DNA of 50,555 nucleotides from Campylobacteraceae bacterium. Lineage in GTDB: Bacteria; Campylobacterota; Campylobacteria; Campylobacterales; Sulfurovaceae. The stretch lies in contig JALVTE010000019.1 in NCBI GenBank assembly GCA_027024155.1, positions 1 through 50,555 on the forward strand, in the 5' to 3' direction. Shown here piece after piece: positions 1-50,555 of this stretch. Numbering within the stretch: position 1 is the stretch's first letter; every line of letters starts with the position of its first letter. The notes beneath the pieces were generated by a model, which saw only the letters and a program-made list of their open reading frames with translations, did not search any database and was not told the DNA's origin. Position numbers and translations under genes: made by a program.

Positions 1-15
1 TATCCATCCTTAGTT

Positions 16-61
16 GAAAAAGTCGCACCCAATAGGTGAAAGTTTGAAGTGTGACTTTTTC
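16..61. repeat. Inverted repeat at the left edge
   Basis: A 13-base arm at 16-28 pairs with 49-61 (one mismatch), leaving a 20-base loop. It lies downstream of the minus-strand cytochrome genes, so it could be a terminator hairpin or a remnant of a palindromic repeat. I found no coding sequence in 1-275. Confidence 0.5.
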
Positions 62-148
62 GCTTTGAAGTACCTAATTATAGAGCAAGTTGGCTTGTTG
101 TCTAATTTGGTATGGAATTATTGGGGTATTATTTTTTAAATAATTGGA

Positions 149-246
149 ATTGTAGGGTTGCCCTTATGGATACTCAGAATGGAAGTAATATATATGATAA
201 GCATTTGCAATCAAAAGGGCAACCACAAGGGAATTGCCCCTACAAT
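149..246. repeat. Imperfect palindromic repeat element
   Basis: Outer arms ATTGTAGG (149-156) and CCTACAAT (239-246) enclose inner arms GGTTGCCCTT (156-165) and AAGGGCAACC (215-224). The right side carries extra bases that make a second partial copy of the arm. It looks like a small non-autonomous repeat in the space downstream of the cytochrome cluster; the family assignment is not known. Confidence 0.5.
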
Positions 247-275
247 AGGTGATATTGTTTTTTGTTGCTAATAGT

Positions 276-1724
276 CTATTTTTTAAATAGCATCTTAGCT
301 CTCTCTATCTTATACTTTTTTGATTGCATTTTTTCTAACTGTTTTTTGTTTAGTGGGGTTGCGTCTATTAACTTGCCTTTAAATAGTGGTTTGTTTATTT
401 GGTTTTTATCAAATAGGGTTGGGTTGTTGTGGCATTGTTCGCAGGATTTTGGTTTTTTTGTGATTGTGTGGGGGTGTTTTATTAGGAAGGCTTCTAGTTT
501 TTTGCCGTTGGTTTGGCTTACATTATCAAATACCATTGTGCCGTTTTTATCTTTGTAGCTTAGTTTGTATTGGAACATTGGTTTGGCTAGTTCTATCTTG
601 CCATCTTTTGAGTTTACTAGATAGAAGTTTTCCCATCTTTTGAATTTCCAGCCACTGTACCAGATGCCTTCTTTTTCTTTGTTGTCTAGGTAGTCTAGCA
701 TTTTTGGTGGGGGTGGGGTTTTGGCTCTAAATGCGTTTATTAGGAATTTTTCTAGTTTTGGGTCGTATTGCATTGTTAAGCGTTTCCACTGTTTGTAATT
801 TGGGGTGTCGTCTCTAAAGATATTTAGGTTGTAGCTGTTTACCATCCAGCTTGCGTGGCAGGCGGTGCATGAGAGTTTGCTGTGGTAGCTTTTATGGTTA
901 GTTGGGCTTAAGTTTTTGTGACATGAGGTGCATTTTGGTTTTAGCCAGTTTTTGCCGTCTGTTTTGTTGTGGCACGATATGCAAGTTAGTCCTTTTTGGT
1001 GGTGAATATCTTGGGCTAAAAAGTGGTAATCTATGCCATCTTTTGCATTTGGGTAGAAGCCGTTTTTGTCTATTGGGCTTCGGTATGATTTGTCGTAATC
1101 ATGGGGGAATTTGCCTAAGTAGTCGGTGCCTATAAATTCGCCGTTGTGGCACTTTAGGCATTTGGCTTGCGTTGGTTTTGCTTTGTAGCTGTCGGCTCTG
1201 TTGTTGTGTGGGTTGTGGCAAGCTAGGCAGAGGTTTTTAGTGGGGTTTACCGTTTGGCTTGTTAAGTGGCATCTTAGGCATTTTCTTCTTAGCATATCAT
1301 CTACTAAATCTTTTGGCTCTTTTATTGTTTTTTGTGGCTCTGGTAGGGTTTGTAGGGTTACATTGCTATCTTTAATGCCGAAGGTTTTTCGGGTTATGTT
1401 TATTGCTTTTTTTAGAGTGAAGTGGATATTGGCTTTGCACTCTTGCATTTTGTTGGTGTGGCATTTTATGCAGTCGTTGGCGTTTAGGATAGTTAGTAGT
1501 AGGGTTGATATTATTATTGATTTAATTAACTTTGTATTTAGTTTTAGATTAGATATGCATTCCCATCTGTAACATGGGAACGAGAGGGTTCTGTTTTCTG
1601 TAGTTTTAGTTAGATTCTTTGCTTTGCTCAGAATGACGGCGTTTGCTAATTTTGCATAAATTGTAGTTTTTTGGTATGCATTCCCATGTGTAACATGGGA
1701 ACGAGTGTTGGAGAGTTTTTTCAT
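276..1724 (-). CDS. Octaheme c-type cytochrome, exported, leader interrupted by repeats
   Basis: Eight CxxCH haem-binding motifs are visible (CIKCH, CLRCH, CLACH, CLKCH, CISCH, CTSCH, CTACH, CEQCH), so this is a periplasmic multiheme electron carrier or reductase. I place the start at 1724: the ATG overlaps the TGA of the upstream cytochrome and has AAGGAG eight bases before it; a longer start would lie inside the upstream gene. The protein opens MKKL, then about 55 odd residues encoded by two REP-like palindromes and a third repeat, and only then a typical hydrophobic signal segment (LIKSIIISTLLLTILNA). The inserted DNA keeps frame, so export may be impaired or may tolerate the extension. 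Middle sections resemble the neighbouring 12-heme protein. Substrate unknown; sulfur-compound respiration is inferred from context. Confidence 0.85.
   Translation of the reverse strand: MKKLSNTRSHVTHGNAYQKTTIYAKLANAVILSKAKNLTKTTENRTLSFPCYRWECISNLKLNTKLIKSIIISTLLLTILNANDCIKCHTNKMQECKANIHFTLKKAINITRKTFGIKDSNVTLQTLPEPQKTIKEPKDLVDDMLRRKCLRCHLTSQTVNPTKNLCLACHNPHNNRADSYKAKPTQAKCLKCHNGEFIGTDYLGKFPHDYDKSYRSPIDKNGFYPNAKDGIDYHFLAQDIHHQKGLTCISCHNKTDGKNWLKPKCTSCHKNLSPTNHKSYHSKLSCTACHASWMVNSYNLNIFRDDTPNYKQWKRLTMQYDPKLEKFLINAFRAKTPPPPKMLDYLDNKEKEGIWYSGWKFKRWENFYLVNSKDGKIELAKPMFQYKLSYKDKNGTMVFDNVSQTNGKKLEAFLIKHPHTITKKPKSCEQCHNNPTLFDKNQINKPLFKGKLIDATPLNKKQLEKMQSKKYKIERAKMLFKK
1554..1584. repeat. REP-like palindrome, copy 1
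   Basis: The unit TATGCATTCCCAT - TGTAACATGGGAACGAG folds on TTCCCATnTG/…CATGGGAA arms. It is a direct repeat of 1675-1705 with one changed base. The form (GCATTCCCA…TGGGAACGAG) is like REP sequences mobilised by RAYT (Y1-type) transposases in many bacteria; no RAYT gene is in this window. Confidence 0.75.
1609..1640. repeat. Single copy of a GTCATTCTGAGC-type repeat
   Basis: Read on the minus strand it is GCCGTCATTCTGAGCAAAGC then AAAGAATCTAAC, related to the arms of the perfect inverted repeat at 50360-50456. It lies between the two REP-like copies inside the cytochrome leader, where it is translated as AVILSKAKNLT, a common sign of this repeat family being read as protein. Confidence 0.6.
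1675..1705. repeat. REP-like palindrome, copy 2
   Basis: Direct repeat of 1554-1584, 121 bases apart. It begins 19 bases after the cytochrome start codon on the coding strand, so it is read as RSHVTHGNAY in the leader of the 8-heme cytochrome. The two copies are read in different frames. Confidence 0.75.
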
Positions 1725-3466
1725 TTTAGTAACTCCTTGGCACAAGGGGTTTGTCTGTTTTTGAATCGCTTTTTGCTTGCATTGAAATCTTTATATATTT
1801 TATCGTTGTATTTGCCGTGGCAGATTATGCATTTGTAGGCATCAACAATTTTGTTTACCTCTTTTTTATTGAAGCCTCTGGCGTTGTTGCGAGAGAAGCT
1901 TTGGAACTGTTTGCCATCTTTACTGATTAGTGCATCTATTGGGTAGCTTATTGGTAAGCCACTTGCGTTTGAGTCGTAGTATGGCATAAAGCTTATACCA
2001 CTTTTGTTCATATCTAATACGCCATTGCCTAAGCCTAATGTTAGTGGGTTAAAGTGGCAATCTATGCATCCTCTTGCATCTTTGCTTGTTGTGTGTGGGC
2101 TCCATGCTGCGTATGCAAATGAGTGGAATGGATGGGTTGTTTTGTTGCCTTCGTAAATTGTTGTTAGCACTTGGCATCCGGGGGCTGTTGGCATTATTCT
2201 TTTGTTGTAGCCTATTGCTAGAGCAGGGGACTCGTAGCGTAGATAAGTTCTTAACTCCATCCACTGCCCTTTGGTTTTTCTGTGTTTTATCCAGTCGTAC
2301 TGTTTGCCATCTTTAAAGTAGACTTCGTGGCATCCGTAGCAACTTGCTATCCATTTGCTGTGGCAGGCTGAGCAGTCTAATCGTTTGTGAATATCTAAAT
2401 TGTGGTATGGTTTGTTGCTTAATTTTGAAATAGTGAATTTTTTGCCATCTCGTTTTCGGTAAATTACTGTTTTATTTCCATCTTTTGCTACATTGTAAAG
2501 GGGTGTGCCTTTTTTGGCTGTGACGGCTATCTGTTTTACTAGTGGTATATTGCCATTTAGGGCACTTAGCATTGCTACTTTTGGGTAGTTGCTACTTGGT
2601 TTAAATGTTGGGTTGTGGCAATCTTGGCAACTAATATCTAGTGCATCTTCCATATGTAGATGTTTTTTGCCATCGCCCATTACGCCAACTTCGCTGTGGC
2701 AATCTATACAATCTAAGCCACCTTTGCTATGGTGTATATCGGCTGGTAAATCGTAATAGAATCTTGATTTATCTAATTTATGGCTAAGTTTACCGTGGAT
2801 ATATGGTGTGCCGTAGCCTTCGCTTTCGAACTTGCCAAAGTAGCTTAAGCCTATGCGGTTAGAGCGATTGTGGCACTTTAGGCAGTTACTAGAAGGTATT
2901 TTGGTGCTTAGTTTTGGGTGAATAATTTTTACATGATTGCCAGTAGTAGTTATTTTAGCAGGTGCTATGCGGTGGCAATCTACACATCCGCCACCTCTTG
3001 GGGTATAGTTTTTAAAGATTTTTTCATTTTGGTTTATGTGGCAGGCTGCACAGAGTTTACTAAAATGGTCTTCAGCTAAGCTCTGTTTAGAGGTTGGCTT
3101 TGCTCTTAACTCTTGTATGCCACCACTCTGTGTTACTTGCTTTGTCTCTTTGAATTGAAATTTTAGTGTATCTAAAACTCCGCTCATAGAGTTCATTATC
3201 GATTTTTGAACTCTATTTACTATCTCTTTATGGCACTTTCCGCAGAAAATTTTAGCATGTTCTAAGCGTGCAGGATTTAAAACCATATTTTTGTGGGCTT
3301 GCTCTTTGCTAAGAGCTGTTTTATCTCCGCCATGGCACGAGGCACAACCCATAGTTTTAATATCGTGGAAGTTGTCCATAGAGGTGGTATCGCTATGGCA
3401 ATTTAGGCAAGACTCTTTAGCTTGTAGTAAATTTATTAGTAAAAATGCTATTAAAAAGTATTTCAT
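1721..3466 (-). CDS. Dodecaheme c-type cytochrome, exported
   Basis: The 581-residue product begins with a clean signal peptide (MKYFLIAFLLINLLQA, cleavage near residue 16) and holds twelve CxxCH motifs: CLNCH, CASCH, CGKCH, CAACH, CVDCH, CLKCH, CIDCH, CQDCH, CSACH, CYGCH, CIDCH, CIICH. It should be a periplasmic multiheme electron-transfer protein or reductase. The block around CLKCHN…YFGKF…DIHHSKGG…CIDCH is repeated in the downstream 8-heme protein, so the two look like diverged duplicates. The genes overlap by four bases (ATGA), implying coupled translation. It follows an exported rhodanese gene, which suggests a role in sulfur-compound oxidation or reduction; the exact substrate cannot be read from sequence. 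Confidence 0.88.
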   Translation of the reverse strand: MKYFLIAFLLINLLQAKESCLNCHSDTTSMDNFHDIKTMGCASCHGGDKTALSKEQAHKNMVLNPARLEHAKIFCGKCHKEIVNRVQKSIMNSMSGVLDTLKFQFKETKQVTQSGGIQELRAKPTSKQSLAEDHFSKLCAACHINQNEKIFKNYTPRGGGCVDCHRIAPAKITTTGNHVKIIHPKLSTKIPSSNCLKCHNRSNRIGLSYFGKFESEGYGTPYIHGKLSHKLDKSRFYYDLPADIHHSKGGLDCIDCHSEVGVMGDGKKHLHMEDALDISCQDCHNPTFKPSSNYPKVAMLSALNGNIPLVKQIAVTAKKGTPLYNVAKDGNKTVIYRKRDGKKFTISKLSNKPYHNLDIHKRLDCSACHSKWIASCYGCHEVYFKDGKQYDWIKHRKTKGQWMELRTYLRYESPALAIGYNKRIMPTAPGCQVLTTIYEGNKTTHPFHSFAYAAWSPHTTSKDARGCIDCHFNPLTLGLGNGVLDMNKSGISFMPYYDSNASGLPISYPIDALISKDGKQFQSFSRNNARGFNKKEVNKIVDAYKCIICHGKYNDKIYKDFNASKKRFKNRQTPCAKELLK

Positions 3467-3491
3467 AAATTGCCTATTTTTGTAGGATTAA

Positions 3492-3505
3492 TAACTTCAG
3501 TTAAT
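3492..3505. repeat. TAACTTCAGTTA short palindrome
   Basis: A 12-base near-palindrome in the gap between the rhodanese gene and the dodecaheme gene. The same unit occurs at 26904-26916 (with its inverted mate at 26838-26850) and at 28392-28405. Confidence 0.45.
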
Positions 3506-3552
3506 GAAGAGAAGTATAGCATAAATTCTCCCGCTAGGGGAGAAATAGCAAA

Positions 3553-4443
3553 TTATTTTGGTTGCCCTTGCTCTACTGGGTTATCTGTTCTTGTATATTC
3601 ATACATTGAACCATCAAAATCACCTACATTTTTTGCACCAGCTATGAATTTCATAACAAACCAGCTTCCTGTTGCTAAGTGACCTGTGTTACAGTAAAGT
3701 ACAACTGGCTTATTGATATCTACACCATCATCTTTAATCATTTTTTTAGCTTCATCAGCACTTACTAATTTAAATAGATTACCATCTTTTTTAGCAAATA
3801 AGTAAGCAGAAACTTTTTTAGCACCTGGAATATGACCATGTTTTAAAAGTCTCTTATCTTTATCTTTACCTTCGAAGTGTTTCATCTCTCTTGCATCTAC
3901 AATTTGCTCATCTTTATTAATTTGAGCACTGTAAATATCTCTCCAAGTTTTTACATCTGTAGTAGAGAAAGCTTTTGGCTCAAAATTACCAGTTTTTGTT
4001 GCAGGTGCATCTTTAGAAAGTTCACCCTTCCAAGCTTCGATACCCCCATTTAAGATTGCTACATTTTTAAGTCCGTAAACCCACGCAGTCCATAGACCTC
4101 TTGTCATATCAGTATACTTTTTAGCTTTTTTAACATGAGCTGTAAATACAACTGTAGAATCGTTATTGATTCCTGCTTTGTCAAAAAGGTCTTTTACTTG
4201 AGCTGGATTATCTAAAAGATGCCCAATATCTCCCATTTTACCTTGGAAGAATTTACCCTTAGGAATATTAACTGCACCTGGAATATGACCTGCTGCATAA
4301 TCTTTTGGCTTACTTAAATCTACGATAACTACATCTTTAGCATTTTTTGCTAACCAACTAGCATCTACAAGATGATTTACTGGTACATTTACTGCCATAG
4401 CAACACTGCTTGCTAATACTGCACTTGCGATAATTTTTTTCAT
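3553..4443 (-). CDS. Exported double-domain rhodanese (sulfurtransferase)
   Basis: The protein has a signal peptide (MKKIIASAVLASSVAMA) and two rhodanese domains, about residues 22-145 and 165-290. The second holds the catalytic loop CNTGHLATG with Cys251; the first lacks a cysteine at the matching place (VVFTAHVKKAK), the usual layout of thiosulfate/3-mercaptopyruvate sulfurtransferases. HIPGA appears in both halves. It should move sulfane sulfur in the periplasm. A strong AAGGAG lies just before the ATG. Its place between YeeE/YedE permeases and multiheme cytochromes suggests it passes sulfur between an import or carrier step and a redox step. The natural donor and acceptor are not known. 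Confidence 0.9.
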   Translation of the reverse strand: MKKIIASAVLASSVAMAVNVPVNHLVDASWLAKNAKDVVIVDLSKPKDYAAGHIPGAVNIPKGKFFQGKMGDIGHLLDNPAQVKDLFDKAGINNDSTVVFTAHVKKAKKYTDMTRGLWTAWVYGLKNVAILNGGIEAWKGELSKDAPATKTGNFEPKAFSTTDVKTWRDIYSAQINKDEQIVDAREMKHFEGKDKDKRLLKHGHIPGAKKVSAYLFAKKDGNLFKLVSADEAKKMIKDDGVDINKPVVLYCNTGHLATGSWFVMKFIAGAKNVGDFDGSMYEYTRTDNPVEQGQPK

Positions 4444-4485
4444 TATGTCTCCTTAAAACATTTAGTAAATATAAGGTTTTTAACC

Positions 4486-4517
4486 TTGTATAAAGAGAAT
4501 TAATTCTCTTTATACAA
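4486..4517. terminator. Perfect 32-base palindrome, likely terminator
   Basis: Arms TTGTATAAAGAGAAT (4486-4500) and ATTCTCTTTATACAA (4503-4517) with a two-base loop, between the small Cys-tailed gene and the rhodanese gene. It could end or attenuate transcription between the permease part and the rhodanese-cytochrome part; being symmetric and close to the rhodanese start it could instead be an operator. No strong T-run follows on the minus strand. Confidence 0.5.
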
Positions 4518-4606
4518 AATTAAATTGTATGTGCAAATTTTAGGATTATAGGTGCCCTATAGTTTTAGCTGAGTCGAGAGAACAAAACTCTCAACTATTA
4601 TTTTTT

Positions 4607-4969
4607 CTAACAACCCATATCTTCATCTTCATCAGGAGCAGGTTTTGCTGGTGCTTGAGTTTTTGTTGAAGTTGCATTAGATGGAGCTGAATTACTTGTA
4701 GCTGGTGCATTACCTGTACATTTAGCATCTGCAATTTTAGTTAATACAGTGTACCCTAACTTATTACTAGGGTCTACTTTTATAGCCAGTTTTGCAAATT
4801 TAAGAGCTTTATTAAAATCTTTACTAGCAAGTGCAAGCTCGGCATCTTTCGTATATTTAGCACACAGTGTTTTATTTGCTTTTAATACATCTTCGTGACT
4901 TGCAGATATTGAAGCTACTACTCCTGCTGCTATTAAAACGATTCCTACCGCTGAAGTTAGTTTACTCAT
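4607..4969 (-). CDS. Small exported TPR-like protein with C-terminal cysteine
   Basis: The 120-residue product has a signal or anchor segment (residues 5-23), a helical stretch resembling one TPR unit (about 40-75, ALASKDFNKALKFAKLAIKVD), a linker rich in Ala, Ser, Thr and Pro (88-112), and an acidic tail ending DEDEDMGC. Cysteines are at 36, 84 and 120, the last residue. I do not recognise a named family. It begins on the last base of the upstream permease gene, so the two are translationally coupled. A terminal Cys beside a rhodanese and sulfur permeases raises the possibility of a sulfane-sulfur carrier, but that is inference; a structural adaptor is equally possible. Confidence 0.7.
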   Translation of the reverse strand: MSKLTSAVGIVLIAAGVVASISASHEDVLKANKTLCAKYTKDAELALASKDFNKALKFAKLAIKVDPSNKLGYTVLTKIADAKCTGNAPATSNSAPSNATSTKTQAPAKPAPDEDEDMGC

Positions 4970-5571
4970 TAATTCTCTCCTTGTTTATCTTTTATATTTT
5001 TCATTGCCATTACAAATAGTAGAAGTCCAAAAGATACTGCTACTGTTACTAAGTAAGATATTCTTATATCTCCGCCAACTAATTTGTCGATTGTAAATTT
5101 GCCTAAGTTTCCTGAGTTTGCAAAGTCGATTATATATTGATATATGTCGAAGTAGAAGAACATACCAACTAATAGACCAAGTGCAAAAAATATTGCATCT
5201 ATTTTAAGTGTTGCAATACCTACTACTGCAGTTCCTGGACACCAACCTGACATTACCATACCTAAACCAAAAATAACTCCACCTACTAAGTAAGGCCAAA
5301 GGTATGTAGTTGGTATAAATATTTGTGAAAAATCAATATATCCAAATAGAGTACCTAGTAAAATTAGTGTTGCTGTTGTAATGATAGCTGAAACCATAAT
5401 TTTTGGAACTATTGTGCTTTTAAAATAGAATACAGGGGCAATGTGTGCTGATGTTCCAAATCCACCACGCTCTAAAATAAAACCAAATAAAATACCTATA
5501 CCTACTGCTAGGATATAATTTAAGTTACTATCTATAAATCCGTTTGAAAATAGTGGTAATACTGTTTCCAT
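4969..5571 (-). CDS. YeeE/YedE family permease, C-terminal-type half
   Basis: A 200-residue membrane protein with about five or six hydrophobic segments. It shows ERGGFG near residue 34 and the family signature SGWCPGTAVVG with Cys111. YeeE/YedE proteins include the thiosulfate importer TsuA; full-length members are about 350-400 residues, while split pairs such as PmpA/PmpB are each about half, as here. The gene shares one base with each neighbour, so with the 171-residue partner it most likely forms one transporter for a reduced sulfur species. Thiosulfate is the best guess for substrate, from family knowledge. Confidence 0.88.
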   Translation of the reverse strand: METVLPLFSNGFIDSNLNYILAVGIGILFGFILERGGFGTSAHIAPVFYFKSTIVPKIMVSAIITTATLILLGTLFGYIDFSQIFIPTTYLWPYLVGGVIFGLGMVMSGWCPGTAVVGIATLKIDAIFFALGLLVGMFFYFDIYQYIIDFANSGNLGKFTIDKLVGGDIRISYLVTVAVSFGLLLFVMAMKNIKDKQGEN

Positions 5572-6086
5572 TATTCAACCCCTTTCCATTGCTTTTTAAA
5601 CAGGAATGAGAATAGAAATCCTGAGCCAAATACTGCGAGCATAAATATCCATGCACCTACACTAAAAGTAGCTGCACCATCTAGTGCTTGACCACTTGTA
5701 CAACCTCTTGTAAGTCTTGTTGCGGCTGCAACAATAACACCACCAAGGAATGCAAAGAAAAGTCTTTTTCCTGATGAGTAACCTTTTGCTCTTGTAATCT
5801 CTGGTTTAATTCTTCTAGCAAGAAGAGCACTTATTAAACCACCAATAAAGATACCTGCAACCTCTAATACTGTCCAGTTCATTAATGCATTACCATGCTT
5901 TAAATATTTACCCGCATAAGCATTTTGTGCAAACGATGGGTCTACAGTAAATGTAGCTTGTGCTGTTGCTCTTGCAAATGCACCACTTGCACCCATTCCT
6001 TGTCCTGCCACCATAAAGCTAATAAATAGTGCAATACCAAGTATAATACCAGCAATTACTGGAGACCAGTAGTTGTTTTCTTTCAT
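5571..6086 (-). CDS. YeeE/YedE family permease, N-terminal-type half
   Basis: A 171-residue membrane protein with four hydrophobic segments (about residues 10-28, 70-90, 108-124, 143-165). It carries the signature TRLTRGCTSGQALDG with Cys129, which matches the first half of YeeE/YedE transporters. It is the first gene of the minus-strand cluster, preceded by GGAG seven bases before the ATG, and overlaps the second permease half by one base. The two conserved Cys, one per half, are where the family passes sulfur through the membrane. Transcription probably starts in the AT-rich 6087-6438 gap. Confidence 0.88.
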   Translation of the reverse strand: MKENNYWSPVIAGIILGIALFISFMVAGQGMGASGAFARATAQATFTVDPSFAQNAYAGKYLKHGNALMNWTVLEVAGIFIGGLISALLARRIKPEITRAKGYSSGKRLFFAFLGGVIVAAATRLTRGCTSGQALDGAATFSVGAWIFMLAVFGSGFLFSFLFKKQWKGVE

Positions 6087-6438
6087 ATAGACTTCTCCTT
6101 GTAGCTAAGCTATAAACTTAAATTATGAAGTTATTCAATAAAATATATTTATTATGTTTTATTGGGATAACTTATGTAATGATAACATCATAAGAATAAA
6201 ATTTGATTAAAGAATAAAAAAAAATATAAAAATATCGTATTATAATTAGTAATTATGTTACTGTATTCTACATAATTATATATAATAGCTTTCTTTATTT
6301 TGATAAGTATTTTTTATTAATTATTGTTTATTATAGGTATAATGGAGCTTTTTATATATTGTATAACTCTTTGTTAATTATCAATTAATTATTTTTTTGT
6401 AATATATCATACTAATTTGGACTACTTAGGAGCAAATA
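6087..6438. promoter_or_regulatory. Divergent AT-rich control region
   Basis: This 352-base gap separates the minus-strand sulfur cluster from the plus-strand Bat operon and must hold promoters for both. It is extremely AT-rich with T-runs. A plus-strand GGTATAATGG (6337-6346) contains a perfect -10 box about 95 bases before the moxR start. I see no coding sequence, riboswitch or clear operator. Confidence 0.5.
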
Positions 6439-7383
6439 TTGAATACCATTAATAGAATTAAAAAAGAGATACATAAAGTTGTAGTAGGGCAAGAGAAGAT
6501 GGTCGAGGCGCTGCTAGTTGGGCTTATTTGCCAAGGACATATACTTTTAGAAGGTGTACCAGGGCTTGCAAAAACTACAACTATTAATGCTTTAGCTAAA
6601 TCTTTAGGTTTAGATTTCAAAAGGGTTCAATTTACTCCTGATTTATTGCCTACAGATATTATAGGTACAGAGATTTATGACCCGACAAACAATAGCTTTA
6701 AAATAAAAAAAGGTCCAGTATTTACAAATTTATTATTAGCAGATGAAATAAATAGAGCACCTGCTAAAGTGCAATCTGCCCTATTAGAGGTAATGCAAGA
6801 GCGTCAGGTAACTATTGGTGATGATACATTTAAGTTAGATTTGCCATTTTTGGTTATGGCTACACAAAACCCTGTTGAGCAAGAGGGTGCTTATGAGTTA
6901 CCAGAGGCTCAATTAGATAGATTTTTAATGAAAATAGTAGTTGCTTATAATACAAGAGCAGAAGAGTTAGAGATTGCTAGACGGGTATCTAATAATAGCT
7001 TTGAGAAGATAGAAAAAGTTGCAGATATAAAAGATTTAATGCGTGTTCAGCTAGAGGCTATGAATGTGCACTTAGACCAAGAGATAGAGAAGTATATAAT
7101 CGAAATAATATTTGCAACAAGAGAGCCTGAGAAGTATGGTTTAGAAAATATTAAAGACTATATAGAGTTTGGGGCGAGTCCAAGGGCTAGTATCGATATG
7201 TATAAAGCCTCTCGTGCTATAGCTTATATTAAAGGGCAGGATTTTGTATCGCCTATAGAGATAGCATATATTGCAAAAGAGATTTTAAGACATCGTATAA
7301 TTTTAAGTTATGAAGCACAAGCTGAGGGTATTACACAAGATATGATTATAGAAAAAGTTTTAGCTGCGGTTCCTATACCATAA
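6439..7383 (+). CDS. MoxR-family AAA+ ATPase (Bat operon)
   Basis: A 314-residue AAA+ ATPase with Walker A EGVPGLAKTT (about residues 39-48), Walker B LLLADEINRAP (about 95-105) and sensor ATQNP. MoxR proteins act as chaperones that mature or activate vWA-domain partners, and here the next genes encode those partners. Translation starts at a TTG, supported by TTAGGAGC nine bases upstream and by the family's normal N-terminus. Seven genes follow head to tail with overlaps, forming one operon up to 12768. Confidence 0.92.
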   Translation: MNTINRIKKEIHKVVVGQEKMVEALLVGLICQGHILLEGVPGLAKTTTINALAKSLGLDFKRVQFTPDLLPTDIIGTEIYDPTNNSFKIKKGPVFTNLLLADEINRAPAKVQSALLEVMQERQVTIGDDTFKLDLPFLVMATQNPVEQEGAYELPEAQLDRFLMKIVVAYNTRAEELEIARRVSNNSFEKIEKVADIKDLMRVQLEAMNVHLDQEIEKYIIEIIFATREPEKYGLENIKDYIEFGASPRASIDMYKASRAIAYIKGQDFVSPIEIAYIAKEILRHRIILSYEAQAEGITQDMIIEKVLAAVPIP

Positions 7384-8213
7384 TGAATCCAAAAGCAAAG
7401 CAGATAAATTTAAAAACCAGAAAGCAAGTTTTTGGTGCACTTAGCGGTAATAATATTTCGACATTTCATGGCGAAGGCTTTGAGTTTGCTGAGCTTAGAG
7501 AGTATGCATATGGTGATGATGTCAGAAAGATAGATTGGAAAACAACAGCAAAACTTGGTGGTAAGCCATATGTTAAAATATATAATGAAGAGAGAGAATT
7601 AAATGTAGTAGTATCTACAATGCTTAGTGGTGCTACGCATTTTGGTACGACTGTTATGATACAAGAGTATATAGTTGAACTTTTGGCAATTATTGGATAT
7701 TCTGCTATTAGAAATAGAGACCTCTTTAGCCATATCTTGTATGCCGACAAACTATATAGACACTCTAAACCAACAAAAAAGATTTTTGCAGTAAATAAAG
7801 AGGTAGAAGAGGCAATAAATTTTAATGTAATAGGAAAGCCAGCCGATTTTAAGGGTTGGGTTGAGACATTAAACAGAAGAGTGAAAAAGAAATCTCTTAT
7901 GTTTTTAATTTCTGATTTTGTAGGTGATATAAATTTAAGCTTATTGGCTAAAAAGCACGATTTATTTGTAATAATTGTTAGAGACCACTTTATTGAGCAT
8001 CCAAAACCACTTGGTAATATTAGTCTTGTAGACCCTGGATATTTAGTAAGATTTAGTGGCAATGTAGATGAGGCAACAGTAAAAGTTTATAAAGAGGCAT
8101 TAATAGAAAACGATAGAGTTTTTTTTAAACATTTGCGAAAAATTGGGGCGAGATATGCTAAAGTATTTACTCATCAAGAGGCATATTTGCAACTAATAAA
8201 GAGAATGGCATAA
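7383..8213 (+). CDS. DUF58 domain protein (Bat operon)
   Basis: The 276-residue product carries the DUF58 signature: EFAELREYAYGDDVRKIDWKTTAK splits into FAELREYAYGDD and RKIDWKTTA (about residues 34-57). The later part is a vWA-like fold (LMFLISDFVG). Such proteins partner with MoxR ATPases and Bat proteins in envelope or aerotolerance systems. The start overlaps the end of moxR by one base and it runs one base into the next gene, so coupled translation is likely. Function beyond this association is not established. Confidence 0.9.
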   Translation: MNPKAKQINLKTRKQVFGALSGNNISTFHGEGFEFAELREYAYGDDVRKIDWKTTAKLGGKPYVKIYNEERELNVVVSTMLSGATHFGTTVMIQEYIVELLAIIGYSAIRNRDLFSHILYADKLYRHSKPTKKIFAVNKEVEEAINFNVIGKPADFKGWVETLNRRVKKKSLMFLISDFVGDINLSLLAKKHDLFVIIVRDHFIEHPKPLGNISLVDPGYLVRFSGNVDEATVKVYKEALIENDRVFFKHLRKIGARYAKVFTHQEAYLQLIKRMA

Positions 8214-8602
8214 TGGATAAACTGCACGATATTAAACCATTGATTGCAATTACAGATTACTCTATGTTCTTACTTATAGTAACTATTTTAATCGGTATTG
8301 TTATAGCTTTTATATTATTTAAGAAGGGGTATAATTATGCTATATCCCACTGTAAAATAGATTGTGAAAAATACTTTTTTATACAATATTCAAAAGTAGA
8401 TTGGAGCAATCCTAAAAAGGCAGCTTATGATGCAACATATTATGGAATGAGACTAGCAAGAGACAAAAGGCGTAGAGAGATTTTTAAGCAATTAAGAGTA
8501 CGATTAGATAAATATAAATATAAACAAGATTATAAAGAGGTAGATAAAGATACTCTAAATTACTACAATTTATATAAGCAGGTGTGCGATGAGTCAATTT
8601 AG
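8213..8602 (+). CDS. Small single-pass membrane protein in DUF4381 position
   Basis: A 129-residue protein with one strong membrane segment (about residues 18-37) followed by a charged cytoplasmic helix-rich region containing CKIDCEKYFF. In many Bat operons a short DUF4381-type protein sits exactly here, between DUF58 and BatA; the length and topology match, though the sequence is too diverged for me to be certain. It overlaps DUF58 by one base and batA by 14 bases. The role is unknown. Confidence 0.75.
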   Translation: MDKLHDIKPLIAITDYSMFLLIVTILIGIVIAFILFKKGYNYAISHCKIDCEKYFFIQYSKVDWSNPKKAAYDATYYGMRLARDKRRREIFKQLRVRLDKYKYKQDYKEVDKDTLNYYNLYKQVCDESI

Positions 8603-9512
8603 TTTTGAATTTCCATACGCTTTTTTATTGTTACCAATATTTGCATTTTGTATAGTAAAGTGCCCTGCTAAGAGTTTGAGTATATATTTGCCATATATAA
8701 ATGTATTAATTGGTAAAAAATCTTTAAAGAGTAGATGGTTAGATTTTATAAAATGGGGTGCTGTTGTATCTATTATTATAGCTTTGGCTTCACCAGTTAG
8801 AGTTACCGAGTATAAAAATGTAAAAAAAGAGGGTAGAGATATAATGTTGATTATAGACTCTAGTAAATCTATGTTAGATAGAGGCTTTGATATCAATAAT
8901 CCTACAAAAAGTAAATTTTCACTTGTAACAGATGTTGTAGATAATTTTATAAAAGAGAGAAAAAACGATAGAATCGGTTTAATAAATTTTGCAAGTAGTG
9001 TATTTATTGCCTCTCCTTTAACTTTTGATAAAAACTATCTGTTAGATATATTACATAAACAAAAAGTGGGAATTGCTGGTAAAAGAACAGCTATTTATGA
9101 TGCCTTGTTGCAAGGACTTTATGTAATCCATAAATCAGAAGCAAAAAGTAAAACAGTAATATTGCTAACTGATGGTATCGATAATATGAGTAGTATTAAA
9201 TTTACAGATATAGTAAACTTTGTAAAGAGGGTGGGTGTTAAATTATATACTATAGGTATTGGTAGCGATAAAGATTTAGAGATATCGAAACTAAAAGCTT
9301 TGGCAAATGCTGGGGGTGGTAAGTTTTTTATGGCTACTAATAACGAAGCATTAAAAAAGATTTATAAAGCTATAGATAAAAGTGAAGCAACTAAAATAAA
9401 GAGTACAAGTTATAAAGTGTATAAATACTATTACTATTTTCCATTAATGATTACAATAATTTTACTTTTAATTTATGTATATTTTAAAAGTGTTAAAGGA
9501 GTTGCTAAATGA
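8589..9512 (+). CDS. batA: BatA, vWA-domain membrane protein
   Basis: A 307-residue protein with N-terminal membrane segments (about 10-22 and 54-70), a von Willebrand A domain with a complete MIDAS (DSSKS near residue 96, KRTAIYD, LLTDGIDN), and a C-terminal membrane helix (about 278-300). The architecture is that of BatA, named for Bacteroides aerotolerance; the domain should bind a divalent metal and protein partners in the periplasm or at the membrane. It overlaps batB by four bases. Confidence 0.9.
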   Translation: MSQFSFEFPYAFLLLPIFAFCIVKCPAKSLSIYLPYINVLIGKKSLKSRWLDFIKWGAVVSIIIALASPVRVTEYKNVKKEGRDIMLIIDSSKSMLDRGFDINNPTKSKFSLVTDVVDNFIKERKNDRIGLINFASSVFIASPLTFDKNYLLDILHKQKVGIAGKRTAIYDALLQGLYVIHKSEAKSKTVILLTDGIDNMSSIKFTDIVNFVKRVGVKLYTIGIGSDKDLEISKLKALANAGGGKFFMATNNEALKKIYKAIDKSEATKIKSTSYKVYKYYYYFPLMITIILLLIYVYFKSVKGVAK

Positions 9513-10507
9513 GTTTTGCAAATCCGTATATGTTTTTTATTTTAATTATTCCATTTACAATATTTGTTTTACTGGTTTTAACTAACAAAGAGGGTATAGA
9601 GAGGGTTTTCTCTCCAAAAGTGTTAGAGCGTATTAAAGTTGAAGGTAGTGGTTTAAGTAATCGTGTAAGAAATAGTATACTATTTTTAGCAATATTTTTT
9701 ATGATAATAGCAATGAGTGAACCATATATTGATAAGGGTGAGACAAGGGTTAAATTAAGTGGATTAGAAATAGTAGTTGCACTTGATATATCTGCCTCTA
9801 TGAGAGTTAAAGATAGATATCCTAATAGGTTACAATTTGCAAAGAAAAAAATAAAAAGCTTATTAAAAGATTTACCAAAAGATGAAGTTATGTTACTTAC
9901 TTTTGCAGATAGAGTATTTCTGTTATCACCATTTACAAGTGATAAAGAGACTTTAGATAGTGTCCTAGATGGAGTTAGCGATAACTATATATTAAATTAT
10001 ACAAACTTTAAAGGTTTAGCAAAAGCTCTAAAGCATATTTTTAAAAATAAAAAACAAAAAATAGCCGTTATTGTGAGTGATGGTGGTAATAAAGATGAGC
10101 TTAAATATTTAGAAAAAGTTATAAAAGAAGAGGGTATTAAGCTATATGCTATCTTGATTGGAACCGATGAAGGTGGAACTCTTATTGATGATAAGGGTAA
10201 AGCTATTTTGAAAAATGATGAAGTTGTAGTTAGCAAGGTTAATAGATACTTAGGAGAGATTGCAAAGAGAAGTGGTGGAGCGTATATAGTTGCAGATTAT
10301 AACGATGATATAGCGAGTTTGGCTAAAAAAATAAAAATAGATAATAATGGCATTAGAAGTGGAAAGAGTATTGAAATACCTCAGAAGGTTGAGCTATTTT
10401 ACTACCCACTTGTATTATCTGTGATATTGCTACTGCTATCTTTTATATCTACACCCAAACCTGAAGATATGAGAATTAACCTTAAAGGCTTTAAAAATGC
10501 TAAATAG
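9509..10507 (+). CDS. batB: BatB, vWA-domain membrane protein
   Basis: A 332-residue relative of BatA with two N-terminal membrane segments, a vWA domain with MIDAS residues DISAS (about 90-95) and IVSDGGN, and a C-terminal membrane helix (about 294-312). It starts four bases inside batA and ends eleven bases inside batC. BatA and BatB are thought to work as a pair with BatC's TPR region. Confidence 0.9.
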   Translation: MSFANPYMFFILIIPFTIFVLLVLTNKEGIERVFSPKVLERIKVEGSGLSNRVRNSILFLAIFFMIIAMSEPYIDKGETRVKLSGLEIVVALDISASMRVKDRYPNRLQFAKKKIKSLLKDLPKDEVMLLTFADRVFLLSPFTSDKETLDSVLDGVSDNYILNYTNFKGLAKALKHIFKNKKQKIAVIVSDGGNKDELKYLEKVIKEEGIKLYAILIGTDEGGTLIDDKGKAILKNDEVVVSKVNRYLGEIAKRSGGAYIVADYNDDIASLAKKIKIDNNGIRSGKSIEIPQKVELFYYPLVLSVILLLLSFISTPKPEDMRINLKGFKNAK

Positions 10508-11153
10508 AGTCTTATTTATAATTGCTATATTCAGTATTGTTTTAAATGCTGGTTTATTTGATTTTGTAAAGTTATCTAAAGCTGAAAAATTATACAACAA
10601 GGGTGATTATAATGATTCAGCTAAGATGCTTGAGAATTTTGGTATTGATGGCAATATATATAGATATGATATGGCAAATACGCTCTATAAAGCAGGTAGA
10701 TATAAAGAGGCTATAAAGTATTACAAAAGAGCCTTTGGAAATGGTGTTGATGAGTTAAATAGAGTATATAATTTGGGAAATTGTTACTTTAAATTACAAG
10801 ATTATAAAAATGCAATATTGGCTTATAAAACAGCTTTAAAAATTAGAGATGATAAAGATGTAGAAGCAAATTTGGCTCTAGCGATAAAAAAATCTAAAGA
10901 GCCTAAAAATCGACCTAAAAAAGATAAAAAGCAAAAGAAGAAAAAAGAGAAAAATGGTAAATCTAAAAAGAAAAATAAGAAAAAATTATCTAAAAAAGAG
11001 TTAAGAAAACTAAGAGAATTAGCAAAGAAAAAGCTATTAGATAAAGAGTTAAAAAAGATGTTGAAAGATAGTTTAAAAGAGCGTAAAGTTGAAGTTTTAA
11101 TGTATAGAGTAAAAGAGGGTGATACTAAAGATGAACCTGTAAATCCATGGTAG
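10497..11153 (+). CDS. batC: BatC, TPR protein with lysine-rich tail
   Basis: The 218-residue product has a signal peptide or anchor (residues 1-18), two to three TPR units (about 30-125, with AGRYKEAIKYYKRAF and LQDYKNAILAYKTAL), and an extremely lysine-rich region (about 136-195) that is probably helical or disordered. BatC proteins share the TPR plus low-complexity layout. It sits between batB and batD, with a GGAG-containing gap of ten bases before batD. The basic tail may bind acidic surfaces, but no function can be read from it. Confidence 0.85.
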   Translation: MLNRVLFIIAIFSIVLNAGLFDFVKLSKAEKLYNKGDYNDSAKMLENFGIDGNIYRYDMANTLYKAGRYKEAIKYYKRAFGNGVDELNRVYNLGNCYFKLQDYKNAILAYKTALKIRDDKDVEANLALAIKKSKEPKNRPKKDKKQKKKKEKNGKSKKKNKKKLSKKELRKLRELAKKKLLDKELKKMLKDSLKERKVEVLMYRVKEGDTKDEPVNPW

Positions 11154-11163
11154 GAGATAAGAG

Positions 11164-12768
11164 ATGAATAGAGTATATAAACTGTTGATAATAGCTGTAG
11201 TTTTTACATTAGGGGTGTCGGCAGAGATGCCAAATGTATTACTTAAAACAGATAAAAGTACAATAAAAGCAGGGCAAGAATTGAAGGTTGTTTTAGGAGT
11301 ACAAACATTAAAAGATGCAAAAGTAAAATTACCAAATATAAAAGATATAGCTGGATATGGAATTAAAAGTAAAAGAGTCTCTACAGCTGTTACTAAAATA
11401 ACAGGTAAAGATGTTTTAACAAGAGCTTTATCTTATGCAATTACACCAACAAAAAGCTTTACAATTAAACCCTATAGCATAGTTATTAATGGTAAAACTT
11501 ATAAAACAAATAGTGTTAAAGTTACAGTTAAAAGTGTGCCAAAAGATAAAAAAAATAGTGATGGTTTTATCTTTAAAATGAGTAGTTCTAAAAAGGCTAT
11601 AGTAGTTGGGGAACCTTTTCTTGTTAGTGTTGAGCTTATAGAGCCTGTTGATGTTAGCAGTGCAGATTTAAAATATACACCACCAAATTTTAAAGGCTTT
11701 AAAGTTATGCCTTTAGGTGATGGAGATATTACAGAAAAGGGAAACACTGTTGTGCGTTCTTTAAAGTATTTACTAACTCCTAAAAGGTCAGGTAAATTTA
11801 TTATATCTCCTGCAAAGGCAAAAATTGGAATGCAGATGACACCACAAGCGCAAAGTCCATTTGGATTTTTTGGTGCAGATATTCATTGGAAAAATATATC
11901 TTCTAATAGTTTAACCATAAAGGTATATAAACAACCAAATGGAGTAGAGTTAATAGGTGATTATACTTTAAAAGCATTTGTAGATAAAAGTAGAGTAAAA
12001 GCTTCTAAACCTGTAACTTATACAATAAAGATAGAGGGTGAGGGTAGTTTGGATGATTTTGAAGATATTAAAATAGATATTCCAAATGTTACTCAATATA
12101 GTAAAGATTCAAAGATAGACCATAGATTTGAAAATAGTAAAGTATATACTGTATATAAAAAAGAGTATGTTTTTATTGCTAAAAATAGTTATACTATACC
12201 AGAAATTGTACTAAAAGCATATAGTCCTATTAAACATAGAATTTATACTTTAAAAGCTAATGCAATTCATATTAAGATAGAAAAAACAAAGAGTATTAGT
12301 TCTTTATTAAGTAGTCAAAATAGTTCTACTAAAGAGAATAATAAGATAGAAGTTGCATCTACGGCAGTTGTTAATAGTAATAGAGTTAATAAAGCTAAGC
12401 AAAATATACAAAACAATAAAATAGAGAATATACTTTTTGATAAAGAGTACTATAAACGGAAGTATAGCAAATATATTTCTGGTATACAAAATATATTAAT
12501 TGCTCTATTTATAGGTTTATTATTAGGTATCGTTATTGGTATATTTATGCCAAAAATATTCAATGGTAAAAAAGCTAAAAAAGCTAATAAACTATATGGT
12601 AGCTATAAAGAGGCAATGCATATACTTTATCCTCATATAGATGAAGATAAAAAAATAGAAGAGATGGTAAAATTTTTATATGAAGTAACAAATGGCAATA
12701 AAGAGATTGTAATAAATGATAAAGTCTTAAATAAAATGGTTAAAAAGGTTATGAAAAAGAATAAGTAG
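11164..12768 (+). CDS. batD: BatD-like protein
   Basis: A 534-residue exported protein with a signal peptide (about 1-20), several Ig-like beta domains (about 22-380; LKTDKSTIKAGQELKV and SYAITPTKSFTIKPYSI are typical BatD repeats), a low-complexity Ser/Asn linker (about 375-420) and one membrane helix (about 443-465) before a short cytoplasmic tail. It closes the Bat operon. The family is thought to support the BatA/BatB complex in the envelope; the molecular job is not settled. Confidence 0.88.
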   Translation: MNRVYKLLIIAVVFTLGVSAEMPNVLLKTDKSTIKAGQELKVVLGVQTLKDAKVKLPNIKDIAGYGIKSKRVSTAVTKITGKDVLTRALSYAITPTKSFTIKPYSIVINGKTYKTNSVKVTVKSVPKDKKNSDGFIFKMSSSKKAIVVGEPFLVSVELIEPVDVSSADLKYTPPNFKGFKVMPLGDGDITEKGNTVVRSLKYLLTPKRSGKFIISPAKAKIGMQMTPQAQSPFGFFGADIHWKNISSNSLTIKVYKQPNGVELIGDYTLKAFVDKSRVKASKPVTYTIKIEGEGSLDDFEDIKIDIPNVTQYSKDSKIDHRFENSKVYTVYKKEYVFIAKNSYTIPEIVLKAYSPIKHRIYTLKANAIHIKIEKTKSISSLLSSQNSSTKENNKIEVASTAVVNSNRVNKAKQNIQNNKIENILFDKEYYKRKYSKYISGIQNILIALFIGLLLGIVIGIFMPKIFNGKKAKKANKLYGSYKEAMHILYPHIDEDKKIEEMVKFLYEVTNGNKEIVINDKVLNKMVKKVMKKNK

Positions 12769-12914
12769 TTTCTAATACAGGTTGGAGCGTAGGGTATCTC
12801 CTAATCTGTAGAAAAATGATAATTTAATATCTTTTTTTAGCTATAGTTTTTGGTATTGATTTTGTAGTGGTACACCCTTGTGTCTATCCTAAATATCGTA
12901 AACAAAAAGATTAT

Positions 12915-13757
12915 TTATAAAATATCATGTAATTTATTGGCGTTTAGAATCCAGCTTCTTAACTCTTCCCACTCTTCATTTTCTACTAACTCTTGGAATT
13001 TTGCTAATTCGCTGTTTATACTAGCTACTGCATCAAGTAAATTTTCTTTATTTTGTTTAAATACATCTAGCCACATATTAGGTGAACTTTTAGCAATACG
13101 GCTCATATCTTTAAAGCCTCCGCCTGCCATAGCTAAAATACTTTTAGGATTTTGTTGTGCCATTACAGCATTTGCTAAAGAGAAGCTAACAGCATGTGGC
13201 ATATGTGAAATATAAGCAGCATTTCTATCGTGCTCTTTTGCTCCCATATAGAAAATTTTCATACCCAATTCTCTAAATAGGTTTTTAGCTAATTTCAAAT
13301 GCTTAGGGTCGTTATCTTCTGTATCACAAAGTACAACTACTTTACCTCTGTATAGCTTTCTATCGGCTGCAGTTGGTCCAAATTTTTCTGTTCCTGTCAT
13401 TGGGTGAGCTGCCACAAAGTTTGCTCGTATCTCTTTTGGAATAGCTTTTATAATTAACTCTTTTGTACTTCCAAAGTCTATAACGGTAGTATGCTCAGAT
13501 ATATCTTTTAACTGGGGAATAACTTTAAGCATTGCATTTACAGGGATGGTTAAAATTATTAAATCTAAATCTAATAAATCATTAATATCATCTGTAATTC
13601 TATCTGCAATTTTTAGCTCTAACGCCTCTAGGCAGTGTTGGTCGTTGTGGTCTATTCCTACTATTTCTAACTTTTCACCCTTGTTTTTATAGAGTTTTTT
13701 TAAAGCTAGGGCAAAAGAGCCACCCATTAAGCCTAAACCTATAATTCCAACTTTCAT
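12915..13757 (-). CDS. tyrA: Prephenate dehydrogenase
   Basis: A 280-residue enzyme of tyrosine synthesis that converts prephenate to 4-hydroxyphenylpyruvate with NAD(P)+. The N-terminal Rossmann motif IGLGLMGGSFALAL (residues 5-18) and the substrate-site segment AAHPMTGTEKFG are visible, and the length is normal for a monofunctional TyrA without ACT or mutase domains. It lies one base downstream of the Bpt gene on the same strand. Confidence 0.92.
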   Translation of the reverse strand: MKVGIIGLGLMGGSFALALKKLYKNKGEKLEIVGIDHNDQHCLEALELKIADRITDDINDLLDLDLIILTIPVNAMLKVIPQLKDISEHTTVIDFGSTKELIIKAIPKEIRANFVAAHPMTGTEKFGPTAADRKLYRGKVVVLCDTEDNDPKHLKLAKNLFRELGMKIFYMGAKEHDRNAAYISHMPHAVSFSLANAVMAQQNPKSILAMAGGGFKDMSRIAKSSPNMWLDVFKQNKENLLDAVASINSELAKFQELVENEEWEELRSWILNANKLHDIL

Positions 13758-13758
13758 A

Positions 13759-14517
13759 CTATTCTTCTCCTTTATACTCTACCCAAGTTGCTTCTTCATT
13801 TAAATTTGGAAAGCCATCTAAAATTTGCAATGGTTTAAAGTTTTGTTTATATTCAAAAGCTTTACAGCCATCTACCCAATAGCCTAAATAAATCCAATTT
13901 AAGCCTAACTCTTTGGCAATATCTATCTGTTTTATTAAAGAGTATGTACCTAATGAATAGCGTGCATAATCTGGGTCATAAAAGAAATAGATAGAACTTA
14001 TGCCATCTTCTATAATATCTATCAAATCTACGCCAACTAATTTGTTATCTATAAAATAGAGTACCTCTTTCCCAAAATTGTATGGACCTTCGGCAAAATT
14101 TTCTAAGTACTCTTTTGGTGTTATTCCTCCACCTCTCCAGCCATCTTTTTCTCGTTTCCAAGCGTGGTACTTATTGTATAAATCAAGATGTTGTGGTGTT
14201 ACAGTTGGCTTTTGAATTACAATTTTTGTCTCTCTGTTTCTATTGATTGCTTTTCTTTGCGACTTAGATGGTTTAAAGTTTTTTGCATCTACTCTTAAGC
14301 TTTTACACTCATTACAGCCCTGACATATTGGATAGAAGTAGTACTTTCCAAATCGTCGCCAGCCTCTCTGAACGACTGTTGTATTAAATTTTGCATTAGA
14401 GTTGAATACATATTTATAATTCATTCTTACACTTCTACCCTTTAAATAGGCACAATCGTAATCTAATGTACAAAAATCTGTTGATGGTGGATTTAATTTA
14501 CTGTTTTCGCTCTTCAT
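13759..14517 (-). CDS. bpt: Aspartate/glutamate leucyltransferase (Ate/Bpt)
   Basis: A 252-residue tRNA-dependent aminoacyltransferase of the N-end rule pathway that adds Leu to proteins with N-terminal Asp or Glu. The N-terminal cysteine-bearing region (YPICQGCNECKSLRV, about 80-95), the GNAT-like core and ending of normal length fit the Bpt family. Adaptors such as ClpS would then deliver such proteins to ClpAP; they are outside this window. It is transcribed away from the methyltransferase gene at 14568. Confidence 0.92.
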   Translation of the reverse strand: MKSENSKLNPPSTDFCTLDYDCAYLKGRSVRMNYKYVFNSNAKFNTTVVQRGWRRFGKYYFYPICQGCNECKSLRVDAKNFKPSKSQRKAINRNRETKIVIQKPTVTPQHLDLYNKYHAWKREKDGWRGGGITPKEYLENFAEGPYNFGKEVLYFIDNKLVGVDLIDIIEDGISSIYFFYDPDYARYSLGTYSLIKQIDIAKELGLNWIYLGYWVDGCKAFEYKQNFKPLQILDGFPNLNEEATWVEYKGEE

Positions 14518-14541
14518 ATCGCGATTGTATCAAAAAGTTGG

Positions 14542-14547
14542 TATAAT
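14542..14547 (+). promoter_or_regulatory. -10 box upstream of the methyltransferase operon
   Basis: A perfect TATAAT lies 20 bases before the ATG at 14568. No good -35 is visible, which is usual for Campylobacterota vegetative promoters. It would drive 14568-17673. Confidence 0.5.
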
Positions 14548-14567
14548 TCGGTTAAAAAAGATAACAC

Positions 14568-15272
14568 ATGAAGTTGTTTTTATATCAATCTCCCGATGGT
14601 TACTGTTACAATAGCGATTCGATATTTCTATATGCATTTGCAAAAGAGTTTAAAATACGCGGTAATGTTTTAGATATTGGTTGTGGTGTTGGGGTTATTA
14701 GTTCACTTTTAGCTAAAGATTTTAAAGCAAACTACTATGCAGTAGAGAAGCAAGAGCAGATGTACAATTATGCAGTAAAAAATTTTGAAATTAATGGTTT
14801 TAGTGTTGATATTCAAAATAGAACCCTGCAAGAGTATAAGCCCGATGTAACATTTGATTTTATTGTGTCAAATCCACCCTTTTATAAAGTAGACAATAAC
14901 CAAAGCCCTAATATGTCTAAAAATATTGCAAGATACGAGCACCATTTGCCTCTAAGTTTACTTATAGCTAAGAGTGCTAAAATGTTAAAGCAGAGAGGCT
15001 ATTTTATATTTTGCTACGATGCTTGGCAGATAGATGATATAATGAGTGAGTTAAAGGGTTGCAATCTTCAGCCAGAATTTGTAAGATTTGTTCATCCAAA
15101 AGCTAGCAAAGAGGCAAAAATTGTTATGATAGCAGCTAGAAAAGGCTCTAAGGCAAAGTGTAAAATTATGCCACCTTTGATTGTTTTTAATGAAGATGGT
15201 ATATATACAGCAGAGGCAAGCCGTGCATTTAAAAATGCAAATACACACTCTATAAAGGCTATTAGTGATTAA
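14568..15272 (+). CDS. TrmN6-like SAM-dependent methyltransferase
   Basis: A 234-residue class I methyltransferase: motif I LDIGCGVGVISSLLA (about 37-51) and the N6-adenine-type catalytic motif SNPPFY (about 103-108). It resembles YfiC/TrmN6, which methylates A37 of tRNA1(Val); other N6 or RNA targets cannot be excluded. It is the first gene of an operon, and the next gene starts eight bases before its stop. Confidence 0.8.
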   Translation: MKLFLYQSPDGYCYNSDSIFLYAFAKEFKIRGNVLDIGCGVGVISSLLAKDFKANYYAVEKQEQMYNYAVKNFEINGFSVDIQNRTLQEYKPDVTFDFIVSNPPFYKVDNNQSPNMSKNIARYEHHLPLSLLIAKSAKMLKQRGYFIFCYDAWQIDDIMSELKGCNLQPEFVRFVHPKASKEAKIVMIAARKGSKAKCKIMPPLIVFNEDGIYTAEASRAFKNANTHSIKAISD

Positions 15273-15648
15273 AAAAGAGGGATATAACTTTTGTTTTGAT
15301 TCATCTGCATGTGCCAGTTGTGGTGGGGCATGCTGTATTGGAGAGAGTGGTTATATTTGGGTAAATTACCCAGAGATAGAAGCGATGGCTGAGCATCTTA
15401 AAATGAGTATAGAAGAGTTTGCAAAAACTTATCTTATAAGAGCAAAAAATCGCTACTCTCTAAAAGAGTATTTTTGTGAAGAGTTGGGTTATGCTTGCAT
15501 ATTTTTTGATAAAAATAAGAGAATGTGTAGCATATACGAAGTGAGACCAAAGCAGTGTAGAACTTTTCCTTTTTGGGAACAGTTTAAAGGCGATACAAAA
15601 GAGTTAATAAAAGAGTGTCCAGGAGTAATATTAAATGAAAACAGTTAA
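15265..15648 (+). CDS. YkgJ-type cysteine-cluster protein (UPF0153)
   Basis: The 127-residue product has the Cys pattern CASCGGACC near the N-terminus and CSIYEVRPKQCRTFPFWE later, the mark of the YkgJ/UPF0153 family, thought to bind a zinc or iron-sulfur centre. The start is a GTG inside the end of the preceding gene; translation coupling explains the weak ribosome site. Function unknown. Confidence 0.85.
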   Translation: MIKKEGYNFCFDSSACASCGGACCIGESGYIWVNYPEIEAMAEHLKMSIEEFAKTYLIRAKNRYSLKEYFCEELGYACIFFDKNKRMCSIYEVRPKQCRTFPFWEQFKGDTKELIKECPGVILNENS

Positions 15649-16870
15649 ATACATATTTGTAGCTTTATTGCTTAGTAGTTTTGTCTATGCAGGTAATAAA
15701 CAGAACCAAAATGAAGATGCATTGATAATGAAAGCATTAGTCTATGCCAATAGTAATCCAAAAGAGGCAGCCCAAACTTGGAAAAAACTATTTGAATTAA
15801 CAAATAATGAAAAATATTTAGTAGAGTACTTTTACTCTTCTTTAGCGTATAGAGATATTAAAGATGTTATAAAAGAGTTAAAAGTTGTGCTTAGTAAAAA
15901 GAAGAGTAAAGAGCTTTATGAACTCTTGGGTGGGCTATACTCTAAAGATGGCAATACTGATGGTGTTATCGAAGTAATAGAAGATATGTCAGATAAAGAT
16001 ATAGAGTCTATGTATGAGTTGGCATATCTATACTCTTTAAAAGGAGATGATAATAAATCTCTTAGTATATATAGAAAATTGTATAAAAAAGAGCATAACT
16101 GGAAAAGTTTAAAAGGTGTAATTTCTATTCTTTATAAACAAAAAAAGGAGAAAGAGGCTTCAGATTTATTATGGAAAGCTATACAAAAAGATAAATTACC
16201 AACAGAAGCGTATATGGTATATGCAGGTTTTTTAAACTTAACAAAAGATAGTAATAAAGCTATATATATTTTTAAAAAACTATACTCTAAAACAAAAGAT
16301 AAAAAGTATATTAAACAGTTAATTAGTTTATACCTTTATAAAAAAGATTACAATGACCTTATAAAACTATTAGAGCAGACACACTATGATGATAGTCTTT
16401 TATATGAATTGTATATTTCCAGAAAAGAGATTGTAAAAGCATATAAACTATTAGATGGTTTATATAAAGAGAGTAAAAATCCTAAATGGATTGGTGAAAA
16501 AGCTATATTAACTTATGAAATTGCAAGTAGTTATAATTCTGTAGATAAAAAAGTTTTAAAAAGAATGTCTAATCTATTCGATAAAGCATTTAAATTAGGT
16601 TTAAAAGGAGCTATGTATTACAATTATTACGGTTATACTTTAATAGATTACGATTATGAATTGAACAAAGGTATAGAGTATGTTAAAAAAGCTGTAGCAA
16701 TAGATTCTAAAAATATTTTTTATTTGGATTCATTGGCATGGGGTTATTATAAACTTGGTAAGTGCACAGAGGCTAAAAAAGTTGCAACAGATATGTTGAA
16801 ATTAGGTCAAATTAAAGAAGAAGATATTTTAGAGCATATTAAAAAAATAGAGAATTGTAAGGATAAATAG
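15635..16870 (+). CDS. Exported TPR-repeat protein
   Basis: A 411-residue protein with a signal peptide ([19 protein letters not shown]) and helical repeats through its length: TPR-like units are clear around residues 60-200 and again near 325-395 ([21 protein letters not shown]). It probably mediates protein contacts in the periplasm or at the outer membrane. It overlaps the cysteine-cluster gene by 14 bases and trpC by one base, so it belongs to the same transcript. No specific partner is evident. Confidence 0.8.
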
Positions 16871-17673
16871 TGGCAGATATTTTAGATGAAATTATAAGAA
16901 AAACAAAAGAAGATTTAGAGAAGAGAAAAGTTGATTTTCCAGCAGAGTGGTTAGGGCGTTCACTATCGTTTAACCCATTTATTCCACGAGATGTTATGGG
17001 GGCGCTAAAATCTACAGAAGATAATCCATATAGAATAATTGCAGAGGTTAAAAAAGCTAGCCCATCAAAAGGGATTATTCGCGAAGATTTTGACCCAATG
17101 ACAATAGCACAAGCTTACGAAAATGGCGGTGCAGATGCACTATCTATACTTACAGAGCCACACTGGTTTAAAGGCAGTACAGAGTATTTAGGAATGGTTA
17201 GACGCTATGTAAGTATTCCACTTTTAAGAAAAGATTTTATTATCGATAAATACCAAATATTAGAGGCTTTAGTTTATGGTGCAGATTACATTTTATTAAT
17301 TGCAAAAGCACTTAGCCGTAAAGAGTTAAAAGAGTTAAAAGAGTACGCTCACCATTTAGGCTTAGAGGTTTTAGTAGAGGTTCACGATAAAAAAGATTTA
17401 GTAAAAGCAATCTTTGCAGGTGCCAACATTATTGGCATAAACCATAGAAACTTAGAGACTTTCGAGATGGATATGCAATTAAGCCACAAATTAATACCGC
17501 TAATACCAAACTCTAAAATAATAGTAGCCGAAAGTGGAATAAACGACCACGAAACAGTAGTAGAGCTAAGCCGTGTAGGAGCCGACGCCTTCTTAGTAGG
17601 CGAGCATTTTATGCGTCAAGATAATATTACAGAAGCTATAGAGAAGTTGAAGTTTGGGAAGGTTAGGGGTTAG
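16870..17673 (+). CDS. trpC: Indole-3-glycerol phosphate synthase
   Basis: A 267-residue TIM-barrel enzyme of tryptophan synthesis that closes the indole ring. The signature [21 protein letters not shown] (split as [11 protein letters not shown] and IREDFDP, about 58-77), LLRKDFIID and the phosphate-binding end VAESGI…[12 protein letters not shown] are all present. Translation begins at GTG, overlapping the TPR gene stop by one base. Other trp genes are not here, so the pathway is dispersed, as in many Campylobacterota. Confidence 0.95.
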
Positions 17674-17717
17674 TGGGTAGTGCTTTTAGAAAGTTTTAGA
17701 TAGAATAGGATTATTTA

Positions 17718-18143
17718 GTGGCAAGTGTTAGATGGGCAGATTTATATAGATGGTCTTTAGTAGAAGTTGAATTTGGAACACCTAAAAAAGATATTGTAGA
17801 TAAGGATTGCGCTGATATAAATAGAGATTATGTATATGGCATAAATTCTAATAATGAATTTTCTTATAGACATATGGCTATTGTTATTTCAAAAAATATA
17901 CGCAATAGTAGTGTTACTGTTGTTCCTTTGACAGAAGCTAAAGAAGGAGATATGGATAATATATCGAGAATTGTTTTAGAACATAGAAAATATAGAAAAT
18001 TTTTATATAAAGATACTTCAATACTTATTGATAATATTACAACTATTGAAAAGAGAGTTAGAATTAAAAGAATAATTTTATCTTGGATACCAAAACCATT
18101 AAGAAGAAAAATACAAAAATCTATGCTACATAGCTTTAAATAG
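17718..18143 (+). CDS. PemK/MazF-like protein, orphan
   Basis: A 141-residue protein with PemK/MazF-like features: RHMAIVISKN, VTVVPLTEAK, and a C-terminal half SILIDNITTIEKRVRIKRI that matches the strand-helix end of the fold. Such proteins are usually ribosome-dependent or free mRNA endonucleases paired with an antitoxin. No antitoxin gene is present before it (44-base gap after trpC) or after it. The GTG start has AATAGGA eight bases before it. It may be a lone toxin-like protein, a domesticated one, or have its antitoxin elsewhere. Confidence 0.65.
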   Translation: MASVRWADLYRWSLVEVEFGTPKKDIVDKDCADINRDYVYGINSNNEFSYRHMAIVISKNIRNSSVTVVPLTEAKEGDMDNISRIVLEHRKYRKFLYKDTSILIDNITTIEKRVRIKRIILSWIPKPLRRKIQKSMLHSFK

Positions 18144-18145
18144 AT

Positions 18146-18170
18146 AGCTCCATTTTAAAAAAATGGAGCT
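18146..18170. terminator. Hairpin after the PemK-like gene
   Basis: A perfect 11-base stem (AGCTCCATTTT / AAAATGGAGCT) with a three-base A loop, three bases after the stop. No T-run follows on the plus strand, so termination may be factor-aided. A smaller stem TGACCC/GGGTCA follows at 18173-18187. Confidence 0.6.
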
Positions 18171-18275
18171 AATGACCCCAAGGGTCAAAACGGTATGCAT
18201 ACATAACACATTCCGTTCCAATATATACATAAATATTATAACAAAAAAAATTGAAAGTGTCAATATTATTAAAGC

Positions 18276-18297
18276 AGTAGAAAATATATTTTCTACT
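18276..18297. terminator. Palindrome across the cmoB stop codon
   Basis: AGTAGAAAAT (18276-18285) and ATTTTCTACT (18288-18297) form a perfect stem with a two-base loop covering the minus-strand TAG at 18293-18295. It probably serves as the 3' hairpin of the cmoB transcript. Confidence 0.45.
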
Positions 18298-19195
18298 TAA
18301 TAGCCTTAATATATACCCTCTTAGGTGCTGGGTAGCCTTCTACTGTTAGTTCTGGGTTTTGGGGGTCTAAGAATTCATCTAGGCTTTGCGAATTTATCCA
18401 ATCTGTTTTTCTTTGCTCTTCTAACTCTGTTTTTTTGATTGCTATTACTTTTACCTCTTTAAAGCCAGCTCTTAGGCACCAGTTTTTTAGGGCGTTTACT
18501 GTGGGGATAAAGTAAATATTTGGGATTTTTGAATATCTCTCTTTTGGAGTTAGGCAGATATCCTCTTCGCCATCTATCATAAATGTATCTAGTATTAACT
18601 CTCCATTTTTATTTAGAGCTTTGTGTAGTGATTTTAGTGAGCCTATTGGGTCGCTTCGGTGGTATAGGACTCCTAAGCAAAATAGTGTATCAAATTTGTG
18701 TTCATAATGTTCTACATGCTCTATGCCAAGTAGTTCATACTTTATGTCACTTTTTATAAATTTGTTTATAAATTGAAACTGCATAAATGTAATTGCAGAT
18801 GGGTCGAAGCCTATTAATTTTTTTGGCTTGTGAGAGAGCATTTTAAATAGGTAGTAGCCATTATTACAGCCAATATCGCCTACTATTTTATCTTTTAGGT
18901 TGAAATGTGGCTCTATTATAGAGTATTTTATGTAGCTTTTCCACTCTGTATCTATAAATAGAGAATCTATTTTAAAAGGACCTTTTCGCCAAGGTAGCAT
19001 TGTTTTTGCTACTTCTTCTATCTTATTTAAGTTCTCTTTTGAGTACTCTTTATCTAGGTTTATCTCTATAGCATCGTTTAAACTGTAACTCTCAACTACA
19101 GGCTCTGGTATGCTATGTATCGCCTCTTTCATTGGAGATATGTTTTTCCAATTTAGGCACTTTAGCCTTTCGGCTCTAAGGCTTTCTAAATCCAT
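18293..19195 (-). CDS. cmoB: tRNA U34 carboxymethyltransferase
   Basis: A 300-residue enzyme that carboxymethylates 5-hydroxyuridine at the tRNA wobble base using carboxy-SAM, giving cmo5U. The CmoB-specific N-terminus (LRAERLKCLNWKNI), RKGPFKIDSLFIDTEWKS region, the SAM site GDIGCNNGYYLFKML and LGVLYHRSDP are visible; length is slightly below the ~320 of E. coli. CmoA, which makes carboxy-SAM, is not in this window. It overlaps the cyclophilin gene by one base. Confidence 0.93.
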   Translation of the reverse strand: MDLESLRAERLKCLNWKNISPMKEAIHSIPEPVVESYSLNDAIEINLDKEYSKENLNKIEEVAKTMLPWRKGPFKIDSLFIDTEWKSYIKYSIIEPHFNLKDKIVGDIGCNNGYYLFKMLSHKPKKLIGFDPSAITFMQFQFINKFIKSDIKYELLGIEHVEHYEHKFDTLFCLGVLYHRSDPIGSLKSLHKALNKNGELILDTFMIDGEEDICLTPKERYSKIPNIYFIPTVNALKNWCLRAGFKEVKVIAIKKTELEEQRKTDWINSQSLDEFLDPQNPELTVEGYPAPKRVYIKAIK

Positions 19196-19710
19196 TACTT
19201 AATGTAAGCCTTTTTAATAACTACTTTTTTTAATGGTCTGTCGCCTGGCTTACTTGTTGCTACTTTGCTAATTGCATCAACAACTTTTTGCCCCTTTACA
19301 ACTTCGCCAAAAATTGTGTATCCACCATTTAACCATGGTGTTTTTGCTACTGTAATAAAGAATTGGCTACCATTTGTATTTGGACCTCTGTTTGCCATTG
19401 CTAAAAGGTATGGTCTATCAAATACTAAGTTTGGTGCATATTCATTTTTGAACTCTTTGCCCCAAATAGAGTTACCACCCATTCCTGTGCCTGTAGGGTC
19501 TCCACCTTGAATCATAAAGTTTTTTATAACTCTGTGGAATATTGTACCATTGTAGTAACCTTTTTTTGTTAGTTTAGTAAAGTTTTCTACTGCTAATGGT
19601 GCTGCTTTTTTAAATAGTTTTAACTCTATTTTTCCATAATTTGTATCTAATACAACATTTGCTTGTAGCATTGCAACTGCAACTGCTAATCCTAAAAATA
19701 TTTTTTTCAT
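19195..19710 (-). CDS. Exported cyclophilin-type peptidyl-prolyl isomerase
   Basis: A 171-residue protein with a signal peptide (MKKIFLGLAVAVAMLQA) and the compact bacterial cyclophilin domain: FHRVIKNFMIQGGDPTGTG (catalytic Arg in FHRV), NGSQFFITVAKTPWLNG and FGEVVKG. It should catalyse proline isomerisation during folding of periplasmic proteins. AAGGAG precedes the ATG. It lies between rny and cmoB on one strand. Confidence 0.93.
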   Translation of the reverse strand: MKKIFLGLAVAVAMLQANVVLDTNYGKIELKLFKKAAPLAVENFTKLTKKGYYNGTIFHRVIKNFMIQGGDPTGTGMGGNSIWGKEFKNEYAPNLVFDRPYLLAMANRGPNTNGSQFFITVAKTPWLNGGYTIFGEVVKGQKVVDAISKVATSKPGDRPLKKVVIKKAYIK

Positions 19711-19733
19711 AAATTTATCTCCTTAATTTAAAG

Positions 19734-21200
19734 TTATTTAGCAAGTTCAATAGCTTGTGATTGCCTTATTGCATTTACCTTTATCTCTCCGGGATATTGC
19801 AGTTCGGCTTCTATCTTTTTTGCTATTTTGTGGGTTAGTAGAGTTAATTCATCATCACTAACTTTGTTAGAATCTATAAATACTCTAATTTCACGCCCAG
19901 CATTTATTGCATATGCTTGAATTACTCCATCAAAACTTAGAGCAATTTCTTCTAATCCTTTAACTCTTTTTGTAAAGCTTTCAAGAACTTCTCGTCTAGC
20001 TCCTGGTCTTGCCGCACTTAATACATCTGCGCTACAAACAGCAGCAGCCTCTATAGATTTTGGTTCTTCATGCCCATGATGAGCATATATTGCATTTATC
20101 ACTGTTGGGTGTTCATTATATTTTCTACAGATATGGGCACCTAAATCTACATGGTTTCCATCGAAATCTTGTGTAAGGGCTTTACCTATATCGTGCAGTA
20201 GACCTGCTCTTAGGGCAAGTTTTTCATCTCCACCCATTTCGGCTGCTAAAGATTTAGATATTCTTGCAACTTCTAAAGAGTGTGCAAGAGCATTTTGACC
20301 ATAACTTGCACGATATTTTAATCTACCAATTAGTTTTACTATCTCTTCGTGCATTGGGAAAAGTCCTAAATCTACAATAATCTTTTCACCCTCTTCATAT
20401 ATTTTATTCTCAAACTCTTTTTGAACTTTTTCGTGCACCTCTTCTATTCTTGCTGGGTGAATTCTACCATCATCTACAAGCCTTCTAATAACCTCTGTAG
20501 CGATTGCACGGCGATATAGGTTAAAGTTACTTACTAATATTACACCAGGGGTATCATCTATTATAATATCTACACCAAGAAGTTGCTCTAATGCTTTAAT
20601 ATTACGCCCTTCTTTACCAATAATTCTACCTTTATGGTCATCTGTAGGTAAAGTAATTGTATTTATAAGACGCTCACCTGCAAATTCACCTGCATACCTT
20701 GTTACCGCAGTTGCAAGCATATAGTTAGCTTTTTTCTCTAACTCTTCTTTCGCAATTTTAATCTTTTTACGAGACATTTGTGCTAAATCTGCTTCTATTT
20801 CAGATTCATACTTATTAAATAACTCTTTTTTTGCCTCTTCTTTAGTTAAAGAAGCTGTTTTTGCAAGAGCGTCTGTTAAATCACTAAGAATTTTCTCTTT
20901 CTCTTTTATTAATTTTTCTAATCTTTGTTCTTTTTCTATAAAACTACTTGCCTGTCTCTCTAATGTATGTTCTTTATCTTGTGCCAATATATGTAATTGT
21001 TTGGTCTCTATTGTTAATTCTTTTGCTTCTGTTTTAGCATCTTGTAATATTTTATCAGCCTCTTTTTTTATTAAATCTGCTTTTGCTTTTGCTTCTAATT
21101 CATACTCTTTAAATTTACTTTTATTGTAGGCTTTAGCTACTAGCCATCCGAGTAGTATCCCTAAATTGAATATTAAAAATCCACCTATTAACTGATACAA
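19734..21200 (-). CDS. rny: Ribonuclease Y
   Basis: A 488-residue endoribonuclease: N-terminal membrane anchor (about 5-22), long coiled coil (about 25-160), KH domain with GRIIGKEGRNIKALE (about 192-206) and HD domain with LLHDIGKALTQ (about 339-349). It starts the bulk of mRNA decay in bacteria that lack a dominant RNase E. Length is a little under the usual ~520 because the coiled coil is short. It overlaps the 5-FCL gene by 13 bases. Confidence 0.95.
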   Translation of the reverse strand: MYQLIGGFLIFNLGILLGWLVAKAYNKSKFKEYELEAKAKADLIKKEADKILQDAKTEAKELTIETKQLHILAQDKEHTLERQASSFIEKEQRLEKLIKEKEKILSDLTDALAKTASLTKEEAKKELFNKYESEIEADLAQMSRKKIKIAKEELEKKANYMLATAVTRYAGEFAGERLINTITLPTDDHKGRIIGKEGRNIKALEQLLGVDIIIDDTPGVILVSNFNLYRRAIATEVIRRLVDDGRIHPARIEEVHEKVQKEFENKIYEEGEKIIVDLGLFPMHEEIVKLIGRLKYRASYGQNALAHSLEVARISKSLAAEMGGDEKLALRAGLLHDIGKALTQDFDGNHVDLGAHICRKYNEHPTVINAIYAHHGHEEPKSIEAAAVCSADVLSAARPGARREVLESFTKRVKGLEEIALSFDGVIQAYAINAGREIRVFIDSNKVSDDELTLLTHKIAKKIEAELQYPGEIKVNAIRQSQAIELAK

Positions 21201-21766
21201 ATATTATCCTTTTTTATTTCTATTTTAGAGTTATACATAATATAGTTAGCTTCAATATCGTATGAGTCGGTAATTATCTCTTTTATATAATATAAATCTC
21301 TAGTGATAAATAGGGTTTTTTTTATATTTTTACCAAATTTTTCATAGAATCTATCATACATACCTTTTCCAAAACCAACTCTTTTATAATTTTTATCTAC
21401 ACCTAGTATTGGAACGATTGCTAAATCTATATTTTTAACTCTTATATTTGAGTTTTTTGGTTCTTTTATGCCAAATTTTTTTTTATATAATGGTAAACGG
21501 TATTTAACCAATTTGAAACTTTTATCTTCCATGAAAGGAACAAATAAATTGTATCTGTTTTCTCTTAAAAGTTTTATTAAGGAAGTCGTATTAACTTCTG
21601 TTTTGAGTGGAATATACAGCAATATATTGCGATATTTGTTTTTTTTAATGAATTTAAAGAGTTTTAAAATAACTGTTTTGTCTTTTTTGTAGCTATTTAT
21701 TTTTCTTTTTTTTATATTTTGCAAAACTATTTTTCTAAATAGTAACTTTTTTTCTTTTTTGTTCAT
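21188..21766 (-). CDS. 5-formyltetrahydrofolate cyclo-ligase
   Basis: A 192-residue enzyme that turns 5-formyl-THF into 5,10-methenyl-THF using ATP. The C-terminal ATP-site motif VGFGKGMYDRFYEKF (about 130-144) and VPILGVDKNYKRVG match the family (GxGxGYYDR), and the basic N-terminus is typical. It is divergent from ftsY, with 61 bases between the starts. Confidence 0.88.
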   Translation of the reverse strand: MNKKEKKLLFRKIVLQNIKKRKINSYKKDKTVILKLFKFIKKNKYRNILLYIPLKTEVNTTSLIKLLRENRYNLFVPFMEDKSFKLVKYRLPLYKKKFGIKEPKNSNIRVKNIDLAIVPILGVDKNYKRVGFGKGMYDRFYEKFGKNIKKTLFITRDLYYIKEIITDSYDIEANYIMYNSKIEIKKDNICIS

Positions 21767-21790
21767 AGTAGGTTATCCATAATATTTTGA

Positions 21791-21796
21791 TATAAT
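21791..21796 (+). promoter_or_regulatory. -10 box of ftsY
   Basis: TATAAT preceded by a TTTTGA stretch, 31 bases before the ATG at 21828; AAAAGGGG just before the ATG is the ribosome site. Confidence 0.5.
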
Positions 21797-21827
21797 CTCG
21801 AAACTGAATTATATCAAAAGGGGTTAA

Positions 21828-22691
21828 ATGTTTGGTTTTATTAAAAAAGCTTTTGGTGTTGGAAAGCAAGAAAATGCTATTAAAAGAAGCAAAGTAGAGA
21901 AAGATGAATTAGAAGATTTACTTTTAGAAGCAGATGTTAATTATGAATTGGTAGAAAAAATTTTAGACCAACTTCCAGAGAGTATTACAAGAGTGCAACT
22001 TTATAACTCTTTAATAGCCGTATTTGATTATAAAGCTAATTGGATAGATTCTAATAGTTATAAGCCATTTATCGAAATGATTATAGGTGTAAATGGAGCA
22101 GGTAAAACAACAACAATATCAAAATTAGCAAATAAGTATAAAAAAGAAGGAAAATCTGTAATGCTTGGAGCTGGCGATACATTTAGAGCTGCAGCAATAG
22201 AGCAACTAAGCCGATGGGCAACTAAGTTAAATGTACCAATAGTAGCTACCCAACAAGGTCATGACCCATCTGCTGTAGTTTTCGATACTATAAAATCTGC
22301 TATTGCTAAAGATATAGATAATGTTATAATAGATACAGCTGGTAGATTGCATACACAAGTTAATTTATCAGAAGAGTTAAAAAAGATGGTTAGAGTAGCT
22401 AACAAAGCACTAGAGGGTGCGCCACATAGAAAGTTATTAATACTAGATGGCACACAAGGAAGTTCTACTATAAATCAGGCAAAAGCATTTGATGAAATGG
22501 TAGGAATAGATGGTATTATTATTACAAAACTAGATGGCACAGCAAAAGGTGGAGCAATTCTTTCTATAGCTGATGAACTTAAAATGCCAATTTACTATAT
22601 AGGGGTTGGTGAAAAGCCAGAAGATTTAATAAACTTTAATACAAAAGATTATGTAAACTCTATCTTAGATGAAATTTTTGGAGAGGCTTAG
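21828..22691 (+). CDS. ftsY: Signal recognition particle receptor FtsY
   Basis: A 287-residue SRP GTPase: N-domain (about 1-80), G1 GVNGAGKTTTISKLA (about 88-102), DTFRAAAIEQL, G3 DTAGRLHTQ, G4 TKLDGTAKGGA. It docks ribosome-SRP complexes at the inner membrane. It lacks the long acidic A domain of E. coli, as is normal in this phylum. Transcribed alone from the box at 21791. Confidence 0.96.
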   Translation: MFGFIKKAFGVGKQENAIKRSKVEKDELEDLLLEADVNYELVEKILDQLPESITRVQLYNSLIAVFDYKANWIDSNSYKPFIEMIIGVNGAGKTTTISKLANKYKKEGKSVMLGAGDTFRAAAIEQLSRWATKLNVPIVATQQGHDPSAVVFDTIKSAIAKDIDNVIIDTAGRLHTQVNLSEELKKMVRVANKALEGAPHRKLLILDGTQGSSTINQAKAFDEMVGIDGIIITKLDGTAKGGAILSIADELKMPIYYIGVGEKPEDLINFNTKDYVNSILDEIFGEA

Positions 22692-22784
22692 TTATAAGTG
22701 CTGCAAAGTTAGAGATACTCTTCAGTATAATTAAGTTTAACTGCTCTATATAATGTAATTAGTTATTAATCAAAATTGATAATT

Positions 22785-22830
22785 TGCCATCGCTGTCATT
22801 CCCCCGAAAGAGGGAATCAACATGATGGCA
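22785..22830. repeat. GTCATTCCC-type palindromic repeat
   Basis: TGCCATC (22785-22791) pairs with GATGGCA (22824-22830), and inside CATTCCC pairs with GGGAAT. It shares TGCCATCGC-GTCATT with the element at 50350 and the CATTCCC core with 41590. It occupies the gap between ftsY and the kinase-like gene. Confidence 0.6.
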
Positions 22831-22882
22831 AGCTTTTATCTTTATGCTTAGTGCATTTTATAGACTTAAAAATCTCTCTAAG

Positions 22883-22936
22883 CATATGGAAAACCTCATA
22901 AAATTGTGGATATAGTATTCTATAGAACTCAGGTTA
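22883..22936. repeat. Relic end of the 45481-45750 MITE family
   Basis: This 54-base stretch (CATATGGAAAACCTCATAAA…ACTCAGGTTA) matches both ends of the element at 45481-45750, allowing about ten differences. No convincing opposite end is seen upstream, so it is a solo or decayed copy. It lies 16 bases beyond the stop of the minus-strand kinase-like gene. Confidence 0.6.
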
Positions 22937-22951
22937 ATAGAGGAATTTCTT

Positions 22952-24994
22952 TTAATCTTGTAATTTTTTAGCAATATTAGATTTTAATTTCTCTAAGTTT
23001 GTTGATAGAGTATACATTAAGTTACTATCAATCTCTTTGTCGTTAGATAAATTATCTTCAATTTTACTCAAAGTGTTTGTAAATTTAAAAGCACCTATTT
23101 TATTACTAATAGTTTTTAAATCTTTTAATACAGAAATTGCTTGCTCATTTCTATGCTCTTTAATATATCTCTCTATTAGTTTGTCACTATTGCTATATAT
23201 TGCTAAAAACTCTTCTAAATCATTTTTACTTTTTAAAGTATCTTTTTTTGCTAACTCTTTAGGTTTTTTTTCCTCAATTATTGGCTTTTTGGGTTCAGAT
23301 AGAGGTATATATCTCTCTAATAGTGCTTTTAATTCACCCTTGTTAAATGGTTTAGGTAAGTATGAATCAAAACCTAATTTAAATATACTCTCTATACTGT
23401 TTTCTCTTAATGAAAAAGATGTATGAATAACAACTGGAGTAGCATTATATTTTTCGTTGGCTCTAATTTTTTTAATAGTTTCAAAGCCATCCAAATTTGG
23501 CATTACACTATCTAAAATTATTAAGTCGCATACATTCTTATCTAAAATTTCTAATGCTTCTAAACCATCTTTAGCAGTACATACTTCTACATTATACTGT
23601 TTAATTAAATACTCTAAAATATGTAAATTTGTTCTATCATCATCTGCAATCAAAACTTTACTTTTTCTATCTGGAATAATTAATTCTTCAATATGTATAT
23701 CACTATCTGCATTACTATTTTGTTCAATTAAATCATTTCCATAGAATTTAAATATAGTCTTAGTTAAACTATTCTCTAAGTCGCTAGTATCAACACTAAA
23801 ATCTATTAAATTTTTTGGATAACTATATATTCTACCTTTAGTCTCTAATGATATTACTTTTATATCACTATATTTTTTTACACTAATAATATAATCAGAA
23901 AGAATTGGTTCATAAAGTTCTGCATCCATAAATACTATATCGTAATTTAAAAAGTTTGGTATCTCTTTATTTAATTCATTACTTAACTCAATATCTATTT
24001 TAAAATTATATTTTTTTAAATACTTTTCAATTAAAATACTTCTCTCTGCACTTTTTGATATGATTAATGCAGGTCTTTTATTTTTCAGCTTTTTAGCTGT
24101 TGTCATTGTTTCATCTTCTATTATGTTATCTACATCTATAGGTAAATTTATAGAAACTTTATATTTACTATTATCTATTGTCTCTATTATGAGTTTTCCA
24201 TTTACTCTATCTGTTAATTTATTTAATAAATATAGATAAACACCATAATATTTTCTTTTTTTATTGTTATATTTAGGCTCTAAATTGTTTTTAATCACAT
24301 CAATAACATCTTGATTAAGTTTTAATTCTTTAGGTATAGATATATCTAATATATTCTTTTTATCATCAAAAGATACATCAATATTTGGATTTTTGATACC
24401 ATTTTCTCTTAATTGTAATCTTGTTAATAAAAATATTATTGATTGTATAACTTTTTTATTTCCTATAAAGTGATAATTTATTTTCTCATTTATATTAACA
24501 ACTGTTCTTTTTAATAGACCATAGTGACTTAACTCTTTTAATGAGTTTGAAATATCAAATATCCCATTTTTACCAATATCTCTATTTGTAGCAATATTTA
24601 AGAAGATATTTGCTTCATGTACATTTGCAAATATATCTTTTTGATTTTTTGTTAATTCATCTATAATTTTTTTATCATTACTTAGATTATTTGAGCTATT
24701 TAAAGTATTAATAGATTTATCTAGTGTATTAATATTTTGTTCATTTATGTCATTTATATAGCAATTTTCATCGTATCTTTTACACTTTTCTTTAATTAAA
24801 ATAGCATTTAATCTTTTTTTATTATTTTTAATATCTTTTATAATAGATACTAGAAGTAGAAAGAAAAGTATAACAAGTATAATAATTGCAATCCAATCCC
24901 AACTAATGGATTTATATTCAGAAAAAACAGATGCATTTAGGAAGGATATATTGACAATTATAAGAAGTAAAGCCATTTTTAGGAGCTTTTGCAA
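22952..24994 (-). CDS. Degenerate hybrid histidine kinase / response regulator
   Basis: A 680-residue protein: signal segment (1-22) and membrane helix (about 33-52); a kinase-like core with a worn H-box (FANVHEANIFLNIA) and an ATPase region lacking the N-box Asn (about 165-285); a receiver-like domain without phospho-acceptor signature (about 305-400); a canonical receiver (about 445-565) with IADDD, acceptor Asp in LILDSVMPNLDG, and LPKPF; and an Hpt-like helical domain (about 595-680) whose expected His is Lys (LKDLKTISNKIGA). It looks like a signalling protein that receives phosphate at one receiver but cannot make it. No partner kinase is adjacent. Confidence 0.8.
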   Translation of the reverse strand: MQKLLKMALLLIIVNISFLNASVFSEYKSISWDWIAIIILVILFFLLLVSIIKDIKNNKKRLNAILIKEKCKRYDENCYINDINEQNINTLDKSINTLNSSNNLSNDKKIIDELTKNQKDIFANVHEANIFLNIATNRDIGKNGIFDISNSLKELSHYGLLKRTVVNINEKINYHFIGNKKVIQSIIFLLTRLQLRENGIKNPNIDVSFDDKKNILDISIPKELKLNQDVIDVIKNNLEPKYNNKKRKYYGVYLYLLNKLTDRVNGKLIIETIDNSKYKVSINLPIDVDNIIEDETMTTAKKLKNKRPALIISKSAERSILIEKYLKKYNFKIDIELSNELNKEIPNFLNYDIVFMDAELYEPILSDYIISVKKYSDIKVISLETKGRIYSYPKNLIDFSVDTSDLENSLTKTIFKFYGNDLIEQNSNADSDIHIEELIIPDRKSKVLIADDDRTNLHILEYLIKQYNVEVCTAKDGLEALEILDKNVCDLIILDSVMPNLDGFETIKKIRANEKYNATPVVIHTSFSLRENSIESIFKLGFDSYLPKPFNKGELKALLERYIPLSEPKKPIIEEKKPKELAKKDTLKSKNDLEEFLAIYSNSDKLIERYIKEHRNEQAISVLKDLKTISNKIGAFKFTNTLSKIEDNLSNDKEIDSNLMYTLSTNLEKLKSNIAKKLQD

Positions 24995-25145
24995 ATAGTA
25001 TCCTTTTAAGTTAATTTTACAAAATTATATCATAAAAATCTGTTATTACCTATATAAAGTGGAAAAAATCAGTAGATTGTTAATTAAAAGTATTAAAATA
25101 ACAGTTAAAAATAGTAGATATCAATAAACTATATAGAGGTATAAA

Positions 25146-26489
25146 GTGGCTAAAAAAAAGAGTTTATACGAGTGTCAAAATTGTGGGTTTCAAACTTCTG
25201 GTTGGGTAGGAAAGTGTCCTTCTTGTAACAGTTGGGATAGTTTGTTAGAGTTAAATAAAGAGCAGATAGAGTATTTAAAGAAAACTTCTACCTCTGTTAA
25301 TAGTAAATCTAAAGCTTTGCCAATAACAGAGATAAAAGCCGAAGATATAGAGCGTTTTAGTAGTGGAAGTAAAGAGTTAGATTTGGTTTTAGGCGGTGGC
25401 ATAGTACCTGGTTCTCTTACGTTAATAGGTGGTAGCCCCGGTATTGGTAAATCTACACTACTTCTTAAGATTGCCGGCAATCTCTCGAATATGGGAAATA
25501 GAGTTTTGTATGTATCTGGCGAAGAGTCGGCATCGCAAATAAAACTTAGAGGTAATAGGCTGGGTGCAAATAGCGATAAGTTGTACCTTTTAGCAGAGAT
25601 AAGTATGGAGAGTGTAACAGCAGAGATAGAAAAGGCTGATTATTCTTTTATAGTAATCGACTCGATTCAGACAATATATAGTAACGAAACTCCCTCAGCA
25701 CCGGGGTCGGTTACACAAGTTAGGGCAATCACATTTGAATTGATGAGAATTGCTAAATTTAAAAATATACCTATATTTATTATTGGACATATTACAAAAG
25801 ATGGCTCAATCGCAGGACCTAGAGTCTTGGAGCATATGGTCGATACTGTTTTATATTTCGAAGGCGATACAAATAGCGATTTACGACTGCTTAGAGGTTT
25901 TAAAAACCGTTTTGGCTCAACTAACGAAGTTGGAATTTTTGAGATGGATAGTAGTGGATTAAGAGATGCCAAAAGTATGAGCGAGCGTTTCTTTAATAAA
26001 GAGAATTTGCAACCTGGTTCAGCACTAACTATACTCATGGAGGGGTCTCGCCCAATAGTAATAGAGGTGCAAGCACTGGTTACTTCGGCATATAGCAACC
26101 CAAAACGAAGCTCTACAGGCTTTGATACAAATAGATTAAATATGCTACTAGCTCTTTTGGAGAAAAAATTAGACTTACCGCTTGGAACTTACGATATTTT
26201 TGTAAATGTTGTTGGTGGAATTAAAATTACAGAGACAAGTGCAGATTTAGCTATAATTGCAGCGATTTTGAGCTCGTTTAGAGATAGAGAGTTAAGTAGC
26301 AAAACACTATTTATAGGCGAAGTTAGCTTAACAGGAGAGGTTAGGGATGTGCCTGGTATGATGCAACGCCTTAAAGAGGCACAAACACAAGGCTTTAGCC
26401 ATGCAGTAATTCCTAGCAAACCGATAGAGAAGAGCGAAGTAAAGTGTTATGTCGCAAATAGTGTAGAGAAAATTATAGAGTGGATGTAA
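25146..26489 (+). CDS. radA: DNA repair protein RadA
   Basis: A 447-residue RecA-like branch-migration helicase. N-terminal zinc finger CQNCGFQTSGWVGKCPSC (about 9-26), Walker A GGSPGIGKSTL (about 97-107), the RadA motif KNRFGSTNEVG (about 255-265) and a Lon-like C-terminal domain are all present. The start is GTG, giving the expected MAKKKSLYEC opening. acpS follows after one base. Confidence 0.96.
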   Translation: MAKKKSLYECQNCGFQTSGWVGKCPSCNSWDSLLELNKEQIEYLKKTSTSVNSKSKALPITEIKAEDIERFSSGSKELDLVLGGGIVPGSLTLIGGSPGIGKSTLLLKIAGNLSNMGNRVLYVSGEESASQIKLRGNRLGANSDKLYLLAEISMESVTAEIEKADYSFIVIDSIQTIYSNETPSAPGSVTQVRAITFELMRIAKFKNIPIFIIGHITKDGSIAGPRVLEHMVDTVLYFEGDTNSDLRLLRGFKNRFGSTNEVGIFEMDSSGLRDAKSMSERFFNKENLQPGSALTILMEGSRPIVIEVQALVTSAYSNPKRSSTGFDTNRLNMLLALLEKKLDLPLGTYDIFVNVVGGIKITETSADLAIIAAILSSFRDRELSSKTLFIGEVSLTGEVRDVPGMMQRLKEAQTQGFSHAVIPSKPIEKSEVKCYVANSVEKIIEWM

Positions 26490-26490
26490 A

Positions 26491-26844
26491 ATGGCAATAA
26501 AAGTTGGAACAGATATTGTAAGTATAAAGAGGGTAGAGGAGTCTATAGAGAAGTTTGGTAATAAATTTTTAGATAGATTTTTAAACCATGAAGAGATAGA
26601 GATTCTTAAAAAAGAAGAGTCTATTGCAGGATATTGGGCTGCAAAAGAGGCTATTGCAAAAGCTTTGGGTTGCGGTATTGGTAAAGAGCTTAATTTTAAA
26701 GATATAACAATTAAAAAAAATATTAACAAAGCGCCATATTTTGAACTTGAAAATAGTAATTTTAGTATAATAGAGTCATCACTATCTATATCACATGATG
26801 GTGGTTTTGCTATTGCGGTAGTTATAATTGTAATTAATAACTGA
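26491..26844 (+). CDS. acpS: Holo-[acyl-carrier-protein] synthase
   Basis: A 117-residue enzyme that moves 4'-phosphopantetheine from CoA to ACP. GTDIVSIKRVEE (Asp at residue 8) and AGYWAAKEAIAKALG (Glu near 54) are the metal and CoA site motifs; SLSISHDG is near the end. It sits one base after radA. Its TGA lies inside the left arm of the palindrome at 26838-26916. Confidence 0.95.
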   Translation: MAIKVGTDIVSIKRVEESIEKFGNKFLDRFLNHEEIEILKKEESIAGYWAAKEAIAKALGCGIGKELNFKDITIKKNINKAPYFELENSNFSIIESSLSISHDGGFAIAVVIIVINN

Positions 26845-26916
26845 AGTTACACTCTATTGACATTAAGCACCCTCTTGTGCTGTTAAATCAATGTATATAG
26901 TGCGTAACTTCAGTTA
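26838..26916. repeat. 79-bp element with TAACTGAAGTTAC inverted ends
   Basis: Perfect 13-base arms at 26838-26850 and 26904-26916, with an inner imperfect stem (ATTGA…TTAAGCAC / GTGCTGTTAA…TCAAT). It overlaps the acpS stop codon and could be its terminator, or a small non-autonomous element. Single arms are also present at 3492 and 28392. Confidence 0.6.
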
Positions 26917-26963
26917 ATAAATAGAGTTTTTCAATAACTTTAATTTAATTTATATATTTTAGC

Positions 26964-26990
26964 TTGACTTAATATATTTATTAATATAAT
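26964..26990 (+). promoter_or_regulatory. Promoter of the first lipoprotein gene
   Basis: TTGACT (26964-26969), 15-base spacer, TATAAT (26985-26990), then AAGGGGC before the ATG at 27017. Confidence 0.55.
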
Positions 26991-27016
26991 TACAAAGAAA
27001 ATATTAAGGGGCAATT

Positions 27017-27481
27017 TTGAAATTTTATACATTAACAACTATTATATTGATATCTTTTATATTAAATGGGTGTGTTCTTGACAGAATAAAACGGAGAATT
27101 TATGCAAAAAAGCAGATTGAGAAACAAGAGCAAGCAATAAAGAGGAGAGATAGTAAATCTAGTCTACGAGAGAAAGCTTCTGAATCTAAAAAAGTTTATA
27201 AACCATCAGCTGCAACAGCTCCTATATATACTGATTCAAACGAAGTTGAAGTTAAGCATGAATCAAAGCATAAAAAATCTAATTTATCAATAAAAAAAGC
27301 TAAGAAAAAATACTCTAAAAAAAGAGAGCATATTAACAAAAAGGTTAAATTAAAACCAGAGCCATATAGTATAGGGAAAGATGAACAAGATCCAGAATTA
27401 TTAGGACCGCAAACTACAATAAGTTCTAATCCTCTTACTAAAAACAGTAAAGTTAAAGATAGTAACAAGAAAAAGATTTAG
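27017..27481 (+). CDS. Lipoprotein with KLKPEP / DPELLGPQTT motif (A)
   Basis: A 154-residue lipoprotein: signal peptide with lipobox LNGC (Cys19), then a long, very basic and probably disordered stretch, then KLKPEPYS (111-118) and DPELLGPQTT (125-134). The same two motifs end the related lipoprotein at 27784. I do not recognise a named family. Charge and layout suggest an anchored tether whose C-terminal motif binds a partner in the periplasm; that is inference. Confidence 0.75.
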   Translation: MKFYTLTTIILISFILNGCVLDRIKRRIYAKKQIEKQEQAIKRRDSKSSLREKASESKKVYKPSAATAPIYTDSNEVEVKHESKHKKSNLSIKKAKKKYSKKREHINKKVKLKPEPYSIGKDEQDPELLGPQTTISSNPLTKNSKVKDSNKKKI

Positions 27482-27494
27482 TGGGTTTGATTTA

Positions 27495-27695
27495 TCATCC
27501 ACCACCCACAAAGTGAAGAAGCTCTAATTTATCGCCTTCTTCAATTTTATGTGTATCCCATTTATCTTTTTTTACAATTTCCATATTTATAGCAACTGCC
27601 ATAACTTTATCGCTAACTTCTAATTTTTCCAATAGTTGATATATTGTAGAGTTATCAGATATGTTTAATTTTTCTCCATTAACTATTATATTCAT
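27495..27695 (-). CDS. thiS: Sulfur carrier protein ThiS
   Basis: A 66-residue ubiquitin-like protein ending in GGG (the family ends GG), starting MNIIVNGEKLNI. The C-terminal Gly is adenylated and thiocarboxylated to supply sulfur for the thiamin thiazole ring. The length is normal. It stands alone, convergent with lipoprotein A and divergent from lipoprotein B; thiG, thiF and thiH are not in this window. AAAAAGGAAT precedes the ATG. Confidence 0.88.
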   Translation of the reverse strand: MNIIVNGEKLNISDNSTIYQLLEKLEVSDKVMAVAINMEIVKKDKWDTHKIEEGDKLELLHFVGGG

Positions 27696-27783
27696 ATAAT
27701 TCCTTTTTATTTTTAGAGATTTTATCCAAATTTTAACAAATGTCGAGTAAAATTACTTTAATTTGATAATTAGGGGTTTATAA

Positions 27784-28164
27784 ATGTATTTTAAAGTAGC
27801 AAGTATACTGTTTTTATCGGTTTTTTTAAGTGGGTGTAGTATGTTTTCTCATCCTAAACCTAAAAAACCAGTTGTTAAGGTTGTTGAAGAGGTAGATAAC
27901 AATGTCACAACTGTAGCTTCAAAACAATCAGTAGTAGAGGATGTTAAGAAGCCCGTTAATACATTAAGTAAAGAAGAGAAAAAGTATAAATTAAAGCCAG
28001 AGCCATTTAGTTTAGAGAGTAATGAAAATGATCCAGAATTGTTAGGTCCACAAACGACTATAGATAGAGGATTAAATGATGCACAAGAGTCTAATAGTGA
28101 TACTGTCAATCAAGTTAAAGATAAAAAGCCAGTAACTACTGACGAAAAAAAAGAGGCATTATAA
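27784..28164 (+). CDS. Lipoprotein with KLKPEP / DPELLGPQTT motif (B)
   Basis: A 126-residue lipoprotein with lipobox LSGC (Cys18), a Pro/Lys/Val-rich linker, KLKPEPFS (69-76) and DPELLGPQTT (83-92), followed by an acidic, Ser/Asn-rich tail. It is a shorter relative of the lipoprotein at 27017, conserved only in the motif block. The linkers differ in charge: strongly basic in A, mixed here. Function unknown; the two genes likely arose by duplication around thiS. Confidence 0.75.
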   Translation: MYFKVASILFLSVFLSGCSMFSHPKPKKPVVKVVEEVDNNVTTVASKQSVVEDVKKPVNTLSKEEKKYKLKPEPFSLESNENDPELLGPQTTIDRGLNDAQESNSDTVNQVKDKKPVTTDEKKEAL

Positions 28165-28192
28165 TTTAAGGGTAAATTCAAATAAAAACATA

Positions 28193-28240
28193 CACTTAAA
28201 AGTTTTGTATTAGTCCAGCTAGTACTTCAACTTTTAAGTG
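28193..28240. terminator. Inverted repeat after lipoprotein B
   Basis: CACTTAAAAGTT (28193-28204) pairs perfectly with AACTTTTAAGTG (28229-28240), with a 24-base loop. It sits 29 bases after the stop, in a non-coding gap of 236 bases that is otherwise plain AT-rich sequence. Confidence 0.45.
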
Positions 28241-28391
28241 CAAATGCTTATGAGTTATTTTATAAGTATATCTTTTTATTTTGACTCGATATAATTATAG
28301 GCTATTTTTCTGCTAAAATAGCTACAATAGAGTAAAAAATATTTTATGTAACTTTGCTAAATAATTAATTTTAAATATTTCATATGATATA

Positions 28392-28405
28392 TAACTTCAG
28401 TTAAT
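28392..28405. repeat. TAACTTCAGTTA short palindrome at a stop codon
   Basis: Same unit as at 3492 and in 26838-26916. Here it contains the minus-strand TAA stop of the zinc-ribbon gene. Confidence 0.45.
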
Positions 28406-29504
28406 AAGCATGAATATAGTTGCTAACTTCATGCGTATTGTAGTGTTTGTCAAGATAAAATAGACTTAAGATAATCATTGCTACTATTAAAATTGTTATA
28501 ATTATTTTAGTATAGCTATATGGTCTTTCTCCGATTATTTCGCCGTTTACTCCATTTATTGCAATATTATACTGTTTGGAATTATAATCAAAACTACTTA
28601 TCCATATTGGTAGCATTGTAACTTCAAACATCTCTTTATTGTATTGTGTATCTATAGAATGTACTCTTTGCTCATCTCCACCTATGCTATATAGTACATC
28701 ATTATTTATAACAGAATCCATATATGCTTTTGCCTCTTGGTAGCAACTCTCTAACTCTCTATTGTACTCATAACTTTCAAAACCACTTAAAAATGCTGGA
28801 TTGTATAGCATTAATCTATTTAAATCAAAATTGGAGACTTGCTTAACAATATCTGGCAAATCAGATTTAGAGTTTATTAATATATCGTAAAAATCTCTAT
28901 TTGTAGAACCAGAAACATAGTTCCAGTTAATGTGTCTCTCTAATTCAGTTACTATTTGGGGTTTACCATCTATATATACTTCTCTTTGTACCTCTACATA
29001 GTAGGCATCGCCACGCTCACCACTATAATTGGTAAAAGTTTTACTATCAAAACTATAATATGGCAGATATACTGGTTTAAATTTATGTTCAAAATCTAAG
29101 AGTTTTTTTAAATTATTTGGTGCAAAAAATAGACTTCCTAGCCAATTTTTAAATATCTCTTTAGCTGTTACAGTATCTACACTAAATGGTAAAATAGAGT
29201 AGGGTTTTATATTATTAATTGGCAGAGTTACAAGGGGAGTGTCGCAATATGGGCAAGATGTAGATATTTGCTGTTTTTTAAACTCTATATCTGCACCACA
29301 TCCTGGGCAATCTACAACTTTTATTTCACTGCTAGCTGGTATGTTTTGGGCATTGTAAATTGAGTTTTTCTCTCTTGTGTAAACTTCGGCATCTATAGCT
29401 TTAGTAGTTTTGCAACTGCTGCATTCTAAATTAAAACTATTAATTTTATGCACCATAAAACTACCACAAGATGGGCACTTAAAGGGTAAGGCAGTAGATT
29501 TCAT
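28401..29504 (-). CDS. TFIIB-type zinc-ribbon membrane protein (YdjG-like)
   Basis: The 367-residue product opens with two zinc-ribbon pairs: CPSCGS with CSSCKT (about 9-35) and CPGCGA with CPYCDT (about 63-88). A conserved middle follows (ILPFSVDTVTAKEIFKNWL, YLPYYSFD) and a C-terminal membrane helix (about 335-353). The layout matches TFIIB-type zinc-ribbon proteins such as Bacillus YdjG, encoded beside SPFH proteins. It overlaps the SPFH gene by one base and closes the operon. A structural or assembly role at the membrane is inferred. Confidence 0.8.
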   Translation of the reverse strand: MKSTALPFKCPSCGSFMVHKINSFNLECSSCKTTKAIDAEVYTREKNSIYNAQNIPASSEIKVVDCPGCGADIEFKKQQISTSCPYCDTPLVTLPINNIKPYSILPFSVDTVTAKEIFKNWLGSLFFAPNNLKKLLDFEHKFKPVYLPYYSFDSKTFTNYSGERGDAYYVEVQREVYIDGKPQIVTELERHINWNYVSGSTNRDFYDILINSKSDLPDIVKQVSNFDLNRLMLYNPAFLSGFESYEYNRELESCYQEAKAYMDSVINNDVLYSIGGDEQRVHSIDTQYNKEMFEVTMLPIWISSFDYNSKQYNIAINGVNGEIIGERPYSYTKIIITILIVAMIILSLFYLDKHYNTHEVSNYIHAY

Positions 29505-30568
29505 TATGCATTTGGTACCGGTGGTGGAGTTGTATTAAAAAGTTTGCCTAAAAGTGTGCTAGCCTCTACCCAGCCATCTAAGCCTTCTTGCCAAATATAA
29601 CTATTCTCTTTTAATTTTCCTGAGTCTATCATCTCTTTTATTACTTCTAAATTGTGTGGTCCATCTGCTTTGCCATTTTTAACAATATATAAAGGTTTTG
29701 CAGTAGGAACTTCTGGAGGTGTTGCTGTATTTGAGTTAAAGCTTTTGCTAATTTCGTTAGCCATAGCCATACCAGCACCAATAGATGCCATTTCGCTAGC
29801 TGTACCGCCTTTGCTTATTCCTTCGGCAGTCTGATATTTTAAATTCTCGTTTAAATCACCAGTAACTTCTCTTGACGTTCGCTTATCTATCGCATCTTCT
29901 ACCTCTTGTGGTAGCGATATATTTTCGACTAATAACTTATCTAATTCTAAACCGTATTTATCAAACTCTGGCTGAAGTTGCTCTTTTAAAAAGTTACCAA
30001 ATTTCTCGTAATCTCTAGCCATATCTAAAACAGACTTTTCGTGTTCTGCTAAAATTATTGGCAGTTTTGCTAAAATCAGATTTGTAAGTTGAGTATCGAT
30101 TTCATCTACAGTAAAGTGTCCGTCTGTTCCTACGACTTCTCTTAAAAATGTTTTAGGCTCTTTAACTTTAAATTCGTAACTTCCAAATGCTCTAAGACGA
30201 ACAATATCAAACTCTGTATCTCTTAATAAAATCGGATTTTTAGTCCCCCATTTCTGAGAAAACCTTTTAGTATTAATAAAGTAAACTTCAGCTTTAAATG
30301 GTGATTCAAAACCGTGGTCCCAATGTTTTAAATCAGTTAAAATTGGTAAATTATCTGTCTCTAACTCATAAATTCCAGGAGTTAGTACATCTGCAATTTC
30401 ACCTTTATCTACAAAAACAGCAATTTGTGACTCTCTTACAGTTAGTTTTGCTCCATACTTTATTTCGCTATCACCTCTTGGATAACGCCATACAATAGTA
30501 TCTTGTGTATTGTCTTTCCACTCTATAACATCAATAAATTGTCCAAATAGCCAACCAAATAGTCCCAT
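29504..30568 (-). CDS. SPFH/Band-7 protein with C-terminal GYF_2 domain (YdjI-like)
   Basis: A 354-residue protein: conserved N-terminus MGLFGWLFGQFIDVIEW, SPFH domain (about 25-210), helical Gly/Ala-rich link (about 225-275), and a GYF_2/DUF4339 domain (about 295-348; GPHNLEVIKEMIDSGKL, WQEGLDGWVEA). Proteins of this type (Bacillus YdjI, 'virion core protein' annotations) scaffold membrane-stress proteins of the PspA kind; no PspA gene is present here. It overlaps both neighbours by one to three bases, indicating a coupled complex with the zinc-ribbon and TelA-like proteins. Confidence 0.87.
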   Translation of the reverse strand: MGLFGWLFGQFIDVIEWKDNTQDTIVWRYPRGDSEIKYGAKLTVRESQIAVFVDKGEIADVLTPGIYELETDNLPILTDLKHWDHGFESPFKAEVYFINTKRFSQKWGTKNPILLRDTEFDIVRLRAFGSYEFKVKEPKTFLREVVGTDGHFTVDEIDTQLTNLILAKLPIILAEHEKSVLDMARDYEKFGNFLKEQLQPEFDKYGLELDKLLVENISLPQEVEDAIDKRTSREVTGDLNENLKYQTAEGISKGGTASEMASIGAGMAMANEISKSFNSNTATPPEVPTAKPLYIVKNGKADGPHNLEVIKEMIDSGKLKENSYIWQEGLDGWVEASTLLGKLFNTTPPPVPNA

Positions 30569-31710
30569 TATTTTTCCTCTATAGCTTTAGTTGTTGTCTC
30601 TTTTGCAATTTGCTCTTGTTTAGCTTTTGTTGCAATAAGTGCCTCTTTTAGAGCTTTTTCTGTCTCAGCCAACTCTTTTTCTGCCTCTGCTCTTGCTTTT
30701 TTACCCTCTTGCGTAATTTTAATAGAGTCGTTTAGTGTCTCTATAAGTGTATTGTTCGCTTTTTTAATACTCTCTATATCAAATACACCACGCTCCATCT
30801 GTTTACGTACCTCTGCATTTGCTTCTCTTAAGCCCTCTGCATTTGCTTCTAGTAAATCATTTGTTAAATCATTTGCTTGTTTTATAGCATTTGCAGCTTC
30901 GTGGCTTCTAAAAATTGTAACTGTTTGTGCTAATTGGTTTCTCCATAAAGGTACAGTATTTACAAGTGTAGAGCCAATTTTATTTATTAAAGATTTATCA
31001 TTCTCTTGTATAAGTCTAATACTAGGAAGTGCTTGCATAGCAACTTGTCGAGACAGTTTTAAGTCGTAAATTCTTCTCTCTAAATCGTCTCTAAAGCCAC
31101 GAATCTCTTTAAGCTCTTGAACCGACATCATATCGTTATCTTTTGCTTTCTCTTCATATTGTGGAATTACTTTCTCTTCTAACTCTTTTAACTTTAATTC
31201 ACCAGCTTGGATATATAACTCTAATTGTCTAAAATAATCTAAGTTAGCATCATAAAGTTTATCTAACGATACCACATCGGTAACTAATTTAGATTTATGC
31301 TTCTCTAAATTATTTGCAATGTCATCTATTTGGTCTTTTACCTCTTCGTATTTTTGTACAAATTTTGCTAAAGGTTTTGTTGCACCAAATAGTTTTTGCC
31401 ACCAAGATAGTTTTTTATTTGGGTTTAATTCATCTATATCAAAGCCTCTAATAGTAGCAACCATATTATTTAGTAAATCTCCAGTTACACCGGTATCTTT
31501 ATTTTTTACGCCTTCTAACATTTTATTAGAAATATCGTCTAATTTCTCTTGAGCTTTTGAGCCAAAATAGATAACTGAATTTCTATCGTTAATGTCTATT
31601 TCGTTCATTGCTTCTTGCAATTTACTCTCTTCTTCTGGTAAAACTGCTGGTGGTGTTGCCTCTTTTTTCTCTACTGTTTTTTCTACTAACTCTTTTACTT
31701 TTGTTTCCAT
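30568..31710 (-). CDS. TelA-family protein (toxic anion resistance)
   Basis: A 380-residue, mostly helical soluble protein with long coiled-coil stretches (about 125-215 and 290-375) and the TelA-like core LSWWQKLFGA, RDDLERRIYDLKLSRQVAMQALPSIRLIQ (shown in part), TVPLWRNQLAQTV. TelA/YaaN proteins are linked to tellurite and other envelope or antimicrobial stress, with unknown mechanism. It lies between an XpaC-like gene and the SPFH gene, the arrangement seen in other bacteria (xpaC-yaaN). AAGGAG precedes the ATG. Confidence 0.88.
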   Translation of the reverse strand: METKVKELVEKTVEKKEATPPAVLPEEESKLQEAMNEIDINDRNSVIYFGSKAQEKLDDISNKMLEGVKNKDTGVTGDLLNNMVATIRGFDIDELNPNKKLSWWQKLFGATKPLAKFVQKYEEVKDQIDDIANNLEKHKSKLVTDVVSLDKLYDANLDYFRQLELYIQAGELKLKELEEKVIPQYEEKAKDNDMMSVQELKEIRGFRDDLERRIYDLKLSRQVAMQALPSIRLIQENDKSLINKIGSTLVNTVPLWRNQLAQTVTIFRSHEAANAIKQANDLTNDLLEANAEGLREANAEVRKQMERGVFDIESIKKANNTLIETLNDSIKITQEGKKARAEAEKELAETEKALKEALIATKAKQEQIAKETTTKAIEEK

Positions 31711-31722
31711 ATTATTGTCTCC

Positions 31723-32544
31723 TTAGTTTTTTAATTGTTGTTTAAGTGAATCTATCTGTACATCTAAATCGAAAACATCATTCGATTTTAACCTATCTAA
31801 CTCTTTGTTAAACCTGCTAGAGGCATCGTTAAGAAGCTCTATTAATCTAATACGATAGCTGTCATCTAAATTGTGCCCTTCGATTGAGTTGTATTTATCA
31901 ACTACATCTTTAATACCATCTAAATATACTACCATAAATTTTCTAGCAACCCTTATATCTTTTGGGTCTTCTTCTATGGTTGTTAGAATATCTTTTGCCC
32001 TAATTGTGGCTTTATCTATTGCATCTTTTAACTCTAAATCTTCTATTTTATCTTTTGTATTTTCGATTGCTTTTATTTTATCTTCTGCTTGAGAGAGCTC
32101 GGCTAGCAATTTGTCGTAATTAACGCCACTATTCTCTGGTAACTTATCTACACTTGGGTCTTTGCCATAATAGATAAAGCTACCAACAGTTGCAAGTATA
32201 GGTAAGGCAATGGTATTTATTATACTTAAGTGGTCAATCATAACAGCTAAAAAGAGTGTAGTAACCCCAAGCCCAATAGCCCCTAAAGTCTTAAATTTAT
32301 ATTTTGGTGCTTTCGTAATTTTTGCTTTATTGTAATTGTACTCTTCTAGCAATCCACGGTTTATTAAATTGATAGAGCCATAAAGCATAGCAAATGCAAT
32401 TAATTTTAAAACCATTAAACTATATGACCCCGCAACAAGAGATACTATAGTAGAAGCAAACATTGGTATTAAAAAAATATATAAAAGTATTGCACTCGGC
32501 GCTTTATCCTTTTTATTAAATGTCATTCTTTTTGCTTTTGCCAT
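31723..32544 (-). CDS. XpaC-like membrane protein
   Basis: I place the start at 32544 (MAKAKRMTFNK): it has GGAG twelve bases upstream and comes one base after the stop of a 24-codon ORF; the TTG at 32562 has no ribosome site. The 273-residue product has two pairs of membrane helices in the first half (about 20-65 and 88-128) and a helical cytoplasmic half. This, and its place before a TelA gene, fit the XpaC family ('5-bromo-4-chloroindolyl phosphate hydrolysis protein'), a misleading name for a stress-linked protein of unknown action. Confidence 0.72.
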   Translation of the reverse strand: MAKAKRMTFNKKDKAPSAILLYIFLIPMFASTIVSLVAGSYSLMVLKLIAFAMLYGSINLINRGLLEEYNYNKAKITKAPKYKFKTLGAIGLGVTTLFLAVMIDHLSIINTIALPILATVGSFIYYGKDPSVDKLPENSGVNYDKLLAELSQAEDKIKAIENTKDKIEDLELKDAIDKATIRAKDILTTIEEDPKDIRVARKFMVVYLDGIKDVVDKYNSIEGHNLDDSYRIRLIELLNDASSRFNKELDRLKSNDVFDLDVQIDSLKQQLKN

Positions 32545-32545
32545 A

Positions 32546-32620
32546 TTAAAAACTAGCTCCAATCGTGTAGGTTAAAGAGTATAGTAAAAATATAAAACCA
32601 AATAGTTTGTAATAACTCAT
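32546..32620 (-). CDS. Predicted 24-residue membrane peptide
   Basis: An ATG at 32620 with AAAAAGGAG six bases upstream opens a 24-codon frame: MSYYKLFGFIFLLYSLTYTI then GASF and stop. The sequence is almost wholly hydrophobic with one early Lys, like a small single-pass membrane protein. It ends one base before the XpaC-like start and is the first gene of the operon, so it may be a leader peptide or a true small subunit. Its ribosome site is better than that of the XpaC-like gene, which supports translation coupling. Confidence 0.55.
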   Translation of the reverse strand: MSYYKLFGFIFLLYSLTYTIGASF

Positions 32621-32672
32621 TTTAACTCCTTTTTAGTTATTATATTATAAAAATATATAAATAGGAGAATGT

Positions 32673-33926
32673 ATGAACAAAATAATAGATATTTTTTTAG
32701 AAATTACAAAAATACCTAGATGTAGCTTTCAAGCCCAAAAAATGGAAGAATATTTAATTGCAAAAGCAAAAGAGTATGGTTATATGGTAAAGGTTGATAG
32801 TGCAAAAAATATATTAGCAAGTTCAAAAGAACCCAAAATATGCCTACAAGCACACTACGATATGGTATGTGTTGGCGATGCTCCAAAAATAGAGTCAGTA
32901 ATCGAGGGCAATATATTAAAAGCAAAAAACTCTAGCTTAGGTGCAGATAATGGTATTGCAATCGCAATGATGTTACAGTTAATGCAAGAGGGAGTAGAAG
33001 CAGAATTTTTATTTACCAACGATGAAGAGGTAGGCTTAATTGGTGCAGGAAATTTAGAGTTAAATATAAAAAGCCAATATCTACTAAACTTAGATAGTGA
33101 AGATGAGCAAGAAGTTTATATAGGCTGTGCAGGTGGAGTAGATTTAAAATTAACAAAAGAGTTACAAAGTAGTATATGTAATGGTCACTTTTACGAATTA
33201 AACATTAGTGGCTTACCAGGCGGGCACTCTGGTGTAGATATAGACAAAAAGATACCAAATGCTATAGTAGAACTTGCAAAGTATATTAAAGAGCAAGCTT
33301 GCAAAGTAGCAACATTTAAAGGTGGCGAGAGAATAAACTCTATACCAGTAAATGCAAAAGCTATTGTCTGTAGCGATAAAAAGCTTAAAAGCAACGATTT
33401 AGTAAAAGTAAAAGAGACAAGTTCTGTAGAAGTTTGCAATTTTAATGTAGAAGAGTTATTAGTAATACCAAATGGCGTGCTAGAGATGAACGAAGAGTTC
33501 GAAGTTGTACAAAGCAGTAGCAACTTAGCTTTAGTAAACATAGATACAAATAGTGCAAATATAGAGATAAGCTACCGAAGCCTAAACAATAGCGACTTAG
33601 AAAATATAACAAAAGTAGCAAAAGAGGCGTATGAAGAGTTGGGCTACAGAGTAGAATTAAACGACAAATACCCCGGCTGGAGTCCAGAGATAAACGACTT
33701 TACAAAACTTGTACAAAACGCCGTAAGCAAAATATATGGAAACCACAAAACCAAAGTAATCCACGCCGGCTTAGAGTGCGGACTATTAAGCCAAAAACTA
33801 CCAAATATTAAAATGGCATCCATTGGTCCAAATATCCGCTTTCCCCACTCTATAAGAGAGTATGTCGAGATAGATTCGGTAGAGAGAACTTATGAAGTTG
33901 TTAAAGATGTTATAGAAACTATATAA
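32673..33926 (+). CDS. pepD: M20-family aminoacyl-histidine dipeptidase (PepD-like)
   Basis: A 417-residue zinc dipeptidase: LQAHYDMVCVGD (metal His), SSLGADNGIAIAM (bridging Asp), FTNDEEVGLIGA (catalytic and metal Glu pair), and HAGLECGLLS near the end. These are the PepD signatures. E. coli PepD is about 485 residues; this shorter form is usual for Campylobacterota. It is transcribed divergently from the XpaC operon with 52 bases between starts and has AGGAG before the ATG. Confidence 0.88.
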   Translation: MNKIIDIFLEITKIPRCSFQAQKMEEYLIAKAKEYGYMVKVDSAKNILASSKEPKICLQAHYDMVCVGDAPKIESVIEGNILKAKNSSLGADNGIAIAMMLQLMQEGVEAEFLFTNDEEVGLIGAGNLELNIKSQYLLNLDSEDEQEVYIGCAGGVDLKLTKELQSSICNGHFYELNISGLPGGHSGVDIDKKIPNAIVELAKYIKEQACKVATFKGGERINSIPVNAKAIVCSDKKLKSNDLVKVKETSSVEVCNFNVEELLVIPNGVLEMNEEFEVVQSSSNLALVNIDTNSANIEISYRSLNNSDLENITKVAKEAYEELGYRVELNDKYPGWSPEINDFTKLVQNAVSKIYGNHKTKVIHAGLECGLLSQKLPNIKMASIGPNIRFPHSIREYVEIDSVERTYEVVKDVIETI

Positions 33927-34027
33927 TAAAAGTTATGAATTTAGATAGAAAATTAGTCTAAAATTATACGTGAAATAATTTTATTTTATAACATGACATA
34001 TTTTTTATTTTTTTATAAAAAGTTTTG

Positions 34028-34033
34028 TATAAT
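34028..34033 (+). promoter_or_regulatory. -10 box of the two-partner secretion pair
   Basis: TATAAT preceded by TTTTG, 26 bases before the ATG at 34060. Confidence 0.45.
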
Positions 34034-34059
34034 TATTTTCTATATTATAAAGGTTTTTA

Positions 34060-35724
34060 ATGAATAAGTATTTAATATATCTATTTATGCCATCAATATT
34101 GGTTAATGCTTCCAATATTGATAAGCAGATTAATGATGTTGTTCTTGCACATAAGCAAGAAGAGATTTTTCAAAAGCAAATAAAATTAAAAAGTAATGAG
34201 CCAAATATATATACTACGCTTAAAACACTTCCTATATCTAAAAGTTTGCCTAATGGTAGATGTATAAAAATTATGAGTATAGATGCAAATGATGTTAAAC
34301 TTATTAAACAAAGTACTTTGCATAAGCTTTTTAAGCCATATATAAATAGATGCGATACAATTAATGACATTAAGAATTTGTTAAATAAGATTAATAATAT
34401 CTATATTAAAGAAGCTTTCGTTACTTCTAGAGCTTATATAAAGCCACAAGATTTAAACAGCGGACATTTAATAATATCAGCAGTAGAAGGTAAAATAGAT
34501 AAAATAAAAGCTATTAATACAAATAAAGGATTTGTATTTTTAGGCTATACAGATAGTTATTTAAACTTAAGAGATATAGAATCTTCTATAGAGCAGTTAA
34601 ATAGGTTGCATTCTGTTAAAACAACTATGAGGCTTAATCCTTCTAAAAAGCAAGGATATAGCGATATATATTTAGTTGGTAAAAAAGTTGCTTCTGCTGT
34701 TTATGGAAATATTGGGATAAATAATTTTGGTGTTGTAAAAACGGGTAAATATAAAATTAGCAGCTCCCTTTCTTGGGAGAATCCATTAAATATTAATGAT
34801 ACACTCTCTTTATCGATTAACACGACAAGCAAACAAAGCAGTAAAAATCGCTCTCTGGGAAGCTCTGTAAGTTATGGTTTGCCTATTGGTAAAGCTTATG
34901 TGGAATTTGGATTTTCTTATTTTAAATACAAACAAGTTGTAAACGGTTTAAATAAAGATTATCAATCTAATGGAAACTCTAAAAGTTATTATATTAAGAC
35001 AGAGTATAAGCTGTTTCATAACAAAACACAAAAGGGAAAGTTAGATATAAAGCTTACAAGAAAAGTTAATAAAAACTATCTTGCAGGGGTCTATTTGGAT
35101 ACCTCTAGTTCTAAATTGACTACTTTAGATATTGGTTATACTCATAGTTTTACCGGTGCAACTTATGATGGTTATATTAATATAGCCTATCATAGAGGCT
35201 TAAAGCTTTTTGGAGTAAAAAGCGGATATAAGGCAAAGCCTACATTTAGTAAGCTTACAACAGATATTAGCTTTAATAAAAAATGGCAAAAGAAGAGTTA
35301 CTCTATAAATTATAACTTCTCCTTACACGGACAGTATGCAAAAGAGGGGATTATTGGTTCAGAGCAAATAGGTGTTGGAGGCATTTATAGTGTAAGAGGT
35401 TTTAGAACCGAAGGGCAGTTAAGCGGCAATAAGGGCTTTTATATAAGAAACGAACTCTCTTTTACAAAGCCATTTAAAAATGGTTTTATTTCACCGTATT
35501 TAGGATTGGATTATGGATATGTTGCTAAAAATAAAAGTAGCTATGGCGGTAAGTTAGCGGGTGGAGCATTAGGTTTAAGAATTGGTTGGAAAAGTTTGAA
35601 CTTAGATATTTTTAGAACTTTTCCTGTAAAAGACTCAAACAAAATAACATACAGACCAAACGGCGATAAAGTTGTGCACCACAACAAAGGCTTTTTTGGA
35701 ATAAATTTAAGTTATAAGTTTTAA
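34060..35724 (+). CDS. TpsB outer-membrane transporter (ShlB/FhaC family)
   Basis: A 554-residue Omp85-superfamily pore for two-partner secretion: signal peptide (about 1-17), an N-terminal plug-like helix, POTRA domain(s) (about 60-155, AYIKPQDLNSGHLIISAVEG) and a C-terminal 16-strand barrel with the conserved VRGF motif (about 447-450) and final aromatic F (SYKF). It should export the TpsA protein encoded nine bases downstream. The gene looks intact, but its cargo does not. Confidence 0.92.
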   Translation: MNKYLIYLFMPSILVNASNIDKQINDVVLAHKQEEIFQKQIKLKSNEPNIYTTLKTLPISKSLPNGRCIKIMSIDANDVKLIKQSTLHKLFKPYINRCDTINDIKNLLNKINNIYIKEAFVTSRAYIKPQDLNSGHLIISAVEGKIDKIKAINTNKGFVFLGYTDSYLNLRDIESSIEQLNRLHSVKTTMRLNPSKKQGYSDIYLVGKKVASAVYGNIGINNFGVVKTGKYKISSSLSWENPLNINDTLSLSINTTSKQSSKNRSLGSSVSYGLPIGKAYVEFGFSYFKYKQVVNGLNKDYQSNGNSKSYYIKTEYKLFHNKTQKGKLDIKLTRKVNKNYLAGVYLDTSSSKLTTLDIGYTHSFTGATYDGYINIAYHRGLKLFGVKSGYKAKPTFSKLTTDISFNKKWQKKSYSINYNFSLHGQYAKEGIIGSEQIGVGGIYSVRGFRTEGQLSGNKGFYIRNELSFTKPFKNGFISPYLGLDYGYVAKNKSSYGGKLAGGALGLRIGWKSLNLDIFRTFPVKDSNKITYRPNGDKVVHHNKGFFGINLSYKF

Positions 35725-35733
35725 AGGATAAAA

Positions 35734-37038
35734 ATGAATAAATATAATAAAGTAAAACAGATACTATCGATAATAACATCTATTTTTTTAATTAATCAAC
35801 CACTATTGGCATCTGGTGCTATTGTATTAGATACTAAAAATCATAAAGCAGGGCACACTACCCTTGATACGGCAGCAAACGGGGTAGATGTTGTAAATAT
35901 TGCAAGACCAAATAGTAATGGGGTTTCGCATAACCAATATATAGAGTTTAATGTTCCAACTCAAGGTGTAATTTTAAATAATGCAAAAACAGACACAAAA
36001 ACTCAGTTAAGCGGTTATATATATGGAAATGAAAATGTAAAAAAACATCAAGCCGATTTAATACTTAACGAAGTTACAAGCACAAATAGAAGCCATTTAA
36101 ATGGCTACTTAGAGGTAGCTGGTAAGAGTGCTGATGTAATAGTTGCAAACCCAAATGGTATTACTGTTAATGGCGGTGGTTTTATAAATATCCCAAAAGC
36201 TACACTAACAACCGGTAAAGTTAGCTTTGATGGTAAAAATCCTATATATAGTGTAAATAGTGGAGATATTTTAATAGATGGTGCTGGATTAGATGCAAGT
36301 AGTACAAATTCGCTAAATATCTACACAAAAGCCCTAAAACTAAATGCAGCTATCTGGGCAAATAAGTTAAATGTAGTAACAGGTAAAAACAAAATTAAAA
36401 ATGGAGTTGCTACCAAAATTGGAGATAGTGATGAGGAGTTTAGTATAGACTCTACTGCACTTGGTGGAATATATGCAGGGGCTATTAAGCTTGTTGGAAC
36501 AAGTAAAGGAGTGGGTGTAAACTTGCCACCTGAAGTATTGGCTCAAGATAGTTTAGAAATCAGTAGTGATGGTAAGATTGTAATAAATAGTGCCAAAGTT
36601 AAAAATGCTGCTACAATTACTAGTAAAAGTGGCTCTATAACTGTCACAAAAGGCTTGTATGCAAATAGTGCTAGTTTCGATGCCAAGGGGGCAATAAGTT
36701 TATCGGGCAATAGTGGTGTTGCTACTACTTTTAACCTAAAGGGTAGCTCTTTAATAAACAGCGGACTTTTAGCTAGTGGAGTAGATAGTAATTTTAAAAG
36801 TTTAAAAAAAGATTCTAAGCTAAATTTAGATTTTAAAGATAGCATAAAAAATAGTGGAACTATATTCTCTTCTTTATTAGATTTAAAAACATCACTATTT
36901 ACAAATAGTAAAAACGCAACTATATTAAGTAAAAATTTTAATGCAAATAGTAAAAGTTTTAATAATAGCGGGAAGATAAACTCTTCTTCTTTAATAACAA
37001 TAAATAGTAATGATTGTCCTGTCCCACCGTCCCAGTAG
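35734..37038 (+). pseudogene. TpsA filamentous haemagglutinin-like protein, truncated
   Basis: The 434-residue frame starts with a signal segment (ends near LLASG, residue 28) and a complete TPS secretion domain (about 29-270, with NQYIEFNV, NPNGI and GGGFI), then a short beta-helical repeat part, and stops at ITINSNDCPVPPSQ. TpsA adhesins usually run to one or several thousand residues. The last eight codons come from unusual GC-richer sequence (37014-37035), and no downstream remainder is found before an insertion sequence and nth, so the 3' part was lost. A short secreted fragment is still possible. Confidence 0.8.
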
Positions 37039-37049
37039 CTTACTCCTAT

Positions 37050-37089
37050 AAAAAATGACCTATTTTTTTAAAATATTTGGTCATTTTTT
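37050..37089. terminator. Hairpin after truncated tpsA
   Basis: AAAAAATGACC (37050-37060) pairs with GGTCATTTTTT (37079-37089), ending in a T-run on the plus strand: a good intrinsic terminator, possibly working both ways. Confidence 0.65.
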
Positions 37090-37135
37090 CTGCTTTTGTT
37101 GAACTTTTTATAAAATAGTCACAGTTTTTTCTTCC

Positions 37136-38146
37136 TGACTTTCTAAAAAAGTAACACATTTTATGTAACTAGACATAGCTGTAGTGTATGATGCTTTGGA
37201 CGGTGCTGTCTTTTTTTTGGGTTTAATGTGGCTTTACTCTCTAAAATAAAACCCAGCTATATTGCCACAGAGTTTTTCATAATAGATTATCTTTTTTGTT
37301 ATCTTGCTTGTAGCAATAGGCTTACTATCCCAAACATTTGCAGGTGTATTATATTCTAAGTTTTGATGTGGTCGTATATGGTTATAAAAGAGCCTAAACT
37401 CTTTTAGCCCATCTTCTAGGCTTTTACAAGTAGGAAATATAATATCCCTAAAAGCATGCTTCATTGTACTAAAAAGTCTCTCTACCTTACCATTTTGCCA
37501 TGGGCTGGCTATCTGTGTAGTTTGCCTCTTTATACCCAGTAGCCATAGCGATAATTGTATAAGCTTAGAGGTAAAGACTACCTCGTTGTCACTTCTAATA
37601 GCTTTGGGTTTGCCATATAACTCTATTGTATCTAATATTACTCTTATAAGTGTAATAGTGCTTTTGTTCTGTAGATACTTTAGAGTTAGTAATGCTCTTG
37701 TACCACTATCAAGTAGAGCAAATATCTCTCTTTTATCTATTGTAGTTAAATCCATGTGCCATAACTGATTTTTATCTTTTTTATATGGTTTTGTATTTTT
37801 TATATCTCTTCGTAAAAGTAATATTTTATAACCTTCAGATATAAATATACGATATACATATGATTTAGATACTGATATATTTTTATCTGCATATATCTTA
37901 TTAAAATGTATAGCTATTTTTCTACACCCATCATGAGGAAGATGAGCTTTTAGATAAATTATCTTCTCCTTTACCCACTCTGGTTTTTTATTAGTATGAA
38001 TAAAAGGTATATACTCCTCTCTCTTCTTTGTAATAGTATGCTTGTAATACTTACTAGGTGTAAAGTAGTTAAAGATAAGTATGTATAAATATTTTATAAG
38101 TATTAATATGTAATCCATTGATATGTTACTTTGAACTCATTTGTCA
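37136..38146 (-). mobile_element. DDE insertion sequence (IS3/IS481-like), about 1.0 kb
   Basis: One transposase gene lies between candidate imperfect terminal inverted repeats: TGACTTTCTAAAAAAGTAACA (37136 on, one base trimmed here to TGACTTTCTAAAAAAGTAAC) and, on the minus strand from 38146, TGACAAATGAGTTCAAAGTA. Both begin TGAC and contain AAGTAACA. I saw no target-site duplication, so the boundaries are tentative. The element sits between the truncated tpsA and nth. Confidence 0.55.
37234..38118 (-). CDS. DDE transposase with integrase core
   Basis: A 294-residue transposase: helical DNA-binding half (about 30-100), then an rve integrase core with the catalytic triad Asp123 (WHMDLT), Asp177 (RSDNE) and Glu213 (NGKVERLF), i.e. 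DD35E spacing as in IS3 and IS481 families. The ending FYNHIRPHQNLEYNTPANVW is the usual C-terminal signature. No separate orfA and no frameshift window are seen, so a single-ORF element is likely. The triad is intact, so it may be active. Confidence 0.9.
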   Translation of the reverse strand: MDYILILIKYLYILIFNYFTPSKYYKHTITKKREEYIPFIHTNKKPEWVKEKIIYLKAHLPHDGCRKIAIHFNKIYADKNISVSKSYVYRIFISEGYKILLLRRDIKNTKPYKKDKNQLWHMDLTTIDKREIFALLDSGTRALLTLKYLQNKSTITLIRVILDTIELYGKPKAIRSDNEVVFTSKLIQLSLWLLGIKRQTTQIASPWQNGKVERLFSTMKHAFRDIIFPTCKSLEDGLKEFRLFYNHIRPHQNLEYNTPANVWDSKPIATSKITKKIIYYEKLCGNIAGFYFRE

Positions 38147-38172
38147 TCAGCAGCAGAAGAGTATAACTTTTA

Positions 38173-38844
38173 TTACCCTTTAGCCTTAAACCCCTCTTTA
38201 CTTTTGCAATACTCTTTTAAAATACACTCTTTGCATTCGGGGTTTATGGCTTTGCATTTGTAGCGACCAAATAGTACCATGGCTTGGTGTAGTTGGTGGA
38301 GGTTGGTTTTGAATTTTTTGGATAAGTCGGCTTCGGTGCCTTTGGCGGTTGTAGATTTGCTAAGTCCTAAGCGGTGGGCTACGCGGAATACATGGGTGTC
38401 TACTGCCATAAGGTTTGCTCCTGTGTACTCTATTAGTACAACATTTGCTGTCTTTTGTCCTACTCCGGCTAGTTTGATCAACTCTTTTTGTTCTAGCGGT
38501 ATTTCGCCGTTAAACTTCTCTTCTACCATTTTTGCTAAAGATATTAGATTTTTTGCTTTATTGTTGAAAAAAGAGCAACTTTTTATTATCTCTTTAACAT
38601 CGTCTAAATTGGCATTTGCCAACTCTTTTGTACTTGGGTATTTAGCAAAGAGTGCCGGTGTTATGATATTAACGCGTTTATCTGTACATTGAGCAGATAG
38701 TAGTACAGAAACTATTAATTCGTAGAGATTTTTATAATTTAACTCTGTTACAGAGTTTGGGTAATTTTTTAAAAATATCTTTTTTATCTCTTCTATCTCT
38801 TGCTTAGTTGCTAGTTTTGGGTATTTTGTTAATTTTTTTGTCAT
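38173..38844 (-). CDS. nth: Endonuclease III
   Basis: A 223-residue base-excision glycosylase/AP lyase for oxidised pyrimidines. The HhH motif with catalytic Lys (LAGVGQKTANVVL, about 125-137), the catalytic Asp (MAVDTHVFRVAHRLGL) and the 4Fe-4S ligands C-x6-C-x2-C-x5-C (CKAINPECKECILKEYC) are intact. It lies just past the insertion sequence, with its stop about 27 bases from the candidate IS end, but is not damaged. Confidence 0.95.
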   Translation of the reverse strand: MTKKLTKYPKLATKQEIEEIKKIFLKNYPNSVTELNYKNLYELIVSVLLSAQCTDKRVNIITPALFAKYPSTKELANANLDDVKEIIKSCSFFNNKAKNLISLAKMVEEKFNGEIPLEQKELIKLAGVGQKTANVVLIEYTGANLMAVDTHVFRVAHRLGLSKSTTAKGTEADLSKKFKTNLHQLHQAMVLFGRYKCKAINPECKECILKEYCKSKEGFKAKG

Positions 38845-38925
38845 TTTTACCTACATTAATGAATTATTTCAAATTTCACTAGTATACTATCATTAAAATT
38901 TTCAAGAATTGTTTAAGGAGAGTTA

Positions 38926-39768
38926 ATGAATTTAATAAAAAGTGCAGTTTTAACAACAATGTTAGCTGCAAGTTCATTAATGGGTGCTGAGGTTTTGGCA
39001 ACTGTTAATGGCAAAGCTATTAACAAAAGTGATGTTGATACAATATTGAAAGCACAACATATTAGTTTTGATAAATTATCAAAAAAACAACAAAAGCAGA
39101 TTCTAAATAAGTTGATAGAGAGAGAATTGTTAGTAGATGTAGCTTCTAAAGCTGGTGTTGAGAAAGATCCAGAATTTGTAAAAGCATTAAACAATTACAA
39201 AAAAGATTTAGAAATTAAAGTGTGGATGGATAAAATTTATAAAAGAACATTAATAAGTGATTCTGAAGCTAATAAGTATTATCAAGAGCATAAAGAGCAG
39301 TTTAAAACTCCTGCTAAAGTTCATGCTAGACATATTTTAGTAAAGAGTGAGAAAGAAGCTAAAGATATTATTGCCGAGCTTAGTAAATATAAAGGTGAAG
39401 AGCTTAAGAAAAAATTCATAGAGTTAGCAAAAGAAAAATCTACAGGACCATCAGGTAGGAATGGTGGGGATTTAGGTTATTTTGGACAAGGGCAAATGGT
39501 TAAACCTTTTAGTGATGCAGCATTCTCTATGAAAAAAGGAGAAATTTCTAAAGAACCTATTAAGACACAGTTTGGATATCATATAATTTACTTAGAAGAT
39601 AAAAAACCAGCAGGTAATTCTAGTTTCGAAGAGGTAAAAGATGGTATTATAAGAAAAATGAGACAAGAACAGTTTAGTAAAACTATTAAAGATACTATTG
39701 AAAATCAGAAAAAGAGTGCTAAAATTACTTCTACTATTAAATTAGAAGATAATAATTCTAGCAAATAG
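38926..39768 (+). CDS. Periplasmic parvulin-type PPIase (PEB4/SurA-like)
   Basis: A 280-residue chaperone-isomerase with a signal peptide (about 1-20), a SurA-N-like helical region (about 25-115, [14 protein letters not shown]) and a parvulin domain (about 128-230; [42 protein letters not shown]). It matches the PEB4/CBF2 family, which helps outer-membrane proteins fold in Campylobacterota. AAGGAG lies before the ATG and a TATACT box at 38883-38888. A PPIase-less relative follows. Confidence 0.9.
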
Positions 39769-39800
39769 AAATTATTTACAATTTGTTCACAAATTTTGTA

Positions 39801-39806
39801 TATAAT
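39801..39806 (+). promoter_or_regulatory. -10 box of the PPIase-less chaperone-like gene
   Basis: TATAAT 26 bases before the ATG at 39833, with TAAGGAGAC as the ribosome site; it allows expression independent of the PEB4-like gene. Confidence 0.45.
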
Positions 39807-39832
39807 TACAGTATATTATATAAGGAGACTTA

Positions 39833-40306
39833 ATGAAAAAATTAATTACTGCTTTTGCAGTTATCGCAGCATTAACAACATCTACAATTACAGCTAAGGT
39901 TATTGGTAGTGTAAATGGTTACTCTATTACAGAGAAAGAGGCTAATAATCTTTTAAAGGTTTTAACACATGGTAAGGTAAAGTATTCTCAACTTAAGCCA
40001 AAGGATAAAAGAGAGATTGTTAAGAGATTAGCAGTAGATAAGCTTGTAATTAAGACAGCTTATAGAAGTTTAAGTAAAAAAGAGAGAGATTTTGTAATAG
40101 CAAATGCTTGGATGGCTAAGAAAATTAGAGGCGTAAAAGTAACAAATAGTGAAGCTAAAAAAGCTTATAATGCAAATAAGCAGTTATTTAAGAAAAATGG
40201 TAAGATAGTTCCATTCTCAAAAGTTAAAAATTTAATTAAAATGCAACTTAAGCAGAAAAAAGTTGTAGATAGAATGATGAAAAGAGCAAAAATTATAGTA
40301 AAATAG
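39833..40306 (+). CDS. Exported SurA-N-like protein lacking a PPIase domain
   Basis: A 157-residue protein with a signal peptide (MKKLITAFAVIAALTTSTITA), then IGSVNGYSITEKEANNLLKVL, which parallels [19 protein letters not shown] of the preceding parvulin protein, and a basic helical rest. There is no parvulin domain: the region ends where the PPIase would begin. It looks like a shortened paralogue acting as a pure chaperone. Followed after 29 bases by the aldolase gene. Confidence 0.75.
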   Translation: MKKLITAFAVIAALTTSTITAKVIGSVNGYSITEKEANNLLKVLTHGKVKYSQLKPKDKREIVKRLAVDKLVIKTAYRSLSKKERDFVIANAWMAKKIRGVKVTNSEAKKAYNANKQLFKKNGKIVPFSKVKNLIKMQLKQKKVVDRMMKRAKIIVK

Positions 40307-40335
40307 CAAATAAATTTTAACTTTAAGGATATAGC

Positions 40336-41412
40336 GTGAGTCAAAAAATATCTGACTTTGTAAAACCAGGCGTAGTAAGCGGAGATGACCTCCAAAAGAT
40401 TTTTGAAATTGCAAAGGAGAATAACTTTGCAATTCCTGCTGTTAATGTAGTAGGAACAGACTCTATAAATGCAGTATTAGAAGCAGCTGCTAAAGTAAAC
40501 TCCCCAATAATAATACAGTTTAGTAATGGTGGTGCAAGTTTTTATGCTGGAAAAGGATTAAAAACCGATAATGCAGCAGTACTTGGTGCAATTAGTGGTG
40601 CTAAACATGTGCATATTTTAGCAGAAGCTTATGGTGTACCTGTAATTTTACATACAGACCACGCTGCAAGAAAGCTTTTACCTTGGATAGATGGACTTAT
40701 AGAAGCTAGCAAAGAACACTTTAAAGCTACTGGTAAGCCACTATTTAGTTCGCATATGATTGACCTCTCTGAAGAGTCTTTAGAAGAGAATCTATCTACT
40801 TGCGAAGAGTATTTAAAACAGCTTGACCCACTAGGTATGACATTAGAGATTGAGCTAGGAATTACTGGAGGCGAAGAGGATGGTGTTGATAATACGAATG
40901 TAGATAATGCGGCACTTTATACTCAGCCAGAAGAGGTATTCGAAGCTTATAGCAGACTTAGCAAAATTAGCCCAAGATTTACAATAGCTGCATCTTTTGG
41001 TAATGTGCATGGTGTTTATAAACCTGGAAATGTACAACTTGAGCCAAAAATATTGGATAATTCTCAAAAGTATATAAAAGAGAAGTTATCTTTAGATGTA
41101 GATAAGCCAGTAAACTTTGTATTCCACGGTGGAAGTGGCTCTAAGCCAGAAGAGATTAGTGAAGCTATTAGTTATGGTGCTATTAAGATGAATATAGATA
41201 CCGATACTCAATGGGCATATTGGGATGGCGTAAAGAATTATGTATCTAAGTATCATGACTATTTGCAAGGGCAAATTGGTAACCCAGAGGGCGAAGATAA
41301 GCCAAACAAAAATTACTACGACCCAAGAAAATGGTTAAGAGCCGGCGAAGAGAGTATGCGAGATAGAGTTATCAAAGCATACGAAGAGTTAAACTGTATC
41401 GATAGATATTAA
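40336..41412 (+). CDS. fbaA: Class II fructose-bisphosphate aldolase
   Basis: A 358-residue zinc enzyme that splits or forms fructose-1,6-bisphosphate. Zn and substrate motifs VILHTDHAARKLLPW, LEIELGITGGEEDGVDN (shown whole, 17 residues), ASFGNVHGVYKPGN and FHGGSGSKPEEI are intact, and the length matches E. coli FbaA (type A). Start is GTG with AAGGATA upstream. In an autotrophic Campylobacterota it would serve gluconeogenesis. Confidence 0.96.
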   Translation: MSQKISDFVKPGVVSGDDLQKIFEIAKENNFAIPAVNVVGTDSINAVLEAAAKVNSPIIIQFSNGGASFYAGKGLKTDNAAVLGAISGAKHVHILAEAYGVPVILHTDHAARKLLPWIDGLIEASKEHFKATGKPLFSSHMIDLSEESLEENLSTCEEYLKQLDPLGMTLEIELGITGGEEDGVDNTNVDNAALYTQPEEVFEAYSRLSKISPRFTIAASFGNVHGVYKPGNVQLEPKILDNSQKYIKEKLSLDVDKPVNFVFHGGSGSKPEEISEAISYGAIKMNIDTDTQWAYWDGVKNYVSKYHDYLQGQIGNPEGEDKPNKNYYDPRKWLRAGEESMRDRVIKAYEELNCIDRY

Positions 41413-41415
41413 GAT

Positions 41416-41444
41416 AACTTTACAGACTTTGGGTCTGTAAAGTT
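41416..41444 (+). terminator. Intrinsic terminator of fbaA
   Basis: A perfect 12-base stem AACTTTACAGAC / GTCTGTAAAGTT with a five-base loop three bases after the stop, followed by a T-rich stretch. Confidence 0.8.
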
Positions 41445-41512
41445 GTTATTGGTGTATTTGTTATTTGTATATTGGCTGAAGGTTGAAACCTATAGCTTTA
41501 GAGGTGCCATAC

Positions 41513-41781
41513 AATGCCATTAAGTTAAGGATTTTATATCCATAAAATGCATAAAGCATAAAGCATAAAGCCAAAAGCTAACCACCTCGTCATTCCCGCG
41601 AAAGTGGGAATCCACGGTTTGAACTGCTATAAAAGTCCTGTTTTAACTTTTAAGCATTTAAAATCGTGGATCCCCTTTTCTGTTGGGGATGACAGGAGGC
41701 AGATAATTTTTTTGCTTTCTGCTTTAAGCTTTAAGCTTTATGCCAATAAATGGATATTTTACTCTTAACTTAATGCCAATG
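41513..41781. repeat. Large (about 270 bp) palindromic repeat element
   Basis: This fills most of the 439-base gap after fbaA. Outer arms AATGCCATTAAGTTAAGG (41514 on) and CTTAACTTAATGCCAATG (ends 41781); next an AAAGCATAAAGC tract (41551-41573) against GCTTTAAGCTTTAAGCTTTA (41721-41740); inner arms CCTCGTCATTCCCGCGAAAG…CCACG (41585-41615) against CGTGGATCCCC…GATGACAGG (41665-41697). It is a nested hairpin, MITE-like, with relatives at 50299 and 22785. No coding sequence is seen. Confidence 0.7.
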
Positions 41782-41851
41782 TAGGTGTCCAAAAATATAT
41801 TTAAATAACCAATATACCAATAACAAATAACTAATATACCAATGAGCCACA

Positions 41852-42733
41852 ATGCCTTTAATATTCAACACTCCAACCCCATTAGAGCAATACACCTTTA
41901 GAGATAAAACTTTTCTACTTAAAAGAGACGATTTAATAAGCCAAGATTTTAGCGGTAATAAAGCTAGAAAGATAGATTGGTATATAGATAATTTACCTAA
42001 AAGTTTAACTACAATAGTAAGTTATGGCTCTGTGCAATCTAATGCAATGTACTCTATTGCTAAATTTTGTAATCTATTGGGTCTGAATTTTAGGTATTAT
42101 GCAAATCATATTCCCAATTTTTTAAAAGAGAGTCCAATAGGTAATTATAAAATGGCACTAGACTTAGGGGCTGATATTATTGAGGGTTACGGTAGCTTAG
42201 AAGTTGGAGAGAATGAGTTATATATAAAAGAGGGTATAGCTACAAAAGAGGCATATAGTGGTATAGAGAAGTTGGCATTGGAGATTATAGAACAGTTAGA
42301 TAGTAAAGAGTATCAACTCTTTTTGCCATCTGGTACAGGAACTACCGCTCTTTTTTTAGCAAAAGCTTTAAAAGTGCACGGTGCTGATAATATAAAACTC
42401 TTTACAACTCCAGTAGTAGGTAGCAAAGAGTATTTGTTAGAGCAGTTTAGAGAGTTAGAAGCAGATGAAAACTACTATCCAACAATAATAGATACAAAAA
42501 AACGGTACCATTTTGGTAAGCTCTATAGAGAGTTTTATCTTCTTTGGTTAGAATTACAAAACGAGATAGGTTTAGAGTTCGATATGCTTTATGACCCAAA
42601 GGGCTGGATGGCACTTTTTGAGCATATCGATAAATTTGATAACTTAGTATATATACACCAAGGCGGTATTTTGGGTAATGCCACAATGCTTGAAAGATAT
42701 AAGAGGAAGTATGATGAAAATAGTAAAAAGTAG
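41852..42733 (+). CDS. PLP-dependent ACC deaminase / D-cysteine desulfhydrase-like enzyme
   Basis: A 293-residue fold-type II PLP enzyme. The PLP lysine lies in FSGNKARKID (about 32-41), with GSVQSNAMY and the phosphate loop LPSGTGTTALFLA. Family members deaminate 1-aminocyclopropane-1-carboxylate or remove H2S from D-cysteine; the sequence does not settle which. Its 3' end overlaps hisD by 20 bases, so the two are co-transcribed. No clear ribosome site precedes the ATG, which follows a repeat-rich gap. Confidence 0.82.
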   Translation: MPLIFNTPTPLEQYTFRDKTFLLKRDDLISQDFSGNKARKIDWYIDNLPKSLTTIVSYGSVQSNAMYSIAKFCNLLGLNFRYYANHIPNFLKESPIGNYKMALDLGADIIEGYGSLEVGENELYIKEGIATKEAYSGIEKLALEIIEQLDSKEYQLFLPSGTGTTALFLAKALKVHGADNIKLFTTPVVGSKEYLLEQFRELEADENYYPTIIDTKKRYHFGKLYREFYLLWLELQNEIGLEFDMLYDPKGWMALFEHIDKFDNLVYIHQGGILGNATMLERYKRKYDENSKK

Positions 42734-44006
42734 CGACAGTAGTTTTAACGAAGAGTTTAGAGAACTGCTTAATCGTGGTAAAATGGATATAGATAGTGTT
42801 AGTAAAATAGTACAAGATTTACTTAACGAAATTAAGAGTGATGGAAATAGTGCACTAAAGAGCCAAATTGCAAGGTTCGATAGATGGCAGCCACAAGATG
42901 ATAGCGAGCTAAAGGTAGATGTTGCCGATATGGCTAAAGCGTATGAAAATATAGATAGTGAGCTTAAAGAGGCTCTGCACTTAGCTTACGATAGAATAAA
43001 AGCCTATCACGAAAAACTAATGCCAGAAACTTGGACTTATAAAGAGGAGAGTGGTACTATTTTAGGACAAAAGGTAACTGCTGTAGATAGAGCAGGGCTT
43101 TATATTCCTGGTGGAAAAGCCGCGTATCCTAGTAGTTTGCTTATGAATGCTATACCAGCAATAGTAGCAGGTGTAGAAGAGATTGTAGTTTGTACACCAG
43201 CACCAGATAATGAGTTAAATGAGCTACTATTAGCGGCGTGTCATATTTGTAACTTGAAGCATGTATATAGAGTTGGTGGGGCTAGTGCTATTGGGGCAAT
43301 GGCTTTTGGAACAGAGACAATACCAAAGGTAGATGTTATTACAGGTCCTGGTAATATATTTGTAGCAACAGCTAAAAAGCTTGTATATGGCGAAGTAAAT
43401 ATAGATATGATAGCAGGTCCTAGCGAAATTGGAGTAATTGCAGATGGCACGGCAAGAGAGGATTACTTAGCAATCGACTTACTAAGCCAAGCAGAACACG
43501 ACGAAATGGCAAGCTCTATTTTAATTACAGATAGCGAAGAGTTAGCAAACAAGGTAAGTGCAAAAGTAGAAGAGTTTATAAACGATTTAAGCCGTAAAGA
43601 GATTGCGAAAAAATCTATAAATGAGCGTGGGGCGATTATTGTAACAAAAGATATAGATGAAGCAATCGATTTAATGAACCAAATAGCACCAGAGCACTTA
43701 GAAGTGGTAACAAAAGAGCCATTTGATTTGTTAGACAAGATTAAACACGCAGGTGCTATTTTCTTAGGCGAATACACACCAGAGCCAATAGGCGACTACC
43801 TAGCAGGTCCTAACCATACCTTGCCAACTGGTGGAACAGCAAAATTCTACTCTCCGCTAAGTGTAGATAACTTCTTAAAAAAGAGCTCTATAATCTCTAT
43901 GAGTAAAGAGGGAATTAAAGAGATAGGCAAGCAGTGTGCTTTAATAGCAGATACAGAAGGTTTAACGGCACACGCTAAGAGTGTTAGAATTAGATTAGAA
44001 GATTAA
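42714..44006 (+). CDS. hisD: Histidinol dehydrogenase
   Basis: A 430-residue NAD-dependent zinc enzyme doing the last two steps of histidine synthesis. ITGPGNIFVATAKKLVYG, DMIAGPSEIGVIAD, LLSQAEHDE and APEHLEV are the family motifs. I start at 42714 (MKIVKSSD), the second of two tandem ATGs, since GAGGAAG lies at proper distance and an earlier in-frame ATG at 42678 is deep in the upstream gene. Other his genes are elsewhere. Confidence 0.95.
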   Translation: MKIVKSSDSSFNEEFRELLNRGKMDIDSVSKIVQDLLNEIKSDGNSALKSQIARFDRWQPQDDSELKVDVADMAKAYENIDSELKEALHLAYDRIKAYHEKLMPETWTYKEESGTILGQKVTAVDRAGLYIPGGKAAYPSSLLMNAIPAIVAGVEEIVVCTPAPDNELNELLLAACHICNLKHVYRVGGASAIGAMAFGTETIPKVDVITGPGNIFVATAKKLVYGEVNIDMIAGPSEIGVIADGTAREDYLAIDLLSQAEHDEMASSILITDSEELANKVSAKVEEFINDLSRKEIAKKSINERGAIIVTKDIDEAIDLMNQIAPEHLEVVTKEPFDLLDKIKHAGAIFLGEYTPEPIGDYLAGPNHTLPTGGTAKFYSPLSVDNFLKKSSIISMSKEGIKEIGKQCALIADTEGLTAHAKSVRIRLED

Positions 44007-44016
44007 AGGAGAACTT

Positions 44017-44487
44017 ATGTTACCAGATATTTTAACAAACAAAGTTACTACTAAAAGTGGTAAAAAGGTTACTTATTTAGCGGGGTGGTTTACTTTTATA
44101 CTTTCTATGGCTTTGGCTATTGGTACTTGGAATCCAACAGGACATGATTTTGTGCATTATGTTACAAGTAATTTTGATAATATTTTAAGTGGCTTTACTC
44201 CATTTTTTATTTTAATTATGCTTGCACTTTGGCTTTTAGCTCTTAAATCTATGCTACAGAGTCTTGGTTTTTTGGGTATGAGTATTACACTTATAATTAT
44301 TATTGCTTTTGTTTGGGGTTTACAACAGTATAATATTATAAATGTAACTGATTTTAATCAATTAGGATGGGTTGCTACTATTGCTATTGGTTTTATTATT
44401 TGGTTTGGGCTTAATGCCTCTATTTTTTGGAAGAAACTTACTGGTGTTTATACTACAGATGCTACAGCTGAAGATATAGATGGTTAA
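44017..44487 (+). CDS. DUF6524-like four-helix membrane protein
   Basis: A 156-residue membrane protein with four hydrophobic segments (about 22-38, 60-78, 84-103, 117-138). LAGWFTFILSMALAIGTWNP at the start is like the DUF6524 family as I remember it. Function unknown. It follows hisD after ten bases with AAAGGAG, and ends in a terminator facing the HdeD gene. Confidence 0.7.
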   Translation: MLPDILTNKVTTKSGKKVTYLAGWFTFILSMALAIGTWNPTGHDFVHYVTSNFDNILSGFTPFFILIMLALWLLALKSMLQSLGFLGMSITLIIIIAFVWGLQQYNIINVTDFNQLGWVATIAIGFIIWFGLNASIFWKKLTGVYTTDATAEDIDG

Positions 44488-44507
44488 AAGACTCAAGAGA
44501 GTCTTTT
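44486..44507. terminator. Terminator between converging genes
   Basis: AAAAGACTC / GAGTCTTTT (nine base pairs, four-base loop AAGA) with A- and T-runs on both sides, between the DUF6524-like gene and the converging HdeD gene; it should work for the plus strand and perhaps both. Confidence 0.8.
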
Positions 44508-44515
44508 AATCTTTA

Positions 44516-45070
44516 TTAATTTTTCTTACTTGCATTTCCTAGACTAAGTAGCATAATACCATCAAATAGTAAGCTAATTCCTACGAATATCCCAACTAAC
44601 CACATAGTTTTAATTGGGTTTGGAATAGAATATATAAAAAAGATTCCCAATGCTAAAGATAAGATAGCATTTAAGAGAACTATCCACCATACACCTTCAG
44701 GTTTTATACTAAATGCTAAAGAGAAGTTAATGATACTATCTATAAAAAAGTATATAGTAAATAGTATACCTAAAGCAATAACGCCACTAATTGGGTTTAT
44801 TATTACTAAAGCCCCAACAATTAAATATAGTAGAGCTTTTAACCATCCTAACCAATCTTTTTTATTTATTTGCCATGTTTGTATAGCAATAAATATACCT
44901 GCAAAAAGCATTAACCAACCTATAAATAGAGCTGAAGTTAATGACATTATATTAGGAAATACAATTCCTAATGCACCCAAGATAATAAACAATACACCGA
45001 AAATATTACTATATTTAGCAAATTTATCAGTTATATCTTTATCATTTGCAAACATTTTATAATTAAGCAT
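44516..45070 (-). CDS. HdeD-family (DUF308) membrane protein
   Basis: A 184-residue protein with six membrane helices spread from residue 24 to 178 and the repeated GxxxIxxPxxS pattern (LGIVFPNIMSLTSALFIGW; ALVIINPISGVIALGI) of HdeD. HdeD takes part in acid and high-density stress in E. coli, by an unknown mechanism. It is the third gene after yfdX and the DUF1931 gene. AGGAGG precedes the ATG. Confidence 0.88.
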   Translation of the reverse strand: MLNYKMFANDKDITDKFAKYSNIFGVLFIILGALGIVFPNIMSLTSALFIGWLMLFAGIFIAIQTWQINKKDWLGWLKALLYLIVGALVIINPISGVIALGILFTIYFFIDSIINFSLAFSIKPEGVWWIVLLNAILSLALGIFFIYSIPNPIKTMWLVGIFVGISLLFDGIMLLSLGNASKKN

Positions 45071-45091
45071 TTTAATCCTCCTAATCTTCAG

Positions 45092-45813
45092 TTATAGAGT
45101 CAAGTCTAAAATTTTAGAACTTTTCTCAATTAATTCATGAGTTACCTGACGACTTTCGTTATCTATCTCTTTCATTACTTTTGCAAGTACTACTAAAAGA
45201 GCTCCTGTAATCTCTGGTAATTTAGCCTCTAAGTCTGCTGATAGAGGGTACTTTAATGGTGGTACAGTTGATAAATAGTTTAAAATATCTTCAATAGGTA
45301 ACTCCTCTTCTAGTTTTTTAAAGCTAATTATAGTCTCTTGTAGACCTTTTGTAATTGGTAAATCGCTCTCCCAAATTACATCTCTACCATTCATATTGGC
45401 ATTTCTCTCGCCAGCTAATAGTAAATCGTGTAGCTTCTTCTCTACAATGTCTGTAATATCTTTTGCGTGCCCTTTATTTAACCTGAGTTCGATGGTATAC
45501 CATATTCACAATTTTATGAGGTTTTTCATAGGTAACGACAGATTTTTGCAGGACTAGCTAAAGCTAATTCAATAAAATCTGTTTAAGCATATGGAGAACC
45601 TCATAAAACCCGAAGGGAAGCCTAAAAATAGGCAATCTTCCCATAATTAAATTCTTGAATTAGCTAGTGGCTAGTCCTGCGAATTGAATTATAAAAATCT
45701 TACCTATTTTTAGGCTTTTGTGAATACGGTATTCCATCAAACTCAGGTTATATCTCTAAAGAAGCAGCTTTTCTAAAAAGTGCTTCTAATTTTGTAAATC
45801 CTACTACTGCCAT
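45092..45813 (-). pseudogene. DUF1931 histone-fold gene split by a MITE
   Basis: The 5' part starts at 45813 (AAGGAT upstream) and reads MAVVGFTKLEALFRKAASLE-I before running into the element. After it the frame resumes NKGHAKDITDIVEKKLHD at 45478 and continues to 45092 (NGRDVIWESDLPITKGLQ). Joined, they make about 149 residues that align end to end with the DUF1931 family (MAV-G-FxRFFRxAAxLDVDK…NGRDxIxxxDLPITKGLQ), a small predicted histone-fold protein. The second part has an internal ATG at 45394 and could give a 100-residue fragment. It lies nine bases after yfdX and 21 before hdeD. Confidence 0.85.
45481..45750. mobile_element. MITE-like element, about 270 bp, with ~30-bp inverted ends
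   Basis: Left end ACCTGAGTTCGATGGTATAC (45481 on) and the reverse complement of the right end ACCTGAGTTTGATGGAATAC (45748 back) match over about 30 bases, each next to a TA. Inside are further inverted pairs: GCAGGACTAGCT (45555) with AGCTAGTGGCTAGTCCTGC (45660-45678), and GAAGCCTAAAAATAGG (45619) with CCTATTTTTAGGCTT (45703-45717). No ORF. TA at both flanks suggests an IS630/Tc1-mariner-type mover. A relic is at 22883-22936. Confidence 0.8.
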
Positions 45814-45822
45814 TTTAAATCC

Positions 45823-46710
45823 TTATTTTTTAAATGTTTTTAGAGCTTTCTCTTTAAACTCTTTTAGTTTTGCTTTTAAATCTTCGAAAAGTTTCTCTGC
45901 TTTGTTTTTACCTTTAATCTCTTTTTCTACATTTGATATTGCATCGTTTAAGACTTTATAAGTAGTGTCTGATGTGCTTGTATAACCTAAAGCTTCATCT
46001 CTTTTAAGATCTGCTTTTGCTTGCTCCAAATGTGAAAGTGCTAATTTTTTATCTGTTTTAGCAATTTTACTTGCTGCATTAATTAATGTTTCTGCTTCTA
46101 AAATACCTATAGGTGTAACATCTGTTACAGTTACAAATGTATTTAAAGTTGCTAATAGTACTCTTTTTGCATCTTCTGTTTTTCCCTCTTGTAGGTATTT
46201 AGCAGCTTGCTTTAATGCAGCTGGATATGTTGCTAATGGTAAATTAGTTGTTGATACATCTATTTCATCAACTAAAGCTGATAAAATATGTCTAGCATCT
46301 TGTACTCTTTTATTTTTTAGCATAGCTTCTGTAGTTATTACAGCATTTTGTGCATCGTATGCAGTTCCCACAAACTCTTGCACTATAACTTTGCTATCAA
46401 CAGGAATAAGTGCAGGTGCTTTTGGATTACTTAATACAACCTCAATTTTCCCAATCGCTTTTTCTAACTCTTTTTTTGCTGTATTCGTGTCGTTTTTATT
46501 TAATGCAACTAAAACGTTAGTTACTAATTTAATAGATTCAACAGCCTCTTTTATAACTTTTACACCGTCTTTTTTATTGTTAGCATCTTTTTTAGCTTTG
46601 CTGATTGCAGATGCTGTAACAGATTTTGTTGATGCTTTTGCATCTAACGCAAATGCATTTGTTCCTAAAAGTGATATTGCTACTAATGATGAAAGCAATG
46701 TTTTTTTCAT
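45823..46710 (-). CDS. YfdX-family exported protein
   Basis: A 295-residue periplasmic protein with a signal peptide (MKKTLLSSLVAISLLGTNAFA) and helical YfdX domain (about 25-250) with DARHILSALVDEIDVST and TPIGILEAETLINAA, followed by a Lys-rich coiled tail (about 255-295). YfdX belongs to the EvgA acid-resistance regulon in enterics, alongside hdeD, and is reported there as a periplasmic stress protein. It heads the yfdX-DUF1931-hdeD operon; AAGGAG precedes the ATG. Confidence 0.88.
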   Translation of the reverse strand: MKKTLLSSLVAISLLGTNAFALDAKASTKSVTASAISKAKKDANNKKDGVKVIKEAVESIKLVTNVLVALNKNDTNTAKKELEKAIGKIEVVLSNPKAPALIPVDSKVIVQEFVGTAYDAQNAVITTEAMLKNKRVQDARHILSALVDEIDVSTTNLPLATYPAALKQAAKYLQEGKTEDAKRVLLATLNTFVTVTDVTPIGILEAETLINAASKIAKTDKKLALSHLEQAKADLKRDEALGYTSTSDTTYKVLNDAISNVEKEIKGKNKAEKLFEDLKAKLKEFKEKALKTFKK

Positions 46711-46809
46711 TTTGTAACTCCTTATATTATTTTTTATATCAAGCGAAATTTTATTCTTTTTATTAAGTTTTTTTTGCTACATAAGTTGCAAATATTAATT
46801 TTAATAGTA

Positions 46810-46815
46810 TAATTT
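46810..46815 (+). promoter_or_regulatory. -10 box of the CorA-like gene
   Basis: TATAAT 18 bases before the ATG at 46834, in the 123-base gap divergent from yfdX. Confidence 0.45.
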
Positions 46816-46833
46816 CTCTTAAAAAGGCAAATA

Positions 46834-47628
46834 ATGCAATTAAAAGATTTAGATAAATATATTATAGAAGATATAGAGAGCGACGACCACCCATCCGATT
46901 TTATTAAAAGAGATAAATATTTTGGTTTAATACTTAGACTTCCTATAAAAGAGGATAAAGTTAAAATTAAATCTTATGCTTTTTTAGTGCAAAATGGAGA
47001 AGTTTATCAATATAATAGAGATAAAAAAGATATAGAATTATTGGGTTCTATAGATATGTTACAAAAATTATTAGAGCCATTAGTTGAAAAATTAATTAGA
47101 GATATCAAGCAGTATCATATAAATGTTGATAAATTAGAAGAGAATCTTTATGAAGGAAGAGTAAGTAATACATTTATGCAAGATTGGTTACAGTATAAAA
47201 AAGATGTATCTTTAATAAATAGACTGATGTTTCATGCCTCTATTGTTATGGAGCTTTTTATATCCCATTTAAAACGAGAATATAACAATAAATTTAATGT
47301 AGAAGCTTTTGATGATTTGCACGAAGAGATAAGCAGAGTTAGAGATTTAGCAAAAGCGTGTGTTGAGAAGTTAGATAACCTATACGATTTCTACAGAGCC
47401 AAAGTAGATGAAAAGATGAATAAAAACGTTTACTACTTAACTCTGCTATCTGGAATATTTTTGCCACTTACATTAGCTACCGGCTTTTTTGGTATGAATA
47501 CCGGAGGCTTACCATTTACAGATGATAGCATGGGTACTTGGAAAGTTGTAGCAATATCGTTAGTTTTAGAAGTTATATTCTTTGTACCATTAATACTGCA
47601 AAATAGTAGACGAATAAAAAAGAGATAG
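46834..47628 (+). CDS. CorA-family divalent cation transporter
   Basis: A 264-residue protein: cytoplasmic alpha/beta part, long helix (about 150-190), and two C-terminal membrane helices (about 203-220 and 237-255) with the CorA pore motif YFGMN realised as FFGMN (about 219-223). It should carry Mg2+ or similar ions as a pentamer. It is shorter than classical CorA (~316), mostly at the N-terminus. It stands alone. Confidence 0.88.
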   Translation: MQLKDLDKYIIEDIESDDHPSDFIKRDKYFGLILRLPIKEDKVKIKSYAFLVQNGEVYQYNRDKKDIELLGSIDMLQKLLEPLVEKLIRDIKQYHINVDKLEENLYEGRVSNTFMQDWLQYKKDVSLINRLMFHASIVMELFISHLKREYNNKFNVEAFDDLHEEISRVRDLAKACVEKLDNLYDFYRAKVDEKMNKNVYYLTLLSGIFLPLTLATGFFGMNTGGLPFTDDSMGTWKVVAISLVLEVIFFVPLILQNSRRIKKR

Positions 47629-47768
47629 TCGCTCCTGTTGCGTCTATCCACTCTTCTTTAGTACTCTTATATTTATACCAAATCCAATACAAAGTATATA
47701 TTATCAATAATTTAGTAAAGCTCTTAGTAGCTTTAAAATAGTAATAATTTAAAAAACTATAATAAAAC

Positions 47769-47806
47769 TTGACAAATATAGTTAAATATATTATACTTAG
47801 TTAAAT
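47769..47806 (+). promoter_or_regulatory. Promoter and possible operator of the TetR gene
   Basis: TTGACA (47769-47774), 17-base spacer, TATACT (47792-47797): the best sigma70-type promoter in the window. The direct repeat TAGTTAAAT occurs at 47779-47787 and 47798-47806, 19 bases apart around the -10, a possible autoregulatory site. Confidence 0.55.
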
Positions 47807-47822
47807 TATTTAAGGATTTGGT

Positions 47823-48560
47823 ATGAAAGTAACAAAATCAACAAAAGAGAAGACAAAGATAAAAATATTAAAAAGTGCGGTTGATTTAATTATAGAGAAG
47901 GGGTTTGAAAATACTACACTGCGTGAAATTGCAAAAGAAGCAGGTGTTAGTAATCCTACAATTTATAACTACTTTCCATCTAAAGAGAAGTTGCTTTTTG
48001 GATATATTGAGCAAAAACATAAAGAGGCGATTGAAATTTTAGAAGGAATCGAAGATTTTAATACTTACACTCTACGTGAACAACTGCAAACATTAATAGA
48101 TACAGAGTTAGAGCTATATTTAGAAGATAGAGAGTTTGTACAACAAATTGCAGATATGGTTTTTAACTCTAGCTCTTTGAAGCTTGGCAAGCTATATAGT
48201 ACTAATGAGCTTTTTGTACAAACTGTTAGAGGTATGCTAGATATTGCAATAGAGGCTGGCGAAATTGAGCAACCACCATTTTTAGATTACTTGCCAACAC
48301 TGTTTTGGGATTACTATATTATGGTTGTAGCTTATTGGTTAAAAGATGATAGCGAAATATTTGAAAATACTACAGCGTTTATCGACCACTCTTTAGCAGT
48401 TATAGAGTCTCTTTTGGCAAGTGATATACTTAGCAGAGCTACTGACTTAGGTATGTTTGTATTCAAAACGCACTTTTTATCAGCACTTAATAGATTTTCG
48501 ACTAAACCAAAAGGTTTTAAAGGTATTAAACGCAAACTAGAGGATGTCTTAAATGGATAA
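47823..48560 (+). CDS. TetR-family transcriptional regulator
   Basis: A 245-residue repressor-like protein. The N-terminal HTH (about 24-58) has TLREIAKEAGVSNPTIYNYF and SKEKLLF, typical of TetR/AcrR. The C-terminal ligand domain is long and ends in a basic tail. Its last eight bases overlap the ABC1-kinase gene, so it probably controls its own operon. Confidence 0.92.
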   Translation: MKVTKSTKEKTKIKILKSAVDLIIEKGFENTTLREIAKEAGVSNPTIYNYFPSKEKLLFGYIEQKHKEAIEILEGIEDFNTYTLREQLQTLIDTELELYLEDREFVQQIADMVFNSSSLKLGKLYSTNELFVQTVRGMLDIAIEAGEIEQPPFLDYLPTLFWDYYIMVVAYWLKDDSEIFENTTAFIDHSLAVIESLLASDILSRATDLGMFVFKTHFLSALNRFSTKPKGFKGIKRKLEDVLNG

Positions 48561-49836
48561 GATACCTACAACAAAGCTACAGCGAACAAAAATTGTAGCT
48601 AAAGCGACTCTAAAAATCGGCATTAAAAAGAGCAAAGGTTTTATTGCTCGAAACTCAAAAGAGCAGACGCAAGAGGAGATAGGCGAAGTTATTTTACAAG
48701 CACTAAACGAACTAAAGGGTGTTTCGGTAAAGATAGCACAAACTTTGGTACTTGGTATGCCATTTTTAGATGCAAGCTATTTAGAGAAAATTAGTAAAAC
48801 TTTCGATTCAATCACTCCAATAAATAGGGCACTTATTAGAAAAATTATAAAACAAGAGCTTGGCTCTTACCCCGAAGAGATTTTTAAAGAGTTTGACTTA
48901 AAAGCATATGCAAGTGCGAGTTTAGGACAGGTACATAGAGCTAAGTACAAGGGTGAAGAGTTGGCTATAAAGGTGCAGTATCCTGGAATTTCTACAAGTA
49001 TAGATAGTGATATGACACTAATAAAATTTGCACTAAAACGCTTTAGTAAAGGTGCAGATATAGAGCATATTGTAGAGGAGTTGCACGATAGATTAAATGA
49101 AGAGTTAGACTATATGTGCGAAGCTAATAATGCTAAAAAGTTTTTAGAAGCAAATCGAAACAGCGATATTGTAATTCCAAAAGTTATAGAGGAGCTTACT
49201 ACAAAAAAAGTACTAGCTACAGAGTTTTTAGAGGGGCTTAGTTTTAAAGAGTTTTTAGCAAGCAACCCAAGCCAAGCCAAAAGAGACAGATACGCTCAAC
49301 TAATTTTCGATAATTTTTTTGATACACTCTATAAAATAAAAACAATCCACGCCGACCCAAATCCGGGAAACTTTTTGTTTTTAAAAGATGGCAAATTAGG
49401 CATTATAGATTTTGGTTGCACAAAAGAGGTAGATGAAGAGTTTTTAAAATCTTTTAATAAATTGCACCTATCTTTGATTGATGGTATAGATGATTTAGAG
49501 ATAGCAAAACAGTATATGCAACTTGGAATGATAGACCCAGCAAGCGATGAGGAGATGTTGAAATTTTACAAAGAGATAATAAACCCACTAGATACAATCT
49601 ACATCGAAATATTTAAGCAAGATAGATACAACTTCAGAGATAGCAACTACGCTAAAAGAGGCTTTGATGCAATATTTACAGTTCAAAAAAGAGAAGCAAC
49701 TTCGGTTCAAAACTATAACAGAGATTATATATTTATAGATAGAACCCTGCTAGGCTACTACGCAATGTTTGAGCGAATGGGTGCTACTATTGATACTACT
49801 TATGTAAAAGAGTTGATGGGAAGGCATGATAAGTAA
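48553..49836 (+). CDS. ABC1/UbiB-family atypical kinase
   Basis: A 427-residue protein with the ABC1 core: Ala-rich loop YASASLGQVHRA (about 116-127), LAIKVQYPG (Lys near 136), HADPNPGNFLF (catalytic loop) and GIIDFG (metal Asp). The family motif KxGQ is KIAQ here (GVSVKIAQTLVLG, about 54-66). UbiB/COQ8 proteins support isoprenoid-quinone or lipid handling, yet no quinone genes are adjacent; the partner is a TetR gene that it overlaps by eight bases. Confidence 0.9.
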   Translation: MDKIPTTKLQRTKIVAKATLKIGIKKSKGFIARNSKEQTQEEIGEVILQALNELKGVSVKIAQTLVLGMPFLDASYLEKISKTFDSITPINRALIRKIIKQELGSYPEEIFKEFDLKAYASASLGQVHRAKYKGEELAIKVQYPGISTSIDSDMTLIKFALKRFSKGADIEHIVEELHDRLNEELDYMCEANNAKKFLEANRNSDIVIPKVIEELTTKKVLATEFLEGLSFKEFLASNPSQAKRDRYAQLIFDNFFDTLYKIKTIHADPNPGNFLFLKDGKLGIIDFGCTKEVDEEFLKSFNKLHLSLIDGIDDLEIAKQYMQLGMIDPASDEEMLKFYKEIINPLDTIYIEIFKQDRYNFRDSNYAKRGFDAIFTVQKREATSVQNYNRDYIFIDRTLLGYYAMFERMGATIDTTYVKELMGRHDK

Positions 49837-49937
49837 ATTAAGAATTAAGAGTTAAGAGTTGTCCTTACCTAGACTCGTGGTTTTCATGACCAATATGCCA
49901 ATAACAAATATACTAATAACAGAGAAAAAGGAAAACA

Positions 49938-50294
49938 ATGAAAAGCAATATTTTAAAAATAACGCTACCACTTAGCTTTTTTATATTTATAAGCTCAATA
50001 ATTTTTGTAGCAGATAATGCCAATTACAATTTTGCCCTACGGTGGGTTGGTGCAATACCATATGGCGACAAAATAGGGCATGCAACTCTTTATGGAGTTA
50101 TGGCAATGCTTTTAAATTATGGCTTATCTTATCGAAAAGTCAAAGGGCTTCAACTCGGTGCTGTTTTAGTTTTGACTTTTGCAATTATAGAAGAGTTTAG
50201 TCAAATTTACATTCCATCTCGTACATTCGACTTGTATGATATTTTGGCTGATATTGTTGGTGTAATACTATTTAGTTTATTAAAGGCTTCCTAA
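49938..50294 (+). CDS. VanZ-like membrane protein
   Basis: A 118-residue protein with four membrane helices (about 9-26, 47-62, 73-87, 99-115) and the VanZ pattern GDKIGHATLYGVMA, EEFSQIYIPSRTFDLYDILAD. VanZ is linked to teicoplanin resistance in Gram-positives; here the family role is unknown. AAAAGGAAAAC precedes the ATG. It is 101 bases past the kinase gene and probably separate. Confidence 0.85.
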   Translation: MKSNILKITLPLSFFIFISSIIFVADNANYNFALRWVGAIPYGDKIGHATLYGVMAMLLNYGLSYRKVKGLQLGAVLVLTFAIIEEFSQIYIPSRTFDLYDILADIVGVILFSLLKAS

Positions 50295-50359
50295 ATGGTA
50301 TTAAGTTAAGGGTTTTACATCAATTTCTTGGCTTTAAGCCAAAAGCTTGCCATCGCCGT

Positions 50360-50456
50360 CATTCTGAGCGGATGCGAAGAATCTAGTTTAAGTGGCTGTA
50401 AAGTCAAGAGTTAATTTCGGCAAATTGGGTTAGATTCTTCGCATCCGCTCAGAATG
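50360..50456. repeat. Perfect 26-bp inverted repeat, GTCATTCTGAGC family
   Basis: CATTCTGAGCGGATGCGAAG-AATCTA (50360-50385) and its exact complement (50431-50456) flank a 45-base loop. The left flank (50299-50350, ATTAAGTTAAGGGTTTTACA…GCCAAAAGCTTGCCATCGCC) matches the left flank of the element at 41513. It lies in the gap after the VanZ-like gene. Confidence 0.75.
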
Positions 50457-50494
50457 TTCTGTCTTAAACTCTCTTAAATTATAAACAAATTCCC

Positions 50495-50555
50495 TTAAGC
50501 TCTTACATAATTTTCACAAAATTCTCTTTTATGTTTTACTACTGCAAATATTATT
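50495..50555 (-). CDS. Possible C-terminal end of a gene cut by the window edge
   Basis: The minus strand has an open frame entering from the right edge: IIFAVVKHKREFCENYVRA followed by TAA at 50497-50495. The composition is protein-like, but 20 residues are too few to assign it, so this is only a candidate. Confidence 0.3.
   Translation of the reverse strand, partial: IIFAVVKHKREFCENYVRA

What the first reader, a model, noticed from the sequence alone, without database searches (positions are those of the whole stretch)
45092..45813. A DUF1931 histone-fold gene split by a MITE-like element, with exact reading-frame evidence
Seen: a 21-residue start (MAVVGFTKLEALFRKAASLE-I) with its own ribosome site is separated from NKGHAKDITDIVEKKLHD by about 270 bases carrying ~30-bp inverted ends next to TA on both sides. 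Removing 270 bases and leaving one TA of the left flank gives GAG ATA AAT AAA, so the frame closes as E-I-N-K. The joined protein aligns residue by residue with DUF1931 as I recall it. Inference: a recent insertion has inactivated, or 5'-truncated, a stress-operon gene.
Basis: partly seen in the sequence, partly recalled or inferred. Interest (0 to 1): 0.72.

Follow-up and report, generated by a model that had tools for sequence, protein, structure and literature searches.

The report
Histone-fold gene split by structured MITE
A bacterial histone-fold gene has been broken by a 270-base mobile DNA element, and that element belongs to a family found across a whole bacterial order whose copies keep the same double-hairpin shape while their sequence and even their transposon ends change.

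Summary
A DUF1931 gene (45092-45813, minus strand) is interrupted by a 270-bp non-coding element at 45480-45749. The joined 149-residue reading hits PF09123 at E=2e-53. Six same-genus genomes carry the uninterrupted gene at the same place (YfdX-DUF1931-DUF308); the closest is 92.6% identical. Net insert is 272 bp, so the frame is shifted, and the first bases of the element create an immediate TAA. Only a 100-residue fragment with an ATG remains.

The element is a repeat family in the genus, mobilised with an exact 3-bp target duplication at T-WNW-A (30 of 63 copies, 5.7 expected).

The unexpected part is the inside. Each full copy folds into an outer stem, two inverted hairpin arms and a small central hairpin, with extensive compensatory change. 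The arm was found in 64 of 200 Campylobacterales genomes, across 25 of 70 genera, with other terminal repeats. One of those types has a 4-bp duplication. Paired bases covary while specific mismatches and loops are nearly invariant. No transposase, Rfam family or literature match was found. So the gene disruption is ordinary; the element family looks new.

The parts
45751..45813 (-). 5' fragment of DUF1931 gene, 21 codons, closed by TAA (45750-45748) at the element junction
   Evidence: orthologues continue LDIHKGHAKDI
45480..45749 (.). 270-bp non-autonomous mobile element (MITE-like), ends AACCTGAGTT / AACTCAGGTT
45480..45511 (+). left terminal inverted repeat, outer stem 5' side
   Evidence: A1 columns 1-32
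45718..45749 (+). right terminal inverted repeat, outer stem 3' side
   Evidence: A1 columns 241-272
45512..45608 (+). arm B, hairpin with apical motif GCAGGACTAGC...GCTAATTCAA; model R1 match
   Evidence: (92.1 bits, E 2e-17 for the genome)
45609..45617 (+). small central hairpin CCC-GAA-GGG between the arms
   Evidence: A1 columns 131-139, 100% paired
45618..45717 (-). arm C, inverted paralogue of arm B; matches R1 on the minus strand
   Evidence: window 45623-45712 -, 41.9 bits
45092..45478 (-). 3' fragment of DUF1931 gene, open to 45092; first in-frame ATG at 45394 gives 100 residues (PF09123 positions 43-138)
45823..46710 (-). upstream operon neighbour, YfdX family
   Evidence: PF10938, 5.9e-34
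44516..45070 (-). downstream operon neighbour, DUF308 (HdeD-like) membrane protein
   Evidence: PF03729, 9e-19
22868..22937 (-). truncated second copy of the same element family in the window (matches element positions 1-70)

Best explanation
A non-autonomous DNA element of about 270 bp inserted into codon 21-22 of a DUF1931 histone-fold gene. It inserted through its inverted ends by a transposase acting in trans, which normally duplicates 3 bp at T-WNW-A. The insertion ends translation after 21 residues and shifts the frame, leaving a null or 5'-truncated gene in a YfdX-DUF1931-DUF308 cluster (shown by sequence; loss of function inferred). The element belongs to an order-wide family with two layers. 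Exchangeable terminal repeats are used for transposition. The conserved double-hairpin core keeps its fold by compensatory change and keeps specific unpaired bases, most likely because the fold, as RNA or single-stranded DNA, is needed for the element's own propagation (inferred).
For: Insertion: PF09123 hit for the joined reading and for the 3' piece; full-length uninterrupted orthologues in the same gene order in six same-genus genomes; one DUF1931 copy in the genome. Mobility: five full copies and many partial ones in this genome, dozens in the genus; exact 3-bp duplication in 30 of 63 non-redundant copies (shuffle mean 5.7, max 14 of 2000), none longer, T at -1 in 29/30 and A at +1 in 30/30; empty sites in relatives show +3 for several other copies. 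Fold: in 30 copies chosen by their ends, 96.8% of cells pair, 43 of 103 pairs change on both sides, 208 such cells against 66 shuffled and at most 18 slid. Order level: arm model R1 matches 64 of 200 Campylobacterales genomes; arm alignment of 40 members: 97.2% paired, 393 double-change cells against 96 shuffled and at most 75 slid; unpaired A24, G37, A39, C43, A57 and A62 are present in 39-40 of 40. Other ends on the same core: GGGCACCTCTAA with a 4-bp duplication in 16 of 34 (shuffle mean 4.3, max 10), TTACCGCACC, AGGCTAC, AAGTTACGCAC.
Against: No transposase was found between matching ends in the genus or in several complete genomes with many copies, so the mobilising enzyme is unknown. The copy in the window lacks a recognisable duplication. 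Covariation in palindromes can also arise from arm-to-arm template switching. There is no bias of arm orientation relative to neighbouring genes, so no sign of a role in host transcripts. No expression data. The order-level members were found with a covariance model, which favours sequences that pair.
Confidence: 0.85

Rival explanations
1. The core fold has no function. Long quasi-palindromes are kept symmetrical by template switching during replication, and the family is an ordinary MITE.
For: Long palindromes are known to be corrected arm to arm (general knowledge). The outer terminal stem covaries too, with no preference for G-U over A-C (16 against 29).
Against: Correction should erase the mismatches and asymmetric loops, but these are the most conserved positions: a C-A mismatch at columns 43/57 in 39 of 40, and GNAG, GGC and AA loop bases. 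The same apical motif persists with completely different stems and ends across families.
Confidence: 0.25
2. The 3' fragment is still used as a shorter DUF1931 protein, started at the ATG at 45394 or at a non-standard start in the element.
For: The 3' part stays open and conserved (dN/dS against G004 0.14 for residues 50-149; lineage changes 2 N, 8 S in residues 23-149). A promoter-like site lies at 45355-45327.
Against: The low dN/dS mostly reflects time before the insertion. Promoter-like sites are no more common than in shuffles. The fragment lacks the first 42 positions of the domain.
Confidence: 0.12
3. The element is a REP/REPIN-type unit moved by a Y1 (RAYT) transposase, since GNAG precedes each apical hairpin and the two arms are inverted.
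For: GNAG followed by a short hairpin with mismatches, in inverted pairs, recalls GTAG-type REPs (PMC3733652). Y1 genes exist in the genome, one near a copy.
Against: Y1 elements give no target duplication (general knowledge); here duplications are exact. Y1 genes are absent from G133, G138 and G101, which carry copies. Only one of 23 Y1 loci tested has an arm nearby. The second base of GNAG is usually C in arm B.
Confidence: 0.05
4. The interruption is an assembly artefact that joined repeat copies inside the gene.
For: The genome is a 123-contig assembly and the element is repeated.
Against: The copy is at most 90% identical to any other found, and both flanks belong to one gene at the right distance on one contig.
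Confidence: 0.03

Closest known systems
Bacterial MITEs with strong hairpins (Correia/NEMIS, RUP, ERIC, Nezha)
   Same: Short, non-coding, inverted ends, target duplication, many copies, fold when transcribed, can interrupt genes.
   Different: Here one conserved double-arm core is shared by elements with at least two clearly different end and duplication types across an order, and no parent transposon was found.
GTAG REPs and REPINs (TnpA-REP/RAYT)
   Same: Inverted pairs of short hairpins preceded by a GNAG-like tag.
   Different: Target duplications of 3 or 4 bp, 266-270 bp size with an outer stem, no linkage to Y1 genes in most cases tested.
IS630/Tc1-mariner MITEs with TA duplication
   Same: Palindromic ends next to TA at this copy.
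   Different: The family duplicates 3 bp inside T-WNW-A.
DUF1931 histone-fold proteins (TTHA1479 1WWI; aq_328 1R4V)
   Same: The orthologue matches both solved structures over nearly its full length.
   Different: In this genome the gene is broken.

Membership tests
DUF1931 (PF09123) | Score above Pfam gathering threshold over the domain | tested here: met
   Joined reading 180.7 bits, profile 1-138; 3' piece alone 122.9 bits, 43-138; cut-off 21.8
DUF1931 (PF09123) | Intact reading frame in this genome | tested here: not met
   TAA after 21 codons and +272 bp; no second copy
MITE | Short, no coding capacity, terminal inverted repeats, multiple dispersed copies | tested here: met
MITE | Target-site duplication | tested here: met
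   3 bp in 30 of 63 copies, empty sites +3; not visible at the window copy itself
MITE | Related autonomous transposon with the same ends | tested here: inconclusive
   None found in the genus, among the tabulated pattern-hit loci or in six complete or near-complete genomes
IS630/Tc1-mariner MITE | TA target duplication | tested here: not met
   2-bp identity no more frequent than in shuffles, 3-bp strongly enriched
GTAG REP / REPIN | GTAG tag and genomic linkage to a RAYT gene | tested here: not met
   Tag is GNAG; Y1 genes absent from several carriers and mostly not flanked
Known RNA families (Rfam 15) | Match to any of 4227 models | tested here: not met
   Only sub-threshold chance matches at E <= 0.5

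The most novel reading that the evidence does not exclude
The double-hairpin core is an independent mobile nucleic-acid module, probably a structured RNA, that has spread through the Campylobacterales by repeatedly acquiring the terminal repeats of different transposons. Selection acts on its fold and a few unpaired bases rather than on any encoded protein.
Probability: 0.35. Interest if true: 0.82.

Novelty: new variant of a known kind. Interest (0 to 1): 0.6.

Why it matters
The broken gene is a natural knock-out of a histone-fold protein of unknown role in a stress-type cluster. Two nearly complete genomes of the genus lack the gene entirely, so it is dispensable there. The element is the larger point. 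MITEs are usually seen as passive deletion derivatives whose insides are junk. Here the inside is the part conserved across an order, with compensatory changes and invariant mismatches, while the ends vary. That makes a direct question testable: what does a non-coding mobile element need its interior for?

Tried and rejected
TA-type insertion: rejected by the duplication statistics. Rfam family: none. Parent transposon: searched by end patterns in the genus and six complete or near-complete genomes, by solitary ends and their neighbouring reading frames, and by PF01609 and PF01797 genes with end scans; none. The 2196-bp pair in L230 encloses cobU/cobT-like genes, not a transposase. Kissing of the two apical loops: the loops are complementary in the window copy, but this does not covary across copies, because each loop folds on itself. 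Bias of orientation to host genes: none. Plasmid, phage and IMG/VR searches: no match. Literature on MITEs or palindromic repeats in this group: nothing relevant found. A type I plus type II arm alignment failed to align stems and was dropped. Other transposase families (rve, IS30, ISL3 and so on) were not tested. No unrelated phylum was searched with the arm model as a negative control.

Full report
Observation. The window carries on the minus strand an ATG at 45813 that opens MAVVGFTKLEALFRKAASLEI and stops at once at TAA, where flank base T45750 meets the first AA of a 270-bp element (45480-45749). The rest of the gene follows from 45478 to 45092. The joined reading has 149 residues and matches PF09123 over its whole length at 2.1e-53; the 3' piece alone matches positions 43-138. 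The genome has no other DUF1931 gene. The insert is 272 bp net, so the frame is shifted.

Empty site. Same-genus genomes G004, G009, G007, G005, G006 and G008 have a full uninterrupted gene, 73-93% identical, all reading LDIHK at the junction, between YfdX and DUF308 genes in the same order; G010 has YfdX and an uninterrupted 5' part of the gene at a contig end. Neighbours in the window are YfdX and DUF308. G004 corresponds by contig coordinates to the MAG labelled Nitratifractor sp. S142_10 (inference). DUF1931 is absent from G003 and G011, both nearly complete, so the gene is dispensable in the genus. The orthologue aligns with 1WWI and 1R4V. Schwab et al. 2024 (PMC11390915) note that DUF1931 proteins lack the usual histone DNA-binding residues, so its role is open.

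State of the broken gene. Against G004 dN/dS is 0.106, and in residues 23-149 the window lineage has 2 non-synonymous and 8 synonymous changes, so decay has not visibly begun. Six of 16 lineage changes fall in the 15 nt beside the junction (P about 3e-6), and the two flanking triplets differ, so this copy's duplication cannot be read.

The element as a mobile family. Five full copies, this one included, lie in this genome; the other four are 80-88% identical to it, and dozens more lie in the genus. In 63 non-redundant copies the flanks match for exactly 3 bp in 30 cases (5.7 expected), with T before and A after. Empty sites in relatives confirm a 3-bp gain for copies L046, L047 and L054. Miniature forms of 33-57 bp occur, some with intact duplications. 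No copy encodes a protein.

The fold. Thirty full copies, selected by their ends, share an outer stem, two arms and a small CCC-GAA-GGG hairpin. Arm C is the inverted paralogue of arm B, with the apical motif GNAGGACTARC...GYTAATTCAA. Of 103 pairs, 43 change on both sides in at least one copy, and double-changed cells number 208 against 66 in shuffles and at most 18 in slid controls.

The order-wide core. A covariance model of the arm (R1) matches 64 of 200 Campylobacterales genomes from 25 of 70 genera. In a phylum-wide sample of 200 genomes all 18 carriers belong to this order; how many genomes of other orders that sample held is not shown. In 40 arms the stems are almost freely replaced, yet 97.2% of cells pair, 32 of 37 pairs have double changes, and A24, G37, A39, C43, A57 and A62 are nearly invariant although unpaired. 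In the arms G-U wobbles outnumber A-C mismatches 106 to 5, while in the outer stem they do not (16 to 29). That favours RNA for the arms, with the caveats that related copies share wobbles, that G-T is also the milder mismatch in DNA, and that the order-level set was found with a pairing model.

Different ends. Outside the genus the same core lies between GGGCACCTCTAA ends with a 4-bp duplication (16 of 34, 4.3 expected), TTACCGCACC ends, and single cases of AGGCTAC and AAGTTACGCAC ends. Two different duplication lengths imply different transposases on one core (inference). No such transposase was found with matching ends. G133, G027, G063, G101, G138 and G169 show no DDE_Tnp_1 match, and G133, G138 and G101 show no Y1 match.

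Verdict. The finding is right and its inference holds, with the TA reading corrected. A gene broken by a MITE-like insertion is ordinary. The order-wide structured core with exchangeable ends is not, and I found no description of it. I file it as a new variant of the MITE kind, with the function of the core unknown and an RNA or single-strand role for the element's own propagation as the leading explanation.

Noticed in passing
window 22868-22937: Truncated copy of the same element family, keeping one terminal repeat and part of an arm.
   Followed up: partly
L230 4637-6832: A pair of element ends 2196 bp apart with matching ATT duplications encloses cobU- and cobT-like genes, as if the element had captured host genes; a chance pairing of two partial copies is not excluded.
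   Followed up: partly
L152-L228 (JACXUN01 contigs, MAG AP10.008): Many contigs of this assembly end about 70-95 bp inside the element, which suggests many near-identical copies and recent activity.
   Followed up: no
L004 flank, query 554-659: A TTAAGCTTAAAGC-type repeat dispersed many times through the genomes of the genus, unrelated to the element.
   Followed up: no
L046, L054, L301-L317: Full-size elements plus duplication come to 270 bp in both end types (267+3 and 266+4), a multiple of three, although no frame read by eye stays open through the element.
   Followed up: partly
L347 (G000 C31): A RAYT-like Y1 gene lies between two core-bearing elements with two further end types.
   Followed up: partly
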